DNA of 46,397 bases from the IMG/VR virus record IMGVR_UViG_3300010883_000062, positions 1 to 46,397 of that record. One strand, given 5' to 3'. The stretch comes from a virus. The stretch's first letter is position 1. Each line of letters opens with the position of its first letter. The translations under genes were made by a program, and so were the position numbers. The notes below the pieces were generated by a model. That model ran no database searches. It was not told the DNA's origin and was given only the letters and a program-made list of their open reading frames with translations. This document shows, piece after piece, positions 1-46,397 of the stretch.

Positions 1-1
1 C

Positions 2-1186
2 ATATCAAGCACCTATGCGGCTCCAACATCTACTGCTACCAGTTCGGCAAACGGTCTTATGTCATCAACTGACAAAGTAAAATTGGATGCCGTTGAAGCC
101 AATGCAACCGCAGATCAAACAGCGAGCGAAATTGAGGGAATTGTTAATCACGATAACTTACAAGGTTTCGTGGCGGCTGAACACATAGATTGGTCTACCA
201 GCCAATCCAGTAATATCCACACAGGCAATTACACAAATACAACCTATTCGGTTCAAGATGGCGAACTAAGTCAAAAGAACTTTACCACAACTTTAAAAAC
301 TAAATTGGACGGTATTGAAGCGGCGGCTGATGTAACGGATAGCACAAATGTTGCAGCCGCACTCACGGCTGGAACAGGCATTTCGATTGCCGCAAACGGC
401 ACTATTGCAAGTACAGCCACTGGCACAAGTTATCAGGAAGTCACAATTACGGTTGCGAATAGCAACCTAGCAATTGACGGAACTGAAAATCAAACGCTTA
501 CTTTAATTCCTTCAGTAACTTATCGGCTAAATAATTCGGACAGTTCTAACAGCGCTCATCCTATTTTATTAGCAACAAGCGCGGATGGCACAACTTACAC
601 TCTTGGGGTCACTACGGTTGGAACGGCTGGTCAATCTGGCGCATATGTTCAAGTAAAATTAGAGCAAGATGCACCCACCTTATTCTACAAATGCGGCAAT
701 GATAGCGGAATGGGCGGCTCAGTCAGTAAGGGCGGCACAACGTACACCGCTGGCACAAACATAACCATTGCAGCGAATGGAACCATTGCAAGCACAGCGA
801 CATCGTCAGGCGGCACAAACTATGCTTCAACAAGTTATACTGCAACAGCTAACCAAACTACGTTTAACGCTTCTAGCAGCCCTGCCTTGCCAGCATACAC
901 GGCTGGACGAATTGCTGTCTATTCAAATGGTGTAAAATTAGAAGCAGCGGCATTCACTGCAACAAATGGAACTTCTGTTGTTCTAGGTGCAGGGGCTGCG
1001 GCTAACGATTTAATCGAAATTGTCGACCACGGCTCTGGGGCGGTTGTTTTACCGTCTGCTATGGGAACGGCTGGGCAATATATAAAAGTCAATTCTGGGG
1101 CAAATGGCTTGGAGTTCGACACGCTACCAGCGGCTGGAATAACGGCTGGAAAATCAATCGCAATGTCAATGGTATTCGGAGGGTAG
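2..1186 (+). CDS. Tail fibre protein, C-terminal part (5' truncated by window edge)
   Basis: The frame is open from base 2, so the start lies outside the window. An internal ATG at 59 sits inside a fibre-type repeat (SANGLMSSTDKVKLD), so I do not take it as the start. The protein is low-complexity and rich in Thr, Ala and Gly. It contains the unit TAGT(G/N)I(S/T)IAANGTIASTAT twice, near 375-420 and 752-810, and a KTKLDGIEAAADVTD motif, both typical of trimeric phage fibres. It ends ITAGKSIAMSMVFGG, a C-terminal signature I recognise from marine-phage fibres. The next gene follows after 3 bases. Its role is inferred to be host adhesion at the virion surface. Confidence 0.8.
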   Translation: MSSTYAAPTSTATSSANGLMSSTDKVKLDAVEANATADQTASEIEGIVNHDNLQGFVAAEHIDWSTSQSSNIHTGNYTNTTYSVQDGELSQKNFTTTLKTKLDGIEAAADVTDSTNVAAALTAGTGISIAANGTIASTATGTSYQEVTITVANSNLAIDGTENQTLTLIPSVTYRLNNSDSSNSAHPILLATSADGTTYTLGVTTVGTAGQSGAYVQVKLEQDAPTLFYKCGNDSGMGGSVSKGGTTYTAGTNITIAANGTIASTATSSGGTNYASTSYTATANQTTFNASSSPALPAYTAGRIAVYSNGVKLEAAAFTATNGTSVVLGAGAAANDLIEIVDHGSGAVVLPSAMGTAGQYIKVNSGANGLEFDTLPAAGITAGKSIAMSMVFGG

Positions 1187-1189
1187 GAA

Positions 1190-1546
1190 ATGACCGCACC
1201 TAACATAGTCGACGTTACTACAATCACAGGTAAAACTGTTGGTGTAGCAATCGGGACAAGCAATACAAATATAGTGGCAAACGCCGCAAGTTCTGGCAAG
1301 GTTTACAAGGTAAACTCTATTTTGGTCAGCAATGTCGATGGGAGTGCCGCAGCGGATATTACACTTAGTATTCAAAAAGCGGCTGCGACAGACTTTCATA
1401 TCGCTAAGACGTTATCAGTTCCAGCGGATTCAACTTTAGATGTTTTGAATAAAAGCATTTATCTTGAAGAAAACGATATTCTCAGGGGGCTAGCTAGTGC
1501 AGCAAGTGATCTTGAAGTGGTTTGTTCCTACGAGGAAATCAGCTAA
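1190..1546 (+). CDS. Small virion structural protein, fibre-associated
   Basis: 118 aa. The ATG lies 3 bases after the fibre stop, with GGAGGGTAGGAA upstream as ribosome binding site. It looks like a compact beta-rich domain (VTTITGKTVGVAIGT, KVYKVNSILVSNVDG, ADITLSIQKAA, HIAKTLSVPADSTL, EENDILRG). This pattern resembles small structural proteins found beside marine-phage fibres, with a conserved NSIxVSNxDG core. There is no signal peptide or membrane segment. The stop overlaps the next start (TAATG), so the two genes are translationally coupled. The exact function is unknown; a fibre-shaft or baseplate accessory role is inferred from position. Confidence 0.55.
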   Translation: MTAPNIVDVTTITGKTVGVAIGTSNTNIVANAASSGKVYKVNSILVSNVDGSAAADITLSIQKAAATDFHIAKTLSVPADSTLDVLNKSIYLEENDILRGLASAASDLEVVCSYEEIS

Positions 1547-2877
1547 TGGCCAGTTTGCTTGGCATAAGAAAAAGCGCAACAACCGATGCAGCAAGCGGTT
1601 TGTTTACTATGCGCGATGTTGAGCAAAATGCACATGCGGCTCTTAATAACTTTCGACCAAATATTTATAATTTAGAAGAACAAAGAAAAGCCAGCCTTGT
1701 AAATCAATGGGGTGATTTTGGGCTTGCTGAACCTTTAGATTGGACAGATGGCGGTTCTCAGCATTCACAGTTCACAAAGAGTATTAACGGTGATCCAGAA
1801 GGTTTCGATATGGACGCTACTGGTGATAGAATGGTGGTTTCTGCCCCGCGCTGGTACTATGAGGTCAATAGTGACGGAACGGATACAAGCAACTATGCAA
1901 GTAATTGCGGCGCTTTTTATGTTTATAAAAGAAGTGGAACGTCTTGGTCTATAGAATATGCCGACAGTCCGTTTGGAAATACAGCCAATGGATATGCTTC
2001 TTTTGCTGGCGCACCAATAAGTGATGCTGGCGACAGAATTGCTTGCGGTGGGATTAGTAGTGGTTCAGGTGTTTACGTTTATCATAGAACAGGGACATCT
2101 TGGTCTAAGTCACAACTTCCATCAAGTTCTGGTCAGTTTTTTGTGAAAATGTCAGGTGATGGAAATACGATTGTCGGATGCCCCGACTCTTCTACAAACA
2201 CGACCGCAAAGATTTGGGTTTACTCAGGCGGCTCTTGGGGTTCGCCATCGTCCATTACTTCCAATGCGAATAAAAAACCTTTTGGGAACAACGGAAGTTT
2301 TGCTGTAAATTACGATGGAACCAAAATGATGTTTGGCACACCAGAAGGTGATTATGTTTGGGCGAGGTGGCACAAGTCAAGCGGAACTTGGTCACATCAA
2401 GCAAGCGTGACTGATACAAACAGGCTTGTCGGCATAGATAATATGATGTTTTCGAGGACAGAAGAAACGAATAAAATCGCTTATGGGTTCAACTCAAGGC
2501 ACACAGGAAGTTCAGACGAAAATGGTCAACTTTCATTTGGTATTTGGGTGGGAACCTACTTTGCTCATTTGGGAATTAATGGTTCCAATGGGGAACGTCT
2601 GCAAGTCTTAGATATTGATGATACTGGAACTTACGCTTTGTTAGGTGCGCCAATGGCAAATGGTATTGCTCAGAGCGGTTGGGCAAACATGGGGCAATTA
2701 AGAATACTGAAAAAAACAACCAGTTCTTTTAACTCTTACACTATTCACAATTTAACGGAAGCCAGTGGTTTGTATATTGGTGATAACATTGGTCGCCACG
2801 GAAAATTTGCAAATTCTGGCGCAGGGTTCGTTGCTGTGCCACGCGATGATAGTGTCATTACAGTTTGGGATACATAG
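1546..2877 (+). CDS. FG-GAP-like beta-propeller adhesin
   Basis: 443 aa. I chose the ATG at 1546 because it overlaps the preceding stop and has GAGGA upstream; a start further 5' would lie inside the previous gene. After about 60 N-terminal residues (SATTDAASGLFTMRDVEQ, probably the virion-attachment end), the rest is a set of about 60-residue repeats of the form D-x-x-G-D-R-(M/I)-x-x-(S/G)-A-P, ending in a hydrophobic-Tyr segment such as FYVYKRSGTSWS, VYVYHRTGTSWS, IWVYSGGSWG or QLRILKKTTSS. This is the pattern of FG-GAP/integrin-alpha-type propeller blades. The likely role is receptor or glycan binding at the tail. No enzyme motif is visible. Confidence 0.65.
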   Translation: MASLLGIRKSATTDAASGLFTMRDVEQNAHAALNNFRPNIYNLEEQRKASLVNQWGDFGLAEPLDWTDGGSQHSQFTKSINGDPEGFDMDATGDRMVVSAPRWYYEVNSDGTDTSNYASNCGAFYVYKRSGTSWSIEYADSPFGNTANGYASFAGAPISDAGDRIACGGISSGSGVYVYHRTGTSWSKSQLPSSSGQFFVKMSGDGNTIVGCPDSSTNTTAKIWVYSGGSWGSPSSITSNANKKPFGNNGSFAVNYDGTKMMFGTPEGDYVWARWHKSSGTWSHQASVTDTNRLVGIDNMMFSRTEETNKIAYGFNSRHTGSSDENGQLSFGIWVGTYFAHLGINGSNGERLQVLDIDDTGTYALLGAPMANGIAQSGWANMGQLRILKKTTSSFNSYTIHNLTEASGLYIGDNIGRHGKFANSGAGFVAVPRDDSVITVWDT

Positions 2878-2887
2878 GAATTAAATT

Positions 2888-5053
2888 ATGAGCCATAACA
2901 CAGACCTTTCGAAACTTGCCGCGACCCTCGACACTGGTACTAACGGTCAGGTTTTAACATCTCAGGGCGGCGCTAGCTTTAGTTTTGCTGATGCAGCGGC
3001 TGGTGGGGCGTCTGTTACATCTTCTGATACGGCTCCTAGTTCGCCTAGTGCTGGTGATCTTTGGTTTGATAGTAGCACAGCAGAATTGCTTGTATATTAT
3101 TCGGATGGCTCAAGCAATCAATGGGTTACAGTGTCAGGCGTCCAAGGACCAACTGGCTCAACTGGTGCGGATGGTGCGGATGGTGGGGCAACTACGCTTG
3201 GCACTCTCACCAAGACATTCTCTAATAATGAAGAGTCCACCATTACGCTTTCAGGAGCAGCCAGCCCAGTTCCAAATGTTTCAGTGTTCAAGGAAGTGCC
3301 ACAGGCTGGGCTTACGTCAAAGGGGAATTGGGACGTAAATTCAACTGCTAGTAACTATACTCGACTGAATGAAGCGACCGCCGTTACGCTTACCCCTTCA
3401 GCGGTTGGATCAGGCACTTTCACTCTGGGGTCAGGATCGTTTGCAAGCGCCGACATAGGAAAAACAATCACTGGAAATGGCGGTGTCGCAGCGCTGACCA
3501 GCGCGGCTGGAGCCTACACGACTTCAACTGACTTTACGAATACAAACGCCATTGCTTCGGGCAGTTGGGACATGCACGGAACAGTTCCAAAGTCAGATGG
3601 CTCTGGCTTGACGGTTTCTGCGGACGAAGTTAGGTATAATTTTGGGTCGCCGTTCTCGGCAACCTCTCCTACTACGACCTCTACTGCATTGCATGGTATA
3701 GTAAATGCTGTCGCGAGCGGTTCCGTTAACAACACGCTAAATGCTTCCATTGTCGTTTCATCTACGGGCGACAAAGTTTTCTTTGTGGACGAAGCAAACC
3801 CGCCCAAACTAACCTGTTTAGACGCTTCAACTCCCTATGATATGTCAACTTTATCCTACACTAACTCTGGGAATCAAATCACATTAACTCAGATTGGTGC
3901 TGCGCTGAATGGGTCATATGGGAGTATGTCAATGTCACCGGACGGTAAAAACTTCTATGTGAATAAAGGCTCTGGCAGTGCTATATACCAATATCGAATT
4001 GCAACCGCATACGACCTGAGTAGTACCGTTACTTATGTCGGCACGACTACTAGTCTCTCTTCCAGTTCCGAGATAAAAGCGGTGATGTTTAAGGATGGAT
4101 TTACGGGTTTTCGGGCGATAGACGGATACCCCACGTCCAGTGGGGGAAATATCAGGCAATTCACTATGACAAATAGTTATGACATTGTTACTAGCTGCTC
4201 TTTGGATAGCGAACAAAGTTCCAGTATTATGACTAGACTAACTTCTGCGGCAATGGGTGCTGATGGAAAAACTGTAATTTGCAGTGATGTATATGGTTCA
4301 TCCAATTGTAAATATTTTACTTGCGCGACGGCGTGGGACATTTCTACGCATGGCTCAGGTACAACAATAGCTAATCTCGTCGAAAATAGTTTTAGTTTTG
4401 ATCCGGTTGGCAATCATTTTTACGCCCAAAAGGGTCTTTCGGGTATATTTAATCAATGGTCTATAGGGTCAGACATATTTCCTACAAGTCAATATTTCCC
4501 TGCAGTAACCGCCGCATCTGGTCAGGTAAACACTGCGTCGTGGACAGACATCAATGGGATGACAGTGGATGAAGCAGTCGGAAATGGAACACTTCACTAT
4601 GCCATTTCAACCGACAATCATACGACGTGGAAAGTTGTTCATAACACAAATGGGACACGCTCCATTGCAAAGAATAATTCTGGTACATGGCAGGTGAATA
4701 CTAATTCAACCTATGGCTCAACCACATGGGCCGATGCTACAACAAACAATGAATTGAAGGCACTACAACAAGCGCTGGCCACTGCCCAAAATCAGATGAA
4801 TAAAACTCAATTGGATGCGGTGACCGATGGAAATCATATTGCTTTAGGTACAACTCTTGATCTGATGATTGCTCCATATATTGCGAGCGGAGCAACCGCG
4901 CCATTAAGTGACGCAGCCTCGGTTGCTTACGACGCGAGTGTTTTGATCCGACAGGCAATTAACGGTACAGATTATGAGGCAGAGTTTCCGACCTCAACCA
5001 GTGTAAAAATAAAAGCACTCGCCGCACATAATCTAAAGGTAAGGGTATTATAG
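2888..5053 (+). CDS. Modular tail fibre protein with collagen-like and propeller segments
   Basis: 721 aa, starting 10 bases after the propeller gene, with AGGAATTAAATT before the ATG. Order: N-terminal attachment part; the module SSDTAPSSPSAGDLWFDSS followed by LLVYYSDGSSNQWV at about residues 45-85; a short collagen-like stretch (GPTGSTGADGADGG, about 87-100); a middle region with YVTN/propeller-like units (SPDGKNFYV, GADGKTVICSD); and a C-terminal region (DINGMTVDEAVGNGTLHYA, STDNHTTWKVV, MNKTQLDAVTD) common in marine-phage fibres. The SSDTAPxSP module recurs in the next gene, which suggests exchange of modules within the locus. Inferred role: receptor-binding fibre. Confidence 0.72.
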   Translation: MSHNTDLSKLAATLDTGTNGQVLTSQGGASFSFADAAAGGASVTSSDTAPSSPSAGDLWFDSSTAELLVYYSDGSSNQWVTVSGVQGPTGSTGADGADGGATTLGTLTKTFSNNEESTITLSGAASPVPNVSVFKEVPQAGLTSKGNWDVNSTASNYTRLNEATAVTLTPSAVGSGTFTLGSGSFASADIGKTITGNGGVAALTSAAGAYTTSTDFTNTNAIASGSWDMHGTVPKSDGSGLTVSADEVRYNFGSPFSATSPTTTSTALHGIVNAVASGSVNNTLNASIVVSSTGDKVFFVDEANPPKLTCLDASTPYDMSTLSYTNSGNQITLTQIGAALNGSYGSMSMSPDGKNFYVNKGSGSAIYQYRIATAYDLSSTVTYVGTTTSLSSSSEIKAVMFKDGFTGFRAIDGYPTSSGGNIRQFTMTNSYDIVTSCSLDSEQSSSIMTRLTSAAMGADGKTVICSDVYGSSNCKYFTCATAWDISTHGSGTTIANLVENSFSFDPVGNHFYAQKGLSGIFNQWSIGSDIFPTSQYFPAVTAASGQVNTASWTDINGMTVDEAVGNGTLHYAISTDNHTTWKVVHNTNGTRSIAKNNSGTWQVNTNSTYGSTTWADATTNNELKALQQALATAQNQMNKTQLDAVTDGNHIALGTTLDLMIAPYIASGATAPLSDAASVAYDASVLIRQAINGTDYEAEFPTSTSVKIKALAAHNLKVRVL

Positions 5054-6616
5054 ATGGCAATAAATTTCCCAGATAGCCCTTCAAACGGCGATACGCACAC
5101 AGAAAGTGGTCGGACGTTTACTTATAATACTTCTAAAACAAAATGGGTTTATTCCAACTCGCCTAACGCTTCTGTAACTTCGAGTGATACAGCCCCTACC
5201 AGCCCTAATGTCGGTGATATGTGGTTGGATAGCGCGACTGGCGAATTGTTAATTTGGTACGCTGATGGTTCATCCAATCAATGGATCGGCGTTTCGGGAA
5301 CGGCTGGTCCAACTGGAAGCCCTGTTACGTCCTATGCAAACCTCGCGGCACTCCCTTCAAGCGGAAACGCCCACGGAGATTTCGCCTACGCACAAGATAC
5401 CAAAGTTCCTTATATGTATTTAGATACGTCTTGGAAGCGAATGTCTGTCGGGCCTCAGATCGGGCCAAGATTAACCACTACACCAGCGGCTACACATACT
5501 CTAAACTCGGATGGTACAACGTCTACACTAACAATGGTTGCTGTTGATGAAGCTGGTTTTCCAATTATCTATGATTGGGATGCAGTGCAGGGATCAACCT
5601 TATACAATGCGGCATCGCTACCGACTGCGCTGACAGCAGTGTCGGAAAGCGGTGGAGTTTTCACTCTAACCCCAAGCACAACTTCTGGTCACGCGACAAC
5701 CACTCTAAAGTTCAGAACAAAAGCATCAGACGGAGTATTATTTACACCAGCAATTTCAACTCTTGAGTTGGCATTTCGTGCGGCACACTCGTGTCAATAT
5801 ATAATAATAGCTGGCGGTGCATCAGGTGGAATAGGCATGTTGAACGCCTACCAATCTGGCGGGGGAGGCGCTGGTGGTCTATTGTATGGAACCGCCACGC
5901 TAGCAGTTGGAGTTACATGGACTGTAACGATCGGTGCTGGTGGTGCTTTAGTCGGAGGTACGAGTAACGCGGGTGGGAACAATGGATCGAACTCAACGAT
6001 AATTGGCACGGGATTGTCTGGAGCTACCGCAATTGGTGGTGGTCGCGGCGGCGGTGGAAATGACGTTGATCGCGCAAATGTTGGGGGTTCTGGCGGCGGT
6101 GGCGGTGGGAACCATGCTACTGGGAGGCTAGGTGCGGCTGCAACGTCTGGACAAGGATATGCTGGTGGAGACGGGTCAGACGGCAGTCCATATTCCGGCG
6201 GCGGCGGAGGGGGTTCTTCTGAGGTTGGAAACGATGGCGATACTGGGGATAGTGCTGCAAGTAAGGGCGGCAATGGATTAAATACGTACAGTTCATGGGC
6301 AACCGCGACATCAACAGGAGTTGGAGGTCGATACGCTGGCGGCGGCAGTGGTGCGCCGTATAGTGCGACGGCCATTGCGAGTATCGGCTCTGGCGCTGGG
6401 GCAAGCTTTGCAGCCGCAACAGCAAATACTGGTTCTGGCGGCGGCGCGGGAAACAATCAAGGCAATGTTAATCGACCATCAGGCGCTGGCGGGTCAGGTT
6501 TGGTCATTGTTAGATATGCTGCTAGCAGCGTCGAGGCTCCTCTTGGCGGCACGGTAGTTACAGCAAGCGGCTACACATACCACACATTTACATCATCTAG
6601 CACATTGGCGAATTAA
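5054..6616 (+). CDS. Glycine-rich tail fibre/adhesin
   Basis: 520 aa, with its ATG immediately after the previous stop. The N-terminus MAINFPDSPSNGDT is almost identical to that of the next gene, so the two probably attach to the same virion site. It is followed by an SSDTAPTSPNVGDMWLDS module, a cadherin-like segment (DEAGFPIIYDWDA) and then a region of about 230 residues (251-482) dominated by Gly runs (SGGGGAGGLLYG, GGSGGGGGGNHATG, YSGGGGGGSSEVG) ending GSGLVIVRY. Such Gly-rich motifs form the receptor-binding tip of gp38-type adhesins and occur in many phage fibres ending in GSGGVVIIRY-like strands. The GC-rich glycine repeats create long spurious antisense frames. Confidence 0.7.
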   Translation: MAINFPDSPSNGDTHTESGRTFTYNTSKTKWVYSNSPNASVTSSDTAPTSPNVGDMWLDSATGELLIWYADGSSNQWIGVSGTAGPTGSPVTSYANLAALPSSGNAHGDFAYAQDTKVPYMYLDTSWKRMSVGPQIGPRLTTTPAATHTLNSDGTTSTLTMVAVDEAGFPIIYDWDAVQGSTLYNAASLPTALTAVSESGGVFTLTPSTTSGHATTTLKFRTKASDGVLFTPAISTLELAFRAAHSCQYIIIAGGASGGIGMLNAYQSGGGGAGGLLYGTATLAVGVTWTVTIGAGGALVGGTSNAGGNNGSNSTIIGTGLSGATAIGGGRGGGGNDVDRANVGGSGGGGGGNHATGRLGAAATSGQGYAGGDGSDGSPYSGGGGGGSSEVGNDGDTGDSAASKGGNGLNTYSSWATATSTGVGGRYAGGGSGAPYSATAIASIGSGAGASFAAATANTGSGGGAGNNQGNVNRPSGAGGSGLVIVRYAASSVEAPLGGTVVTASGYTYHTFTSSSTLAN

Positions 6617-6625
6617 GGATAAAAA

Positions 6626-8833
6626 ATGGCTATTAATTTTCCAGACAGCCCAAGCAACGGCGATACGACAACCCTAGCTGGTAAGACTTATACATACGAT
6701 AGCTCCAAATCGAAATGGTCGCCAACTGGCTCGGTAACTTTAGCTGCTTTGTCGGTAGGTTCAGAGGGAACGGCGGCTGGCGATGGTGGGTTAGCATATA
6801 ATTCTGAGTCAGGTGTATTTACGTTTACCCCTGCTGTGGCTGGCAGCGCAATGACCGTATACACTGGATTGGTCGGAATTGACGGAACGCCAAGCGGTTC
6901 CACATACATATCAAACGTATCAAGCCCAACCGTAGGTGATATGGCTTTTGCCTCAGATACAGGGATCGTTTATGTTCGCAGTTCAACTGGCTGGCGAAAA
7001 ATTGCTACGCTGCAAGAAGCGCCAACGGCTGTTACAGACGTCGATGGATCAACCCTTACGGCTTCTTATCCTGATGCTTCGGGGAGTGCTTATCAAGATG
7101 TTGCGCTTAAAACCACTGATCCAGAGGGCTTTCCTGTTACTTGGACGTATGCGGTTAGCGGCGGCGGTGTCCTGTCTGGCACAGATATAAATAATAGTAG
7201 CGGCACTAAATTAGCTTCCATTGCTGTTCAAACAGCGGCTGCGACTTCTGGCGGTGCAACAACTATTACTTATCGGGTCACACGAAATTCAACAACTGAT
7301 GTTGCTGGTGATTTTACACTCACATTTACTGCAACCGACACACAATCGGCTGGGGCTTCCCAAGGTGCAGTATCGTTTACTCTAGTTTTTCAAGTAGCGA
7401 ACAGCAGATATACCAGCTTGCTTATGGCGGCTGACGCGGCTGGAACAAATAGTACATTTACGGACAGCAGTTCATCAGCACACACAGTCACAGTAACTGG
7501 CGATCCAACGCAAGGCAGTCTTTCTCCGTATCGTGAATCTGCACAAGCTCAAAACACTGACTTAGTTGAGTATAACCCATTAACTCACGGTGGTAGTATT
7601 CATTTTGATGGAAGTGATTATCTAAAAGTCGCAGATAGCGATGATTTTCATGTTTCATCGACAGCAGATTTTACGCTGGAAGCGTGGGTTTATTTAACCT
7701 CAAATTCTAACCAGATGCTAGTTGACCCTAGACCCACAAGCATCAATGGCGATTATATGACGGTGATAATTTCCACATTGAAACTTATGCTGTATTCTCA
7801 AACGGCGGTGAAACTGACTTCAGCCGCCTCTGTATCTTTGAACGAATGGGTTCATGTGGCCTACGTCAGGGCTTCAAATGTGGGCCGCTGGTACATAAAC
7901 GGAACTGCCGATACAAATACGTGGACAGATAATATTGCGTATCATACCAGCGCGTCTGGTGCGGATTGGTGGATAGGGTCCAGACAACTTTCGGGCGCTG
8001 CCTCTTGGTTTTCTAATGCTAAAATCACAGACTTTCGTTTTGTAAACGGCACTGCAATAATTCCACCTAGCGGTGGGCCAACTTCTCCTTTAGCAGCAGT
8101 CACAAACACAAAACTACTTGTATCAGGCCAAGGAGCCAAAGTTTTTGATGCATCTCAAAACGCAATTCTTACCTTGATCGGAAGTACAACAGGGTCCACA
8201 ACCCAAGTAAAGTTTTCTGATAAATCAGTATATTTTAGCGGTGGCACGTCGATTAGTCAAACTGATGATTACATTGACACTGGAAAGTCAGGACCCCTTG
8301 GATCGGGCGATTTTTCGGTCGAATGCTGGGCTTGGAACTGGGACGAAAAACCATACGCTACGGGCAATGCGTCTACTCCAAATATTAGATATATGCCTTG
8401 GGTTGGGACGGTTAAGGGAAATGAGTCAGGCGCACACTGGCGCATGGGAACCATTGGTGACATCCCAGATGACTGGGGCGATAATGGCAACGAGGGCTGC
8501 TTCCATTTTGGAACGCGCACTGGTTCGAGTGGAACGACAGTGAAGTTTGGCAGCGTCGATTACAATGATGAAACTTGGCGTCATTTCGCAGTAACTCGGA
8601 ATGGAACGGACCTCCGCGCATTTTGTGATGGAGTTCAGATTGGTTCAACAACTACTATGAGCACCGATCTTTCTGGCACTGATAACAATTTGACAATCGG
8701 GCGCACTCACACTGGGGGTGGATTTCACCGAGGCTATTTACAAGATGTTCGAGTTGCCAAAGGGCTTAGTCGAGCAATAAACACTTCTGGAACTTGGACG
8801 TATCCAGTTCCAACTGCTGCGTTAAAAGGCTAA
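6626..8833 (+). CDS. Tail fibre protein with two LamG-like lectin domains
   Basis: 735 aa, 9 bases after the previous stop, with AAGGATAAAAA before the ATG. It has the same N-terminus as its neighbour (MAINFPDSPSNGDT). A cadherin-like segment (TDPEGFPVTWTYAVSGG) lies near residue 170. Two concanavalin/LamG-type jelly rolls follow: about 324-500 (GGSIHFDGSDYLKV, DFTLEAWVYL, NEWVHVAYVR, GRWYINGT, ITDFRFVNGTAI) and about 532-725 (SVYFSGG, DFSVECWAWNWD, RHFAVTRNGTDLRAFCDG, LQDVRVAKGLSR). LamG_3-type folds of this kind bind glycans in phage fibres. Inferred role: host-surface carbohydrate recognition. Confidence 0.75.
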   Translation: MAINFPDSPSNGDTTTLAGKTYTYDSSKSKWSPTGSVTLAALSVGSEGTAAGDGGLAYNSESGVFTFTPAVAGSAMTVYTGLVGIDGTPSGSTYISNVSSPTVGDMAFASDTGIVYVRSSTGWRKIATLQEAPTAVTDVDGSTLTASYPDASGSAYQDVALKTTDPEGFPVTWTYAVSGGGVLSGTDINNSSGTKLASIAVQTAAATSGGATTITYRVTRNSTTDVAGDFTLTFTATDTQSAGASQGAVSFTLVFQVANSRYTSLLMAADAAGTNSTFTDSSSSAHTVTVTGDPTQGSLSPYRESAQAQNTDLVEYNPLTHGGSIHFDGSDYLKVADSDDFHVSSTADFTLEAWVYLTSNSNQMLVDPRPTSINGDYMTVIISTLKLMLYSQTAVKLTSAASVSLNEWVHVAYVRASNVGRWYINGTADTNTWTDNIAYHTSASGADWWIGSRQLSGAASWFSNAKITDFRFVNGTAIIPPSGGPTSPLAAVTNTKLLVSGQGAKVFDASQNAILTLIGSTTGSTTQVKFSDKSVYFSGGTSISQTDDYIDTGKSGPLGSGDFSVECWAWNWDEKPYATGNASTPNIRYMPWVGTVKGNESGAHWRMGTIGDIPDDWGDNGNEGCFHFGTRTGSSGTTVKFGSVDYNDETWRHFAVTRNGTDLRAFCDGVQIGSTTTMSTDLSGTDNNLTIGRTHTGGGFHRGYLQDVRVAKGLSRAINTSGTWTYPVPTAALKG

Positions 8834-8835
8834 CT

Positions 8836-8862
8836 GATGCTAGGTTTTTTCCCACTAGCATC
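8836..8862 (+). other. Hairpin in the fibre/neck junction
   Basis: A perfect 8-base inverted repeat, GATGCTAG (8836-8843) and CTAGCATC (8855-8862), encloses an 11-base loop containing six T. There is no T tract after the stem, so it is not a classical terminator; it may be an mRNA processing or attenuation element between the fibre block and the neck block. Confidence 0.4.
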
Positions 8863-8890
8863 TGCATTTACACCGTTTTGGAAAGGCTAA
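8837..8890 (+). CDS. Possible 17-aa peptide gene MLGFFPLASAFTPFWKG
   Basis: A very short frame fits exactly between the LamG fibre stop (8831-8833) and the next ATG (8894). It starts ATGCTAGG and ends at TAA 8888-8890. It begins LGFFPLASA; short peptides or domains starting (M)LGFxPLASAP are familiar to me next to marine-phage structural genes, which is the only family hint. It has no strong ribosome binding site of its own and could be translated by coupling to the upstream gene. Its first part also forms a perfect hairpin. It could be a real micro-gene or only a spacer. Confidence 0.35.
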   Translation: MLGFFPLASAFTPFWKG

Positions 8891-8893
8891 GAC

Positions 8894-9301
8894 ATGGCAA
8901 CAGCACTTGACAATGCTTTAGGGCCAGTAGCAGCGCAAATGGTCAATCAGTTTGGCACAACGGTTACTATGCGCGGCGGTGAGGTTTCCAGCTACAACGC
9001 ACAGACAGGTGTCCTCACAAAAACGGTTGAGGAAGCGGAACGTAAAGCAATAATAGACGCAGCAACAGCAATGCAAGGTGCAGGGGCCAAAACGACCAGT
9101 AAAGGTTCGAAACCAAATGCAACCGATAGCTCATATGATAAATCAACCCTCACTTTATTAATGGCAAGATTTGGCGAAGAGTTTGCACCCCAAACAGGAT
9201 ATTTAATTTCATTTGGTGGAAAAACATATGCAATTCAATCTGTAACTCCATTGTATTCTGGGGATGAAATTGCAACTTACTCTTTGGTGGTTTCATTATG
9301 A
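8894..9301 (+). CDS. Head-tail connector/stopper-like protein
   Basis: 135 aa, with GGAAAGG upstream of the ATG. The sequence has an N-terminal helix (ALDNALGPVAAQMVNQFGTTVTM) followed by beta-rich segments (GYLISFGGKTYAIQSVTPLYSGDEIATYSLVVSL). This matches the usual look of short head-completion (stopper) proteins in HK97-like phages. It directly precedes and overlaps (4 bases) a gp10-family gene, which is the standard neck order: connector, gp10, tail terminator, tail tube. Function is assigned mainly from synteny. Confidence 0.5.
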   Translation: MATALDNALGPVAAQMVNQFGTTVTMRGGEVSSYNAQTGVLTKTVEEAERKAIIDAATAMQGAGAKTTSKGSKPNATDSSYDKSTLTLLMARFGEEFAPQTGYLISFGGKTYAIQSVTPLYSGDEIATYSLVVSL

Positions 9302-9693
9302 CGGATAAGACTTTTGAATTAGATGTTTCTAAATTTATAGAACAAGCTGGCATAAATGTTGAAACAGCAATTCGCAGAGTTTCATTCGATGTTTTAAATA
9401 AAGCAAAGGCCAATACGAGAGTGGATACTGGTCGGCTGCGCGGCTCTTGGAATATTACTGAGGAAGTAGTTGATTTAACTGTATTGCCAGAAGCCCCAAG
9501 CGCAGCGGGTGAGCATTACGGTGCAGACACACAAAATACAGTTGGATACATCAGTGGGAAAAACGAGGTTTATATAACGAACAACGTAGAATATGCACCA
9601 TTTATAGATTTAAAGGACAACATTGTTGACCTAACGGTGGCGCAAGTAGAAGCAGAAATAAATGCAACACTAAGAGAGCTAGATAAAGGATGA
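9298..9693 (+). CDS. HK97 gp10-like neck protein
   Basis: 131 aa, overlapping the previous gene by 4 bases. It contains the family signature: an N-terminal helix (AIRRVSFDVLNKAKANTRVDTGRLRGSW) and then NEVYITNNVEYAPFIDLKD; the VDTGRLRGSW and NNVEYAPFI segments are diagnostic of the HK97 gp10 / head-tail joining family. It is expected to act at the head-tail interface during assembly. A 44-base gap containing a TTACAAAACGTAA element separates it from the next gene. Confidence 0.75.
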   Translation: MTDKTFELDVSKFIEQAGINVETAIRRVSFDVLNKAKANTRVDTGRLRGSWNITEEVVDLTVLPEAPSAAGEHYGADTQNTVGYISGKNEVYITNNVEYAPFIDLKDNIVDLTVAQVEAEINATLRELDKG

Positions 9694-9709
9694 ACTTTGT
9701 CCTATAATA

Positions 9710-9722
9710 TTACAAAACGTAA
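9710..9722. promoter_or_regulatory. Dispersed near-palindrome TTACAAAACGTAA
   Basis: This copy of the 13-base element lies directly behind a TATAAT hexamer (9703-9708) and 15 bases before the tail-terminator start. It is the only copy inside the tail block. It may be an operator. Confidence 0.4.
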
Positions 9723-9737
9723 TAAACGGTCAGAATA

Positions 9738-10148
9738 ATGGGCAGTTTTGCAGATGAACGCGCAGCTATAGAAAAGCGTCTCAAAGATAACTGGACAACT
9801 ACGCCAGTTGTTTTTGATAATGTTGGGTTTCGTCCAACGGACAGTGCTTATGTTGCAATTTTTATTCAAAACGCATCTGCCACACAAATTGAATTAACAG
9901 GCGCAACTCCACGCCACAGATACACAGGACTTATTTCGATCCAGATTTTTACAGATGCAAACTCTGGCTCAAACACTGCAAGAACTTATGCCGATACGAT
10001 AGCCGCTATCTTTCGGAATCAAACCTTTAGCAGTGGCAACAGCGGCACAATCGTTTGTCGATCCCCCAATGTCCAAAGAGTCGGGGTTGTCGAGGGCAGA
10101 TACCAATTAAATTTAACAGTTCCCTTTTTAAGGGACGCAACCACTTAG
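9738..10148 (+). CDS. Tail terminator-like protein (DUF4128-like)
   Basis: 136 aa. The N-terminus (FADERAAIEKRLKDNW) followed by YVAIFIQNASATQIELTG, RHRYTGLISIQIFTDANSG and RYQLNLTVPFLRDAT is the layout of the tail-terminator / DUF4128 family, which caps the tail tube and joins it to the neck. It lies directly before the tail tube gene (9-base gap), as expected. Length is normal for the family. Confidence 0.7.
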   Translation: MGSFADERAAIEKRLKDNWTTTPVVFDNVGFRPTDSAYVAIFIQNASATQIELTGATPRHRYTGLISIQIFTDANSGSNTARTYADTIAAIFRNQTFSSGNSGTIVCRSPNVQRVGVVEGRYQLNLTVPFLRDATT

Positions 10149-10157
10149 AGGTTCACG

Positions 10158-11141
10158 ATGACAGATACAAATCGCGCATCCCTGCTGCTTGCTCCACAAA
10201 CAGCTTGGGGAACAGTCGCAGCGGCAACCGTTGAAAGTAAAGCCCTTCGAATAACAGGAGAAAGCATTGCTTACAATATTACAAACACGCAATCAGATGA
10301 AATAAGGCCAGATCGAAATGTGTCTGACCTTATCCGCACAGATGCATCTGTGGCTGGCGACATAAACTTTGAAATGTCTTTTGGCGGCACGTACACAGCT
10401 AGTGGCACAAACAATCACGGCATGTGTGAATTGTTCGAGGGTGTAATGTGCAGCGCATACAGCACAAACGTCCTTAAAAATGGGACAACCAAAAAAGCCT
10501 ACACTTTAGAAAAGCAATTTGGTGGAATAGCATCAGGGCAAGGCGGTTTTCACAGAGTAAAAGATATTGTTTTTGACGGCATGACATTGAACTTGTCGGC
10601 TGGAAGCATTGTCACAGGCTCTGTAAGCTGCATAGGAAGCGCATTAGATGTCAGCGATACGACACAACTAAAAGCCCCTGCCGCCGCTTCTGCGAGTGCC
10701 ACAGAGGTTATGAACGCAATTGATGATGTAACACTAATCCAAGAGGGCGATAGTTTGTCAGGTTTGGCAAAATGTATGAGCCTTTCGCTAACCGTTGCAA
10801 ATAATTTACGGATCAATAATGAGATTGGAACGCTGGGCGCAGCAAACATTGGTTTGGGTCAGTTTGTGGTGACAGGCAACATGAGTGTCTACTTTGAAAC
10901 CAAGGCACTTTATGACAAATACATTGCTGGCACAAACTCAGGTTTGAAATTCAAAGTTGAAGATAATGCCAATACAAACGGCAACTCATATACATTCGAA
11001 ATCCCACTTATGGAGTTTACAAGCGGCACAGTGGTCGCTGGTTCTTCAAATGCTGATGTGATGGTTGAAATGGGCTTTCAAGGAAAATATGACACTACAG
11101 AAGCATGTACTCTGAAGATCACAAGGGCAGACGCATCATAA
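10158..11141 (+). CDS. Major tail tube protein
   Basis: 327 aa, with AGAGGTTCACG before the ATG. The sequence starts TNRASLLLAPQTAWGTVAAA and continues with beta-strand-rich segments (SVAGDINFEMSFGGTY, YTLEKQFGGIASGQGGF, GMTLNLSAGSIVTGSVSCIG, VEMGFQGKYD). This matches the phage tail-tube family with the opening pattern 'P(E/Q)TxWGTxP' and two Ig-like halves. Its position between the tail terminator and the chaperone pair supports the call. It is expected to be the most abundant tail protein. Confidence 0.8.
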   Translation: MTDTNRASLLLAPQTAWGTVAAATVESKALRITGESIAYNITNTQSDEIRPDRNVSDLIRTDASVAGDINFEMSFGGTYTASGTNNHGMCELFEGVMCSAYSTNVLKNGTTKKAYTLEKQFGGIASGQGGFHRVKDIVFDGMTLNLSAGSIVTGSVSCIGSALDVSDTTQLKAPAAASASATEVMNAIDDVTLIQEGDSLSGLAKCMSLSLTVANNLRINNEIGTLGAANIGLGQFVVTGNMSVYFETKALYDKYIAGTNSGLKFKVEDNANTNGNSYTFEIPLMEFTSGTVVAGSSNADVMVEMGFQGKYDTTEACTLKITRADAS

Positions 11142-11147
11142 TCTAAA

Positions 11148-11177
11148 GCGCGGTCAAAGGCAGTGACCAGACCGCGC
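11148..11177 (+). terminator. Strong hairpin after the tail tube gene
   Basis: A perfect 8-bp stem, GCGCGGTC (11148-11155) and GACCGCGC (11170-11177), sits just behind the tail tube stop. An alternative inner pairing GGTCA/TGACC overlaps it. No U tract follows, so partial termination or 3'-end protection of the abundant tail-tube mRNA is more likely than full termination. Confidence 0.55.
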
Positions 11178-11197
11178 ATTAACCCACGGAGAATATA

Positions 11198-11596
11198 ATG
11201 GATTTAACAAACGTAAAGGTTGACAAAAAAACGCAGTCGGAAGGGGTTTGGGTCGAATATGACAATGAAACCTCGTTTCTGGTGGCGCGGATGGGTAACC
11301 CAAAATTCAAACAACGATTTACGGCACTTATGTCTCCACACCAAAGAAAGTTTGATGCTGGCAAATTAGATGTAGAAATGCAATCGCAGATCATGGCGAG
11401 GGCTGTTTCAGAAACAATATTGCTGGATTGGAATGGTCTGAAAATGGATGGAAAGGAACTGAACTACACAAAGGAAAAAGCCTTCGAAATTTTATCTGAT
11501 CCAACCGCTGAAGAGTTTCTTGCGATTATAATTGAATACGCCCAAGACAACGAAAACTATAGAAATGAAAAGCTGGAAGGGATGGCAAAAAACTAA
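11198..11596 (+). CDS. Tail assembly chaperone (G-type product)
   Basis: 132 aa, with ACGGAGAATATA before the ATG. It is an alpha-helical protein (VEYDNETSFLVARMGNPKFKQRF, AEEFLAIIIEYAQDNENYRNE) of the size and position of lambda gpG-type chaperones between tail tube and tape measure. The end carries A AAA AAC directly before its TAA stop, so a fraction of ribosomes can slip -1 and make a longer G-T protein from the next frame. It should bind the tape measure protein during tail assembly and be absent from the virion. Confidence 0.75.
   Translation: MDLTNVKVDKKTQSEGVWVEYDNETSFLVARMGNPKFKQRFTALMSPHQRKFDAGKLDVEMQSQIMARAVSETILLDWNGLKMDGKELNYTKEKAFEILSDPTAEEFLAIIIEYAQDNENYRNEKLEGMAKN
11587..11593 (+). 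promoter_or_regulatory. Programmed -1 ribosomal frameshift site A AAA AAC
   Basis: The canonical slippery heptamer is in phase with the upstream chaperone codons (GCA AAA AAC TAA). A -1 shift reads on through CTA AAA ATC TGG without a stop into the downstream chaperone frame, joining the two products. This is the known lambda G/GT arrangement. The stop codon sits immediately behind the site. Confidence 0.8.
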
Positions 11597-11616
11597 AAAT
11601 CTGGATTCGATGGCAA

Positions 11617-11907
11617 ATGCAATGGGGCCACTATGAAGAACGACTTCTTAATGGAACAATTGATGCAATCCAAATGCCGTTTTTAAAATCGCGTCCAGAC
11701 ATAACCCACGATGAATCAGAAATTGTAGAAGCGTTTCAGTTCCTGACATCAAGTCGCAACATAGGCATGGCGGTTGGCGCAATCCCCTTTGGAGAAATTG
11801 CACGATTTGCTGAAATGACAAGCCAGAGAGATTTTTGGGGTTTCATTCTACTGGTTCAAACTTTGGACAATGAATATGTCACAATTGCGAGTGAAAAGAC
11901 AAAATGA
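11617..11907 (+). CDS. Tail assembly chaperone T extension (expressed by -1 frameshift)
   Basis: 96 aa from the first ATG, but the frame is open back to the slippery site, so the product is most likely the C-terminal part of a G-T fusion (junction ...MAKKLKIWIRWQMQWGHYEERL...). No good ribosome binding site precedes the ATG at 11617. The W-rich start (WIRWQMQWGHYEERLLNGT) and the helical rest are typical of gpT-type extensions. It overlaps the tape measure start by 4 bases. Confidence 0.7.
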   Translation: MQWGHYEERLLNGTIDAIQMPFLKSRPDITHDESEIVEAFQFLTSSRNIGMAVGAIPFGEIARFAEMTSQRDFWGFILLVQTLDNEYVTIASEKTK

Positions 11908-14558
11908 GTACACTAGCTAGGCTAAACATTCTTGTTGATGCAGAAAGCGCGAAGCGGTCTTTGCGAAGTCTTGAGGGCGTTGCAAGACGAAGTGCAGGGG
12001 TAATCACAGGCGCATTTACTCGCGCAATCGGTGTCATGCGCGGTATGACCAGACAGATATTTTCACTTAAAGCAGCGTTTATTAGTTTGGGTGCTGGCTT
12101 AGTAATTAGAGATTTTATCAAAGTTGCAAACACGCTTGAACAAGTGCGTTTTCAAATGGTTGCTGTTACCAAAGACACGAATATTGCTAATAAAATTTTT
12201 AAGAATACACGCCAGTTTGCGTCTGAAGTTTCGTTTAGTTTTGAAGATTTAATTGGTTCATCAAACCGTATGGCGGCACAGTTAAAAGGTAACATCAAAG
12301 AAGTTGATTTTTTCTTGAGGGCTGCGGCTGATATTTCAGCAGTTTCTGGTCTTACGATGGAAGAAAGCACAAATAACTTAATGCGTATGCTTGCGGCTGG
12401 CGCAGCATCGGCTGACCAGTTTAGAGAAAAAGGCGTTCTTGCAATGCTTGGTTTTACGGCTGGTGTTGCATACAGCGCAGATGAAACCAAGAAAAAGCTA
12501 GTAGCAGCGTTTCAAGATGGTGGCAGTATTGTGCAGGGTGTTGCCAAGCAAATGTCGAATACATTCACTGGTACACTTTCGATGATTGGCGATAAGATTT
12601 TTGACCTTAAAGCAACAGTGATGGAAGCTGGTGTTTTTGATTTTCTGAAAGAAGCAGCAAGAGTTATCAATGAAGATTTAGATAGCTCAATGAAGTTTTT
12701 AAAGCAAAACGCAACACAGGTCGGAGCAACAATTACAAAATTCTTAAAAGATACTGTTTTGTTTGCGGCAAGTGCGGTTGATACTATTGGAAACGTCATT
12801 AATGGCATACGCAACTTTTTTGATGTTCTTTCAGATAATTACAACGCGACAAATGCACTGACAAACAATCAAATAGCTGGCATGGGTCTTGTCGGTTATA
12901 TTCTGTTTGGCGCGGCTGGGGGGCTTGCTGCGGTTGCTGGCGGCATTTTGAGCAATCTATCGAATGTTATTATAAAATGGTTGGCAAGCACGATGGCATC
13001 CATGATGGGTTTAATGAGAACCCAGATGGAAAGTTTCAGTGGTAGTGTAAATGCTGGCGATTTAATTGGTCTAAGTGGTGCGAAAGGTTTTAAGAAAAGT
13101 TTAAGTGAAACTATTGGCTATGCCTACGGCGGCAAACATAGAAGTGCCGCTGAAGTATTTGCAGCCGCACAAACAAGGGCTGGTGAAAGCAACAGAATAA
13201 GTAAAAGCCCACAAGAAACGGCTGGGTCTTATGGAAATCAATTAGCAGGGGCGCATTTTTATAACAATAATATGGCAAATATTGTTTCGGTTTTGTCTGA
13301 AAATGTTAAACTTTTATCAAGCGATCAAAATCCTACAATGGATCGAACTACTTTTAATGAGTTTATGGGCTATGTTGAAAAGTCTGGTTATACGATCACA
13401 GAAAAAGGAGTTATATCAAATCAAGGCTTTAAAAACTCTTTGCCGATTGTTGGAGATTTAATAACAAAAGCATATCAGCAATCATTTAAAGCCGAAGAAA
13501 CTTTAAAAAATGTAAGCCCAGATATTCAAGTTGATACCAGCGGAATAGAGGGAATTGTAAACAGTATTATTACTGATAGCGGCAAGTTTTTAACAAATCA
13601 GGCAAGTGGTGATCGACCAACAGACAGCACTTTTTTCTATGACGAAGCTACATCAAGATTAGAAAGAATGAACCTTGGGCCAAAGTTTGGAGTTCCAGAC
13701 GCAATTGGCCCGACAGGTGGTACTGGTGGTGGTTTGCCACCAAGCAGCACTGCAACTGCCACAGGGCCAGCTACGCCACTGGCAGCGCATGTTCTACAGC
13801 AACAACTAACAACCGTTATCGCAGAAAATATTGAAAAACTAAAAAGCGGCGAAATGACGTTTGAAAAGTTTAACCGTCAAAAAGAATTAATGACTAAACT
13901 GATTGCTGCTGAAATTCCATTAGTTGGCGCACTCACGACTGAACAACAAAAAGAAAAAGATGGTATTATTGCATTATTCAATCAGACCAAAAAATATGAA
14001 AAGATGCTCGAAAAGTTAGGCATCACTTATCAGGACACAGCCAATAATATTTCGAAGGGTTTTTTAACAGCGGCTGCATTGGCTGGTAATACCGCAGAAA
14101 AAACAATGCAGTTTGGTCAGCAAATGTATCAAAGCCTAGAAAATGGCTTGGACTCATTTATTACCTCTGGTGATTTTAAATTTAGAAACTTTATGTTGAA
14201 CTTGGCGCAGCAATTTTTGATGATGCAAGCGCAGTTGGCTTTGTCGAGGCTGACAACAGCTTTGTTTGGTGGAATGCTTGCTGGTGGTGGGCCAGTGATG
14301 CCCAATCGCGCCTACGTTGTCGGTGAGCGTGGCAGGGAGGTGTTTCAACCAAATCAAGCAGGGCGCATGATACCTAATAATGAATTAGGCGGCGGCGGTG
14401 TCACAATTCATCAAAGTTTTGATTTTAGAAACGCAGATCAGTTTACAGAAGCGCGGTTACGTCAACAAGCGGCGGTCATTAAAGAAAGTACGCGCAATTC
14501 AATTTATCAGGATATGCAAGACGGTGGTTCAGTCAGTAAAATAAGTGGGCGTAGATAA
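11904..14558 (+). CDS. Tape measure protein
   Basis: 884 aa, starting in an ATGA overlap with the chaperone extension. It is helix-rich, with the N-terminal tape-measure pattern (VDAESAKRSLRSLEGVARRS, TLEQVRFQMVAVTKDTNIANKIF, FREKGVLAMLGF), a hydrophobic Gly-rich segment at about residues 325-365 (LVGYILFGAAGGLAAVAGGI), and the typical C-terminus GGGPVMPNRAYVVGERGREVFQPNQ. It sets tail length and is ejected ahead of the DNA. At about 0.15 nm per residue the length suggests a tail of roughly 130 nm; that figure is inference. Confidence 0.9.
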   Translation: MSTLARLNILVDAESAKRSLRSLEGVARRSAGVITGAFTRAIGVMRGMTRQIFSLKAAFISLGAGLVIRDFIKVANTLEQVRFQMVAVTKDTNIANKIFKNTRQFASEVSFSFEDLIGSSNRMAAQLKGNIKEVDFFLRAAADISAVSGLTMEESTNNLMRMLAAGAASADQFREKGVLAMLGFTAGVAYSADETKKKLVAAFQDGGSIVQGVAKQMSNTFTGTLSMIGDKIFDLKATVMEAGVFDFLKEAARVINEDLDSSMKFLKQNATQVGATITKFLKDTVLFAASAVDTIGNVINGIRNFFDVLSDNYNATNALTNNQIAGMGLVGYILFGAAGGLAAVAGGILSNLSNVIIKWLASTMASMMGLMRTQMESFSGSVNAGDLIGLSGAKGFKKSLSETIGYAYGGKHRSAAEVFAAAQTRAGESNRISKSPQETAGSYGNQLAGAHFYNNNMANIVSVLSENVKLLSSDQNPTMDRTTFNEFMGYVEKSGYTITEKGVISNQGFKNSLPIVGDLITKAYQQSFKAEETLKNVSPDIQVDTSGIEGIVNSIITDSGKFLTNQASGDRPTDSTFFYDEATSRLERMNLGPKFGVPDAIGPTGGTGGGLPPSSTATATGPATPLAAHVLQQQLTTVIAENIEKLKSGEMTFEKFNRQKELMTKLIAAEIPLVGALTTEQQKEKDGIIALFNQTKKYEKMLEKLGITYQDTANNISKGFLTAAALAGNTAEKTMQFGQQMYQSLENGLDSFITSGDFKFRNFMLNLAQQFLMMQAQLALSRLTTALFGGMLAGGGPVMPNRAYVVGERGREVFQPNQAGRMIPNNELGGGGVTIHQSFDFRNADQFTEARLRQQAAVIKESTRNSIYQDMQDGGSVSKISGRR

Positions 14559-15205
14559 TGGCATTAATTTCTTTCCCAAGCATTATAAATCCATCGTCTT
14601 TAAGTTTTGGACTGCAAGGTTCAGCGCAATCTTTTGTTTCTGAGTTCACTGGCTCAAGTCAGTATGTTCGATTGCCAGCGGCTAGATGGTATGGAACTGC
14701 AAACTGGAACAATTTATCAGGCGATGACTTTGAGAATTTAAAAGTATTCATGGCGCAACTTGAAGGGCCATTTAATACGTTTGCATTTGGCGATATTAGC
14801 AAAGACACATCAGCATCTGAACTACCAGCCACCGTTGTGCTAGAAAACAATGCACAAGTGGCGGCACACTCAACCAGCTTTACTGTGGCGCGGTCTAGCA
14901 GCGAAAGCAGTTCATCTATCACTGGAACAAAAATAGCGTTTAAAAAGGGCGATTATTTTCATGTTATATCTGCGGCTGGTCAGGAATTAAAACTTATTAC
15001 TGCGGATACAAATTTGACAGGCAACTCAGGCACTGGAACTTTAAGTTTTGCGCCAGCCTTGCGCGGTATTCTTGCAGCAAATTCAAACCTCACAAGACAC
15101 GCGCCGAGGGGCATTATGCGGCTTGCTAGTAACGATCAAACCTCTTGGGATATTGCCCCACCAGTAATAGGTCAGTTTGGCTTTAGTTTCTTGGAGAGTT
15201 ATTAA
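14558..15205 (+). CDS. Distal tail / minor tail protein
   Basis: 215 aa, overlapping the tape measure stop (TAATG). The N-terminus (ISFPSIINPSSLSFGLQG) and the motifs RWYGTANWNNLSGDDFENLKVFMAQLEGPFNTFAFGD and RHAPRGIMRLASN resemble the lambda gpM/distal-tail-like proteins that sit between tape measure and tip hub. It has no membrane or enzyme motifs. It is the first of four coupled genes leading to the tip protein. Confidence 0.6.
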   Translation: MALISFPSIINPSSLSFGLQGSAQSFVSEFTGSSQYVRLPAARWYGTANWNNLSGDDFENLKVFMAQLEGPFNTFAFGDISKDTSASELPATVVLENNAQVAAHSTSFTVARSSSESSSSITGTKIAFKKGDYFHVISAAGQELKLITADTNLTGNSGTGTLSFAPALRGILAANSNLTRHAPRGIMRLASNDQTSWDIAPPVIGQFGFSFLESY

Positions 15206-15828
15206 TGTCGAGAGCATTCGATAGCACAGCGCAAACAGCAAGGGCTGGTGATTTTGCGAGGGCTTATTTTATAAGATTAGTTGTTCCAAACTGGACTGCG
15301 GCCCCTTTTGCAGATGGCGTATTAAGGTTCAATACGTCTGAATTAGACTTTGATGTAAATGGGCCAGATGATGATGCTGTGAAAACATATTACGGCGCGG
15401 CTGGTGTAATGGCAGTAGAGTCAATAAAAGAACAGGCAGAGTTAAAAAGAAACGGCATACAGATTATATTTTCTGGGCTTAATAACGAACTTTTAAATTT
15501 ATTTTTGACCAGCACTTACGACATAAACAGAACGGAAACTTTTGTTTATGATGCAGCAATGAATCCAAGCGGTGTAATTGAACACGCAAATATAAATTTA
15601 GTGAGAGTTCATAAAGGTTTAGTTGACAGCGTAAAATATAAAACCAGCAAAAGCAGCACAACTATTGTAATAAAAACGGTCAGTCAATTTTCAGATTGGT
15701 CACGGCCTAGATTTATTGGGTTAGGCGATGCTTCTCAAAAAAACAAAGACAATACAGATCAATCATTACGATTTTTATCTGGTGGTGTCGGAACAATAGA
15801 AAAAGTGACTTGGGGGGCTGGCGAATAA
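15205..15828 (+). CDS. Minor tail protein (gpL/DUF1833-like position)
   Basis: 207 aa, coupled to the previous gene (TAATG). It starts with a helical segment (TAQTARAGDFARAYFIRL) followed by beta-rich parts (LRFNTSELDFDV, IKEQAELKRNGIQIIFSGLNNELLNLFLTSTYD, VRVHKGLVDSVKYKTSKSSTTIVIKTVSQFSDWSRPRF). The last segment, ending SDWSRPRF, is a recognisable feature of tail proteins located before the NlpC/P60 gene. It probably forms part of the tip hub. Confidence 0.6.
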   Translation: MSRAFDSTAQTARAGDFARAYFIRLVVPNWTAAPFADGVLRFNTSELDFDVNGPDDDAVKTYYGAAGVMAVESIKEQAELKRNGIQIIFSGLNNELLNLFLTSTYDINRTETFVYDAAMNPSGVIEHANINLVRVHKGLVDSVKYKTSKSSTTIVIKTVSQFSDWSRPRFIGLGDASQKNKDNTDQSLRFLSGGVGTIEKVTWGAGE

Positions 15829-16238
15829 TGCTTCACGCCCACATGATGAGGTCAATGTCCTCGCAGTTTAAATACGGCGAAAGTGACTGCGTTTTGTTTA
15901 TTGGTCGATATTTTGAAAAACTTGGCGCACCCATATTTAAAACGATAGAAGAAACAATTTTTATCAATAAGCACAACTGGCCCAAGTCGTTCAAAGAGTT
16001 AGAAGATGTTTCAGAAAAACTTGGCTACAAAAACGTAGGCCATATGCACGAAATATTAATTAATAAGATTGGCTTTACAAAAGCAAAAACGCCTCAAGAC
16101 GGTGATCTTATTTTAGATGAAGATACTTATAGGTTGGGTTTGGGCTGGCATGGCGGCGGCGCGTTTTTAGAAGCAAGAGATGGGCTTGCGGTAAGCTGTA
16201 GAGATTTTTCGAAAAGGTGGGTTTATGACAGGATTTGA
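15828..16238 (+). CDS. NlpC/P60-like tail tip peptidase (DUF6950-like)
   Basis: 136 aa. I chose the ATG at 15828 because it overlaps the preceding stop (TAATG); an upstream start would enter the neighbour's coding region. The motif FKYGESDCVLFIGRYFEKLG carries the expected catalytic Cys, GDLILDE is the usual GD segment, and LGWHGGGAFLEARDGL supplies a candidate catalytic His. The family cuts or binds peptidoglycan at the tail tip. It lies between the minor tail protein and the tip protein, as in lambda gpK. Confidence 0.7.
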   Translation: MLHAHMMRSMSSQFKYGESDCVLFIGRYFEKLGAPIFKTIEETIFINKHNWPKSFKELEDVSEKLGYKNVGHMHEILINKIGFTKAKTPQDGDLILDEDTYRLGLGWHGGGAFLEARDGLAVSCRDFSKRWVYDRI

Positions 16239-19200
16239 AGCCTTTGTAGTTGAACTTCTGTTAAAGGTTGGAATACCTGTCGGAACAGGTATGCATATTG
16301 CTTCAGCTGCTTCTATTCTTGCAGTTAGCGCAGGCGCAAAACGAATAGCCGAAATAAAAGCGGCTGAAATCGAAGCTGACATGAGGCGCAAGGCGCGAAA
16401 TCGTGCGGTTGAAATTCAAGGTTTACAAATAGGCACGACAGCCCCACGGCGTTTTATATACGGGCAAATGCTTGTAAACGGTCACTTGATTTTTCAAGAA
16501 ACGGCTGGAACTGACAATCGCGATTTATATAGAATGGTTTATTTGGGTGAAGGCCCGATAAGCAATGCGGATCAGTTATATTTTAACGAAAAGCAAATGA
16601 CTGATGTTGCAGGGTCATTAACAAGTGCTGGCGGCACAACGCCCACTAGCGCAAGTGAATACTACACATATGCAAGAGTAAAGGTTGGTTCAAACGGTGG
16701 AGCAAACAGCACAGCCAGTGGAAGCCACACGGCGGCTTTAATTGCTAATACAGAGTGGACAAACGTCTGTAAAATGACAGGCAATGCTTGGATGGCCTAC
16801 ACGCTGACCCACAACAACGAAGTTTGGTCACAAGGCGCACCCAATATTCGGGTTCGTGTCGAAGGTCGCAAGCTATATGATCCAAGGCTAGATGGTGGCG
16901 GCATTGGCGGCGGCACAGGCGCACATAGATATGAAACAAGCAGCACGTGGGCATATTCAAATAACTCCGCACTTTGCGTTTTAGACTTTTTAATTAACGG
17001 TATGAAAGTTGCGGCTGGGGATATTGATTTTGCATCGTTTCGGGCAATGGCTGATATATGCGATGAAGATGTTGTCATTCAGAACGAAGGCGGCTCTAAT
17101 ACCTCACAGAAGCGTTATACTACGAATGGGGTAGCCTTCCTTAACGACGAGGTAATTGCCAGCCTAGAACAACTTCTTGCGCCCTGTCACGGCACACTGG
17201 TTGAGGAGGGTGGCGTTATTAGATTGATAGTGCCAAAAGATGCTTCAACGGTTGTGGTGGGGATTACAGAAGATGATATAATTTCTGAGGTAAATATAAG
17301 TATAAACTCAGAGGTTGCTTCTCGTATTAATAAAGTTTCTGGTACATTTACGGACGCTGACAACAACTATCAGCAAGGCGATTTTAACCCAATATCAAGT
17401 TCTGCATTGATTACGAGTGATGGGCGCGAACATATACAGCAAATCGACTTGGCGTTTGTAACAGATCAGGCAAGGGCGCAGCGGCTGGCATCTATTGTTT
17501 TAAAAGAAAATGCTTTGACAAACACAATGGACATAGTGCTAAAGCCTAAGTTTTCTTATTTAAAAGTAGGCGATGTTGTTACAGTAAAGTTTGAGCCAGA
17601 AAAACTTGCAAATGTTGGAACTGACAGCATTGTAACTACAGCCACAAAATGGACTATTTCTGCTTATGATTTAACGCCAGAGGGCGCAGTCAAAGTTTCG
17701 TTAGAAGAATATCAAGACGCATCTTATTCTTGGAATACGGCTGACCATGATTATCTAACTAGAACAGCCCTTGCGGATAGTTTTGCAGACGCAATTAATC
17801 TTCCTTCATTTGGAACACCAGTAAAAGCAAATTATTTAGACGAAACTGGTAGCCAAGTTTTAGCAGTAAAAATTCCAATTACCCACGCAAGTCATGTAAA
17901 TTTTAAAGGCACTAGGGTAAATTTACTGAGATACGGGGTCGCAGCAAATTCTAGTCAAACATTTGTTGATGTAATTTCGTCAGTTTTTTTGCCAAGCAGT
18001 CAAAACGCTGGGACATTTTTCGGAATGCCAGTGCAGATAGAAACGCAGCACGTTGGAACTTATGTCAGCTACGCATATAAAGTTTCGGGCGCAACAGAAG
18101 TTGAGAACGGTAAAAGTTCAGCGTTAAGAACTCTTGATATAACGTCTTATGTTGGAAAAGATACAACTGCCCCAAGCGTACCCAGTTCGGTAAGCGCAAC
18201 TGGCTCATTTAATCAAATTTTTGTTAAATGGACAAACCCAACTGATATAGATTTTGATCAGGTTCGTGTTTACAGAAACAGTGCAAATAATTCTGGCGGT
18301 GCATCTTTAATTGGTGAAGTTCGCGGCACTTCATTTTTAAATGCTGGGCTGGGCAACACAACATCGTTTTACTATTGGGTTTCATCTGTTGATAAAGTCG
18401 GAAACGAAAGTGCAAAAGTAGCAAGCGGTCAAGCAACAACGTCAGCACAATTACAAGATGGTCAGGATGGCGCAACAGGCCCAACAGGCCCTCAAGGTTC
18501 AACAGGTTCGACAGGCCCACAAGGTTCAACTGGTTCGACAGGAGCAACAGGCCCACAGGGTCCAGTTGGCGCTCAAGGTCTGACAGGCGGTCAGGGCGCG
18601 GCTGGTGCGGATGGAAACGATGCAAATTTAATAATTACATTTAACGGCGCTGACATTCCAATTACGACTAATAATCAAAGTGCTGTTACAGCGACTCAGG
18701 CGCAAATGGACGCCTCATTTATTGCGGCTAATCCTTTGTCTGCAATGAGCGAAATACCAAGCGTGTCAGACGTTTGGTGTAGATTTGTTCAACTTGATGC
18801 TACAAGTGGAGAAGTAGTGACTTCGAGCCACAGGAAATGGGTTTATTCCTCACAAGATTGGACAGCCCATGCAGATCAAGTAGACACTCCTATATTTTCC
18901 CCATTAATGATTTCCGATGAGGCTGTTACTGTTCACCTCACGGCTGGATCAATCAACGCCAATAGATTGCTAATAAATTCCGACGTTACGTTTGCAGAAG
19001 GTGGCGCGTGGTCAGTAAATAAATCAAATTACGCTGATACTTCTGATGGAATGTGGATGGGGAACCCATTAGGAAATGAAGCCTTTGCCTTCGCGGCTAG
19101 TCATAACACTGGTGGCTCTAATGAGCATGGTGTTTTATTTACTGAAACAGAAACGAAACTGATTAATCCAGTAATAAAAAAGGGAACAAGTGTCACTGTC

Positions 19201-20139
19201 ACTGGCACTTTGACCTCATCAATCACTATTCCAGCGGACGCTGTTTCTATAACTGTAACCGCAGTTGGCGGCGGCGGCGGCGGTTCTGGAGCGCATGGAA
19301 GAACAGCCAACGGAAGCGCAGGGACAAATACCACTTGGAGTGCTTCCATCGGAAACTCCACGGCTCTTGGTGGGGCTGGCGGTGTCGGGGATGGTTCAGA
19401 TAAATGGCGCGGCGGTGCTGGGGCAGATTCAAGTATTGGTGCAGGGGGTCTTACTACTGGATCGCGTCATTCAAACGGCAACTCTGCACAAACCCCTGCC
19501 CTTGGGGCTGGTGGTTCTGGCGGTGCTGGCGAAAGTCCAAATTGGAATAGAAGCAGTAGAAAAGGCGGTTCTGGTGGTGAGGCTGGTCAAACCACCATTA
19601 ACACTTATGACCTAACGAGCGTTGGAGCCTTTACTTTAACCCCAACAGCGACTGGAACAGCAGGGGTAGGGTCAACTTCGTCATCATATGGCAATGGTGG
19701 TTCTGGCGGTGCTGGGACTATTCAATATACCTATACGAAAGACACATCGACATTTAAGGACGTAATCCTCAATACGGTCGCGCCCTTTGCTGATGGGCAA
19801 ACTTGGAGAAATTATGTAGTAAATCAGGCGGCGGTTACTGGGATGGGTGCGCGGGGCTTAGGAACAAGCTCTTACCAAAATAATACTGGTCGATCTATAC
19901 AAGTTATGTTGTCGATTAATATTTCAAGTAGTTATCATGACGGTGATGTTTACGCCGAATTAAGCACAAATAATACTAGTTGGACAAGAGTTATGCATCT
20001 ATCAGACTCAGACTCAAACGAGCAGATGATCTTAATTGTTCCAGACGGTTATTATTATAGATTTCCGTATGACAAAGCCACTACAACGACACTGGGTGGT
20101 ATTTATTACTGGGCAGAATTAAGGGACAATAACTCATGA
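16225..20139 (+). CDS. Central tail tip / host-specificity protein (J-like)
   Basis: 1304 aa, starting inside the end of the peptidase gene. Order: an N-terminal hydrophobic helix region with charged helix (KRIAEIKAAEIEADMRRKARN); gpJ-like tail hub (RFIYGQMLVNGHLIFQETAGTDNRDLYRMVYLGEG; IRVRVEGRKLYDPR; NSALCVLDFLING); a fibronectin-III domain (about 648-735, APSVPSSVSATG ... FVKWTNPTD); a collagen-like stretch (about 747-795, GPTGPQGSTGSTGPQG); and a glycine-rich region (about 1010-1120) like that in the upstream adhesin. It contacts the host receptor and starts DNA ejection. Confidence 0.85.
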   Translation: MTGFEAFVVELLLKVGIPVGTGMHIASAASILAVSAGAKRIAEIKAAEIEADMRRKARNRAVEIQGLQIGTTAPRRFIYGQMLVNGHLIFQETAGTDNRDLYRMVYLGEGPISNADQLYFNEKQMTDVAGSLTSAGGTTPTSASEYYTYARVKVGSNGGANSTASGSHTAALIANTEWTNVCKMTGNAWMAYTLTHNNEVWSQGAPNIRVRVEGRKLYDPRLDGGGIGGGTGAHRYETSSTWAYSNNSALCVLDFLINGMKVAAGDIDFASFRAMADICDEDVVIQNEGGSNTSQKRYTTNGVAFLNDEVIASLEQLLAPCHGTLVEEGGVIRLIVPKDASTVVVGITEDDIISEVNISINSEVASRINKVSGTFTDADNNYQQGDFNPISSSALITSDGREHIQQIDLAFVTDQARAQRLASIVLKENALTNTMDIVLKPKFSYLKVGDVVTVKFEPEKLANVGTDSIVTTATKWTISAYDLTPEGAVKVSLEEYQDASYSWNTADHDYLTRTALADSFADAINLPSFGTPVKANYLDETGSQVLAVKIPITHASHVNFKGTRVNLLRYGVAANSSQTFVDVISSVFLPSSQNAGTFFGMPVQIETQHVGTYVSYAYKVSGATEVENGKSSALRTLDITSYVGKDTTAPSVPSSVSATGSFNQIFVKWTNPTDIDFDQVRVYRNSANNSGGASLIGEVRGTSFLNAGLGNTTSFYYWVSSVDKVGNESAKVASGQATTSAQLQDGQDGATGPTGPQGSTGSTGPQGSTGSTGATGPQGPVGAQGLTGGQGAAGADGNDANLIITFNGADIPITTNNQSAVTATQAQMDASFIAANPLSAMSEIPSVSDVWCRFVQLDATSGEVVTSSHRKWVYSSQDWTAHADQVDTPIFSPLMISDEAVTVHLTAGSINANRLLINSDVTFAEGGAWSVNKSNYADTSDGMWMGNPLGNEAFAFAASHNTGGSNEHGVLFTETETKLINPVIKKGTSVTVTGTLTSSITIPADAVSITVTAVGGGGGGSGAHGRTANGSAGTNTTWSASIGNSTALGGAGGVGDGSDKWRGGAGADSSIGAGGLTTGSRHSNGNSAQTPALGAGGSGGAGESPNWNRSSRKGGSGGEAGQTTINTYDLTSVGAFTLTPTATGTAGVGSTSSSYGNGGSGGAGTIQYTYTKDTSTFKDVILNTVAPFADGQTWRNYVVNQAAVTGMGARGLGTSSYQNNTGRSIQVMLSINISSSYHDGDVYAELSTNNTSWTRVMHLSDSDSNEQMILIVPDGYYYRFPYDKATTTTLGGIYYWAELRDNNS

Positions 20140-20465
20140 CTTTTTACCAAAACCCATCAACAGGTGCAACGTTTAACTCTTGCACTGCGGAAGATTTACC
20201 AGCCGATAAAGTTCCAAGTGGGTATATAAAAATTGCTGATCCTGTTTTTACTGAATCCGATGAACAAAAGGGGAATGGTATAAGGGCTGTTAGAAACAAG
20301 CTCCTACGAAAAGAAGTTGACCCTCTCGTATGCAACCCATTTAGGTGGAACGCGCTAACTGACGAGAAGCAGGGGCAATGGACGCAATATAGGACTTTTT
20401 TATTAGAAGTTCCTCAACAGTCAGAATTTCCAATCAATATTTCTTGGCCCACAAAGCCTAATTGA
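20136..20465 (+). CDS. Tail fibre assembly chaperone-like protein (Phage_tail_APC-like)
   Basis: 109 aa, overlapping the tip gene by 4 bases. The C-terminal half (LLRKEVDPLVCNPFRW, DEKQGQWTQYRTFLLEVPQQSEFPINISWPTKP) matches the tail-assembly-chaperone pattern 'W..YR..LL.VPQQ..FP.NI.WP..P'. It is expected to help fold the fibre or tip protein just upstream. The gene ends the tail block and is followed by a TTACAAAATGTAA element. Confidence 0.7.
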   Translation: MTFYQNPSTGATFNSCTAEDLPADKVPSGYIKIADPVFTESDEQKGNGIRAVRNKLLRKEVDPLVCNPFRWNALTDEKQGQWTQYRTFLLEVPQQSEFPINISWPTKPN

Positions 20466-20502
20466 TTTTTGGGATTTTAAATTAATATGTTTTCTGTTAA
20501 AA

Positions 20503-20515
20503 TTACAAAATGTAA
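20503..20515. promoter_or_regulatory. Dispersed near-palindrome TTACAAAATGTAA
   Basis: The element lies between the tail block and the lysis cassette, 15 bases before the DUF6127-like start. It is identical to the copies at 24951 and 31904. It may be an operator for the lysis genes. Confidence 0.45.
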
Positions 20516-20530
20516 TGTTGTAGGTACAAA

Positions 20531-20797
20531 ATGAGCGACCATGTTTTCAGACTAACGGAAGATGAAATGGATTTGCTGATTACGAAGTCGGCACATATCG
20601 GCGCAAAGCGTGCGCTGGCTGATCTTGGCCTACATGATGAAAACGCAGCAACCGACATTCGAGAAATTAGAAGCATATTAGATGGCTATCGCGTAGCAAA
20701 AAAAGGTTTTTTAAGTGCTTTTGGAAAGGCTTTAGCAGTTTGTGTGCTGGCTGTTCTTGGATTTGGTATTTACCTCGCAGGGGGAATAAATGAGTAA
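20531..20797 (+). CDS. DUF6127-like membrane protein (holin-like position)
   Basis: 88 aa. The N-terminal soluble part (FRLTEDEMDLLITKSAHIGAKRALADLGLHDENAATDIREIRSIL...) and the C-terminal single membrane segment (AFGKALAVCVLAVLGFGIYLAGG) fit DUF6127, a family usually found next to phage GH108 endolysins. It overlaps the muramidase gene by 8 bases. A role as holin or lysis regulator is inferred from context. Confidence 0.65.
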   Translation: MSDHVFRLTEDEMDLLITKSAHIGAKRALADLGLHDENAATDIREIRSILDGYRVAKKGFLSAFGKALAVCVLAVLGFGIYLAGGINE

Positions 20798-21326
20798 CGA
20801 AGTTTGGAACCGCGCAGCCGACCATGTTTTAAAAGTAGAGGGTGGTTACGTCGATGATCCGAATGACGCAGGGGGTGCGACTAATTGGGGCATTTCATTA
20901 CGTTTCGTAAAACAATCGGGCGTTGATTTAGATATTGATGGCGATGGCGACATTGATGCAGATGACATGAAAAAACTAACCAAGAAGCAAGCCCTAAAAG
21001 TTTATAAGGCTCACTTTTGGGATGGCAAAGCATATCCAAAAATGAAACATGATGAGGTTGCAATTAAGTGCTTTGATATGGCGGTCAACATGGGGCCGCG
21101 ACAGGCAAACAAATTGGCACAAAGGGCGGCGAATGATTGCGGTGAGAACCTCTCTGTTGATGGTGCCATTGGCCCTGCTTCACTAGCCGCGATGAACTGG
21201 ATTGACGAAGGTTCGATGATGAACGCATTGCGTAATCGTCAAGCAGATTTTTATCGTGATTTGGTTAAAAGAAAGCCTTCTTATAAGAAGTTTTTAAAAG
21301 GATGGTTGAACAGAGCAGCACTATAG
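20790..21326 (+). CDS. GH108 N-acetylmuramidase endolysin with inserted EF-hand loop
   Basis: 178 aa. The signature KVEGGYVDDPNDAGGATNWGIS is the glycosyl hydrolase 108 active-site region, with E17 as catalytic acid. The C-terminal half (FDMAVNMGPRQANKLAQ, VDGAIGPASLAAMN) is the linked peptidoglycan-binding part. Between them, residues 48-59 read D-I-D-G-D-G-D-I-D-A-D-D, a full EF-hand calcium loop. There is no signal peptide, so export would need a holin. It degrades host peptidoglycan at lysis. Confidence 0.88.
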   Translation: MSNEVWNRAADHVLKVEGGYVDDPNDAGGATNWGISLRFVKQSGVDLDIDGDGDIDADDMKKLTKKQALKVYKAHFWDGKAYPKMKHDEVAIKCFDMAVNMGPRQANKLAQRAANDCGENLSVDGAIGPASLAAMNWIDEGSMMNALRNRQADFYRDLVKRKPSYKKFLKGWLNRAAL

Positions 21327-21413
21327 CGCAAAGACGCTGCCACGCTTGCGGAAACGCCCACTGAGGCACTAAACGCTGGCAAACGCCCTGTTGCTGCAAG
21401 GGTGTAAAATGTT

Positions 21414-21638
21414 GTGTTACTGGCGTTCCTATTGGTGCTTACGATCAACGGCGTCACACATGACGCTGGCGGCGATGTTTTGTTTAATTCAGTTATTACT
21501 TGCAACCAATACGCAAAGTGGTTGGAGCAAGGTGGTAACGAGCGTTGGACAACTAGCCGTGTTTATCATCAAAACAAAATTGAAGCATATTGTGTTCCAA
21601 AGTTTGTTGATCCGTCAAAAATTACGGTTCACGAATGA
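21414..21638 (+). CDS. Small exported/membrane-anchored lysis-cassette protein (GTG start)
   Basis: 74 aa with a GTG start at 21414, behind AAGGGTG. The N-terminus MLLAFLLVLTINGV is a signal-like hydrophobic segment, followed by a soluble part with two Cys (VITCNQYAKWLEQGG, EAYCVPKFVDPSK). Its stop overlaps the next ATG (ATGA), supporting this frame over a parallel one starting upstream. Small exported proteins with the CNxYAxxL...CVPKxVDP pattern occur in marine-phage lysis regions. A spanin-like role is possible but unproven. Confidence 0.55.
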   Translation: MLLAFLLVLTINGVTHDAGGDVLFNSVITCNQYAKWLEQGGNERWTTSRVYHQNKIEAYCVPKFVDPSKITVHE

Positions 21639-22099
21639 TTGAAATCGGTATTGCAATATCAACCGCAGTCAGTGCGTTCAATATGCTCAAAAAGGGAATG
21701 CAAGTCGGTAAAGATTTGCAAGACATGAGCGGTCAACTCTCGCAATGGGCTGGGGCAATGTCTGATTTAGATTTCCTCGAAAACAAAAACAAAAACCCTA
21801 GTGTGTTCCAAATTTTAGGTGGTGGCGTTGAATCAGATGCGATGGAAATCTTCGCCGCGAGGAAACGTTTTACGACCATGCGCGATGAATTAAAATCCTA
21901 TATTTCAACAGTTTATGGGCCGTCACACTGGCAGGAACTCCTGTCTATAGAGGCCGATATTCGAAAACAAAAACGAGAAAACGAATATAAACGGCTGGAA
22001 ATGATGCAATCAATTAAAGAATGGTCGGCTGGAATGATATTGTTTTTACTTTTGGTTGGCGCGCTGTTTGGTTTCATTTTTTTAGTAAGATTATCTTAG
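21635..22099 (+). CDS. Lysis-region protein with C-terminal membrane anchor
   Basis: 154 aa, starting in an ATGA overlap. The N-terminus has an amphipathic Gly/Ala helix (GIAISTAVSAFNMLKKGMQVGKDLQD), the middle is charged and probably coiled (ADIRKQKRENEYKRLEMMQS), and the C-terminus is one membrane helix (AGMILFLLLVGALFGFIFLV). I do not recognise a named family. Between the small exported protein and the holin candidates it may belong to a lysis or injection complex. Confidence 0.5.
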   Translation: MIEIGIAISTAVSAFNMLKKGMQVGKDLQDMSGQLSQWAGAMSDLDFLENKNKNPSVFQILGGGVESDAMEIFAARKRFTTMRDELKSYISTVYGPSHWQELLSIEADIRKQKRENEYKRLEMMQSIKEWSAGMILFLLLVGALFGFIFLVRLS

Positions 22100-22114
22100 C
22101 AAAAAGGAAATAAA

Positions 22115-22450
22115 ATGTCAGCAAAAAAAACATTGGAAGTTGGCTCTGAATTTGCAGATTTGGACATAGATGATGATGGAATTGTAAGCGATGACGAAAT
22201 GAGATTGCGAAAAGAATTTGTCAGATTAGACAACGAAAATCGCATGGCAGATCAGCAAAGGCTAATGGCGTGGGTATCAATGATATTCGTTATGGTTGTA
22301 GTCGCGGTTCAGTACACACCAATTGTTTCTCTTGATCGAATAAACGCAACGCTTGGATTTGTGAACACTGTAGTTCTTGGCCAACTTGGTGTGGTGGTCA
22401 GTTTTATGGGATTTTCTGCACTGCAAAAAAGAAATGGTAATGGAAAATGA
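22115..22450 (+). CDS. EF-hand membrane protein (holin-like)
   Basis: 111 aa, with AAAAAGGAAATAAA before the ATG. Residues 17-28 (D-I-D-D-D-G-I-V-S-D-D-E) form a textbook EF-hand loop with Asp at 1, 3 and 5, Gly at 6 and Glu at 12. It is followed by a charged linker and two membrane helices (LMAWVSMIFVMVVVAVQY and NTVVLGQLGVVVSFMGF). The architecture suggests a calcium-sensing small membrane protein in the lysis cassette. It overlaps the next gene by 4 bases. Confidence 0.55.
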   Translation: MSAKKTLEVGSEFADLDIDDDGIVSDDEMRLRKEFVRLDNENRMADQQRLMAWVSMIFVMVVVAVQYTPIVSLDRINATLGFVNTVVLGQLGVVVSFMGFSALQKRNGNGK

Positions 22451-22833
22451 TACAAGCATTAATAGGCCCGATTGCACAACTGGCTGGCGGCTGGTTGCAA
22501 GGCAAAGCTGACAAAAGCGCGGCTGAAGCAAAATTAAAACTTACTGAAGCAGAAACAAAATCTAAAATCCTTTTATCAAAGGAAACATCTGTTGCGGATT
22601 GGGAGCGAATTATGGCCCAAGGCACACAGCATTCTTGGAAGGACGAAATGTTCAGTATAATTCTAGCTGCGCCATGTGTACTGGCATTTTGTGGCGAGTG
22701 GGGAAGGCAAATCGTTGCAAACGGTTTTGTTGCTTTAGAAACAATGCCAGAATATTATCGTTATTTTCTAGGTTGTGCGATAGCCGCGAGTTTCGGCATT
22801 CGAGGCGCGTCAAAATACTTTAATAAACGATAA
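22447..22833 (+). CDS. Holin of the 3TM type
   Basis: 128 aa, starting in an ATGA overlap. The N-terminus is an Ala-rich helix (LQGKADKSAAEAKLKLTEAE), then SWKDEMFSIILAAPCVLAFCGEWGRQIVANGF, METMPEYYRYFLGCAIAASFGIRG-type segments: the WKDE(W/M) motif and AASFG end are characteristic of the Holin_3TMs family. It would form the membrane lesion that lets the muramidase out. It is the last gene of the rightward late block, and is followed by terminators. Confidence 0.7.
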   Translation: MIQALIGPIAQLAGGWLQGKADKSAAEAKLKLTEAETKSKILLSKETSVADWERIMAQGTQHSWKDEMFSIILAAPCVLAFCGEWGRQIVANGFVALETMPEYYRYFLGCAIAASFGIRGASKYFNKR

Positions 22834-23022
22834 CGAACTTTATTTCGTGTTGTAAAAATATGCTTAAATCCACATTTTGTGTTTGTTTGCTTGTCAAACA
22901 CTACTAAAAACGCTATATATCTAATATCTATAAAGTACCTAGATAAATTCCTCATTTCTGTAATGATGATCCCATCGCTGTACTTTGTTTGGGTTTCTGT
23001 AGAGATACAGAATAACTTTTAT

Positions 23023-23050
23023 GGGGGGGCTTATGTCTCCCCCTTTTTTT
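23023..23050 (+). terminator. Rho-independent terminator of the late block
   Basis: A GGGGG...CCCCC stem (23023-23029 with 23039-23043), loop CTTATGTCT, and seven T at 23044-23050. Confidence 0.75.
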
Positions 23051-23061
23051 ATTTTAAAAAG

Positions 23062-23095
23062 AAAAACCCTCGCAGTTTTCTCTACGAGGGTTTTT
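23062..23095. terminator. Bidirectional rho-independent terminator
   Basis: The stem AAAAACCCTCG (23062-23072) pairs perfectly with CGAGGGTTTTT (23085-23095), with a 12-base loop. It gives a U tract on both strands, so it ends the rightward late transcript and the leftward HTH-SSB-RecT transcript. Confidence 0.85.
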
Positions 23096-23171
23096 ATGTA
23101 AAGCGAACCAGACGTGACCAAACGACCAAACACACAGGATAGAATCACATTATTATAAATTGTTTCTTTGG

Positions 23172-23411
23172 TCAATAAATAGTTTGTTCTTCTGACAAGT
23201 TTTGGGTCTGGTTTTGATTTGTTTTGTATTTCTGTTCAAAGGCTGACCAATCGTGGGCCAGTATAACATTTTTACCACCCAACTTCATAGCATCAAGTTT
23301 TCCATCTTTGATCAACTTTCTAATGGTGTGGGGAGTTACACCCCACTTTTGTGATAGCTGGCTAACGCTCAAGGCTGGAGCGTGTAAAGAATTAAAATGG
23401 GATTTCATCAT
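23172..23411 (-). CDS. Excisionase/MerR-type helix-turn-helix protein
   Basis: 79 aa (an alternative ATG is one codon in). The core LSVSQLSQKWGVTPHTIRKLIKDGKLDAMKLGGKNVILAHDWSAFEQKY is a typical HTH_17/excisionase-family winged helix: helix, turn, recognition helix, then the 'K.GGK..I...D...F' wing. It overlaps the 3' end of the SSB gene by 20 bases, so it is co-expressed with SSB and RecT. It could be a recombination directionality factor or a transcription factor; no integrase is visible in the window. Confidence 0.65.
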   Translation of the reverse strand: MMKSHFNSLHAPALSVSQLSQKWGVTPHTIRKLIKDGKLDAMKLGGKNVILAHDWSAFEQKYKTNQNQTQNLSEEQTIY

Positions 23412-23820
23412 CTATCTCTTTCTGTTGTGAACTTGTTTGACTCTGCGGATTTACAATATATCCGTTGTCTGTTTTTTCAGAGCCGTAGTTAGTCATGGGC
23501 CTTTCAGACAACCCAATTATTTGACCCTTAAAGTTGTCAACTTTAATATCTGTATATTTTGCATCATCGACTTTACGGTAGGTGACTTGACCTATAACTT
23601 GAAGCCGTGAGCCTTTTTTTACATAGTTTTTGATATAATTAACAGAATGTGTTGAGAATACTGATACGTTATGCCATTGAGTTACCTCTTTGGGCTGACC
23701 ATTTTTGTCTTTCCATTTATCGCTGGTAGCTAAAGAAAAAGTCGCAAATTCTCCTATATCACCGCCATGAATTTTAGGGTCTTGGCCCACATTTCCGATT
23801 AAGATTACTTGATTAAACAT
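23392..23820 (-). CDS. ssb: Single-stranded DNA-binding protein
   Basis: 142 aa. N-terminal OB fold (MFNQVILIGNVGQDPKI, FATFSLATSDKWKD, VTQWHNVSVFSTHSVNYIKNYVKKGSRLQVIGQVTYRKV) and the canonical acidic tip DDEIPF at the C-terminus, which recruits partner proteins. It is transcribed leftward behind RecT. Its start is preceded by AAAGGAAACCCAAACA, a copy of the conserved leader element. It coats ssDNA in replication and RecT-mediated annealing. Confidence 0.93.
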   Translation of the reverse strand: MFNQVILIGNVGQDPKIHGGDIGEFATFSLATSDKWKDKNGQPKEVTQWHNVSVFSTHSVNYIKNYVKKGSRLQVIGQVTYRKVDDAKYTDIKVDNFKGQIIGLSERPMTNYGSEKTDNGYIVNPQSQTSSQQKEIDDEIPF

Positions 23821-23835
23821 TGTTTGGGTTTCCTT

Positions 23836-24804
23836 TTACAATATAATTTCTGGATCATTTTGTGCAGACATACGATCTGCAATTTCTTCAACACGTTCTT
23901 CTAAAAACGGTTGAAATCTTTCACGGCATTTTTCAGCCCAAGCCGCGCCATGCTTTGAAACATCACAAACTGCAATTCTTTCTTTGTTAAAACGATTTTC
24001 TGCTTCAACAAAATCTTCCTGAGTTTGACAAAGATTAAACACTGCTTCTGCTTCATCCATCCAACGGCGAAGCACATCACGACATTTTATCTTTCCTTCG
24101 TCAGACTGCAAAAGTTCAACGATATATTTAGTTTCTATCGTTTGCCATTTTTCGTTATGCTCCTTCAAAAAAGTGCCTTTTGGCTCAACTTTTACAACAG
24201 ATGCATTCGGTAAAACGTCTTTTATTTGTTTAAACGTGTCAGTATTCTCAAATGTATGAGGGTGAATGTTTTTTATTTCTGGCTCTGGATAGTCTATCGC
24301 CTCCTCCCTGCTAATGACGCCATTTAAAGCGTCAGCAAAAGAATCACGCAAAGCAAAACCTCTCGCTCTCATTTGCAACATTCTTTGGGGGTAACTGTGC
24401 CACGGACCCTTGTGTGACTTACTTAAAAGACCAGCTTTCTTTGCCATTTCCATAGTAAATGTTTGAGTGGTTTCAATTACATTGCCTTTTACTTCCCTTT
24501 TCACCACGCAAGTTGCAGAATTATCGTCGTGCGTTTCTTCGATTCCAGCAAATTGTGGATGACGTTGCACCAGTGAAATAAGCGCATCACCCCAGACTGA
24601 GGGCTTTCCGTTAATAACGGAAATAGATTGAAGCGCAGCCAGTGGCTGAAGCCCAAGTTCATACCCCCATTGAATCGCTACGACTATATCCGTTGGCTTA
24701 TTTCTGTAGGCTTGTGGAACTAATTCGCTCGACGCTAAGTCTTTTGCAAACTCTTTTGCTTCCGAAAGAGTTTGAGGGGCAAAGGTTGTTACCATTTTGT
24801 TCAT
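23836..24804 (-). CDS. recT: RecT-family single-strand annealing protein
   Basis: 322 aa from the ATG at 24804, which has AAAGGAACCCAAACA before it; an upstream in-frame start would run through the regulatory region and is unlikely. Family motifs: LASSELVPQAYRNKPTDIVVAIQWGYELGL, PLAALQSISVINGKPSVWGDALISLV, GPWHSYPQRMLQMRARGFALRDSFADAL, then a divergent C-terminus. It promotes annealing of homologous strands with SSB. No RecE-like exonuclease is visible next to it. Confidence 0.88.
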   Translation of the reverse strand: MNKMVTTFAPQTLSEAKEFAKDLASSELVPQAYRNKPTDIVVAIQWGYELGLQPLAALQSISVINGKPSVWGDALISLVQRHPQFAGIEETHDDNSATCVVKREVKGNVIETTQTFTMEMAKKAGLLSKSHKGPWHSYPQRMLQMRARGFALRDSFADALNGVISREEAIDYPEPEIKNIHPHTFENTDTFKQIKDVLPNASVVKVEPKGTFLKEHNEKWQTIETKYIVELLQSDEGKIKCRDVLRRWMDEAEAVFNLCQTQEDFVEAENRFNKERIAVCDVSKHGAAWAEKCRERFQPFLEERVEEIADRMSAQNDPEIIL

Positions 24805-24991
24805 TGTTTGGGTTCCTTTTACGATTATTATTATGTTTTGTAACATTACGTTATAAAATGTAAAAGCGCAAGCAAAAAATATTCTTCAAAAAAACTTTTA
24901 TTTTTAGAGCAATACATTTCCAATGTATGTTTTTTTGTTGAAATTAATAATTACAAAATGTAAAGTTTTTGAAAAATTGAAGGGATTGAAA
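24805..24991. promoter_or_regulatory. Divergent control region recT / HTH gene
   Basis: This region separates the leftward recT-ssb unit from the rightward HTH unit. It holds two one-mismatch 13-mers in opposite orientation (24831-24843 TTATGTTTTGTAA; 24851-24863 TTATAAAATGTAA), one perfect TTACAAAATGTAA (24951-24963), a perfect 7-bp hairpin ATACATT/AATGTAT (24912-24928) and one copy of a 33-base exact repeat. Its layout is that of an early switch region; exact promoters are not clear to me. Confidence 0.55.
24887..24919 (+). repeat. 33-base exact direct repeat, copy 1
   Basis: It runs from CAAAAAAACTTTT to GCAATACATTT and is identical to 32135-32167, where the same bases encode the end (TKKLLFLEQYI) of a small protein. 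Here it is non-coding, upstream of the HTH gene. Confidence 0.85.
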
Positions 24992-25213
24992 TTGTCAGAA
25001 ATAAAACAATTTATTAAATCAATCGGTGGTAATAAATTTATCGCTGAAAAATGTGGTATTTCACCAACGGCTGTATCTCTTTGGATTAGGCGACAAAATA
25101 TACCAGCGAAAAAAGCATTAATTTTATCTGAACTTTCAAGATTAGGAAATAACGAGATCACACCCGAAGAACTTCTTAAAAAGTTTACTAAGGGGCCGTG
25201 GCAATGTAAATAA
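24992..25213 (+). CDS. YdaS/Cro-like helix-turn-helix protein (TTG start)
   Basis: About 73 aa. I chose TTG at 24992 because GAAGGGA (24979-24985) is well spaced from it; longer frames would run through the control region. The core EIKQFIKSIGGNKFIAEKCGISPTAVSLWIRRQNIPAKKALILSELS matches YdaS/Cro-type phage regulators (helix, 'G.s..aVs.W' recognition helix, 'Iparra'). It is the first gene of the rightward early block, facing recT, and is the most likely Cro-like switch protein. It may bind the TTACAAAATGTAA element 28 bases upstream. Confidence 0.65.
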   Translation: MSEIKQFIKSIGGNKFIAEKCGISPTAVSLWIRRQNIPAKKALILSELSRLGNNEITPEELLKKFTKGPWQCK

Positions 25214-25223
25214 TAAAATTAAT

Positions 25224-25643
25224 ATGTCTTATTTATTTGAAATTCCAATTCATCCAGTTCCAAAAGCAAGGCCACGAACTTTTACGAACAAACATGGATT
25301 AAGTCGGACTTATACTCCCAAAAAAACTAAGGATTTTGAAGGGCTTGTAAGAGATTGGATTGCAGCCAATCATAATAAGCATCCTTTCGAAGGGCCGCTG
25401 AAATTAGAGCTAACATTTATGATGCCTGTGCCAAAAAGTTACAGTAAAAAAAGTCGAAATTGGTGCTTATCGAAGTTTGGAACCCACACAAAAAAGCCTG
25501 ATCTGGATAATTTAGAAAAAAGTGTAATGGATGCCGCAGAAGGGATTCTTTATTACAACGATAGTCAGATTTGTAGTAAGATTAGCAACAAGGTTTGGGC
25601 TGAAAAGCCTATGATAGTATTGGAACTTTCCTTTATCGAATAG
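25224..25643 (+). CDS. rusA: RusA-family Holliday junction resolvase
   Basis: 139 aa. Motifs: an N-terminal strand with PxPKARPR (IHPVPKARPRTF), the helix FEGLVRDWIAANH, and the diagnostic THTKKPDLDNLEKSVMDAAEGILYYNDSQICS, which carries the catalytic Asp residues. It resolves branched DNA before packaging. It lies 10 bases after the HTH gene; its ribosome binding site is weak, so coupling is possible. Confidence 0.9.
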   Translation: MSYLFEIPIHPVPKARPRTFTNKHGLSRTYTPKKTKDFEGLVRDWIAANHNKHPFEGPLKLELTFMMPVPKSYSKKSRNWCLSKFGTHTKKPDLDNLEKSVMDAAEGILYYNDSQICSKISNKVWAEKPMIVLELSFIE

Positions 25644-25661
25644 AAATCATTACGATGTCGT

Positions 25662-25745
25662 GGCGATAACGCGATACATAATACATAATACATAATACAT
25701 AATACATATATTATATACATATATAGCGGCTATCGCCGTTTTTTT
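25662..25745 (+). repeat. Inverted-repeat-flanked ATACATA tandem array (candidate origin or terminator)
   Basis: Five perfect tandem copies of the 7-mer ATACATA (25674-25708) are followed by more AT-rich sequence with ATATACATATATA. The array is enclosed by GGCGATA (25662-25668) and TATCGCC (25731-25737), with GC-rich inner bases, then seven T (25739-25745). It lies between rusA and the DUF1376/primase-helicase genes. This looks like iterons plus an AT-rich unwinding region; a terminator with a large loop is the alternative. Confidence 0.6.
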
Positions 25746-25755
25746 AAAAAAAGAT

Positions 25756-25815
25756 TTGCAAATTTAAAAAGGTTGGTTTATATGCGTAAAGCATAAAAAG
25801 ATTACAAATAAGTAA
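25756..25815 (+). promoter_or_regulatory. Candidate promoter with TATGC-N5-GCATA operator
   Basis: TTGCAA (25756-25761), 17 bases, TATATG (25779-25784), with the palindrome TATGCGTAAAGCATA at 25781-25795 overlapping the -10. A longer variant of the other element (TTACAAATAAGTAA, 25802-25815) follows. It would drive the DUF1376 and primase-helicase genes. Confidence 0.45.
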
Positions 25816-25839
25816 TCGAACCCAGACGAAGGCGATACA

Positions 25840-26499
25840 ATGAAAGACAAATTTACAAAATTTTTACCTCTATACATCACAGACTATCGTTCCGACACGG
25901 CGCATCTTACGCTTGAACAACATGGAGCCTATTTTCTGTTTCTTATGGAACAGTGGGAAAGGGGCTATGTGGAAAATGATAAAAGCATAATTAAAAAAGT
26001 TTTGATGGGGAATAAAATTACAGATGATGTAATGGATGTTCTGTCAGAATTTTTTAATTGCATTGATGAAAACGAAAACATTGACGTTTGGACGCAGCCA
26101 CGGCTAGAGCGTGAGCGGTTTAAGGCAGAGGAAATTTACACGAACAAGGCAAACGCTGCACGAAATGTTGCGGTAAACCGAAAGAAGCCAGTTGACGCTA
26201 AATCAATTACAAAACGTAAAAAAATTGTTGACACACGAAAAACAAATGTAAAAGAATATGTGTTCAAAGGTGAGGTAATTCGATTAACAAAGGAAGATTA
26301 CGAAAAGCTGTCGCGGCTATATTCTAATATAGATTTAAAAGCACAGATCGAAGGTTTTGATTTAGCATTCGCCAACGAAACCCCAATTCCGAAAAACTGG
26401 TTTATGGTTTTGAACGCCAAGCTGAAATACCAGAACGAAAAGACGATTAAAGAAAAAGAGCAGCCGAAAAAATTATTAAGCCCAAGGGGTGCGATATGA
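25840..26499 (+). CDS. DUF1376-family replication-associated protein
   Basis: 219 aa, with GAAGG before the ATG. The N-terminal DUF1376 signature is clear ([32 protein letters not shown]), followed by a basic linker ([16 protein letters not shown]) and a C-terminal segment ([26 protein letters not shown] ... [14 protein letters not shown]) like that of phage replication initiators. It is coupled to the primase-helicase by a 4-base overlap, supporting a role in initiating replication at the nearby AT-rich array. Confidence 0.75.
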
Positions 26500-28325
26500 A
26501 AACGGTCACTGAAAGCCTTTTAGAGAAAGGCATAACGCTAAAAAATTATGGCTCTGGTCAACACCGCACCACTTGCCCGAATTGTTCAGCAACGCGCAAG
26601 AACAAAACTGATCCATGTTTGTCTGTGACAATAGACGGTGGAACAGCCGTTTATTTTTGTCATCATTGTGAGGCTGAAGGTAATTCATTCGCTGGCAAGG
26701 TTTCAGATAATTTTGAACCATACAGAGCGTATGAAAAAATTGTTTACGACAAGCCAGCAACTGTTCAGAAAAAAGTCAGTGCTGATCCAGATAAATATTC
26801 AGACGCGATATTTAATTGGTTTCTGGGTCGCGGCATCAGCAACAAGACAGTTTCTGATTTTAATATTGCACAAACTCAAAAAATGTTTGATGGCAAGCAA
26901 AGGATGTTTATTGCATTCAATTACTTTCGTGATGGCGAATTAGTTTCTGTCAAATATCGCCGCGCAGTAAATGAAAAGCCTTATGGCTACAGTCAAGAAA
27001 AGGGCTGTGAACAAATCTTTTATGGTTTGCATTTAATCAAACCAGATCAGAACGAAATCGTTATAACTGAGGGCGAAATCGACGCGATGTCGGTTTATGA
27101 AGCCACAGGCAAAGCAGCCTTGTCAGTACCAACAGGTGCAAAATCTGAATATAAAAATGCCAGCGAAAAAGGTTTTCACTTTCTTGAAGAACAAAGGGCT
27201 TTAATCGACGCTGCGGATCGTATCATCATTATGACAGATGGCGATGAAGCAGGGCGTGGGCTGGCTAATGAACTTTCACGGCGCATAGGGCGCGACAAGT
27301 GCTTTAGGGTGCGCTATCCGCAGGGATGTAAGGACGCAAACGATGTTTTATTGAGGTGCGGTAAAGAAGCTGTCTTAAATCTTATAACCGATGCAGAAGC
27401 GTGGCCCATTCGCGGTGTGCATGGGGTGTTGGATTATGAAGCAGAGGTGTTTGAGGATTACGATGGGCTTTCTTTTGATCCACTAACAACAGGCTTTGAT
27501 AATTTAGATGATTACATGAAAATTGTTGAAGGCCAAATGTCGATTGTAACAGGCATTCCAAACAGCGGAAAGTCAGAGTTTCTTGACCAAATTCTGATGA
27601 ACATGGCGAAGATACACGGTTGGAAATTCGGCATCTGTTCGTTTGAAAACAAGCCAGCACACCATATTCGTAAGTTTCTTGAAAAGCATATCGGACTGCC
27701 ATTTTACTCAGATGGGCCAACACCTCGTATGAACAAACAACAAATTTCCGATGGTATGGGTTATCTCAATAAATATTTTAAATTTATACGATATAATGAT
27801 TGGCGCGTTGCTACGCCTACGATTGATCATATTTTAGAACAAGCAACATTGCTGGTAAAACGGCACGGCATCAAGGGCTTGGTAATTGATCCATACAATG
27901 AGCTAGATAGGCCATTGGATCGTGAAACCGAATATGTTTCTATGATGCTGGCGAAAGTCAGGCAATTTGCTGAGTCAAATGACGTTCACGTTTGGTTTGT
28001 AGCGCACCCCAAAAAAATGGTTACAATGCATGAAGAAGAAGTTCCAGTTCCGACTGCGTATGACATTGCAGGGTCTGCACGATGGGCTGACAAGGGTGAT
28101 ATGATTTGGGCAGTTTCACGCGATAGACGCGATTTATCTAAGCCTGTGGAAGTTCACATTCACAAGGTCAGGGATAAATACGCTGGTCAAGTTGGTTGTG
28201 TTTATTTTGATTACGATAGATTGACAGGCCGTTATACACCAGCGGTTGAGCCAGCGCAGCAATACGCTGCACCACCAGTTTTTTCTATTAACCCAGTTGG
28301 ACAGGCTTGGTACAATCAAGACTGA
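26496..28325 (+). CDS. Bifunctional DNA primase-helicase (T7 gp4 / Twinkle type)
   Basis: 609 aa. An N-terminal zinc motif uses C27, C30, C55 and C58 (TTCPNCS ... [10 protein letters not shown]). The Toprim domain has [16 protein letters not shown] and [13 protein letters not shown]. The DnaB-type helicase has a Walker A at about residue 352 ([11 protein letters not shown]), a Walker B-like VIDPYNELD (about 463) and WFVAHPKKM. It unwinds DNA 5'-3' and makes primers. No phage DNA polymerase is visible, so host polymerase is probably used. Its 3' end overlaps the convergent HTH gene by 10 bases. Confidence 0.92.
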
Positions 28326-28588
28326 TCTTTGAAATAGCTTTCAACGTCTAGGAACGGATCGAAACCGCCCTCGCTCCGTTCCATTAAGTGCGCCATGATA
28401 ACCTTCGCATAGAACGGAACAGGCAGAATACCTTGATGCCATTTTGAAATTGTGCCTTGGCTCACGCCAACATAGTTTCCAAAATTATGTTGTGTTCCTT
28501 TTGGAAAAATATTTCTTACAATTTTGAAAAATTCTTCTTTTTCAATATGTTTTTTTTCTGCTTTTATTAGCTTTTTCTTTTTGCTCAT
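28316..28588 (-). CDS. Helix-turn-helix regulator, candidate repressor
   Basis: 90 aa. A basic N-terminus (MSKKKKLIKAEKKHIEKEEFF) precedes a Cro/C1-type HTH: FPKGTQHNFGNYVGVSQGTISKWHQGILPVPFYAKVI. It has no peptidase or dimerisation domain, so it is a small repressor. Its promoter (28609-28638) carries the palindrome TATGCGGAAAGCATA between -35 and -10, the same element that sits in promoters of three rightward early genes. Autoregulation through this operator is inferred. Confidence 0.7.
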   Translation of the reverse strand: MSKKKKLIKAEKKHIEKEEFFKIVRNIFPKGTQHNFGNYVGVSQGTISKWHQGILPVPFYAKVIMAHLMERSEGGFDPFLDVESYFKDQS

Positions 28589-28608
28589 TTTGCCATCCGT
28601 TTATTTTT

Positions 28609-28638
28609 AATATATGCGGAAAGCATATTAGGGGTCAA
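28609..28638 (-). promoter_or_regulatory. Promoter of the HTH gene with TATGC-N5-GCATA operator
   Basis: On the minus strand TTGACC (28638-28633) and TATATT (28614-28609) are 18 bases apart, and TATGCTTTCCGCATA (complement of 28613-28627) fills the spacer. It reads toward the HTH gene starting at 28588. Confidence 0.65.
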
Positions 28639-28819
28639 CCCCATGCTCATCTTTCCATTCGTCAATGGGTGTTCTTAATTTAAAGAATTGAAAGCACAAG
28701 TCGCAGTTTCGCACGAATTGGTTGATGTAAGTTAATCGTGCATGGCAATCAGGGCAGTAATCATATCTGCTTGACTTCAAGTGCCATTGAATAGGTTCAG
28801 ATTTAACGGTATCTGGCAA
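28628..28819 (-). CDS. Small zinc-ribbon protein
   Basis: 63 aa. Two CxxC pairs (YDYCPDCHARL and VRNCDLCFQFF) form a probable zinc ribbon. The rest is polar and shows no known family. It is leftward, just upstream of the HTH repressor candidate, whose promoter overlaps its stop. A TTACGTTTTGTAA element lies 12 bases upstream of its start. A DNA-, RNA- or protein-binding role is possible. Confidence 0.5.
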   Translation of the reverse strand: MPDTVKSEPIQWHLKSSRYDYCPDCHARLTYINQFVRNCDLCFQFFKLRTPIDEWKDEHGVDP

Positions 28820-28830
28820 AAGTCACCTCA

Positions 28831-28843
28831 TTACGTTTTGTAA
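28831..28843. promoter_or_regulatory. Dispersed near-palindrome TTACGTTTTGTAA
   Basis: This copy sits between the leftward zinc-ribbon gene and the rightward small basic gene. It is the complement form of TTACAAAACGTAA at 9710. Confidence 0.45.
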
Positions 28844-28909
28844 TATTTTAAGGATGATTTCTGTTACATTCTTTGCTATTTAATAATTATCAGCAAAGGA
28901 AAAATTCTT

Positions 28910-29005
28910 ATGGCATATGGCAAGTCTACCAAAAAACTTTCTGCATCAAGCATGAAGTCTAACAAAACACCCATGAAAAAGAAACCCAAGGGTAAGAAAA
29001 AGTGA
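28910..29005 (+). CDS. 31-aa lysine-rich peptide
   Basis: The frame reads MAYGKSTKKLSASSMKSN... and ends in a run of Lys (PMKKKPKGKKK). AAAGGAAAAA precedes the ATG at good spacing. Its TGA overlaps the GTG start of the methyltransferase gene, so the two are coupled. It has 12 Lys and no acidic residue, so it probably binds nucleic acid or an acidic protein surface. It could also act only as a leader for the next gene. Confidence 0.6.
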   Translation: MAYGKSTKKLSASSMKSNKTPMKKKPKGKKK

Positions 29006-30165
29006 GTTATTCGGTCAGCATTGACTTAATCGACACAGTGACCCCTTTCGAGAATAACCCTCGTCAGATCACACCAGATGCGATTTCGAAGGTGGCAAAA
29101 TCTATTGAACTGTACGGATTTCGCTCACCTATCGTGGTTGATGATGACCGAATAATATTAGCTGGTCATACTCGCCTGTTAGCAGCCCAGAAATTAGGTC
29201 TAAGCGAGGTTCCTGTTCATGTTGCAACTGGACTAAGCAAAGCCAAAAAACGCGCTTATAGGCTGGCTGATAACCGCAGCGCGGAAGAAAGCCGCTGGGA
29301 TTTTCCCATGCTTACAGAAGAACTTGGCGAATTAAATGAGATGGGCTTTGATTTAGCCGACACTCTTTTTGATCCAGAAGAAATTTCAAATCTGTTCCCA
29401 GATGAACCGATTGAAGGTTTAACTGATGAAGATGAAGTTCCAGAAGTCCCAGATGTACCAGTTACCGTTGAGGGTGATTTCTGGACGCTTGGCAATCATA
29501 GGCTGATGTGTGGCGACAGTACAAGTATTGATGCAGTCGAAAAGTTAATGAATGGCGCAAATCTAGAAATGATATTTACTGATCCACCTTACGGAATGAA
29601 TGCGGTGAGTAAGTCGGGCGTTTTAAGTAAGAAATATTCAGACATTATTGGAGACGATAACTCAAATGTTGCTAAAGAAACTTTTTTATTAATTCATGGA
29701 TTATATGCAGATGTTAACCAAATCTGGTGGGGGGCAAATTATTATTCTTCAGTTTTGCCCGATAGTGAATGTTGGTTGGTGTGGGATAAAAATAACGGAG
29801 GAAGTGACCAGACGGATTGTGAATTGGCGTGGTCAAATTGTAGAAGTGTTGTGCGAAAGTTTACGCAATCAAGCGAAAAAAAAGACAGAGTTCACCCAAC
29901 TCAAAAGCCTGTATCATTAGTTGAATGGGCTATTAATAAATTTAAAGTTAGTCCAAAAACAATTGCTGATTTTTTTGGTGGTTCTGGTTCTACGTTAATT
30001 GCGGCTGAAAAGAAAAATATAAATTGTTTTTTGATGGAATTTGATCCTAAATATTGCGATGTGATCATCAAAAGATGGCAAGATTTCACAGGTAAAGTCG
30101 CAGTTTTAGAGGAAACATCTGAAACTTTTGAGTCATTGAAAGCAGTTAGATGCAAGGCCGCTTAA
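29002..30165 (+). CDS. ParB-like nuclease domain fused to DNA N4/N6 methyltransferase
   Basis: 387 aa with a GTG start overlapping the preceding TGA. N-terminal ParB/Srx-type domain: FENNPRQITPDAISKVAKSIELYGFRSPIVVDDDRIILAGHTRLLAA. C-terminal methyltransferase: catalytic TDPPYGMN (motif IV), then VHPTQKPVSLVEWAI and IADFFGGSGSTLIAAEKKN (motif I, FGGSGS) in the beta-class order. It methylates DNA, probably to protect phage DNA or alter host regulation. No partner restriction endonuclease is visible, so it is an orphan. Confidence 0.88.
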   Translation: MSYSVSIDLIDTVTPFENNPRQITPDAISKVAKSIELYGFRSPIVVDDDRIILAGHTRLLAAQKLGLSEVPVHVATGLSKAKKRAYRLADNRSAEESRWDFPMLTEELGELNEMGFDLADTLFDPEEISNLFPDEPIEGLTDEDEVPEVPDVPVTVEGDFWTLGNHRLMCGDSTSIDAVEKLMNGANLEMIFTDPPYGMNAVSKSGVLSKKYSDIIGDDNSNVAKETFLLIHGLYADVNQIWWGANYYSSVLPDSECWLVWDKNNGGSDQTDCELAWSNCRSVVRKFTQSSEKKDRVHPTQKPVSLVEWAINKFKVSPKTIADFFGGSGSTLIAAEKKNINCFLMEFDPKYCDVIIKRWQDFTGKVAVLEETSETFESLKAVRCKAA

Positions 30166-30362
30166 TGTCGGCAGTAGAAGCAACAACCAACATTGCAGTT
30201 GGGTATGTTGTTGCACTAGCAGCCACGGCAGTCGTATTGCCTTTGTTTGGGTTCGAAGTGAATGTGCAGCAAGCAATATCAATATCTCTGATTTTCACGT
30301 TTATCAGTTTTGCGCGGTCTTATTTACTGCGGCGGCTTTTTAATCTTCTGGAGCAACGCTAA
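30165..30362 (+). CDS. DUF7220-like small membrane protein
   Basis: 65 aa. I chose the ATG at 30165 because it overlaps the methyltransferase stop (TAATG). It has two hydrophobic segments (TTNIAVGYVVALAATAVVLPLFGF and AISISLIFTFISFARSYLLRRLF), the pattern of the DUF7220 family of short phage membrane proteins. Function unknown. Its stop overlaps the next start. Confidence 0.6.
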   Translation: MSAVEATTNIAVGYVVALAATAVVLPLFGFEVNVQQAISISLIFTFISFARSYLLRRLFNLLEQR

Positions 30363-30535
30363 TGCCAAAAGATCAAAAAGAAATGTGGGCAAGAATTGGG
30401 CGGCTTAAAATGTTGGTTGCAATCGAAAAGGCGCGGCATCCAAACGACGATAAAGTAATTTCGGGATTTAGAAACGAAATTATTCATCTTTACGAGATTT
30501 TATTACCAGCCCCAGAGGAAATTGAAAATGTATGA
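30362..30535 (+). CDS. Hypothetical 57-aa protein
   Basis: The ATG overlaps the preceding stop (TAATG) and the end overlaps the nuclease gene by 8 bases. The predicted product is helical and charged (MPKDQKEMWARIGRLKMLV, NEIIHLYEILLPAPEEIENV). I do not recognise the family; its gene-tight packing supports that it is translated. Confidence 0.6.
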   Translation: MPKDQKEMWARIGRLKMLVAIEKARHPNDDKVISGFRNEIIHLYEILLPAPEEIENV

Positions 30536-30905
30536 GTACAATTGCAAACTGCGGCGAGTTGTGGACGGTGACACAATAGACGTTGAGGTTGATTTGGGGT
30601 TTGACGTATGGGTGCATGAGCGTGTGCGAATGTACGGAATAAACACCCCCGAAAGTCGAACAAAAGACCTCTGGGAAAAAGAATTGGGAAAGGCCGCGAA
30701 ATCGCGGCTTTTAGAACTTTTACCACCCACATTTAAACTGCGAACTGAAAAGGATGCAAAAGGAAAGTTTGGGCGCATTCTTGGAACGCTTGAGGTCGAG
30801 GGTAAAAATATCAACGAACAGCTAATTAAAGAAGGCCATGCGGTGGCCTATCACGGCGGCACAAAGCCAAATTGGCGCGAAATTAAGGGGGCTTTAAGTG
30901 AATAA
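30528..30905 (+). CDS. Thermonuclease (staphylococcal nuclease-like)
   Basis: 125 aa from the ATG at 30528 (an upstream TTG is less likely; GAGGAA lies before the ATG). Motifs: RRVVDGDTIDVEVDLGF, VRMYGINTPESRT, KDAKGKFGRILGTL, INEQLIKEGHAVAY. Active-site residues are present: the Asp of VDGDT, Arg and Glu of the INTPE-adjacent region, and the second Arg of KFGRILG. There is no signal peptide, so it acts inside the host, possibly in nucleotide salvage or host DNA breakdown. Confidence 0.88.
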   Translation: MYEYNCKLRRVVDGDTIDVEVDLGFDVWVHERVRMYGINTPESRTKDLWEKELGKAAKSRLLELLPPTFKLRTEKDAKGKFGRILGTLEVEGKNINEQLIKEGHAVAYHGGTKPNWREIKGALSE

Positions 30906-30975
30906 GAAAATAAAAAAAGAAAAAAGGTTGAGCTATCAATATCAACTATCTCAACTCTCTCAACTTGGAATATAG
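30898..30975 (+). CDS. Possible 25-aa coupled peptide (GTG start)
   Basis: A short frame starts at GTG inside the nuclease stop region. It has a basic N-terminus (MNKKIKKEKR) and a Gln/Leu/Ser end (YQYQLSQLSQLGI), the latter from a repeated CAACT(AT)CT pattern. It may serve mainly to deliver ribosomes to the next gene, which starts inside its end. Real expression is uncertain. Confidence 0.25.
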   Translation: MNKKIKKEKRLSYQYQLSQLSQLGI

Positions 30976-31192
30976 TGAAGAGCAAATTTTAATTCGGTCT
31001 GTGCCATGCCCAAGTTGTGGGGCGCAGCCAAGGCAGTTTTGTTTTAGACCACCCAAAAAAACGACAGGAAAAATAAGCAGCCACAATGAGAGAATGCTGC
31101 TGTGGCATAAAGTAGTTAATCGCTGGAAAGAAAAAAGATCGGCCCGATGGGAGGTTCAGACCGACCTTCTCAGGAGGAGCAAACATGAATAA
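30965..31192 (+). CDS. Zinc-finger protein with CPSCGA motif
   Basis: 75 aa with a probable TTG start at 30965, within the end of the previous short frame. Motif VPCPSCGAQPRQFCFRPPKK followed by SSHNERMLLWHKVVNRW matches the widespread short phage/actinobacterial zinc-finger type 'CP.CgA.pg..C....SH..R'. The C-terminus is basic (RRSKHE). The start is uncertain; a later in-frame start would remove only a few residues before the Cys motif. Confidence 0.55.
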   Translation: MEYSEEQILIRSVPCPSCGAQPRQFCFRPPKKTTGKISSHNERMLLWHKVVNRWKEKRSARWEVQTDLLRRSKHE

Positions 31193-31317
31193 CTTAATTT
31201 GCAAATGTAATTATATCATATTTTAAATTTAAAATCAAAAAATATTGTAATATCGTAAAAATGCAGTTTAAGCCATATAAATAAAGGGCTTGGCGCAGTA
31301 TCCCAAAAAACGCGCAC

Positions 31318-31346
31318 TTGACATTTATATGCTTTTAGCATATTAT
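31318..31346 (+). promoter_or_regulatory. Sigma70-like promoter with TATGC-N5-GCATA operator
   Basis: TTGACA (31318-31323), 17 bases, TATTAT (31341-31346): near-perfect. The palindrome TATGCTTTTAGCATA (31328-31342) fills the spacer, so a bound repressor would block RNA polymerase. It drives the gene at 31402; the leader carries AACCCAAAC at 31378. Confidence 0.8.
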
Positions 31347-31401
31347 AAATTTATCACGGCGTTAGATCGTGTTTAACAACCCAAACAAAAAGGAGTCAGA
31401 A

Positions 31402-31860
31402 ATGACTTTACATTCTACACAAAACTTTTTCTTTAACGATGGGTGCCGCGAAGCCTCTGGGCGAAAAGGTCAAGCTGGCGATTGCGTTTGCAGGGCCATT
31501 AGTATTGCGGCTGACTTGCCATATAGCGAGGTCTACAAGCGGCTCGCTGATGGCAATGCCTCACAACGTAAGTCCAAGCGTTGCAAAGACCGCTCACGCT
31601 CTGCACGAAACGGTATCTTTACCACACGAAAGTGGTTCAAAGACTATATGCTTGAACTTGGTTTTGAGTGGACACCCACAATGAGTATTGGTTCGGGATG
31701 CAAGGTGCATTTACGATCTGACGAACTTCCATCAGGGCGTTTAGTCTGTAATGTTTCCAACCACCAAGTCGCGGTAATCGATGGAGTGGTCAACGATACA
31801 TATGACTGCACACGCGATGGTAAACGCTGCGTCTATGGTTACTGGCGGTTGGCAGCGTAA
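31402..31860 (+). CDS. Putative papain-like cysteine protease fold protein
   Basis: 152 aa. I chose the ATG at 31402, which has AAGGAG upstream; a GTG further up would lie in the leader element. GQAGDCVCRAISIAADLPYSEVY supplies a candidate catalytic Cys, and VCNVSNHQVAVIDGVVNDTYD a candidate His and Asp. The pattern 'GWEWTPTMxIGSGCxVHL' and the C-terminal CVYGYWR are shared by a family of phage proteins that I take as papain-like; activity is unproven. It is the first gene after a strong repressible promoter. Confidence 0.6.
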   Translation: MTLHSTQNFFFNDGCREASGRKGQAGDCVCRAISIAADLPYSEVYKRLADGNASQRKSKRCKDRSRSARNGIFTTRKWFKDYMLELGFEWTPTMSIGSGCKVHLRSDELPSGRLVCNVSNHQVAVIDGVVNDTYDCTRDGKRCVYGYWRLAA

Positions 31861-31867
31861 ATAGATT

Positions 31868-31890
31868 GGGGGGCTTCGGCTCCCCTTTTT
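31868..31890 (+). terminator. Rho-independent terminator with TTCG tetraloop
   Basis: The stem GGGGGGC (31868-31874) pairs with GCTCCCC (31879-31885) around TTCG, followed by five T. Confidence 0.85.
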
Positions 31891-31903
31891 AATTTAAAAA
31901 AGA

Positions 31904-31916
31904 TTACAAAATGTAA
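31904..31916. promoter_or_regulatory. Dispersed near-palindrome TTACAAAATGTAA
   Basis: It lies 9 bases upstream of the -35 box of the next promoter, so it could act as an upstream activator or repressor site. Confidence 0.5.
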
Positions 31917-31925
31917 ATTTAAGTG

Positions 31926-31955
31926 TTGACATATATGCGTAAAGCATATTATTAT
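31926..31955 (+). promoter_or_regulatory. Sigma70-like promoter with TATGC-N5-GCATA operator
   Basis: TTGACA (31926-31931), 18 bases, TATTAT (31950-31955). The palindrome TATGCGTAAAGCATA (31934-31948) lies in the spacer. It drives the run of small genes from 31993 to the DUF932 gene. Confidence 0.8.
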
Positions 31956-31992
31956 AAATTTATAAACAGTAACCCAAACAAAGGGGCCAAAA

Positions 31993-32169
31993 ATGGCAAA
32001 CCCACTTAACAATTATGAGCGCGAAACACTTACCGCACTTTATGCTTCTTTGGATTATATGCAGTGCAACGATTTACCTACAGATGCAGTTGAAAATGCC
32101 ATTGCTAAAATTGAAAGCAAAATTGTTTTAGCGACAAAAAAACTTTTATTTTTAGAGCAATACATTTAA
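31993..32169 (+). CDS. Hypothetical 58-aa protein
   Basis: The ATG has AAGGGG and the AACCCAAAC leader upstream. The product is helical (NPLNNYERETLTALYASLDY, ENAIAKIESKIVLATKKL). Its last 33 bases are an exact copy of sequence found upstream of the HTH gene at 24887-24919. It is the first gene of the operon from the 31926 promoter. Family unknown. Confidence 0.6.
   Translation: MANPLNNYERETLTALYASLDYMQCNDLPTDAVENAIAKIESKIVLATKKLLFLEQYI
32135..32167 (+). repeat. 33-base exact direct repeat, copy 2
   Basis: It is identical to 24887-24919 and forms the end of the 58-aa gene. Confidence 0.85.
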
Positions 32170-32196
32170 AGCGTTACTTGCAAGGGAAGCAGCATA

Positions 32197-32403
32197 ATGG
32201 ACTTTCAAAACGGACATGAAGAATTTTGTTTTAATACAGCAATTAAATTTACAGCGGTTCGCCGCACTCAAGGGCAAGCTGTAAATAAAGAATTCCCAAC
32301 AATAGATGAGGCAAAAGAATTTGCCAGCACGTTTAATGATGGAAGGACGATGATCTACGCAGTGAACGACTTGGGCAATAACGCCCACATAACAAACGCA
32401 TAA
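32197..32403 (+). CDS. Hypothetical 68-aa protein
   Basis: The ATG at 32197 has AAGGGAAG upstream. Sequence features: FNTAIKFTAVRRTQGQAV, EFPTIDEAKEFASTFNDGRTMIYAVNDLG, an alpha/beta pattern like small phage 'host-takeover' proteins without a known family. It ends in ...NA, like its downstream neighbour, because the last codons belong to a 37-base duplicated junction. Confidence 0.55.
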   Translation: MDFQNGHEEFCFNTAIKFTAVRRTQGQAVNKEFPTIDEAKEFASTFNDGRTMIYAVNDLGNNAHITNA

Positions 32404-32429
32404 CCCAAACAAAGGAGCCAAAAAATGGC
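32393..32429 (+). repeat. 37-base duplicated gene junction, copy 1
   Basis: This exact copy of 32684-32720 includes the last two codons of one gene, the stop, AACCCAAACAAAGGAG and the start of the next gene. Confidence 0.8.
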
Positions 32430-32694
32430 TGATACATTTCAAGAAATAACTATCGTAAGTAAGAACAAATACCATAGCGGCAAACTTACGAAAGAGTTTT
32501 TAACAAATCGGTTTTTGATGGAAAAGGGAGCTGGCGAAAAATTTGTTCTAAGAGTTAAAAGTTTACCACACGTTGTAAGTATTCAAATCGGCTTCGACAA
32601 TCCAATTCAAATAACTGAAAATCCTGATAGAGCCGCTGAATTTATTGAGGCACTAGGCACTACGATCAATAACGCTCAAACAGCAAACGCATAA
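32425..32694 (+). CDS. Hypothetical 89-aa protein
   Basis: The ATG follows AAAGGAG and the AACCCAAAC element. The product is a small alpha/beta protein (FQEITIVSKNKYHSGKLTKEFL, RVKSLPHVVSIQIGFDN, AAEFIEALGTTINNAQ). It is not a recognised family. It lies between two copies of a duplicated junction, so it could have been inserted or lost as a cassette. Confidence 0.55.
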   Translation: MADTFQEITIVSKNKYHSGKLTKEFLTNRFLMEKGAGEKFVLRVKSLPHVVSIQIGFDNPIQITENPDRAAEFIEALGTTINNAQTANA

Positions 32695-32720
32695 CCCAAA
32701 CAAAGGAGCCAAAAAATGGC
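32684..32720 (+). repeat. 37-base duplicated gene junction, copy 2
   Basis: An exact copy of 32393-32429 at the start of the DUF932 gene. Confidence 0.8.
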
Positions 32721-33561
32721 ATTAGATTTTACAAATTCAAGCTGGGATTTTCCAGTAAAAGAAGAAAGAATACCTCACCCAACAATCGACGGTCAGTACC
32801 TTGATAATCTCAAGGCGATTATGAACGCTGATACAGACGAGGTTCTAAACGTGGCAGGGTCTGGTTACACAGTTCTGCACAATAGCAGCGTAGTCGCTGC
32901 GCTAGAAGATAGCGTAAAAGCAGCTAACATATCTAAAGACTGCGAGTTTTCTGTGCGGTCAACCGACAGCGGCAAGAAAATGATCTGCGAGATTATATAT
33001 CCAGACGTAACTATTGAACCAGCTTTAGGTGACTACACGCAGTTCCGCATCCGCGCATTTAACAGCTATGATGGCACATGGCCCTTTAGCGAAATGTGCG
33101 ATGGTGTTCGTCTGGTCTGCACAAACGGTATGGTTTCGCCCAGAATGATTAGTGCTGCACGTTTACGTCACACAAATGCAATCAACATCGAAGGCATATC
33201 TCAACGCATCGTAAAGAACTTTGAATTGTTTCAGAACGAAAGAGAAGTTTACGAAAATATGATGAAAACCAAAGTTGACCACAAGAATTGCTTGGATTTT
33301 TTTAAGCAAACCGTTGCAAAAAATGCTCAAAAGACAACAAAAGAACCATTCTTTTTAAAGCAATTTACACGGTTGTCTGACCAGCTAGACTATGAGTTTG
33401 GCATTCACGGTAGAACCCAGTGGGCTTTATACAATTGCCTTACGCACTGGTCTACTCACACAGGTGAATACGCAAACCCAGAGGTTACAACGCGCAATCG
33501 TGAAGTCTTAGTAAAGAACGCTATGAAATCGTCAATGTGGGATGAATTAGTAGTTGCATAA
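32716..33561 (+). CDS. DUF932-family protein
   Basis: 281 aa, with AAAGGAG at ideal spacing. DUF932 features: an N-terminal segment ending in GSGYTVLHNSSVVAALEDSV, a central DYTQFRIRAFNSYDGTWPFSEMCDGVRLVCTNGMV and helical C-terminal half. The family is common on phages and plasmids; its biochemical role is unknown. It ends the operon that begins at 31993; a GC hairpin follows. Confidence 0.8.
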   Translation: MALDFTNSSWDFPVKEERIPHPTIDGQYLDNLKAIMNADTDEVLNVAGSGYTVLHNSSVVAALEDSVKAANISKDCEFSVRSTDSGKKMICEIIYPDVTIEPALGDYTQFRIRAFNSYDGTWPFSEMCDGVRLVCTNGMVSPRMISAARLRHTNAINIEGISQRIVKNFELFQNEREVYENMMKTKVDHKNCLDFFKQTVAKNAQKTTKEPFFLKQFTRLSDQLDYEFGIHGRTQWALYNCLTHWSTHTGEYANPEVTTRNREVLVKNAMKSSMWDELVVA

Positions 33562-33565
33562 AAGA

Positions 33566-33582
33566 GGGGGCGTAAAGCCCCC
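33566..33582 (+). terminator. GC hairpin after the DUF932 gene
   Basis: GGGGGC (33566-33571) pairs with GCCCCC (33577-33582) around GTAAA. No T tract follows, so termination may be partial. Confidence 0.5.
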
Positions 33583-33620
33583 CATTACTCAAACATTTGC
33601 AAGGATGAAGAGGTGTGAAT

Positions 33621-33935
33621 ATGAAAATTACAATTAATATTGATGAAAAATCTGTTTCTGCAAAAACTAAATTTCGTCAAGATATGGATATCAAAAAGGC
33701 CATTGAAGATTTGACAGCCGATTATATTGAAGAAGCCTTTAATCGCTGTGATGAAGGGCGCGGTCAAAAAACAAAAGTTGCTGAAATGCTTGGGTTCAAA
33801 TCATATCAAGCCTATGCATATTGGGCCAAACGTAAGGAAGAAAAAAAAGGTAAATTAACCGCGCAGTCGGTTTATGAAGCTACAGGCTTAATTCGTGCAA
33901 CCAGCGTGCAACCAGCCGACCGAATAAGTATCTGA
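33621..33935 (+). CDS. DNA-binding protein with Fis-like C-terminal HTH
   Basis: 104 aa from the ATG at 33621, with GAGG upstream (a GTG two codons earlier is possible). The segment LTADYIEEAFNRCDEGRGQKTKVAEMLGFKSYQAYAYWAKRKEE has the Fis-type pattern 'ieeAl...g.kt.aAelLG..syqal..w.kr'. It may be a nucleoid-like or transcription factor. It lies directly left of the att-like region, which raises the possibility of a role in recombination. Confidence 0.55.
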   Translation: MKITINIDEKSVSAKTKFRQDMDIKKAIEDLTADYIEEAFNRCDEGRGQKTKVAEMLGFKSYQAYAYWAKRKEEKKGKLTAQSVYEATGLIRATSVQPADRISI

Positions 33936-33975
33936 AAAATCAGTCAAGAACCCGATAAGTAGTTGTTTTTAAACT

Positions 33976-34108
33976 TTATCCACACGGACTCAAACCGCAG
34001 ACCTACTGATTTGTAATCAGTTTTTATGGTTTGATTAATTCAACAAAAGCAACCCCCAAATCATAGCATTGCTGTAAATTATATTGGGGGGCCAAATGGG
34101 GGGCCAAA
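33976..34108. other. Attachment-site-like region (tRNA anticodon-arm palindrome, DnaA box, direct repeats)
   Basis: In a 277-base gap: a perfect DnaA box TTATCCACA (33976-33984); ACTGA-TTTGTAA-TCAGT (34005-34021), equal to the anticodon arm of bacterial tRNA-Thr(UGU); on the minus strand the arm continues AGGTC and a T-arm-like TGCGG-TTTGAGT-CCGTG; and two abutting 12-mers TGGGGGGCCAAA (34085-34096, 34097-34108) like integrase arm sites. In the minus-strand reading the 7-base loop is the complement of a Thr loop, so it is not a simple tRNA 3' end. Confidence 0.4.
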
Positions 34109-34157
34109 AATAAACTAAATATGTAATTTATTGAAATTAATGCATAAATACTGAAAT

Positions 34158-34185
34158 AGTGGCGGAGCCGAATCTGCCACCTTAG
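34158..34185 (+). other. Hairpin before the 74-aa gene
   Basis: GTGGCGGA and TCTGCCAC pair with one mismatch around GCCGAA. There is no T tract. It may be an mRNA leader structure of the gene at 34213. Confidence 0.35.
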
Positions 34186-34212
34186 TATTCGGGGAAACTT
34201 TGGAGACAAAAA

Positions 34213-34437
34213 ATGAACATTAAAGAATGTATAAATCAGATGGAACTTCGTACTGGCGAAGATGGAACAATAAAACTTGCAATTAAGATTCCAAAAGGTG
34301 GATTAAAGTTCAAAAATAAAAAAGAAACTCAGTTGTATATAGAGGTGTTGGAATTACTCGGCTCTGAGATGGATTACTTAAATATTTCTGGAATTAGTAA
34401 ATTAAACATAGGCAAAAAAACAAAAAGGCTTGATTAG
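34213..34437 (+). CDS. Hypothetical 74-aa protein
   Basis: The ATG has TTTGGAG upstream. Sequence MNIKECINQMELRTGEDGTIKLAIKIP continues to a Lys-rich end (SKLNIGKKTKRLD). No family is recognised. A single gene between the att-like region and a terminator. Confidence 0.5.
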   Translation: MNIKECINQMELRTGEDGTIKLAIKIPKGGLKFKNKKETQLYIEVLELLGSEMDYLNISGISKLNIGKKTKRLD

Positions 34438-34442
34438 TTTAA

Positions 34443-34455
34443 TTACGTTTTGTAA
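34443..34455. promoter_or_regulatory. Dispersed near-palindrome TTACGTTTTGTAA
   Basis: It lies 5 bases after the stop of the 74-aa gene and before a terminator, so this copy is not obviously a promoter operator. Confidence 0.4.
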
Positions 34456-34486
34456 TATTAATACGAGAAGTCTAACGGCCTCTAAC

Positions 34487-34531
34487 TGCCCCCTCTGGCT
34501 AGGTTTCGCACTGCGATGAGGGGGCATTTTT
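34487..34531 (+). terminator. Rho-independent terminator
   Basis: TGCCCCCTC (34487-34495) pairs perfectly with GAGGGGGCA (34518-34526), then TTTTT. The loop is 22 bases. Confidence 0.75.
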
Positions 34532-34552
34532 GTGTTGGCTGTAGCAACTAAG

Positions 34553-34816
34553 TCATTCGAATAACGCTGCTTGTCTTGGGTCAGCTACGTTGGGTTCAAA
34601 TTTAATATCAATTAGCTGATAATCTTTCCCACTAGTTTTAGATTTGAAAACCTCAGAGCATGGCTTCAGTTGCTTAATTTCGTCGGGCTGTAGGATCATT
34701 TGGTCATTGCCATAGATTAAGTGCATACCACCCTTCTTGATGGCTGCAATCGCCTCATATGTACGGATAGACACATAAGAGCCTTTCCATAGCTTAGTAA
34801 CTCGTTTCTTCAACAT
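34553..34816 (-). CDS. Hypothetical 87-aa leftward protein
   Basis: The start is preceded on the minus strand by AAAGGAACCCAGACG, a one-base variant of the conserved leader, and by a perfect palindrome TTACATAATGTAA. Features: basic N-terminus (MLKKRVTKLWKGSYVSIRTYEAIAAIKKGG), then LQPDEIKQLKPCSEVF and YQLIDIKFEPNVADPRQAALFE. No family is recognised. It is the only leftward gene between 28.9 and 45.8 kb. Confidence 0.55.
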   Translation of the reverse strand: MLKKRVTKLWKGSYVSIRTYEAIAAIKKGGMHLIYGNDQMILQPDEIKQLKPCSEVFKSKTSGKDYQLIDIKFEPNVADPRQAALFE

Positions 34817-34834
34817 CGTCTGGGTTCCTTTAAA

Positions 34835-34847
34835 TTACATAATGTAA
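34835..34847. promoter_or_regulatory. Perfect palindrome TTACATAATGTAA
   Basis: It lies 19 bases upstream of the leftward gene start and close to the rightward promoter at 34899, so one bound protein could control both. Confidence 0.5.
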
Positions 34848-34898
34848 ATATTAAAACATTTAAATAAGAAAAAAAATACAAGAATGTAATAAAAAGAC

Positions 34899-34929
34899 TT
34901 GATATTATGCTTTAAGCATTTTATATAAT
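34899..34929 (+). promoter_or_regulatory. Promoter with TATGC-N5-GCAT operator
   Basis: TTGATA (34899-34904) with TATATA (17-base spacing) or TATAAT (34924-34929, 19-base spacing). TATGCTTTAAGCATT (34906-34920) is the operator copy with one mismatch. It drives the gene at 34970, whose leader carries AACCCAAAC (34948-34956). Confidence 0.65.
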
Positions 34930-34969
34930 TTATATAAACAAAATCAAAACCCAAACAAGGAACTACAAA

Positions 34970-35200
34970 ATGAAAAACGAAGCAATCAAAAATCTTCAAG
35001 ACATACGCGAGAAAATTGACACGCTCTGTAATGAAGCAAAAGAAATTGTTGATCAAAATTTTCCAGAACAATCTGGTTACTGCGATAGTTACCGCATTTT
35101 TGAAATGACGGATTCATCAAACCGATATGATACAACCGTTGCCACGTTCATTTGTGATCTGACGCAGATGTATGATGAAAAGTATTTAGAAGAGGTGTGA
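34970..35200 (+). CDS. Hypothetical 76-aa protein
   Basis: AAGGAAC precedes the ATG. The product is acidic and helical (NLQDIREKIDTLCNEAKEIVDQNFPEQS, DTTVATFICDLTQMYDEKYLEEV). No family is recognised. It is the first gene of a run of eight small genes leading to the terminase, all closely packed. Confidence 0.55.
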   Translation: MKNEAIKNLQDIREKIDTLCNEAKEIVDQNFPEQSGYCDSYRIFEMTDSSNRYDTTVATFICDLTQMYDEKYLEEV

Positions 35201-35202
35201 AA

Positions 35203-35433
35203 ATGTGGCAAACAAAAGCAACAAACCGCAAGGGCGATTTTCATATTGTTATGAGTAAATCTGGCAAAGCGGCTGACGTAGTACACGCTCAGTTGGTAGC
35301 AGAACTTGATATGAATGGTCTGTCAAAGTGGGGAACAATTCGCACATTTGATGTTAATAGATCAGATGAAGTATCTGCGCCTTTTAATCTAAACAATGTT
35401 CCAAACGAACATAATTGGATGGAGTACGTTTAA
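35203..35433 (+). CDS. Hypothetical 76-aa protein
   Basis: I chose the ATG at 35203, with GAGG 7 bases upstream. Sequence: MWQTKATNRKGDFHIVMSKSGKAADVVHAQLVAELDMNGLSKW... ending HNWMEYV. A small alpha/beta protein without a known family. It is coupled to the next gene (TAATG). Confidence 0.5.
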   Translation: MWQTKATNRKGDFHIVMSKSGKAADVVHAQLVAELDMNGLSKWGTIRTFDVNRSDEVSAPFNLNNVPNEHNWMEYV

Positions 35434-35591
35434 TGATACGCATTCTCCTTGGAATCTCAACAATCATAATATCGGCAGGGGCATCTGACATGGATGCCCA
35501 ACTGATAGACTGCATAATTCCAGCTTTTGTTGGCACGATGCTGTTTGTCTCAGGCGCGTATTCTTTAATAATGGATGAAGCTAATGATTGA
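35433..35591 (+). CDS. Small membrane protein, 52 aa
   Basis: The ATG overlaps the preceding stop and the end overlaps the next gene by 8 bases. Two hydrophobic segments (RILLGISTIIISAGA and IIPAFVGTMLFVSGAYSLI) surround a short acidic loop. No family is recognised. Tight coupling on both sides supports expression. Confidence 0.6.
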   Translation: MIRILLGISTIIISAGASDMDAQLIDCIIPAFVGTMLFVSGAYSLIMDEAND

Positions 35592-35820
35592 AGTAGTCCA
35601 CGCCAATTTCTTTATTTATCGCCACGATCACGCCCAAACATGCGGCTATTGTAATGGCGATAAGTACACCAGTTATTCTTACGATGACCCATATAATCAA
35701 TCGATTTATCGCGGTTCGCGCACTGTAAGCGCAGCCGAAATTTGTGGGCAATGTAACGGAACTGGCTCACGCACTGATAGAGAGCATGATTTTAAAGCAA
35801 TGAAAGCCGCAGGGATATAA
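35584..35820 (+). CDS. DnaJ-type zinc-finger small protein
   Basis: 78 aa from the ATG at 35584. Two CxxCxG-like motifs (TCGYCNGDKYTS and ICGQCNGTGSRTD) make a rubredoxin-like / DnaJ central-domain-like zinc site. There is no J-domain. Function unknown; protein-binding is plausible. It overlaps the membrane-protein gene. Confidence 0.6.
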   Translation: MIEVVHANFFIYRHDHAQTCGYCNGDKYTSYSYDDPYNQSIYRGSRTVSAAEICGQCNGTGSRTDREHDFKAMKAAGI

Positions 35821-35834
35821 AAGGCAAAGAAATT

Positions 35835-36101
35835 ATGACAGATAATATGGCACAAATAACGAGTTATCTTAAAGCAAGTGCCACCCTTTGTTACAATGAG
35901 GGTCAGGCAAAGAAAGATACAATCCAAGCCGCATTAGCCAAAGATTTATTTTATGCCGCCGACACAATTACAGTTTTGTCGGATCATGTCGAAACTTTGA
36001 CGCAAGTTAAAAATGACTACAAAGAAATAATAACAATTTTAGAAGATAAAATTGAGCGATTAATCCCAAAAAGAAAGGTTAAAATTAAAGAAAATGACTG
36101 A
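35835..36101 (+). CDS. Hypothetical 88-aa coiled protein
   Basis: Helical throughout, with a probable coiled coil near the C-terminus (VETLTQVKNDYKEIITILEDKIERL) and a basic tail (PKRKVKIKEND). It overlaps the next gene by 8 bases. No family is recognised. Confidence 0.5.
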   Translation: MTDNMAQITSYLKASATLCYNEGQAKKDTIQAALAKDLFYAADTITVLSDHVETLTQVKNDYKEIITILEDKIERLIPKRKVKIKEND

Positions 36102-36363
36102 TGTACGAGATGAACAAATTACTCTTTGGAAACGAACATTTCCAGAGGGTAGTCGAATATTCGAGGGCAAAGACCCTTGGATTGTATGGGGCATAGTCGA
36201 TTGCAATAAACGTGCTTCAGTCGTTATGACACGGCTGCATGATAATCAATTGAGGTCGAGGTGGTGTGATTATTTGAATCGGAAAATTAATGATAAAGAC
36301 AACAAATGGACGATGGAGCCATTTGATCCGCTGACCCTACTAAGAGGAGTTGAAGGCCAATGA
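36094..36363 (+). CDS. Hypothetical 89-aa protein
   Basis: Sequence features: EQITLWKRTFPEGSRIFEGKDPWIVWGIVDCNKRASVVMTRLHDNQLRSRWCDYLNRK. Trp-rich, no known family. It overlaps its neighbours by 8 and 4 bases. Confidence 0.5.
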   Translation: MTDVRDEQITLWKRTFPEGSRIFEGKDPWIVWGIVDCNKRASVVMTRLHDNQLRSRWCDYLNRKINDKDNKWTMEPFDPLTLLRGVEGQ

Positions 36364-36755
36364 CAGCAGATTCAAAAGTTTTAGAGGATGCCAAGCAGTG
36401 TAATGCAAGGTTAAGCAAAGACCTTCCACCTAATGTGAGTAAGTTCCGAGAAATTAAGCCCCGCACTCGTCAAATAATTGAGTTGTGCAATTCTGGTTAT
36501 ACTGTCGACCAAATCCATGAGCGAGTGCGGGGTACAAAAACAAGTATTAAAGAATGCCTAAAGCGGCATAGCCAAGACATTATTGATCGCGGCGGTGTGT
36601 TTTATAACATAAAAATAAGTGGCAAGGATTTTGATAGAATTATGAGATCGCTGGAAAGTTACAAACGAAACGTATCTATAGAAGAATATAATAAAACTGT
36701 GGCTACTCAAATGAAATTGCGACAATTTGAAAAGCAGTTTAATTTTATCGTGTGA
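36360..36755 (+). CDS. Hypothetical DNA-binding protein (HTH-like)
   Basis: 131 aa. The middle part RTRQIIELCNSGYTVDQIHERVRGTKTSIKECLKRHSQDII has the spacing of a resolvase/TerS-type HTH ('Ii.L...Gyt...Ia..l..s...V...l'). The C-terminus is basic (ESYKRNVSIEEYNKTVATQMKLRQFEKQF). Just upstream of the terminase region, it could be a late regulator. Its stop lies within the outer stem of the structured element that follows. Confidence 0.5.
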   Translation: MTADSKVLEDAKQCNARLSKDLPPNVSKFREIKPRTRQIIELCNSGYTVDQIHERVRGTKTSIKECLKRHSQDIIDRGGVFYNIKISGKDFDRIMRSLESYKRNVSIEEYNKTVATQMKLRQFEKQFNFIV

Positions 36756-36822
36756 CCCGATTTTAGTCTTAGTGGTTAATCGGATAACCAACGCGAGAGG
36801 GCTAATGTAATATCGGGCCACA
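36751..36822 (+). other. Structured element upstream of the terminase genes
   Basis: The outer arms TGTGACCCGAT (36751-36761) and ATCGGGCCACA (36812-36822) pair in 10 of 11 positions. Inside is a perfect hairpin TGGTTA-N6-TAACCA (36773-36790). It resembles a tRNA outline but has no T-arm or anticodon arm. It could be a small RNA, an mRNA processing site or a packaging signal (cos/pac), since it lies upstream of terS. Confidence 0.4.
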
Positions 36823-36875
36823 TTCTTAAAATATCACGTTAAAGAAGTAGAGCAAGCGATTATTGCTATTTTTAA

Positions 36876-36888
36876 TTACATAATGTAA
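36876..36888. promoter_or_regulatory. Perfect palindrome TTACATAATGTAA
   Basis: It is identical to 34835-34847 and lies 27 bases before the gene at 36916, which leads into terS. Confidence 0.5.
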
Positions 36889-36915
36889 TAACAAAGAAAT
36901 GGAATTTATATAAAA

Positions 36916-37149
36916 ATGGCAAAAAATAATGTAGTATCTATCGGAAAAATGCCAGTAACCAAAACGGTTTCGGGGAAAATTGTTCACGAGTTCGATACGA
37001 TGTCGTTACTAAAGTGTACGGATTGCGACGAAACAGAGTTTCAAGTTATTTTAGTAAATTCTTCAGTAGACGATGGAACAAACGGCATTTGGGCTTTGTG
37101 TAAAGGCTGCGAGACAATGAATGAAACAAGGGTTTTATATCATGCTTAA
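36916..37149 (+). CDS. Zinc-ribbon protein before terS
   Basis: 77 aa. Two CxxC pairs (LLKCTDCDETEFQVIL and WALCKGCETMNE) form a zinc ribbon. No strong ribosome binding site is seen before the ATG. It overlaps terS by 8 bases. A role in regulation or packaging is possible; none is established. Confidence 0.55.
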   Translation: MAKNNVVSIGKMPVTKTVSGKIVHEFDTMSLLKCTDCDETEFQVILVNSSVDDGTNGIWALCKGCETMNETRVLYHA

Positions 37150-37537
37150 AGATGTTGAAAAAATCCCTGCGAAACGTGGGCGTAAAAATCACGCCGTAAC
37201 AATCGAAAAACAAAATCTTGTGAAACTCTGTATGGCATCTGGTTTCAACCAAGAGGATACCGCGAAGTGTCTTACAATAGATTTAAAAACATTACGAAAA
37301 TATTATACTGACCAATTAAAGTCAGGGCGTGCTCAAGCCAATGTTCAAGTTGTTGCTTCCTTATTTAAACAGGCTTGTAAAGGTAACGTGCAAGCTGGAA
37401 TATACTGGTCAAAGGTACACATGGGCTGGCGTGACAACAGCGAAGCAGCCACAGTCATTAACATTGCTCCACAGCGCATTGAAGCACCTGTTATAGAAGG
37501 CGAAGTTATTGACCTTGATGCAATCACTAATCAGTGA
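37142..37537 (+). CDS. terS: Terminase small subunit
   Basis: 131 aa from the ATG at 37142. N-terminal basic region (KIPAKRGRKNH), an HTH (VKLCMASGFNQEDTAKCLTIDLKTLRKYYTDQLKSG), and the motif FKQACKGNVQAGIYWSKVHMGWRD, typical of phage small terminases. It binds the packaging site and delivers DNA to TerL. It overlaps terL by 20 bases. An upstream in-frame start would overlap the zinc-ribbon gene further and is not needed. Confidence 0.8.
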   Translation: MLKDVEKIPAKRGRKNHAVTIEKQNLVKLCMASGFNQEDTAKCLTIDLKTLRKYYTDQLKSGRAQANVQVVASLFKQACKGNVQAGIYWSKVHMGWRDNSEAATVINIAPQRIEAPVIEGEVIDLDAITNQ

Positions 37538-38771
37538 GGACGTTGTCCGATTATCGCGCCCACAAATGTTGGTCGCCCAATCGCGCACACGCTTTCGTGT
37601 GCTGGTCGCAGGGCGGCGAACTGGTAAGTCGTTCCTATCACGTTTTATGTTGTATCAACGCGCTAGGAGCAACGCTAACAACGTGTGCTGGTATGTTGCT
37701 CCGACATATCGAATGGCCCGACAAATTATGTGGCGAGATTTAAAATATCATGTGCCAGTACATGAAGTCCAAAAAAAAGACGAAACCGACCTCAGAATTG
37801 AGTTGGTTAATGGTTCTATTATTGCTTTGCGCGGTGCTGATAATCCCGACTCTTTGCGTGGGGTTGGTCTTGATTTTCTGGTCATTGATGAAGTCCAAGA
37901 CGTGAATCCCGAAACATGGACTGCCGTACTTAGGCCAGCAATGGCAGATCGAAGTGGGTCAAGGGCTGTATTCTGTGGAACACCAAAGGGCTACAATTGG
38001 TTTTATGATTTATATAATGGCTCTGGCGAACAAGACGATTGGGAAAGTTTTAGATTTAAAACACTTGATGGCGGCAGGGTTGCATCTTCAGAAGTCGAAG
38101 CCGCCAAGCGCAGCATGGATGAACGGCTGTTCAGACAGGAGTTTGAGGCATCATTCGAAACGCAAGGTGGGCGCGTTTATCATGCGTTTGAGAGATCGTT
38201 CAATACTGCGGAATGTGAGGACACTGGCGGCACTTTGCACATTGGCATGGATTTCAACATTAATCCTATGTCGGCGGCTATCTGCGTAGAGGCTGGAAAA
38301 GAGCTATGGGTGATTGATGAACTGTCGATTGCTGATGCGAATACGGATGTGATGGCACAAGCGTTAAAAACACGCTATAATGACAGGCACATGGTTGTCT
38401 ATCCAGACCCAAGCGGCAAGGCAAGAAAGACCAGCGCGGCGGTAGGGCAGACAGATTTCAGTATATTAGAGAGCTACGGTTTTGACGTAGTGGCAAGTAA
38501 TAAAGCCCCACCAGTTGTGGATCGCATCAACGAGGTCAACGCGATGCTCTGCAATAGTGACGGTGAACGCCGCTTATTCGTCGATCATAAATGCAAACAC
38601 CTCATTAAATCGCTTGAAGGCCTAATTTACAAAGAAGGCACAAATATGCCTGACAAGGCTTCTGGCTTGGATCACATGGCTGACGCAATGGGGTATCTCA
38701 TTCACGAAATGTATCCGATTGATAATAATCAGGCAGTCGGCCCGATGAAAATTGCAAATTACTTTGGATGA
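37518..38771 (+). CDS. terL: Terminase large subunit
   Basis: 417 aa from the ATG at 37518 (a TTG at 37509 is an alternative). Walker A AGRRTGKS at residues 31-38, Walker B FLVIDEVQD near 120, coupling motif FCGTPKG, and nuclease domain starting at GMDFNINPMSAAICV (about 242), with LFVDHKCKHLIKSLEGL and a final acidic helper in DHMADAMGYLI. It packages DNA into the prohead using ATP and cuts it. Length is normal. Confidence 0.95.
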   Translation: MQSLISEDVVRLSRPQMLVAQSRTRFRVLVAGRRTGKSFLSRFMLYQRARSNANNVCWYVAPTYRMARQIMWRDLKYHVPVHEVQKKDETDLRIELVNGSIIALRGADNPDSLRGVGLDFLVIDEVQDVNPETWTAVLRPAMADRSGSRAVFCGTPKGYNWFYDLYNGSGEQDDWESFRFKTLDGGRVASSEVEAAKRSMDERLFRQEFEASFETQGGRVYHAFERSFNTAECEDTGGTLHIGMDFNINPMSAAICVEAGKELWVIDELSIADANTDVMAQALKTRYNDRHMVVYPDPSGKARKTSAAVGQTDFSILESYGFDVVASNKAPPVVDRINEVNAMLCNSDGERRLFVDHKCKHLIKSLEGLIYKEGTNMPDKASGLDHMADAMGYLIHEMYPIDNNQAVGPMKIANYFG

Positions 38772-38779
38772 GGTGAACC

Positions 38780-40201
38780 ATGCCAGTTAATGCACAGCAT
38801 AGAGAATACGAAGAATATAAAATTCAGTGGAAGCGGATTCGTGATGCTATCGCTGGTGAGGATGCCATCAAAAAGGCAGAGATTGAACACTTGCCCCGAC
38901 CCGCAGGGCAAGACGGATACGACTATAAGCAATATTTAAAACGTGGTCTGTTTTATGGCGCGTCAGGCCGTACAGTGCAGGGGCTGGTTGGGGCCATATT
39001 TCGCAAAGACCCGATATTAAATGTTCCATCACGCATTGAGCCAATGTTGAAAAACATCACATTGACAGGCTTACCGTTTTCAAATTTAGCAAAAATGACT
39101 ATTGAAGAAATAATTTCTATGGGCCGCTGTGGTGTATTGGTTGACAGGCCAACAAGCGAAGATGGTCAAGCATATCTGCGGCTATATCCAGCCGAAAGTA
39201 TTATTAACTGGCGCACCATCAATGTTGATGGAGTGGAAAAGCTAGAACAGGTCATATTGCACGAAGAACGACAAAGGGCTGAAAGTGATGGCTTTGGCAC
39301 AGAGTTTTATAATGTCTATCGTGTTTTAAATTTAACAGATGAAGGCTACGAGGTCAGCGTTTACGAAGAGGGCGAGGATAAAAACGGTGATTTGGCGCAT
39401 ACTGAAGTGGAAAGTTTTGAGCCACGAAAGCGCGGCGAAAGGTTAGATTACATTCCCTTTATTTTCATAAGTCCAAATGATCTAACTCCACCTGTTGATA
39501 AATCGCCTATTCTTGACTTGGTAAATGTAAATTTATCTCATTACAGAACACAGGCAGATTTAGAGCAAGGCAACTATTTAACATCAAGCCCAACCCCTTA
39601 CATTGTGGGACAGAAAAACGCTGAAAATGCGGCTTGGTCAATTGGCTCTGGCACTATCTGGTTTTTAAGCGAGGGCGCGTCAACAGGAATGCTGGAATAT
39701 ACTGGTGCTGGCTTATCGTTTCTTGAAAACTCATTAGATCGCAAGCAGGGTATGATGGCTTTGCTAGGCGCAAGGTTGCTTGAGGAGTCAAAGCGCACCG
39801 CAGAGGCCGCAGAAACACTAAGAATTAGAGGTAGTGGCGAAAGCAGCATATTGTCCAGCATTGCTGACACAGCGTCTGATGGGCTTACTCAGGCGTTGAA
39901 ATGGGCGGCTGAATGGGAAGGGGTGGATGCTGAAATTAGTGTTGAACTGAATAAGGACTTTATGGATTCGAAGTTGTCACCACAGGAATTAACGGCACTT
40001 GTGCAAGCATGGCAGTCGGGCGCAATGGGTCAAGCGGATATGCTTTACAACTTGCAGCGCGGTGAAATGCTGCGACCTGATATAAACATCGAAGATTTAC
40101 AAGACGAAATCGAACAGGAAACGTCACTTGAACGTAACGAAGTCGTAGATAATGATGACGATGAAGAACTTACTGAGCCAGTAGATATTGCAGCGGAGTA
40201 A
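38780..40201 (+). CDS. Portal protein (DUF4055 type)
   Basis: 473 aa, starting 8 bases after terL with GAGGTGA upstream. The pattern EYKIQWKRIRDAIAGED, RPAGQDGYDYKQYLKRGLFYGASGRTVQGLVGAIFRK, ISMGRCGVLVDRP, YRTQADLEQGNYLTSSPTPYIVG and AEAAETLRIRGSGESSILSSIA is that of DUF4055 portal proteins. It forms the dodecameric DNA channel at the head vertex. Its acidic C-terminus (DNDDDEELTEP) is usual. The MuF gene follows after 5 bases. Confidence 0.88.
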   Translation: MPVNAQHREYEEYKIQWKRIRDAIAGEDAIKKAEIEHLPRPAGQDGYDYKQYLKRGLFYGASGRTVQGLVGAIFRKDPILNVPSRIEPMLKNITLTGLPFSNLAKMTIEEIISMGRCGVLVDRPTSEDGQAYLRLYPAESIINWRTINVDGVEKLEQVILHEERQRAESDGFGTEFYNVYRVLNLTDEGYEVSVYEEGEDKNGDLAHTEVESFEPRKRGERLDYIPFIFISPNDLTPPVDKSPILDLVNVNLSHYRTQADLEQGNYLTSSPTPYIVGQKNAENAAWSIGSGTIWFLSEGASTGMLEYTGAGLSFLENSLDRKQGMMALLGARLLEESKRTAEAAETLRIRGSGESSILSSIADTASDGLTQALKWAAEWEGVDAEISVELNKDFMDSKLSPQELTALVQAWQSGAMGQADMLYNLQRGEMLRPDINIEDLQDEIEQETSLERNEVVDNDDDEELTEPVDIAAE

Positions 40202-40206
40202 GATAA

Positions 40207-43200
40207 ATGGGTATCAAGCCAAAGATTGCTCCAAGCACAGTCAATGTTAGCGATAAGGTTCAAGACCTTTCTATTGTCCACGCTATAAATTTAGAAAGAA
40301 TAAAAGCGGATCAGGTCAACGGTGTTCTTGATATTCTGGATGATCTGGGGCTTTCGATACAAAAGCAATTGGAAAAGATTGACCCGACAGGCGTGGGGCC
40401 AACATATAGAGCGCGGCGGCTGGCTAGATTGCTTGAGGGCGTTAAAGCGACAACCAAGCAACATTTCGGCAAAGCACAGGGCGCAAATAGCAAGGGTCTG
40501 GGCAAGGTTTCTACTGTCAGCGCAAAAGCTACACAAAACATCATTAACGGCTCTCTGGGCGTGTCTCTGGGGGCCACACTGCCATCTGCGGCTGTATTGT
40601 CCTCATTGGCAGGGCGTACACTTGTCGAAGGTCAGATAGTTAAGGATTATTGGAAGCAGCAAAGCGCAGAGCATACTGGTAAATTTATGCGGCAAATGCG
40701 GATGGGTGTTGCTGGCGGCGAAAACTTGCAAAGTCTGATCCAGCGAGTGCGCGGCACAAAAGCCAATAATTTTACTGATGGTATTATGAACTCAACCAAG
40801 CGTAAGGCTGAAACCCTTGTTCGTTCATCTGTTGCAGCGGTAAACAACGAAGCCTTGATTAATACCTATCAGGCAAACGAAGATTTGTTTAACGGTTATC
40901 AATGGATGGCTACGCTGGACAGTCGCACCAGTGACATATGCAAAGCGCGGTCTGGTTTAACGTGGGATAAAGAGTTTAAGCCTGTGGGTCATGCGATAGG
41001 CTGGACGCCACCCCCTGCACATTTCAATTGTCGATCAACCGTGATTGGGATTTTAAAGCCGTGGTCTGATTTGGCGAATAAGCCCTTGCCAGCGGTTGGG
41101 GCTGAAACGCTTAAAAAAGAACTGGAAAAGTCGTTATTATCTCGCGGTCTTTCCCAAGCACTTATCAGCAAGGCAATTAATAAAACGCAACAATCAATGG
41201 ATGGCTATGTCGCTGGAAATATAAACTTTGAGGATTGGTTAAAATCAAAATCAGAACGCTTTCAAAAGCAAATATTAGGTGAGCCTAAATGGGAGTTATG
41301 GAAAAGCGGTAAAATCGGGTTTGTTGATTTAGTTGACCAAAAGTCCAACCCCAGATCACTAGCTGAACTTGAGGCTTTGGTTGATAAAGGAAGAACTGCA
41401 CCTCTTAAAGCAAACAAGGCGGCAAAAGAAGCAGCAAAGGGACAAGCGGAAGCGGCTGCACTAGCGGTTAAGGCTGCACAAAAAGCTGAAAACAGGGCGC
41501 AAGCGCAATTAGATGATATTATTGCTGGTACGGCTGGGACAAATAAAAGCAAAGTATATTCTAAATTAAAAAAAGATGGGATTGATGGATTAAGCGCAAC
41601 ACAAATTATTGCTAAAATTGATGAGGGTGTGACTCAAATCAATGTGAGTGCAAATATATCCAAAGCTAAGAAAAAACTAAAAGACGGAAAAAAGCTAAAC
41701 AAGACGGAAGAAGCAGCATGGGCAACTGTAGACGATGATCTAAAAGCTGTATACTTAGCAAGTCTTGAGGCTGAAAGTGCAATATTTAAAACGTTTCAAG
41801 ACAAAATTGATAATCTTCAAGAGATAAAAGAAATAGCATTATCAACAGGTGCTATTCAAGACTGGGCATCAATGGGTGCCGTTAATAACGCAAAGAAAAT
41901 ATTAGCAAACCACAAAGATGAACAAGTCGGGAAGTTTATTCTCCCCAAAGATGATTATATTTCAAAAGAAATAAATAAAATTATAAATAAAAATGACATT
42001 GAGTTCTTAGAAAAGTTGGTTGGTTTTGATGGTTATATGAGTTTAAAAGCTAAAAAATCAATACTCTCAAAAGCAGAAGCAGAAGCGTATATTTCAAAAT
42101 ACGATGAAGTTATGGCGTTAGCGCAACAAGTTGTTTCAAAAGACAAAGAAATAAAAGCAGCGGCAAAAGCAATATCTGATAGTTTTATCAACCAATTGGG
42201 CGTGGCTAAAACTCTTTATAAGGGTGATCCAGATACTTTTAATTTTAGCAAGTATGGAACACCAGACAATATAAAAGAATTTTATATAAAATCAGGGCCA
42301 AAGGTTGCCAAGCATAATTTTGACGCAATAACTGACCATCTGGCAAATGACATTAAAAGAGCCAATGATAAACTATTTGCATTACAAGAAAGGCAAATAA
42401 ATAAAGCCACACAATACCTGTCAGGCGCTGCACAAGGGGGCAAGGGTTTTTCTGCGGCAAATGCGGCTTATAAAAAATTAAAGAAGTCTGGAGGGCTAAC
42501 AGGCGATGCACTGGTTGATGCCGCGAAAGTACAAGCTGAGAAAGATGCAATACAAGCCGCAGCTTCGTTAGCATCTGTTAAAACAGGTATTAAGAAAAAA
42601 TTTAAAGAAAATAAAAAGCTATCACCAAAAGAACAACAGGTGTTCGATGATCTTGATCCAGTAGATCAAGACCTTCTAAAAGAGGCCGCTAGTGCTGGAA
42701 AGACCGCCAAGCAGTTAGATGATGATGCAGCGGCTATTGTTACCCAGAAGGCCACACAACGCGCAGACGAGGGTGTTCTGTTCGATGATCTGGAACAGAT
42801 TGGAGATCAAGACGGTTCAAACACTGGTGGCTTATTTAAAAGCAAAGTTGATGGCAATAAATTTTATGTAAAAGCACCTGATACAGAAGTAATGGCAAAA
42901 GTAGAAGTTTTATCGTCAAAACTATATCAAGCGGCTGGCGTTAAAGTAGCAAACGTAAACTCTATAAAATTAACAGGTAAGATTGGAGATCGTGATGTAT
43001 CAGGGCGGCTTGGTGTTACCAGCGCAATCGAAGAAATAGAAGATATTGACACTTCTCAAATGGGCGCATTATCGGGGGCTAAAGATGGTTTTGCGGCTGA
43101 TGCTTGGTTGGCGAATTGGGATGTAGTCGGCAACGGTGGGCCAAAACAACTAAATTTAAAAAAGATGCCAGATGGTTCCAGCTTCCGTATCGATACTGGC

Positions 43201-45441
43201 GGCACGTTGTTCTTTAGGGCGCAAGGTGGGCGTAAGGCGTTTTCTGCTTCTGAGATACCAGAGTTAGATAGCCTGAGATTTAACAGCTATAATTCTGGCG
43301 AGGTCTTTGGGGATATAAGCGAAGAACAAATTGTGGCTGGTGTGGCGCGTATCGTTGCAATTAGCGATGATGATATTCGGCGGCTTGTAAAAGACACAAT
43401 GGGCGATGATGCCGATGATCTGGCTGAAGTGCTTATAGGCCGAAAGAACGTGCTACAAGCGACCTATGCCAAGCAGCTTGCAAAGTATAACAAAAAGGTA
43501 AAACGCTCACCACTGGAGCGTGTGACAAAGCAAGAGGAACAACTTATTAAAGAAAGCCGTGTCAACGGTTACATTATGACTTCTGACAAAGGCGATATTG
43601 AAGATCACGAAATTAGGGCAAGTTATTTAAAGCGTAAAGGAAAAGCCATAACGCAGTTAAATTTACGCTTGCGTCCTGACGCTATGCAGAAATTACAAAA
43701 AACTTTGATTGTTCAGTCAGACAGTGGGCTTCCTAAAATTGAAATGGAATCTGTTAATGCGTCAGTGAAAAGAGGTATTCGTGGAATTATGGCAAGGGGA
43801 AATGCTGGCAGTCCGTTTCGAGACGTTGATTTTGAACGATCAAATTTAGCTATTAAATACATCGAAGATAAGAAAAAAGAAATTGAAGATTTAGTCTCAC
43901 AAGGCAGAGCAAAATCAGATGATTTGTATCGTTTTGAAGCCGAGACAGGAAACGTTTTAAATATTTATAAATCATTTTTATCAAGATATAAGGTTGGCGA
44001 TATAAAGCTAGAAAAGGACGTTTTATTTAAAGATAAATTCTCTGATTTATTTGATATTGAACAAATACCGTTGACTAAGGTGAACGTTGCAAAAAAAGTA
44101 GTTTGGACAGACCAAGGCGAAGCGAAGTTTTATAAGTCCTCATTTCGGGATAGTTACTCAGAACAAGATGGAGAGAGATTTACAACACTTGGAACTGTTT
44201 TTGATACAGAAGTAGATGGGGTCAGAGTTCGATATTTTCCAGAAAATCAAAGTGAAAGTCATGCTGCTTTAGTTGGGCGCATGGAAGTTGAAATAGATGG
44301 TACATCTGCGGTTGAAATTAAAAAGGGTTTAGGTGTCATTGAGCAACTTGGCATTGATGCCTCAAGGTCAACGGCAATGGATCGTGAGGAATTGTATTTA
44401 ACAAAAATATTTTATCATTTCAGTGGAGTAAAAAGTGACAACCACGGCACTGATCGTTATGCTTTAGCTTTTAAAGAAGAAATGATACTAATTTCTAAAA
44501 TTGGCTCGCAAAATGAGAGAATTAAAGAGTTGAAGAAGTTGAGTTCAAATGTGGCTGATGTTAAGGATATTACAGCTTTGCCAATGTATAATCCTGTCGG
44601 AGAATTTCAACAGTTTGGGCATGGAAAAGCGTTACAGCTAAACCCTGTTTTTCAAGGAAAAGAATGGGAAAAGTTTCACGACGATCATCGTATATGGCAC
44701 GATTTGGAATATGGAAAAGGCTGCCATACTCAAGTTGGAAGTTTTAAGGCAATAGTTGGCGGCGGCGGTCAACTTGCGTCAACAACGGATCGAATGAGAA
44801 GAGGGATACCTTTTGGCCAAGGTGGTTCAGAAAAGCCAGATATAAAGTCTGGGGGAGCATCATATATTTTCAGCAGACTTAGGGAAAAGAGCGACATTGG
44901 CCGTAATCTTGGTCTTGTTTGGAAAACCAATAATCATGTAAGGAGACTTGATGCTATGTCATTTAAGTCTGATTATTATGGATCGCAAAAATTTTCCAAT
45001 GGGAACGTTTACAAACAATATGATAAATTAGATGATTGGGATGTTTCTCTACAAGAAAGGGCCGTTGATTTACAAGCCTTCAAAAATCATGCGTCAGGTA
45101 ATGATAATAATGAAATAATATTTAAAGATGGACTTTCATTATTTGAAGATTTGGAATTTTTTGTGGTTCGACCTAATGAAAAGCAAGATATTTTGGACTT
45201 TTTAACAGAAAAAGGATACAAGAAATGGCCTGATGGAAGGAAATTTGAAGAGGTGATTGTCACTAGAGATGATATTAGAAATTTAGTATTGGGAAAGGAA
45301 AACGCTGATAAAATTTTAAGTGCTAAAAAACTAAATCTTAAAAAGGCTTATGCTGACGCTGGCGTTGATTCAGATACGGCTAACGATTTAATTGAAATTG
45401 ATTTAGATATTGATATTGATTTAGATGATGATGTTCTGTAA
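40207..45441 (+). CDS. Giant MuF-type head protein with kinase-like and candidate toxin domains
   Basis: 1744 aa, far longer than the 250-500 aa usual for MuF proteins. Residues ~130-385: MuF/SPP1 gp7 domain (RSSVAAVNNEALINTYQ, TLDSRTSDICKARSGL, GWTPPPAHFNCRST, EPKWELWKSGKIGFVDLV). ~390-870: Lys/Ala-rich helical linker. ~874-1090: HipA/PI-kinase-like segment (GGLFKSKVDGNKFYVKAP with K889, EVLSSKLYQAAGVKV, DAWLANWDVVG with D972, FRIDTGGTLFF with D996). ~1100-1450: two unrecognised domains. ~1500-1690: possible ADP-ribosyltransferase-like domain (STTDRMRRGIPFGQGGS; NEIIFKDGLSLFEDLEF, E1636). The tail is acidic. It is probably injected with DNA. Confidence 0.8.
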   Translation: MGIKPKIAPSTVNVSDKVQDLSIVHAINLERIKADQVNGVLDILDDLGLSIQKQLEKIDPTGVGPTYRARRLARLLEGVKATTKQHFGKAQGANSKGLGKVSTVSAKATQNIINGSLGVSLGATLPSAAVLSSLAGRTLVEGQIVKDYWKQQSAEHTGKFMRQMRMGVAGGENLQSLIQRVRGTKANNFTDGIMNSTKRKAETLVRSSVAAVNNEALINTYQANEDLFNGYQWMATLDSRTSDICKARSGLTWDKEFKPVGHAIGWTPPPAHFNCRSTVIGILKPWSDLANKPLPAVGAETLKKELEKSLLSRGLSQALISKAINKTQQSMDGYVAGNINFEDWLKSKSERFQKQILGEPKWELWKSGKIGFVDLVDQKSNPRSLAELEALVDKGRTAPLKANKAAKEAAKGQAEAAALAVKAAQKAENRAQAQLDDIIAGTAGTNKSKVYSKLKKDGIDGLSATQIIAKIDEGVTQINVSANISKAKKKLKDGKKLNKTEEAAWATVDDDLKAVYLASLEAESAIFKTFQDKIDNLQEIKEIALSTGAIQDWASMGAVNNAKKILANHKDEQVGKFILPKDDYISKEINKIINKNDIEFLEKLVGFDGYMSLKAKKSILSKAEAEAYISKYDEVMALAQQVVSKDKEIKAAAKAISDSFINQLGVAKTLYKGDPDTFNFSKYGTPDNIKEFYIKSGPKVAKHNFDAITDHLANDIKRANDKLFALQERQINKATQYLSGAAQGGKGFSAANAAYKKLKKSGGLTGDALVDAAKVQAEKDAIQAAASLASVKTGIKKKFKENKKLSPKEQQVFDDLDPVDQDLLKEAASAGKTAKQLDDDAAAIVTQKATQRADEGVLFDDLEQIGDQDGSNTGGLFKSKVDGNKFYVKAPDTEVMAKVEVLSSKLYQAAGVKVANVNSIKLTGKIGDRDVSGRLGVTSAIEEIEDIDTSQMGALSGAKDGFAADAWLANWDVVGNGGPKQLNLKKMPDGSSFRIDTGGTLFFRAQGGRKAFSASEIPELDSLRFNSYNSGEVFGDISEEQIVAGVARIVAISDDDIRRLVKDTMGDDADDLAEVLIGRKNVLQATYAKQLAKYNKKVKRSPLERVTKQEEQLIKESRVNGYIMTSDKGDIEDHEIRASYLKRKGKAITQLNLRLRPDAMQKLQKTLIVQSDSGLPKIEMESVNASVKRGIRGIMARGNAGSPFRDVDFERSNLAIKYIEDKKKEIEDLVSQGRAKSDDLYRFEAETGNVLNIYKSFLSRYKVGDIKLEKDVLFKDKFSDLFDIEQIPLTKVNVAKKVVWTDQGEAKFYKSSFRDSYSEQDGERFTTLGTVFDTEVDGVRVRYFPENQSESHAALVGRMEVEIDGTSAVEIKKGLGVIEQLGIDASRSTAMDREELYLTKIFYHFSGVKSDNHGTDRYALAFKEEMILISKIGSQNERIKELKKLSSNVADVKDITALPMYNPVGEFQQFGHGKALQLNPVFQGKEWEKFHDDHRIWHDLEYGKGCHTQVGSFKAIVGGGGQLASTTDRMRRGIPFGQGGSEKPDIKSGGASYIFSRLREKSDIGRNLGLVWKTNNHVRRLDAMSFKSDYYGSQKFSNGNVYKQYDKLDDWDVSLQERAVDLQAFKNHASGNDNNEIIFKDGLSLFEDLEFFVVRPNEKQDILDFLTEKGYKKWPDGRKFEEVIVTRDDIRNLVLGKENADKILSAKKLNLKKAYADAGVDSDTANDLIEIDLDIDIDLDDDVL

Positions 45442-45462
45442 ATTCTTGATGAGTGATAAAAA

Positions 45463-45831
45463 ATGGCTACAATCGAAATTATAAAAGCCCTGCGAAATGA
45501 TGGTTTTATATATTGTGAAGAAATGGTTTTGACCAATTTTGTGTCGAAAGGTAACGATCACATTTTAATGTTTGGAACTTGGTTTGACACAGAAACGTCG
45601 AGTTATGGCAATGAGCGCAGAGTGTTTGACGCACCTATTGAACTTATTGCAGATAATTTGATGGGCTTTAGAGCGTGGAAAATAGATCGTTTTATTTTGC
45701 AAGGTTTTAGCGAAAAAGATAGTTCAAATGAAAATTTATATAAAATATTTGAAGCTGTTCAAGAAGTAAAAAGCCGCCTCAAATATGACTTCGAAGCGGC
45801 TCAAGAAAACATTATGCAGAAGTTTGATTAA
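45463..45831 (+). CDS. Hypothetical 122-aa protein, candidate immunity partner
   Basis: It starts 21 bases after the giant MuF gene on the same strand. Sequence ATIEIIKALRNDGFIYCEEMV, HILMFGTWFDTETSSYGNERRVFDAPIEL and a helical acidic end (FEAVQEVKSRLKYDFEAAQENIMQKF). No family is recognised. In MuF polymorphic toxin systems the antidote gene often follows the toxin directly, so an immunity role is a hypothesis based on position. It could equally be a head-completion protein. Confidence 0.5.
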   Translation: MATIEIIKALRNDGFIYCEEMVLTNFVSKGNDHILMFGTWFDTETSSYGNERRVFDAPIELIADNLMGFRAWKIDRFILQGFSEKDSSNENLYKIFEAVQEVKSRLKYDFEAAQENIMQKFD

Positions 45832-45836
45832 TCCCA

Positions 45837-46022
45837 CTATGCTTCTTCTAATTCGTTAAGAGCGCGTTTCAACGCTCGTTTTATCCGCTTAGACCTGTCT
45901 GGCAATATCAATGCATCCAAGCCCTCAATAAGCCATTCAAGTTCTTGCTGCGTGGCTGACACTGTTTCCGCTGATGTTAAGTATGTGCCACCATCTATAT
46001 TTTTTTGTTGAATAAATCTCAT
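45837..46022 (-). CDS. Hypothetical 61-aa leftward protein
   Basis: The start overlaps the stop of the upstream leftward gene by 4 bases (ATGA). Sequence: GGTYLTSAETVSATQQELEWLIEGLDALILPDRSKRIKRALKRALNELEEA, mostly helical. No family is recognised. It ends 5 bases from the convergent gene at 45831. Confidence 0.55.
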   Translation of the reverse strand: MRFIQQKNIDGGTYLTSAETVSATQQELEWLIEGLDALILPDRSKRIKRALKRALNELEEA

Positions 46023-46339
46023 TGTGTTACTACTCCACCGATCACAACGCCATCTTCAAGCATTTCTGTTTCTCCATTGTTCAAAACTTCATCAACGTCA
46101 AAATCATATTGATCGGCAAGTTTCCGCAATTCTTCATATGAAAAAGTTAATGGCACAGTCGATCCGTCTTGAAACCATATACGAAAAGTTTTTGCATTGT
46201 TTTCATCTGTCCACCAGACTTGGTTCTCCCACACATCTACGAATTGCTTTTCGTTATCTACGCTTTCAGCAATACGTCTTGCCTCATCTTCTGAGATGTC
46301 AAATCGTGCGGAAATATCATTTATTAATTTATAGTCCAT
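46019..46339 (-). CDS. Hypothetical 106-aa acidic leftward protein
   Basis: The start is preceded on the minus strand by ACCCAAACAAAGGA, the conserved leader. Very acidic, with helix-turn-helix-like spacing at the N-terminus (ISARFDISEDEARRIAESV) and WENQVWWTDENNAKTFRIWFQDGS. No family is recognised. Together with the 61-aa gene it makes a leftward pair facing the head block. Confidence 0.55.
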   Translation of the reverse strand: MDYKLINDISARFDISEDEARRIAESVDNEKQFVDVWENQVWWTDENNAKTFRIWFQDGSTVPLTFSYEELRKLADQYDFDVDEVLNNGETEMLEDGVVIGGVVTQ

Positions 46340-46360
46340 TGCTTTTTCCTTTGTTTGGGT

Positions 46361-46375
46361 GGGGGCTTTGCCCCC
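46361..46375. other. GC hairpin in leftward leader
   Basis: GGGGGC (46361-46366) pairs with GCCCCC (46370-46375) around TTT, directly upstream of the AACCCAAAC leader of the gene at 46339. It may be a terminator from outside or a leader structure. Confidence 0.45.
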
Positions 46376-46397
46376 TTATGGTTAATCTTAGATCACG

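What the first reader, a model, noticed from the sequence alone, without database searches (positions are those of the whole stretch)
40207..45441. A 1744-residue MuF head protein that reads like an injected multi-domain effector
Seen: a clear MuF domain is followed, in one uninterrupted frame, by a long Ala/Lys linker, a segment with kinase-like landmarks (K889, D972, D996 in FYVK, ANWDVVG, RIDTGG), two unrecognised domains and a C-terminal region with R-rich, Ser-Thr and NE(I)IF motifs that recall ADP-ribosyltransferases. Known: MuF proteins can carry C-terminal toxins (MuF polymorphic toxins), and some phages inject ADP-ribosyltransferases with their DNA. Inference: this protein modifies host targets at infection, and may combine phosphorylation with ADP-ribosylation.
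Basis: partly seen in the sequence, partly recalled or inferred. Interest (0 to 1): 0.78.

Follow-up and report, generated by a model that had tools for sequence, protein, structure and literature searches.

The report
Phage head protein carrying two enzymes
A very long head protein of an uncultivated bacterial virus carries a well-preserved kinase and, at its end, what is probably an ADP-ribosyl-transferring enzyme, so the virus likely injects two host-modifying enzymes on one protein together with its DNA.

Summary
The ORF is real (40207-45441, 1744 aa): a MuF minor-head domain directly after the portal gene, an Ala/Lys-rich linker, a kinase domain (861-1105), a fast-evolving middle region and a C-terminal domain (1456-1690). 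The kinase reading holds. AlphaFold (pLDDT 93) places the fold among kinases, nearest the HipA-like kinase CtkA. K889/E900/D972/N983/D996 are kept in at least 111 of 113 non-redundant relatives, and the domain is the most constrained part of the protein (omega 0.02). The ADP-ribosyltransferase (ART) reading is probable, not shown. E1636 is invariant (65/65), and H1498, Y1553 and E1636 sit where an H-Y-E ART puts its triad. Most telling, of 91 complete kinase-bearing proteins 35 end in this domain and 27 carry a recognised ART, never both. The two ends changed places at least 8 times on the kinase tree, sometimes on the same MuF-kinase-middle scaffold. No fold or profile search linked the C-terminal domain to a known ART. 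MuF-ART fusions are known; I found no description of a HipA-like kinase family tied to ADP-ribosylation enzymes in phage virion-type proteins. Most likely a virion-delivered kinase + ART effector; substrates unknown.

The parts
40207..45441 (+). whole gene: MuF - linker - kinase - middle region - C-terminal ART-like domain, 1744 aa
40624..41106 (+). MuF minor head domain core (residues about 140-300; PF04233 163-280)
41107..42786 (+). Ala/Lys-rich linker (residues 301-860); its first half is still part of phrog_241
42787..43521 (+). HipA/CtkA-like kinase domain (residues 861-1105)
   Evidence: AlphaFold pLDDT 93.2; Foldseek vs PDB, top match CtkA, other listed matches kinases; HipA_C matches 26 of 58 relatives; omega 0.02
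42871..42873 (+). K889, ATP-binding lysine candidate (113/113)
42904..42906 (+). E900, partner glutamate candidate on the following helix (113/113)
43120..43122 (+). D972, catalytic aspartate candidate in ANWD (112/113)
43153..43155 (+). N983, metal-binding asparagine candidate (111/113)
43192..43194 (+). D996, metal-binding aspartate candidate in RIDTGG (111/113)
43522..44571 (+). middle region (residues 1106-1455); its first ~120 residues are shared with relatives that end in an R-S-E ART; fast evolving
44572..45276 (+). C-terminal ART-like domain (residues 1456-1690)
44698..44700 (+). H1498, first residue of the proposed H-Y-E triad (58/63)
44863..44865 (+). Y1553, second residue of the proposed triad (61/65)
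45112..45114 (+). E1636, invariant glutamate (65/65)
45277..45438 (+). acidic C-terminal tail (residues 1691-1744)
38780..40201 (+). portal protein gene directly upstream
45463..45831 (+). 122-aa ORF directly downstream, family unknown, found only in the closest relatives; candidate cognate (immunity or accessory) protein

Best explanation
A virion-delivered two-enzyme effector. The MuF part builds the protein into the head next to the portal; the rest enters the host with the DNA (inferred from MuF biology). The HipA/CtkA-like kinase domain has a complete active site and is most likely active (fold and residues shown here; activity and substrate not shown). The C-terminal domain most likely transfers ADP-ribose from NAD+ to a host macromolecule with an H-Y-E type active site (inferred). 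The kinase is the constant module while its partner varies (R-S-E ART, Scabin-like ART, this domain, Nudix), so it most likely acts on something common to all these systems: a constant host target, or the ADP-ribosylation reaction or its products. The middle region and C-terminal domain are exchanged between phages as a unit and probably set the target.
For: MuF domain and portal neighbour. Kinase model pLDDT 93.2; 138 PDB matches at E<=1e-3, top one CtkA 7.5e-6 and the other listed ones kinases. Invariant kinase residues in 113 non-redundant relatives. HipA_C found in 26 of 58 relatives. omega 0.02 for the kinase and 0.078 for the C-terminal domain against L003. 91 complete kinase proteins: 35 end in this C-terminal domain, 27 carry a recognised ART, 9 carry Nudix, none carries both this domain and an ART. 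MuF-kinase-middle-ART proteins L037, L040, L057 nest among MuF-kinase-middle-C-terminal-domain proteins (weak forks), L113/L114 are sisters with different ends, and at least 8 changes between the two ends are needed. L109 is MuF + kinase + ART by Pfam. PF03496 lies in the kinase ORF of isolate phages, one recorded as particle-associated. E1636 65/65, H1498 58/63, Y1553 61/65, placed on or beside predicted strands in the order of an H-Y-E ART. Published: MuF-ART fusions and head-packaged ARTs (PMC9503650), MuF toxins (PMC5576092).
Against: No PDB match for the 1098-1744 model (best E 0.4) although the PDB holds many ARTs. No profile match of the C-terminal domain to R-S-E ARTs, Tpt1 or PARP1; the PARP1 score lies inside the shuffled range. 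Invariant R1580, D1582, D1589 and G1592 are not explained by the ART reading. No virion proteomics for this phage. Labels in the kinase tree are clustered and several of its forks are weakly supported.
Confidence: 0.62

Rival explanations
1. Kinase as in-cis regulator. The ART-like domain is the only host-directed effector; the kinase phosphorylates or otherwise modifies its own polypeptide (linker, middle region or ART) to keep it silent in the producing cell or to switch it on after injection.
For: The kinase is far more conserved than its partners and stays with unrelated ART types; K-rich linker and variable middle region lie on either side of it.
Against: Kinase domains also occur with Nudix and without any recognised ART, including separate Nudix-kinase genes next to WGR-kinase-ART genes.
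Confidence: 0.2
2. MuF polymorphic toxin used between competing phages or bacteria: the middle and C-terminal part is an exchangeable toxin and the downstream 122-aa ORF its immunity protein.
For: Identity to L003 falls from 96% to 52-81% behind the kinase and stays low through the downstream ORF, so both were probably exchanged together; small ORFs behind MuF toxin genes are typical (PMC5576092).
Against: The downstream ORF is found in only 8 close loci of more than 80; no integrase among the window genes scanned with PHROGs, so temperate life is not shown; most C-terminal-domain relatives lack this ORF.
Confidence: 0.15
3. The C-terminal domain is not an ART but another enzyme or a binding domain that merely occupies the same end of the protein.
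For: No PDB fold match and no profile match to any ART tried; weak BFVD matches are uncharacterised giant-virus proteins.
Against: Complete mutual exclusion with real ARTs and repeated exchange; invariant Glu and H-Y-E order on the predicted secondary structure.
Confidence: 0.28
4. Purely structural extension (capsid decoration or DNA-packaging aid) with a dead kinase fold.
For: It is part of a head protein.
Against: All five kinase landmark residues kept in at least 111 of 113 relatives and omega 0.02; same kinase in unrelated head and non-MuF proteins with ARTs.
Confidence: 0.04

Closest known systems
MuF polymorphic toxins (PMC5576092)
   Same: N-terminal MuF domain, C-terminal enzymatic cargo, C-terminal part exchanged by recombination, small ORF behind the gene; ARTs are among their known toxin domains
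   Different: cargo holds a HipA-like kinase plus a second, unclassified domain; no known toxin model matches it; temperate phage not shown
Phage T4 Alt and other head-packaged ARTs (PMC9503650)
   Same: ART delivered from the head with DNA; [quoted passage not shown]
   Different: adds a kinase on the same chain; the C-terminal domain is not detectably of the Alt/VIP2 R-S-E type
Polyvalent proteins (PMC5512222)
   Same: one injected polypeptide with several enzymatic domains, some with kinases or ARTs
   Different: their kinase group is defined by loss of the C-terminal subdomain and by a conserved His before the catalytic Asp; here a helical C-terminal lobe is predicted and the residue before D972 is Trp
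HipA-family kinases, structure of Helicobacter pylori CtkA (PDB 3akl, 3akk)
   Same: closest solved folds; Lys, Glu, Asp, Asn, Asp landmarks
   Different: about 13% identity, TM-score about 0.5; no HipB partner seen; found inside phage head proteins
PARP and other H-Y-E ARTs
   Same: His, Tyr and Glu in the same order and in comparable places of the predicted secondary structure; a strand that starts with Asn-Glu
   Different: no significant profile or fold match

Membership tests
MuF minor head proteins | match to PF04233 / TIGR01641 over curated cut-off | tested here: met
   48.1 bits vs 29.6 and 53.3 vs 39.65
MuF minor head proteins | next to portal and terminase genes | tested here: met
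   portal 38780-40201, large terminase 37509-38771
MuF polymorphic toxins | C-terminal domain that is a known toxin | tested here: inconclusive
   no Pfam/NCBIfam/PHROG hit behind residue 633 other than chance-level ones; relatives carry PF03496
MuF polymorphic toxins | small immunity ORF behind the gene | tested here: inconclusive
   122-aa ORF present, co-diverges with the C-terminus, only in close relatives
MuF polymorphic toxins | temperate phage | tested here: inconclusive
   no integrase among the window genes scanned with PHROGs; not every ORF was scanned and the record is possibly a fragment
Protein-kinase-like superfamily | kinase fold | tested here: met
Protein-kinase-like superfamily | conserved Lys, Glu, Asp, Asn, Asp | tested here: met
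HipA family (PF07804) | match over the curated cut-off | tested here: not met
   window protein does not match at all; 26 of 58 relatives match at E<=0.1, best 1.5e-5, and the one bit score seen (15.3) is under the 30.5 cut-off
HipA family (PF07804) | closest fold is a HipA-type kinase | tested here: met
   CtkA is the top match; that CtkA is HipA-like is from my own knowledge
Polyvalent-protein kinase group of PMC5512222 | C-terminal subdomain lost; conserved His before the catalytic Asp | tested here: not met
   six helices follow D996 in the model; W971 precedes D972 in 110 of 113
ART superfamily, H-Y-E clade | conserved His, Tyr and Glu | tested here: met
   58/63, 61/65, 65/65
ART superfamily, H-Y-E clade | ART fold | tested here: inconclusive
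   strand/helix order fits, but no PDB match
ART superfamily, H-Y-E clade | profile similarity to a known ART family | tested here: not met
   R-S-E set, Tpt1 and PARP1 compared; N4-like, ORF28 and p0068-like families not compared
ART superfamily, R-S-E clade | R, S-[ST]-S and E-x-E motifs | tested here: not met
   alignment shows no such conserved set

The most novel reading that the evidence does not exclude
A dedicated family of HipA-like kinases works together with ADP-ribosylating enzymes in phage virions: the kinase acts on the ADP-ribosylation reaction or its product (host target, ADP-ribosyl group or the ART itself), ARTs of at least three kinds are combined with it, and the C-terminal domain here is a new ART family.
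Probability: 0.35. Interest if true: 0.82.

Novelty: new variant of a known kind. Interest (0 to 1): 0.62.

Why it matters
Head-packaged ARTs are known, but a kinase that stays with ARTs of different kinds, and with Nudix and WGR domains, across unrelated phages and prophages points to a shared biochemical step between phosphorylation and ADP-ribosylation at the start of infection. It gives a defined, conserved domain to test and a simple criterion (113 kinase sequences, 65 C-terminal domains) for finding such effectors in phages whose MuF extensions carry no annotation.

Tried and rejected
Direct Pfam, NCBIfam, PHROG and PDB sequence searches of the regions behind MuF gave nothing. PARP (PF00644) was sought in own, related, host and 397 bacterial genomes without a usable set. 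Profile comparison of the C-terminal domain with R-S-E ARTs, Tpt1 and PARP1 failed. Foldseek of the 1098-1744 model: nothing in the PDB; in BFVD only uncharacterised giant-virus proteins at E 0.005-0.01, and which domain they match is not reported. R-S-E reading of the C-terminus rejected on the alignment. Paper searches for HipA with MuF or ART in phages found nothing relevant.

Full report
Observation. The reading frame 40207-45441 is open and codes for 1744 residues. It starts 5 bases behind the portal gene (38780-40201), which follows the large terminase (37509-38771). The window is an IMG/VR virus record of 46,397 bases with siphovirus-like tail genes (tape measure, distal tail, central tail fibre), RecT-like, RusA-like and primase/helicase genes. 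The MuF assignment is firm. Nothing behind residue 633 matches any family or solved sequence directly.

Relatives. A scan of IMG/VR with the kinase segment gave 256 relatives, 19 isolate phages and 49 places in bacterial genomes, among them Pseudomonadota, Actinomycetota, Melainabacteria and a Planctomycetota bin. Local profiles for kinase, middle and C-terminal segments gave the architectures.

Kinase. AlphaFold on 52 sequences gives pLDDT 93.2 and pTM 0.90. Foldseek finds 138 PDB matches at E<=1e-3; the top is CtkA (7.5e-6) and the others listed are kinases. In 113 non-redundant domains K889 and E900 are invariant, D972 is kept in 112, N983 and D996 in 111. HipA_C matches 26 of 58 members, weakly. 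The domain is the slowest part of the protein (omega 0.02 against L003). I conclude: a kinase fold with a complete active site, nearest to HipA-type kinases, membership in PF07804 itself not met. Whether it phosphorylates, AMPylates or does something else cannot be told.

C-terminal domain. In 65 non-redundant copies E1636, R1580, D1582, D1589 and G1592 are invariant; H1498 (58/63) and Y1553 (61/65) nearly so. In the model of 1098-1744 (pLDDT 85.7), H1498 ends a strand that is followed by a helix, Y1553 begins a strand in GGASYIF, and E1636 begins a strand that is followed by another strand. This is the order of an H-Y-E ART such as PARP (comparison with PARP is mine; PARP1 letters confirmed). 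Profile tests against PARP1, Tpt1 and R-S-E ARTs were negative, and Foldseek against the PDB was negative for the multi-domain model. So the ART assignment does not rest on detected homology.

Positional evidence. Of 91 non-redundant complete kinase proteins, 35 carry this C-terminal domain, 27 a recognised ART (R-S-E type or Scabin-like), 9 a Nudix domain, and none carries both the C-terminal domain and an ART. Four proteins (L037, L040, L057, L120) have MuF, kinase and the start of the middle region but end in an R-S-E ART. In the kinase tree L037, L040 and L057 fall among proteins with the C-terminal domain, though several forks are weak; L113 and L114 (Endozoicomonas) are sisters with different partners, and at least 8 changes between the two states are needed. 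L109 (Contendobacter) is MuF + kinase + ART by Pfam, L115 (Nonomuraea) is Phage_min_cap2 + kinase + ART. In isolate phages Dolphis, ST4 and fHe-Yen8-01 an ART-like C-terminus lies in the kinase ORF (below cut-off in ST4), and the last is recorded as particle-associated. Interchange at one position with real ARTs is the main reason to call the domain ART-like.

Exchange. Against L003 the DNA is mostly 87-99% identical through portal, MuF and kinase (the end of the linker falls to 71-87%), then 52-81% from about 43,750 on, including the downstream 122-aa ORF. dS rises from 0.18 in the kinase to 0.93 and 2.6 in the middle and C-terminal parts. This is a sharp border between a conserved delivery-plus-kinase part and an exchanged end.

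Mechanism. Shown: MuF fusion, active-site conservation, family-wide link of the kinase with ADP-ribosylation enzymes, modular exchange. Inferred: packaging and injection, ART activity of the C-terminus, host targets. The constancy of the kinase against changing partners suggests a constant substrate; in-cis regulation is the main rival for the kinase's role.

Known and new. MuF toxins, MuF-ART fusions and polyvalent proteins are described (PMC5576092, PMC9503650, PMC5512222). The library held no paper joining HipA-like kinases with MuF or ARTs in phages; most subscription papers are not in it. I rate it a new variant of a known kind.

Noticed in passing
L051:778-6663, also L052, L054, L059, L063, L069: Two adjacent genes each with this kinase domain: a large one ending in an R-S-E ART (several with a WGR domain before the kinase), and a short one, in most of them Nudix-kinase. 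A recurrent two-gene set that links kinase, ART and Nudix.
   Followed up: partly
window 45463-45831: 122-aa ORF behind the MuF gene, no family match, diverges together with the C-terminal half (65% DNA identity to L003 against about 96% in MuF and kinase) and is seen only in 8 close loci.
   Followed up: partly
L123, L124, L142, L152, L153: Chromosomal kinase proteins of Pseudomonas of the syringae group, several with a Nudix domain behind the kinase; context not examined.
   Followed up: no
L125, L134, L135, L137, L139, L144, L148: Proteins of 2,700-3,100 aa from Gastranaerophilales and other gut bins with the kinase about 550 residues from the C-terminus; end domain unidentified.
   Followed up: no
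window 29002-30165: ParB-like domain joined to a DNA methyltransferase in one ORF (phrog_498 and phrog_620).
   Followed up: no
window 43498-45438 (model of residues 1098-1744): Best viral structure matches are small uncharacterised proteins of giant viruses (Tupanvirus, Pithovirus, mimivirus), E 0.005-0.01, prob 0.99-1.00; the matched part is not known.
   Followed up: partly
L086:5901-8684: Pseudanabaena phage Pan1 head morphogenesis protein carries the C-terminal domain and part of the middle region without the kinase.
   Followed up: partly
L085:7668-13200: Gordonia phage Forza has the kinase in one gene behind the portal (gp78) and a PF03496 ART in a separate gene two genes on (gp80).
   Followed up: partly
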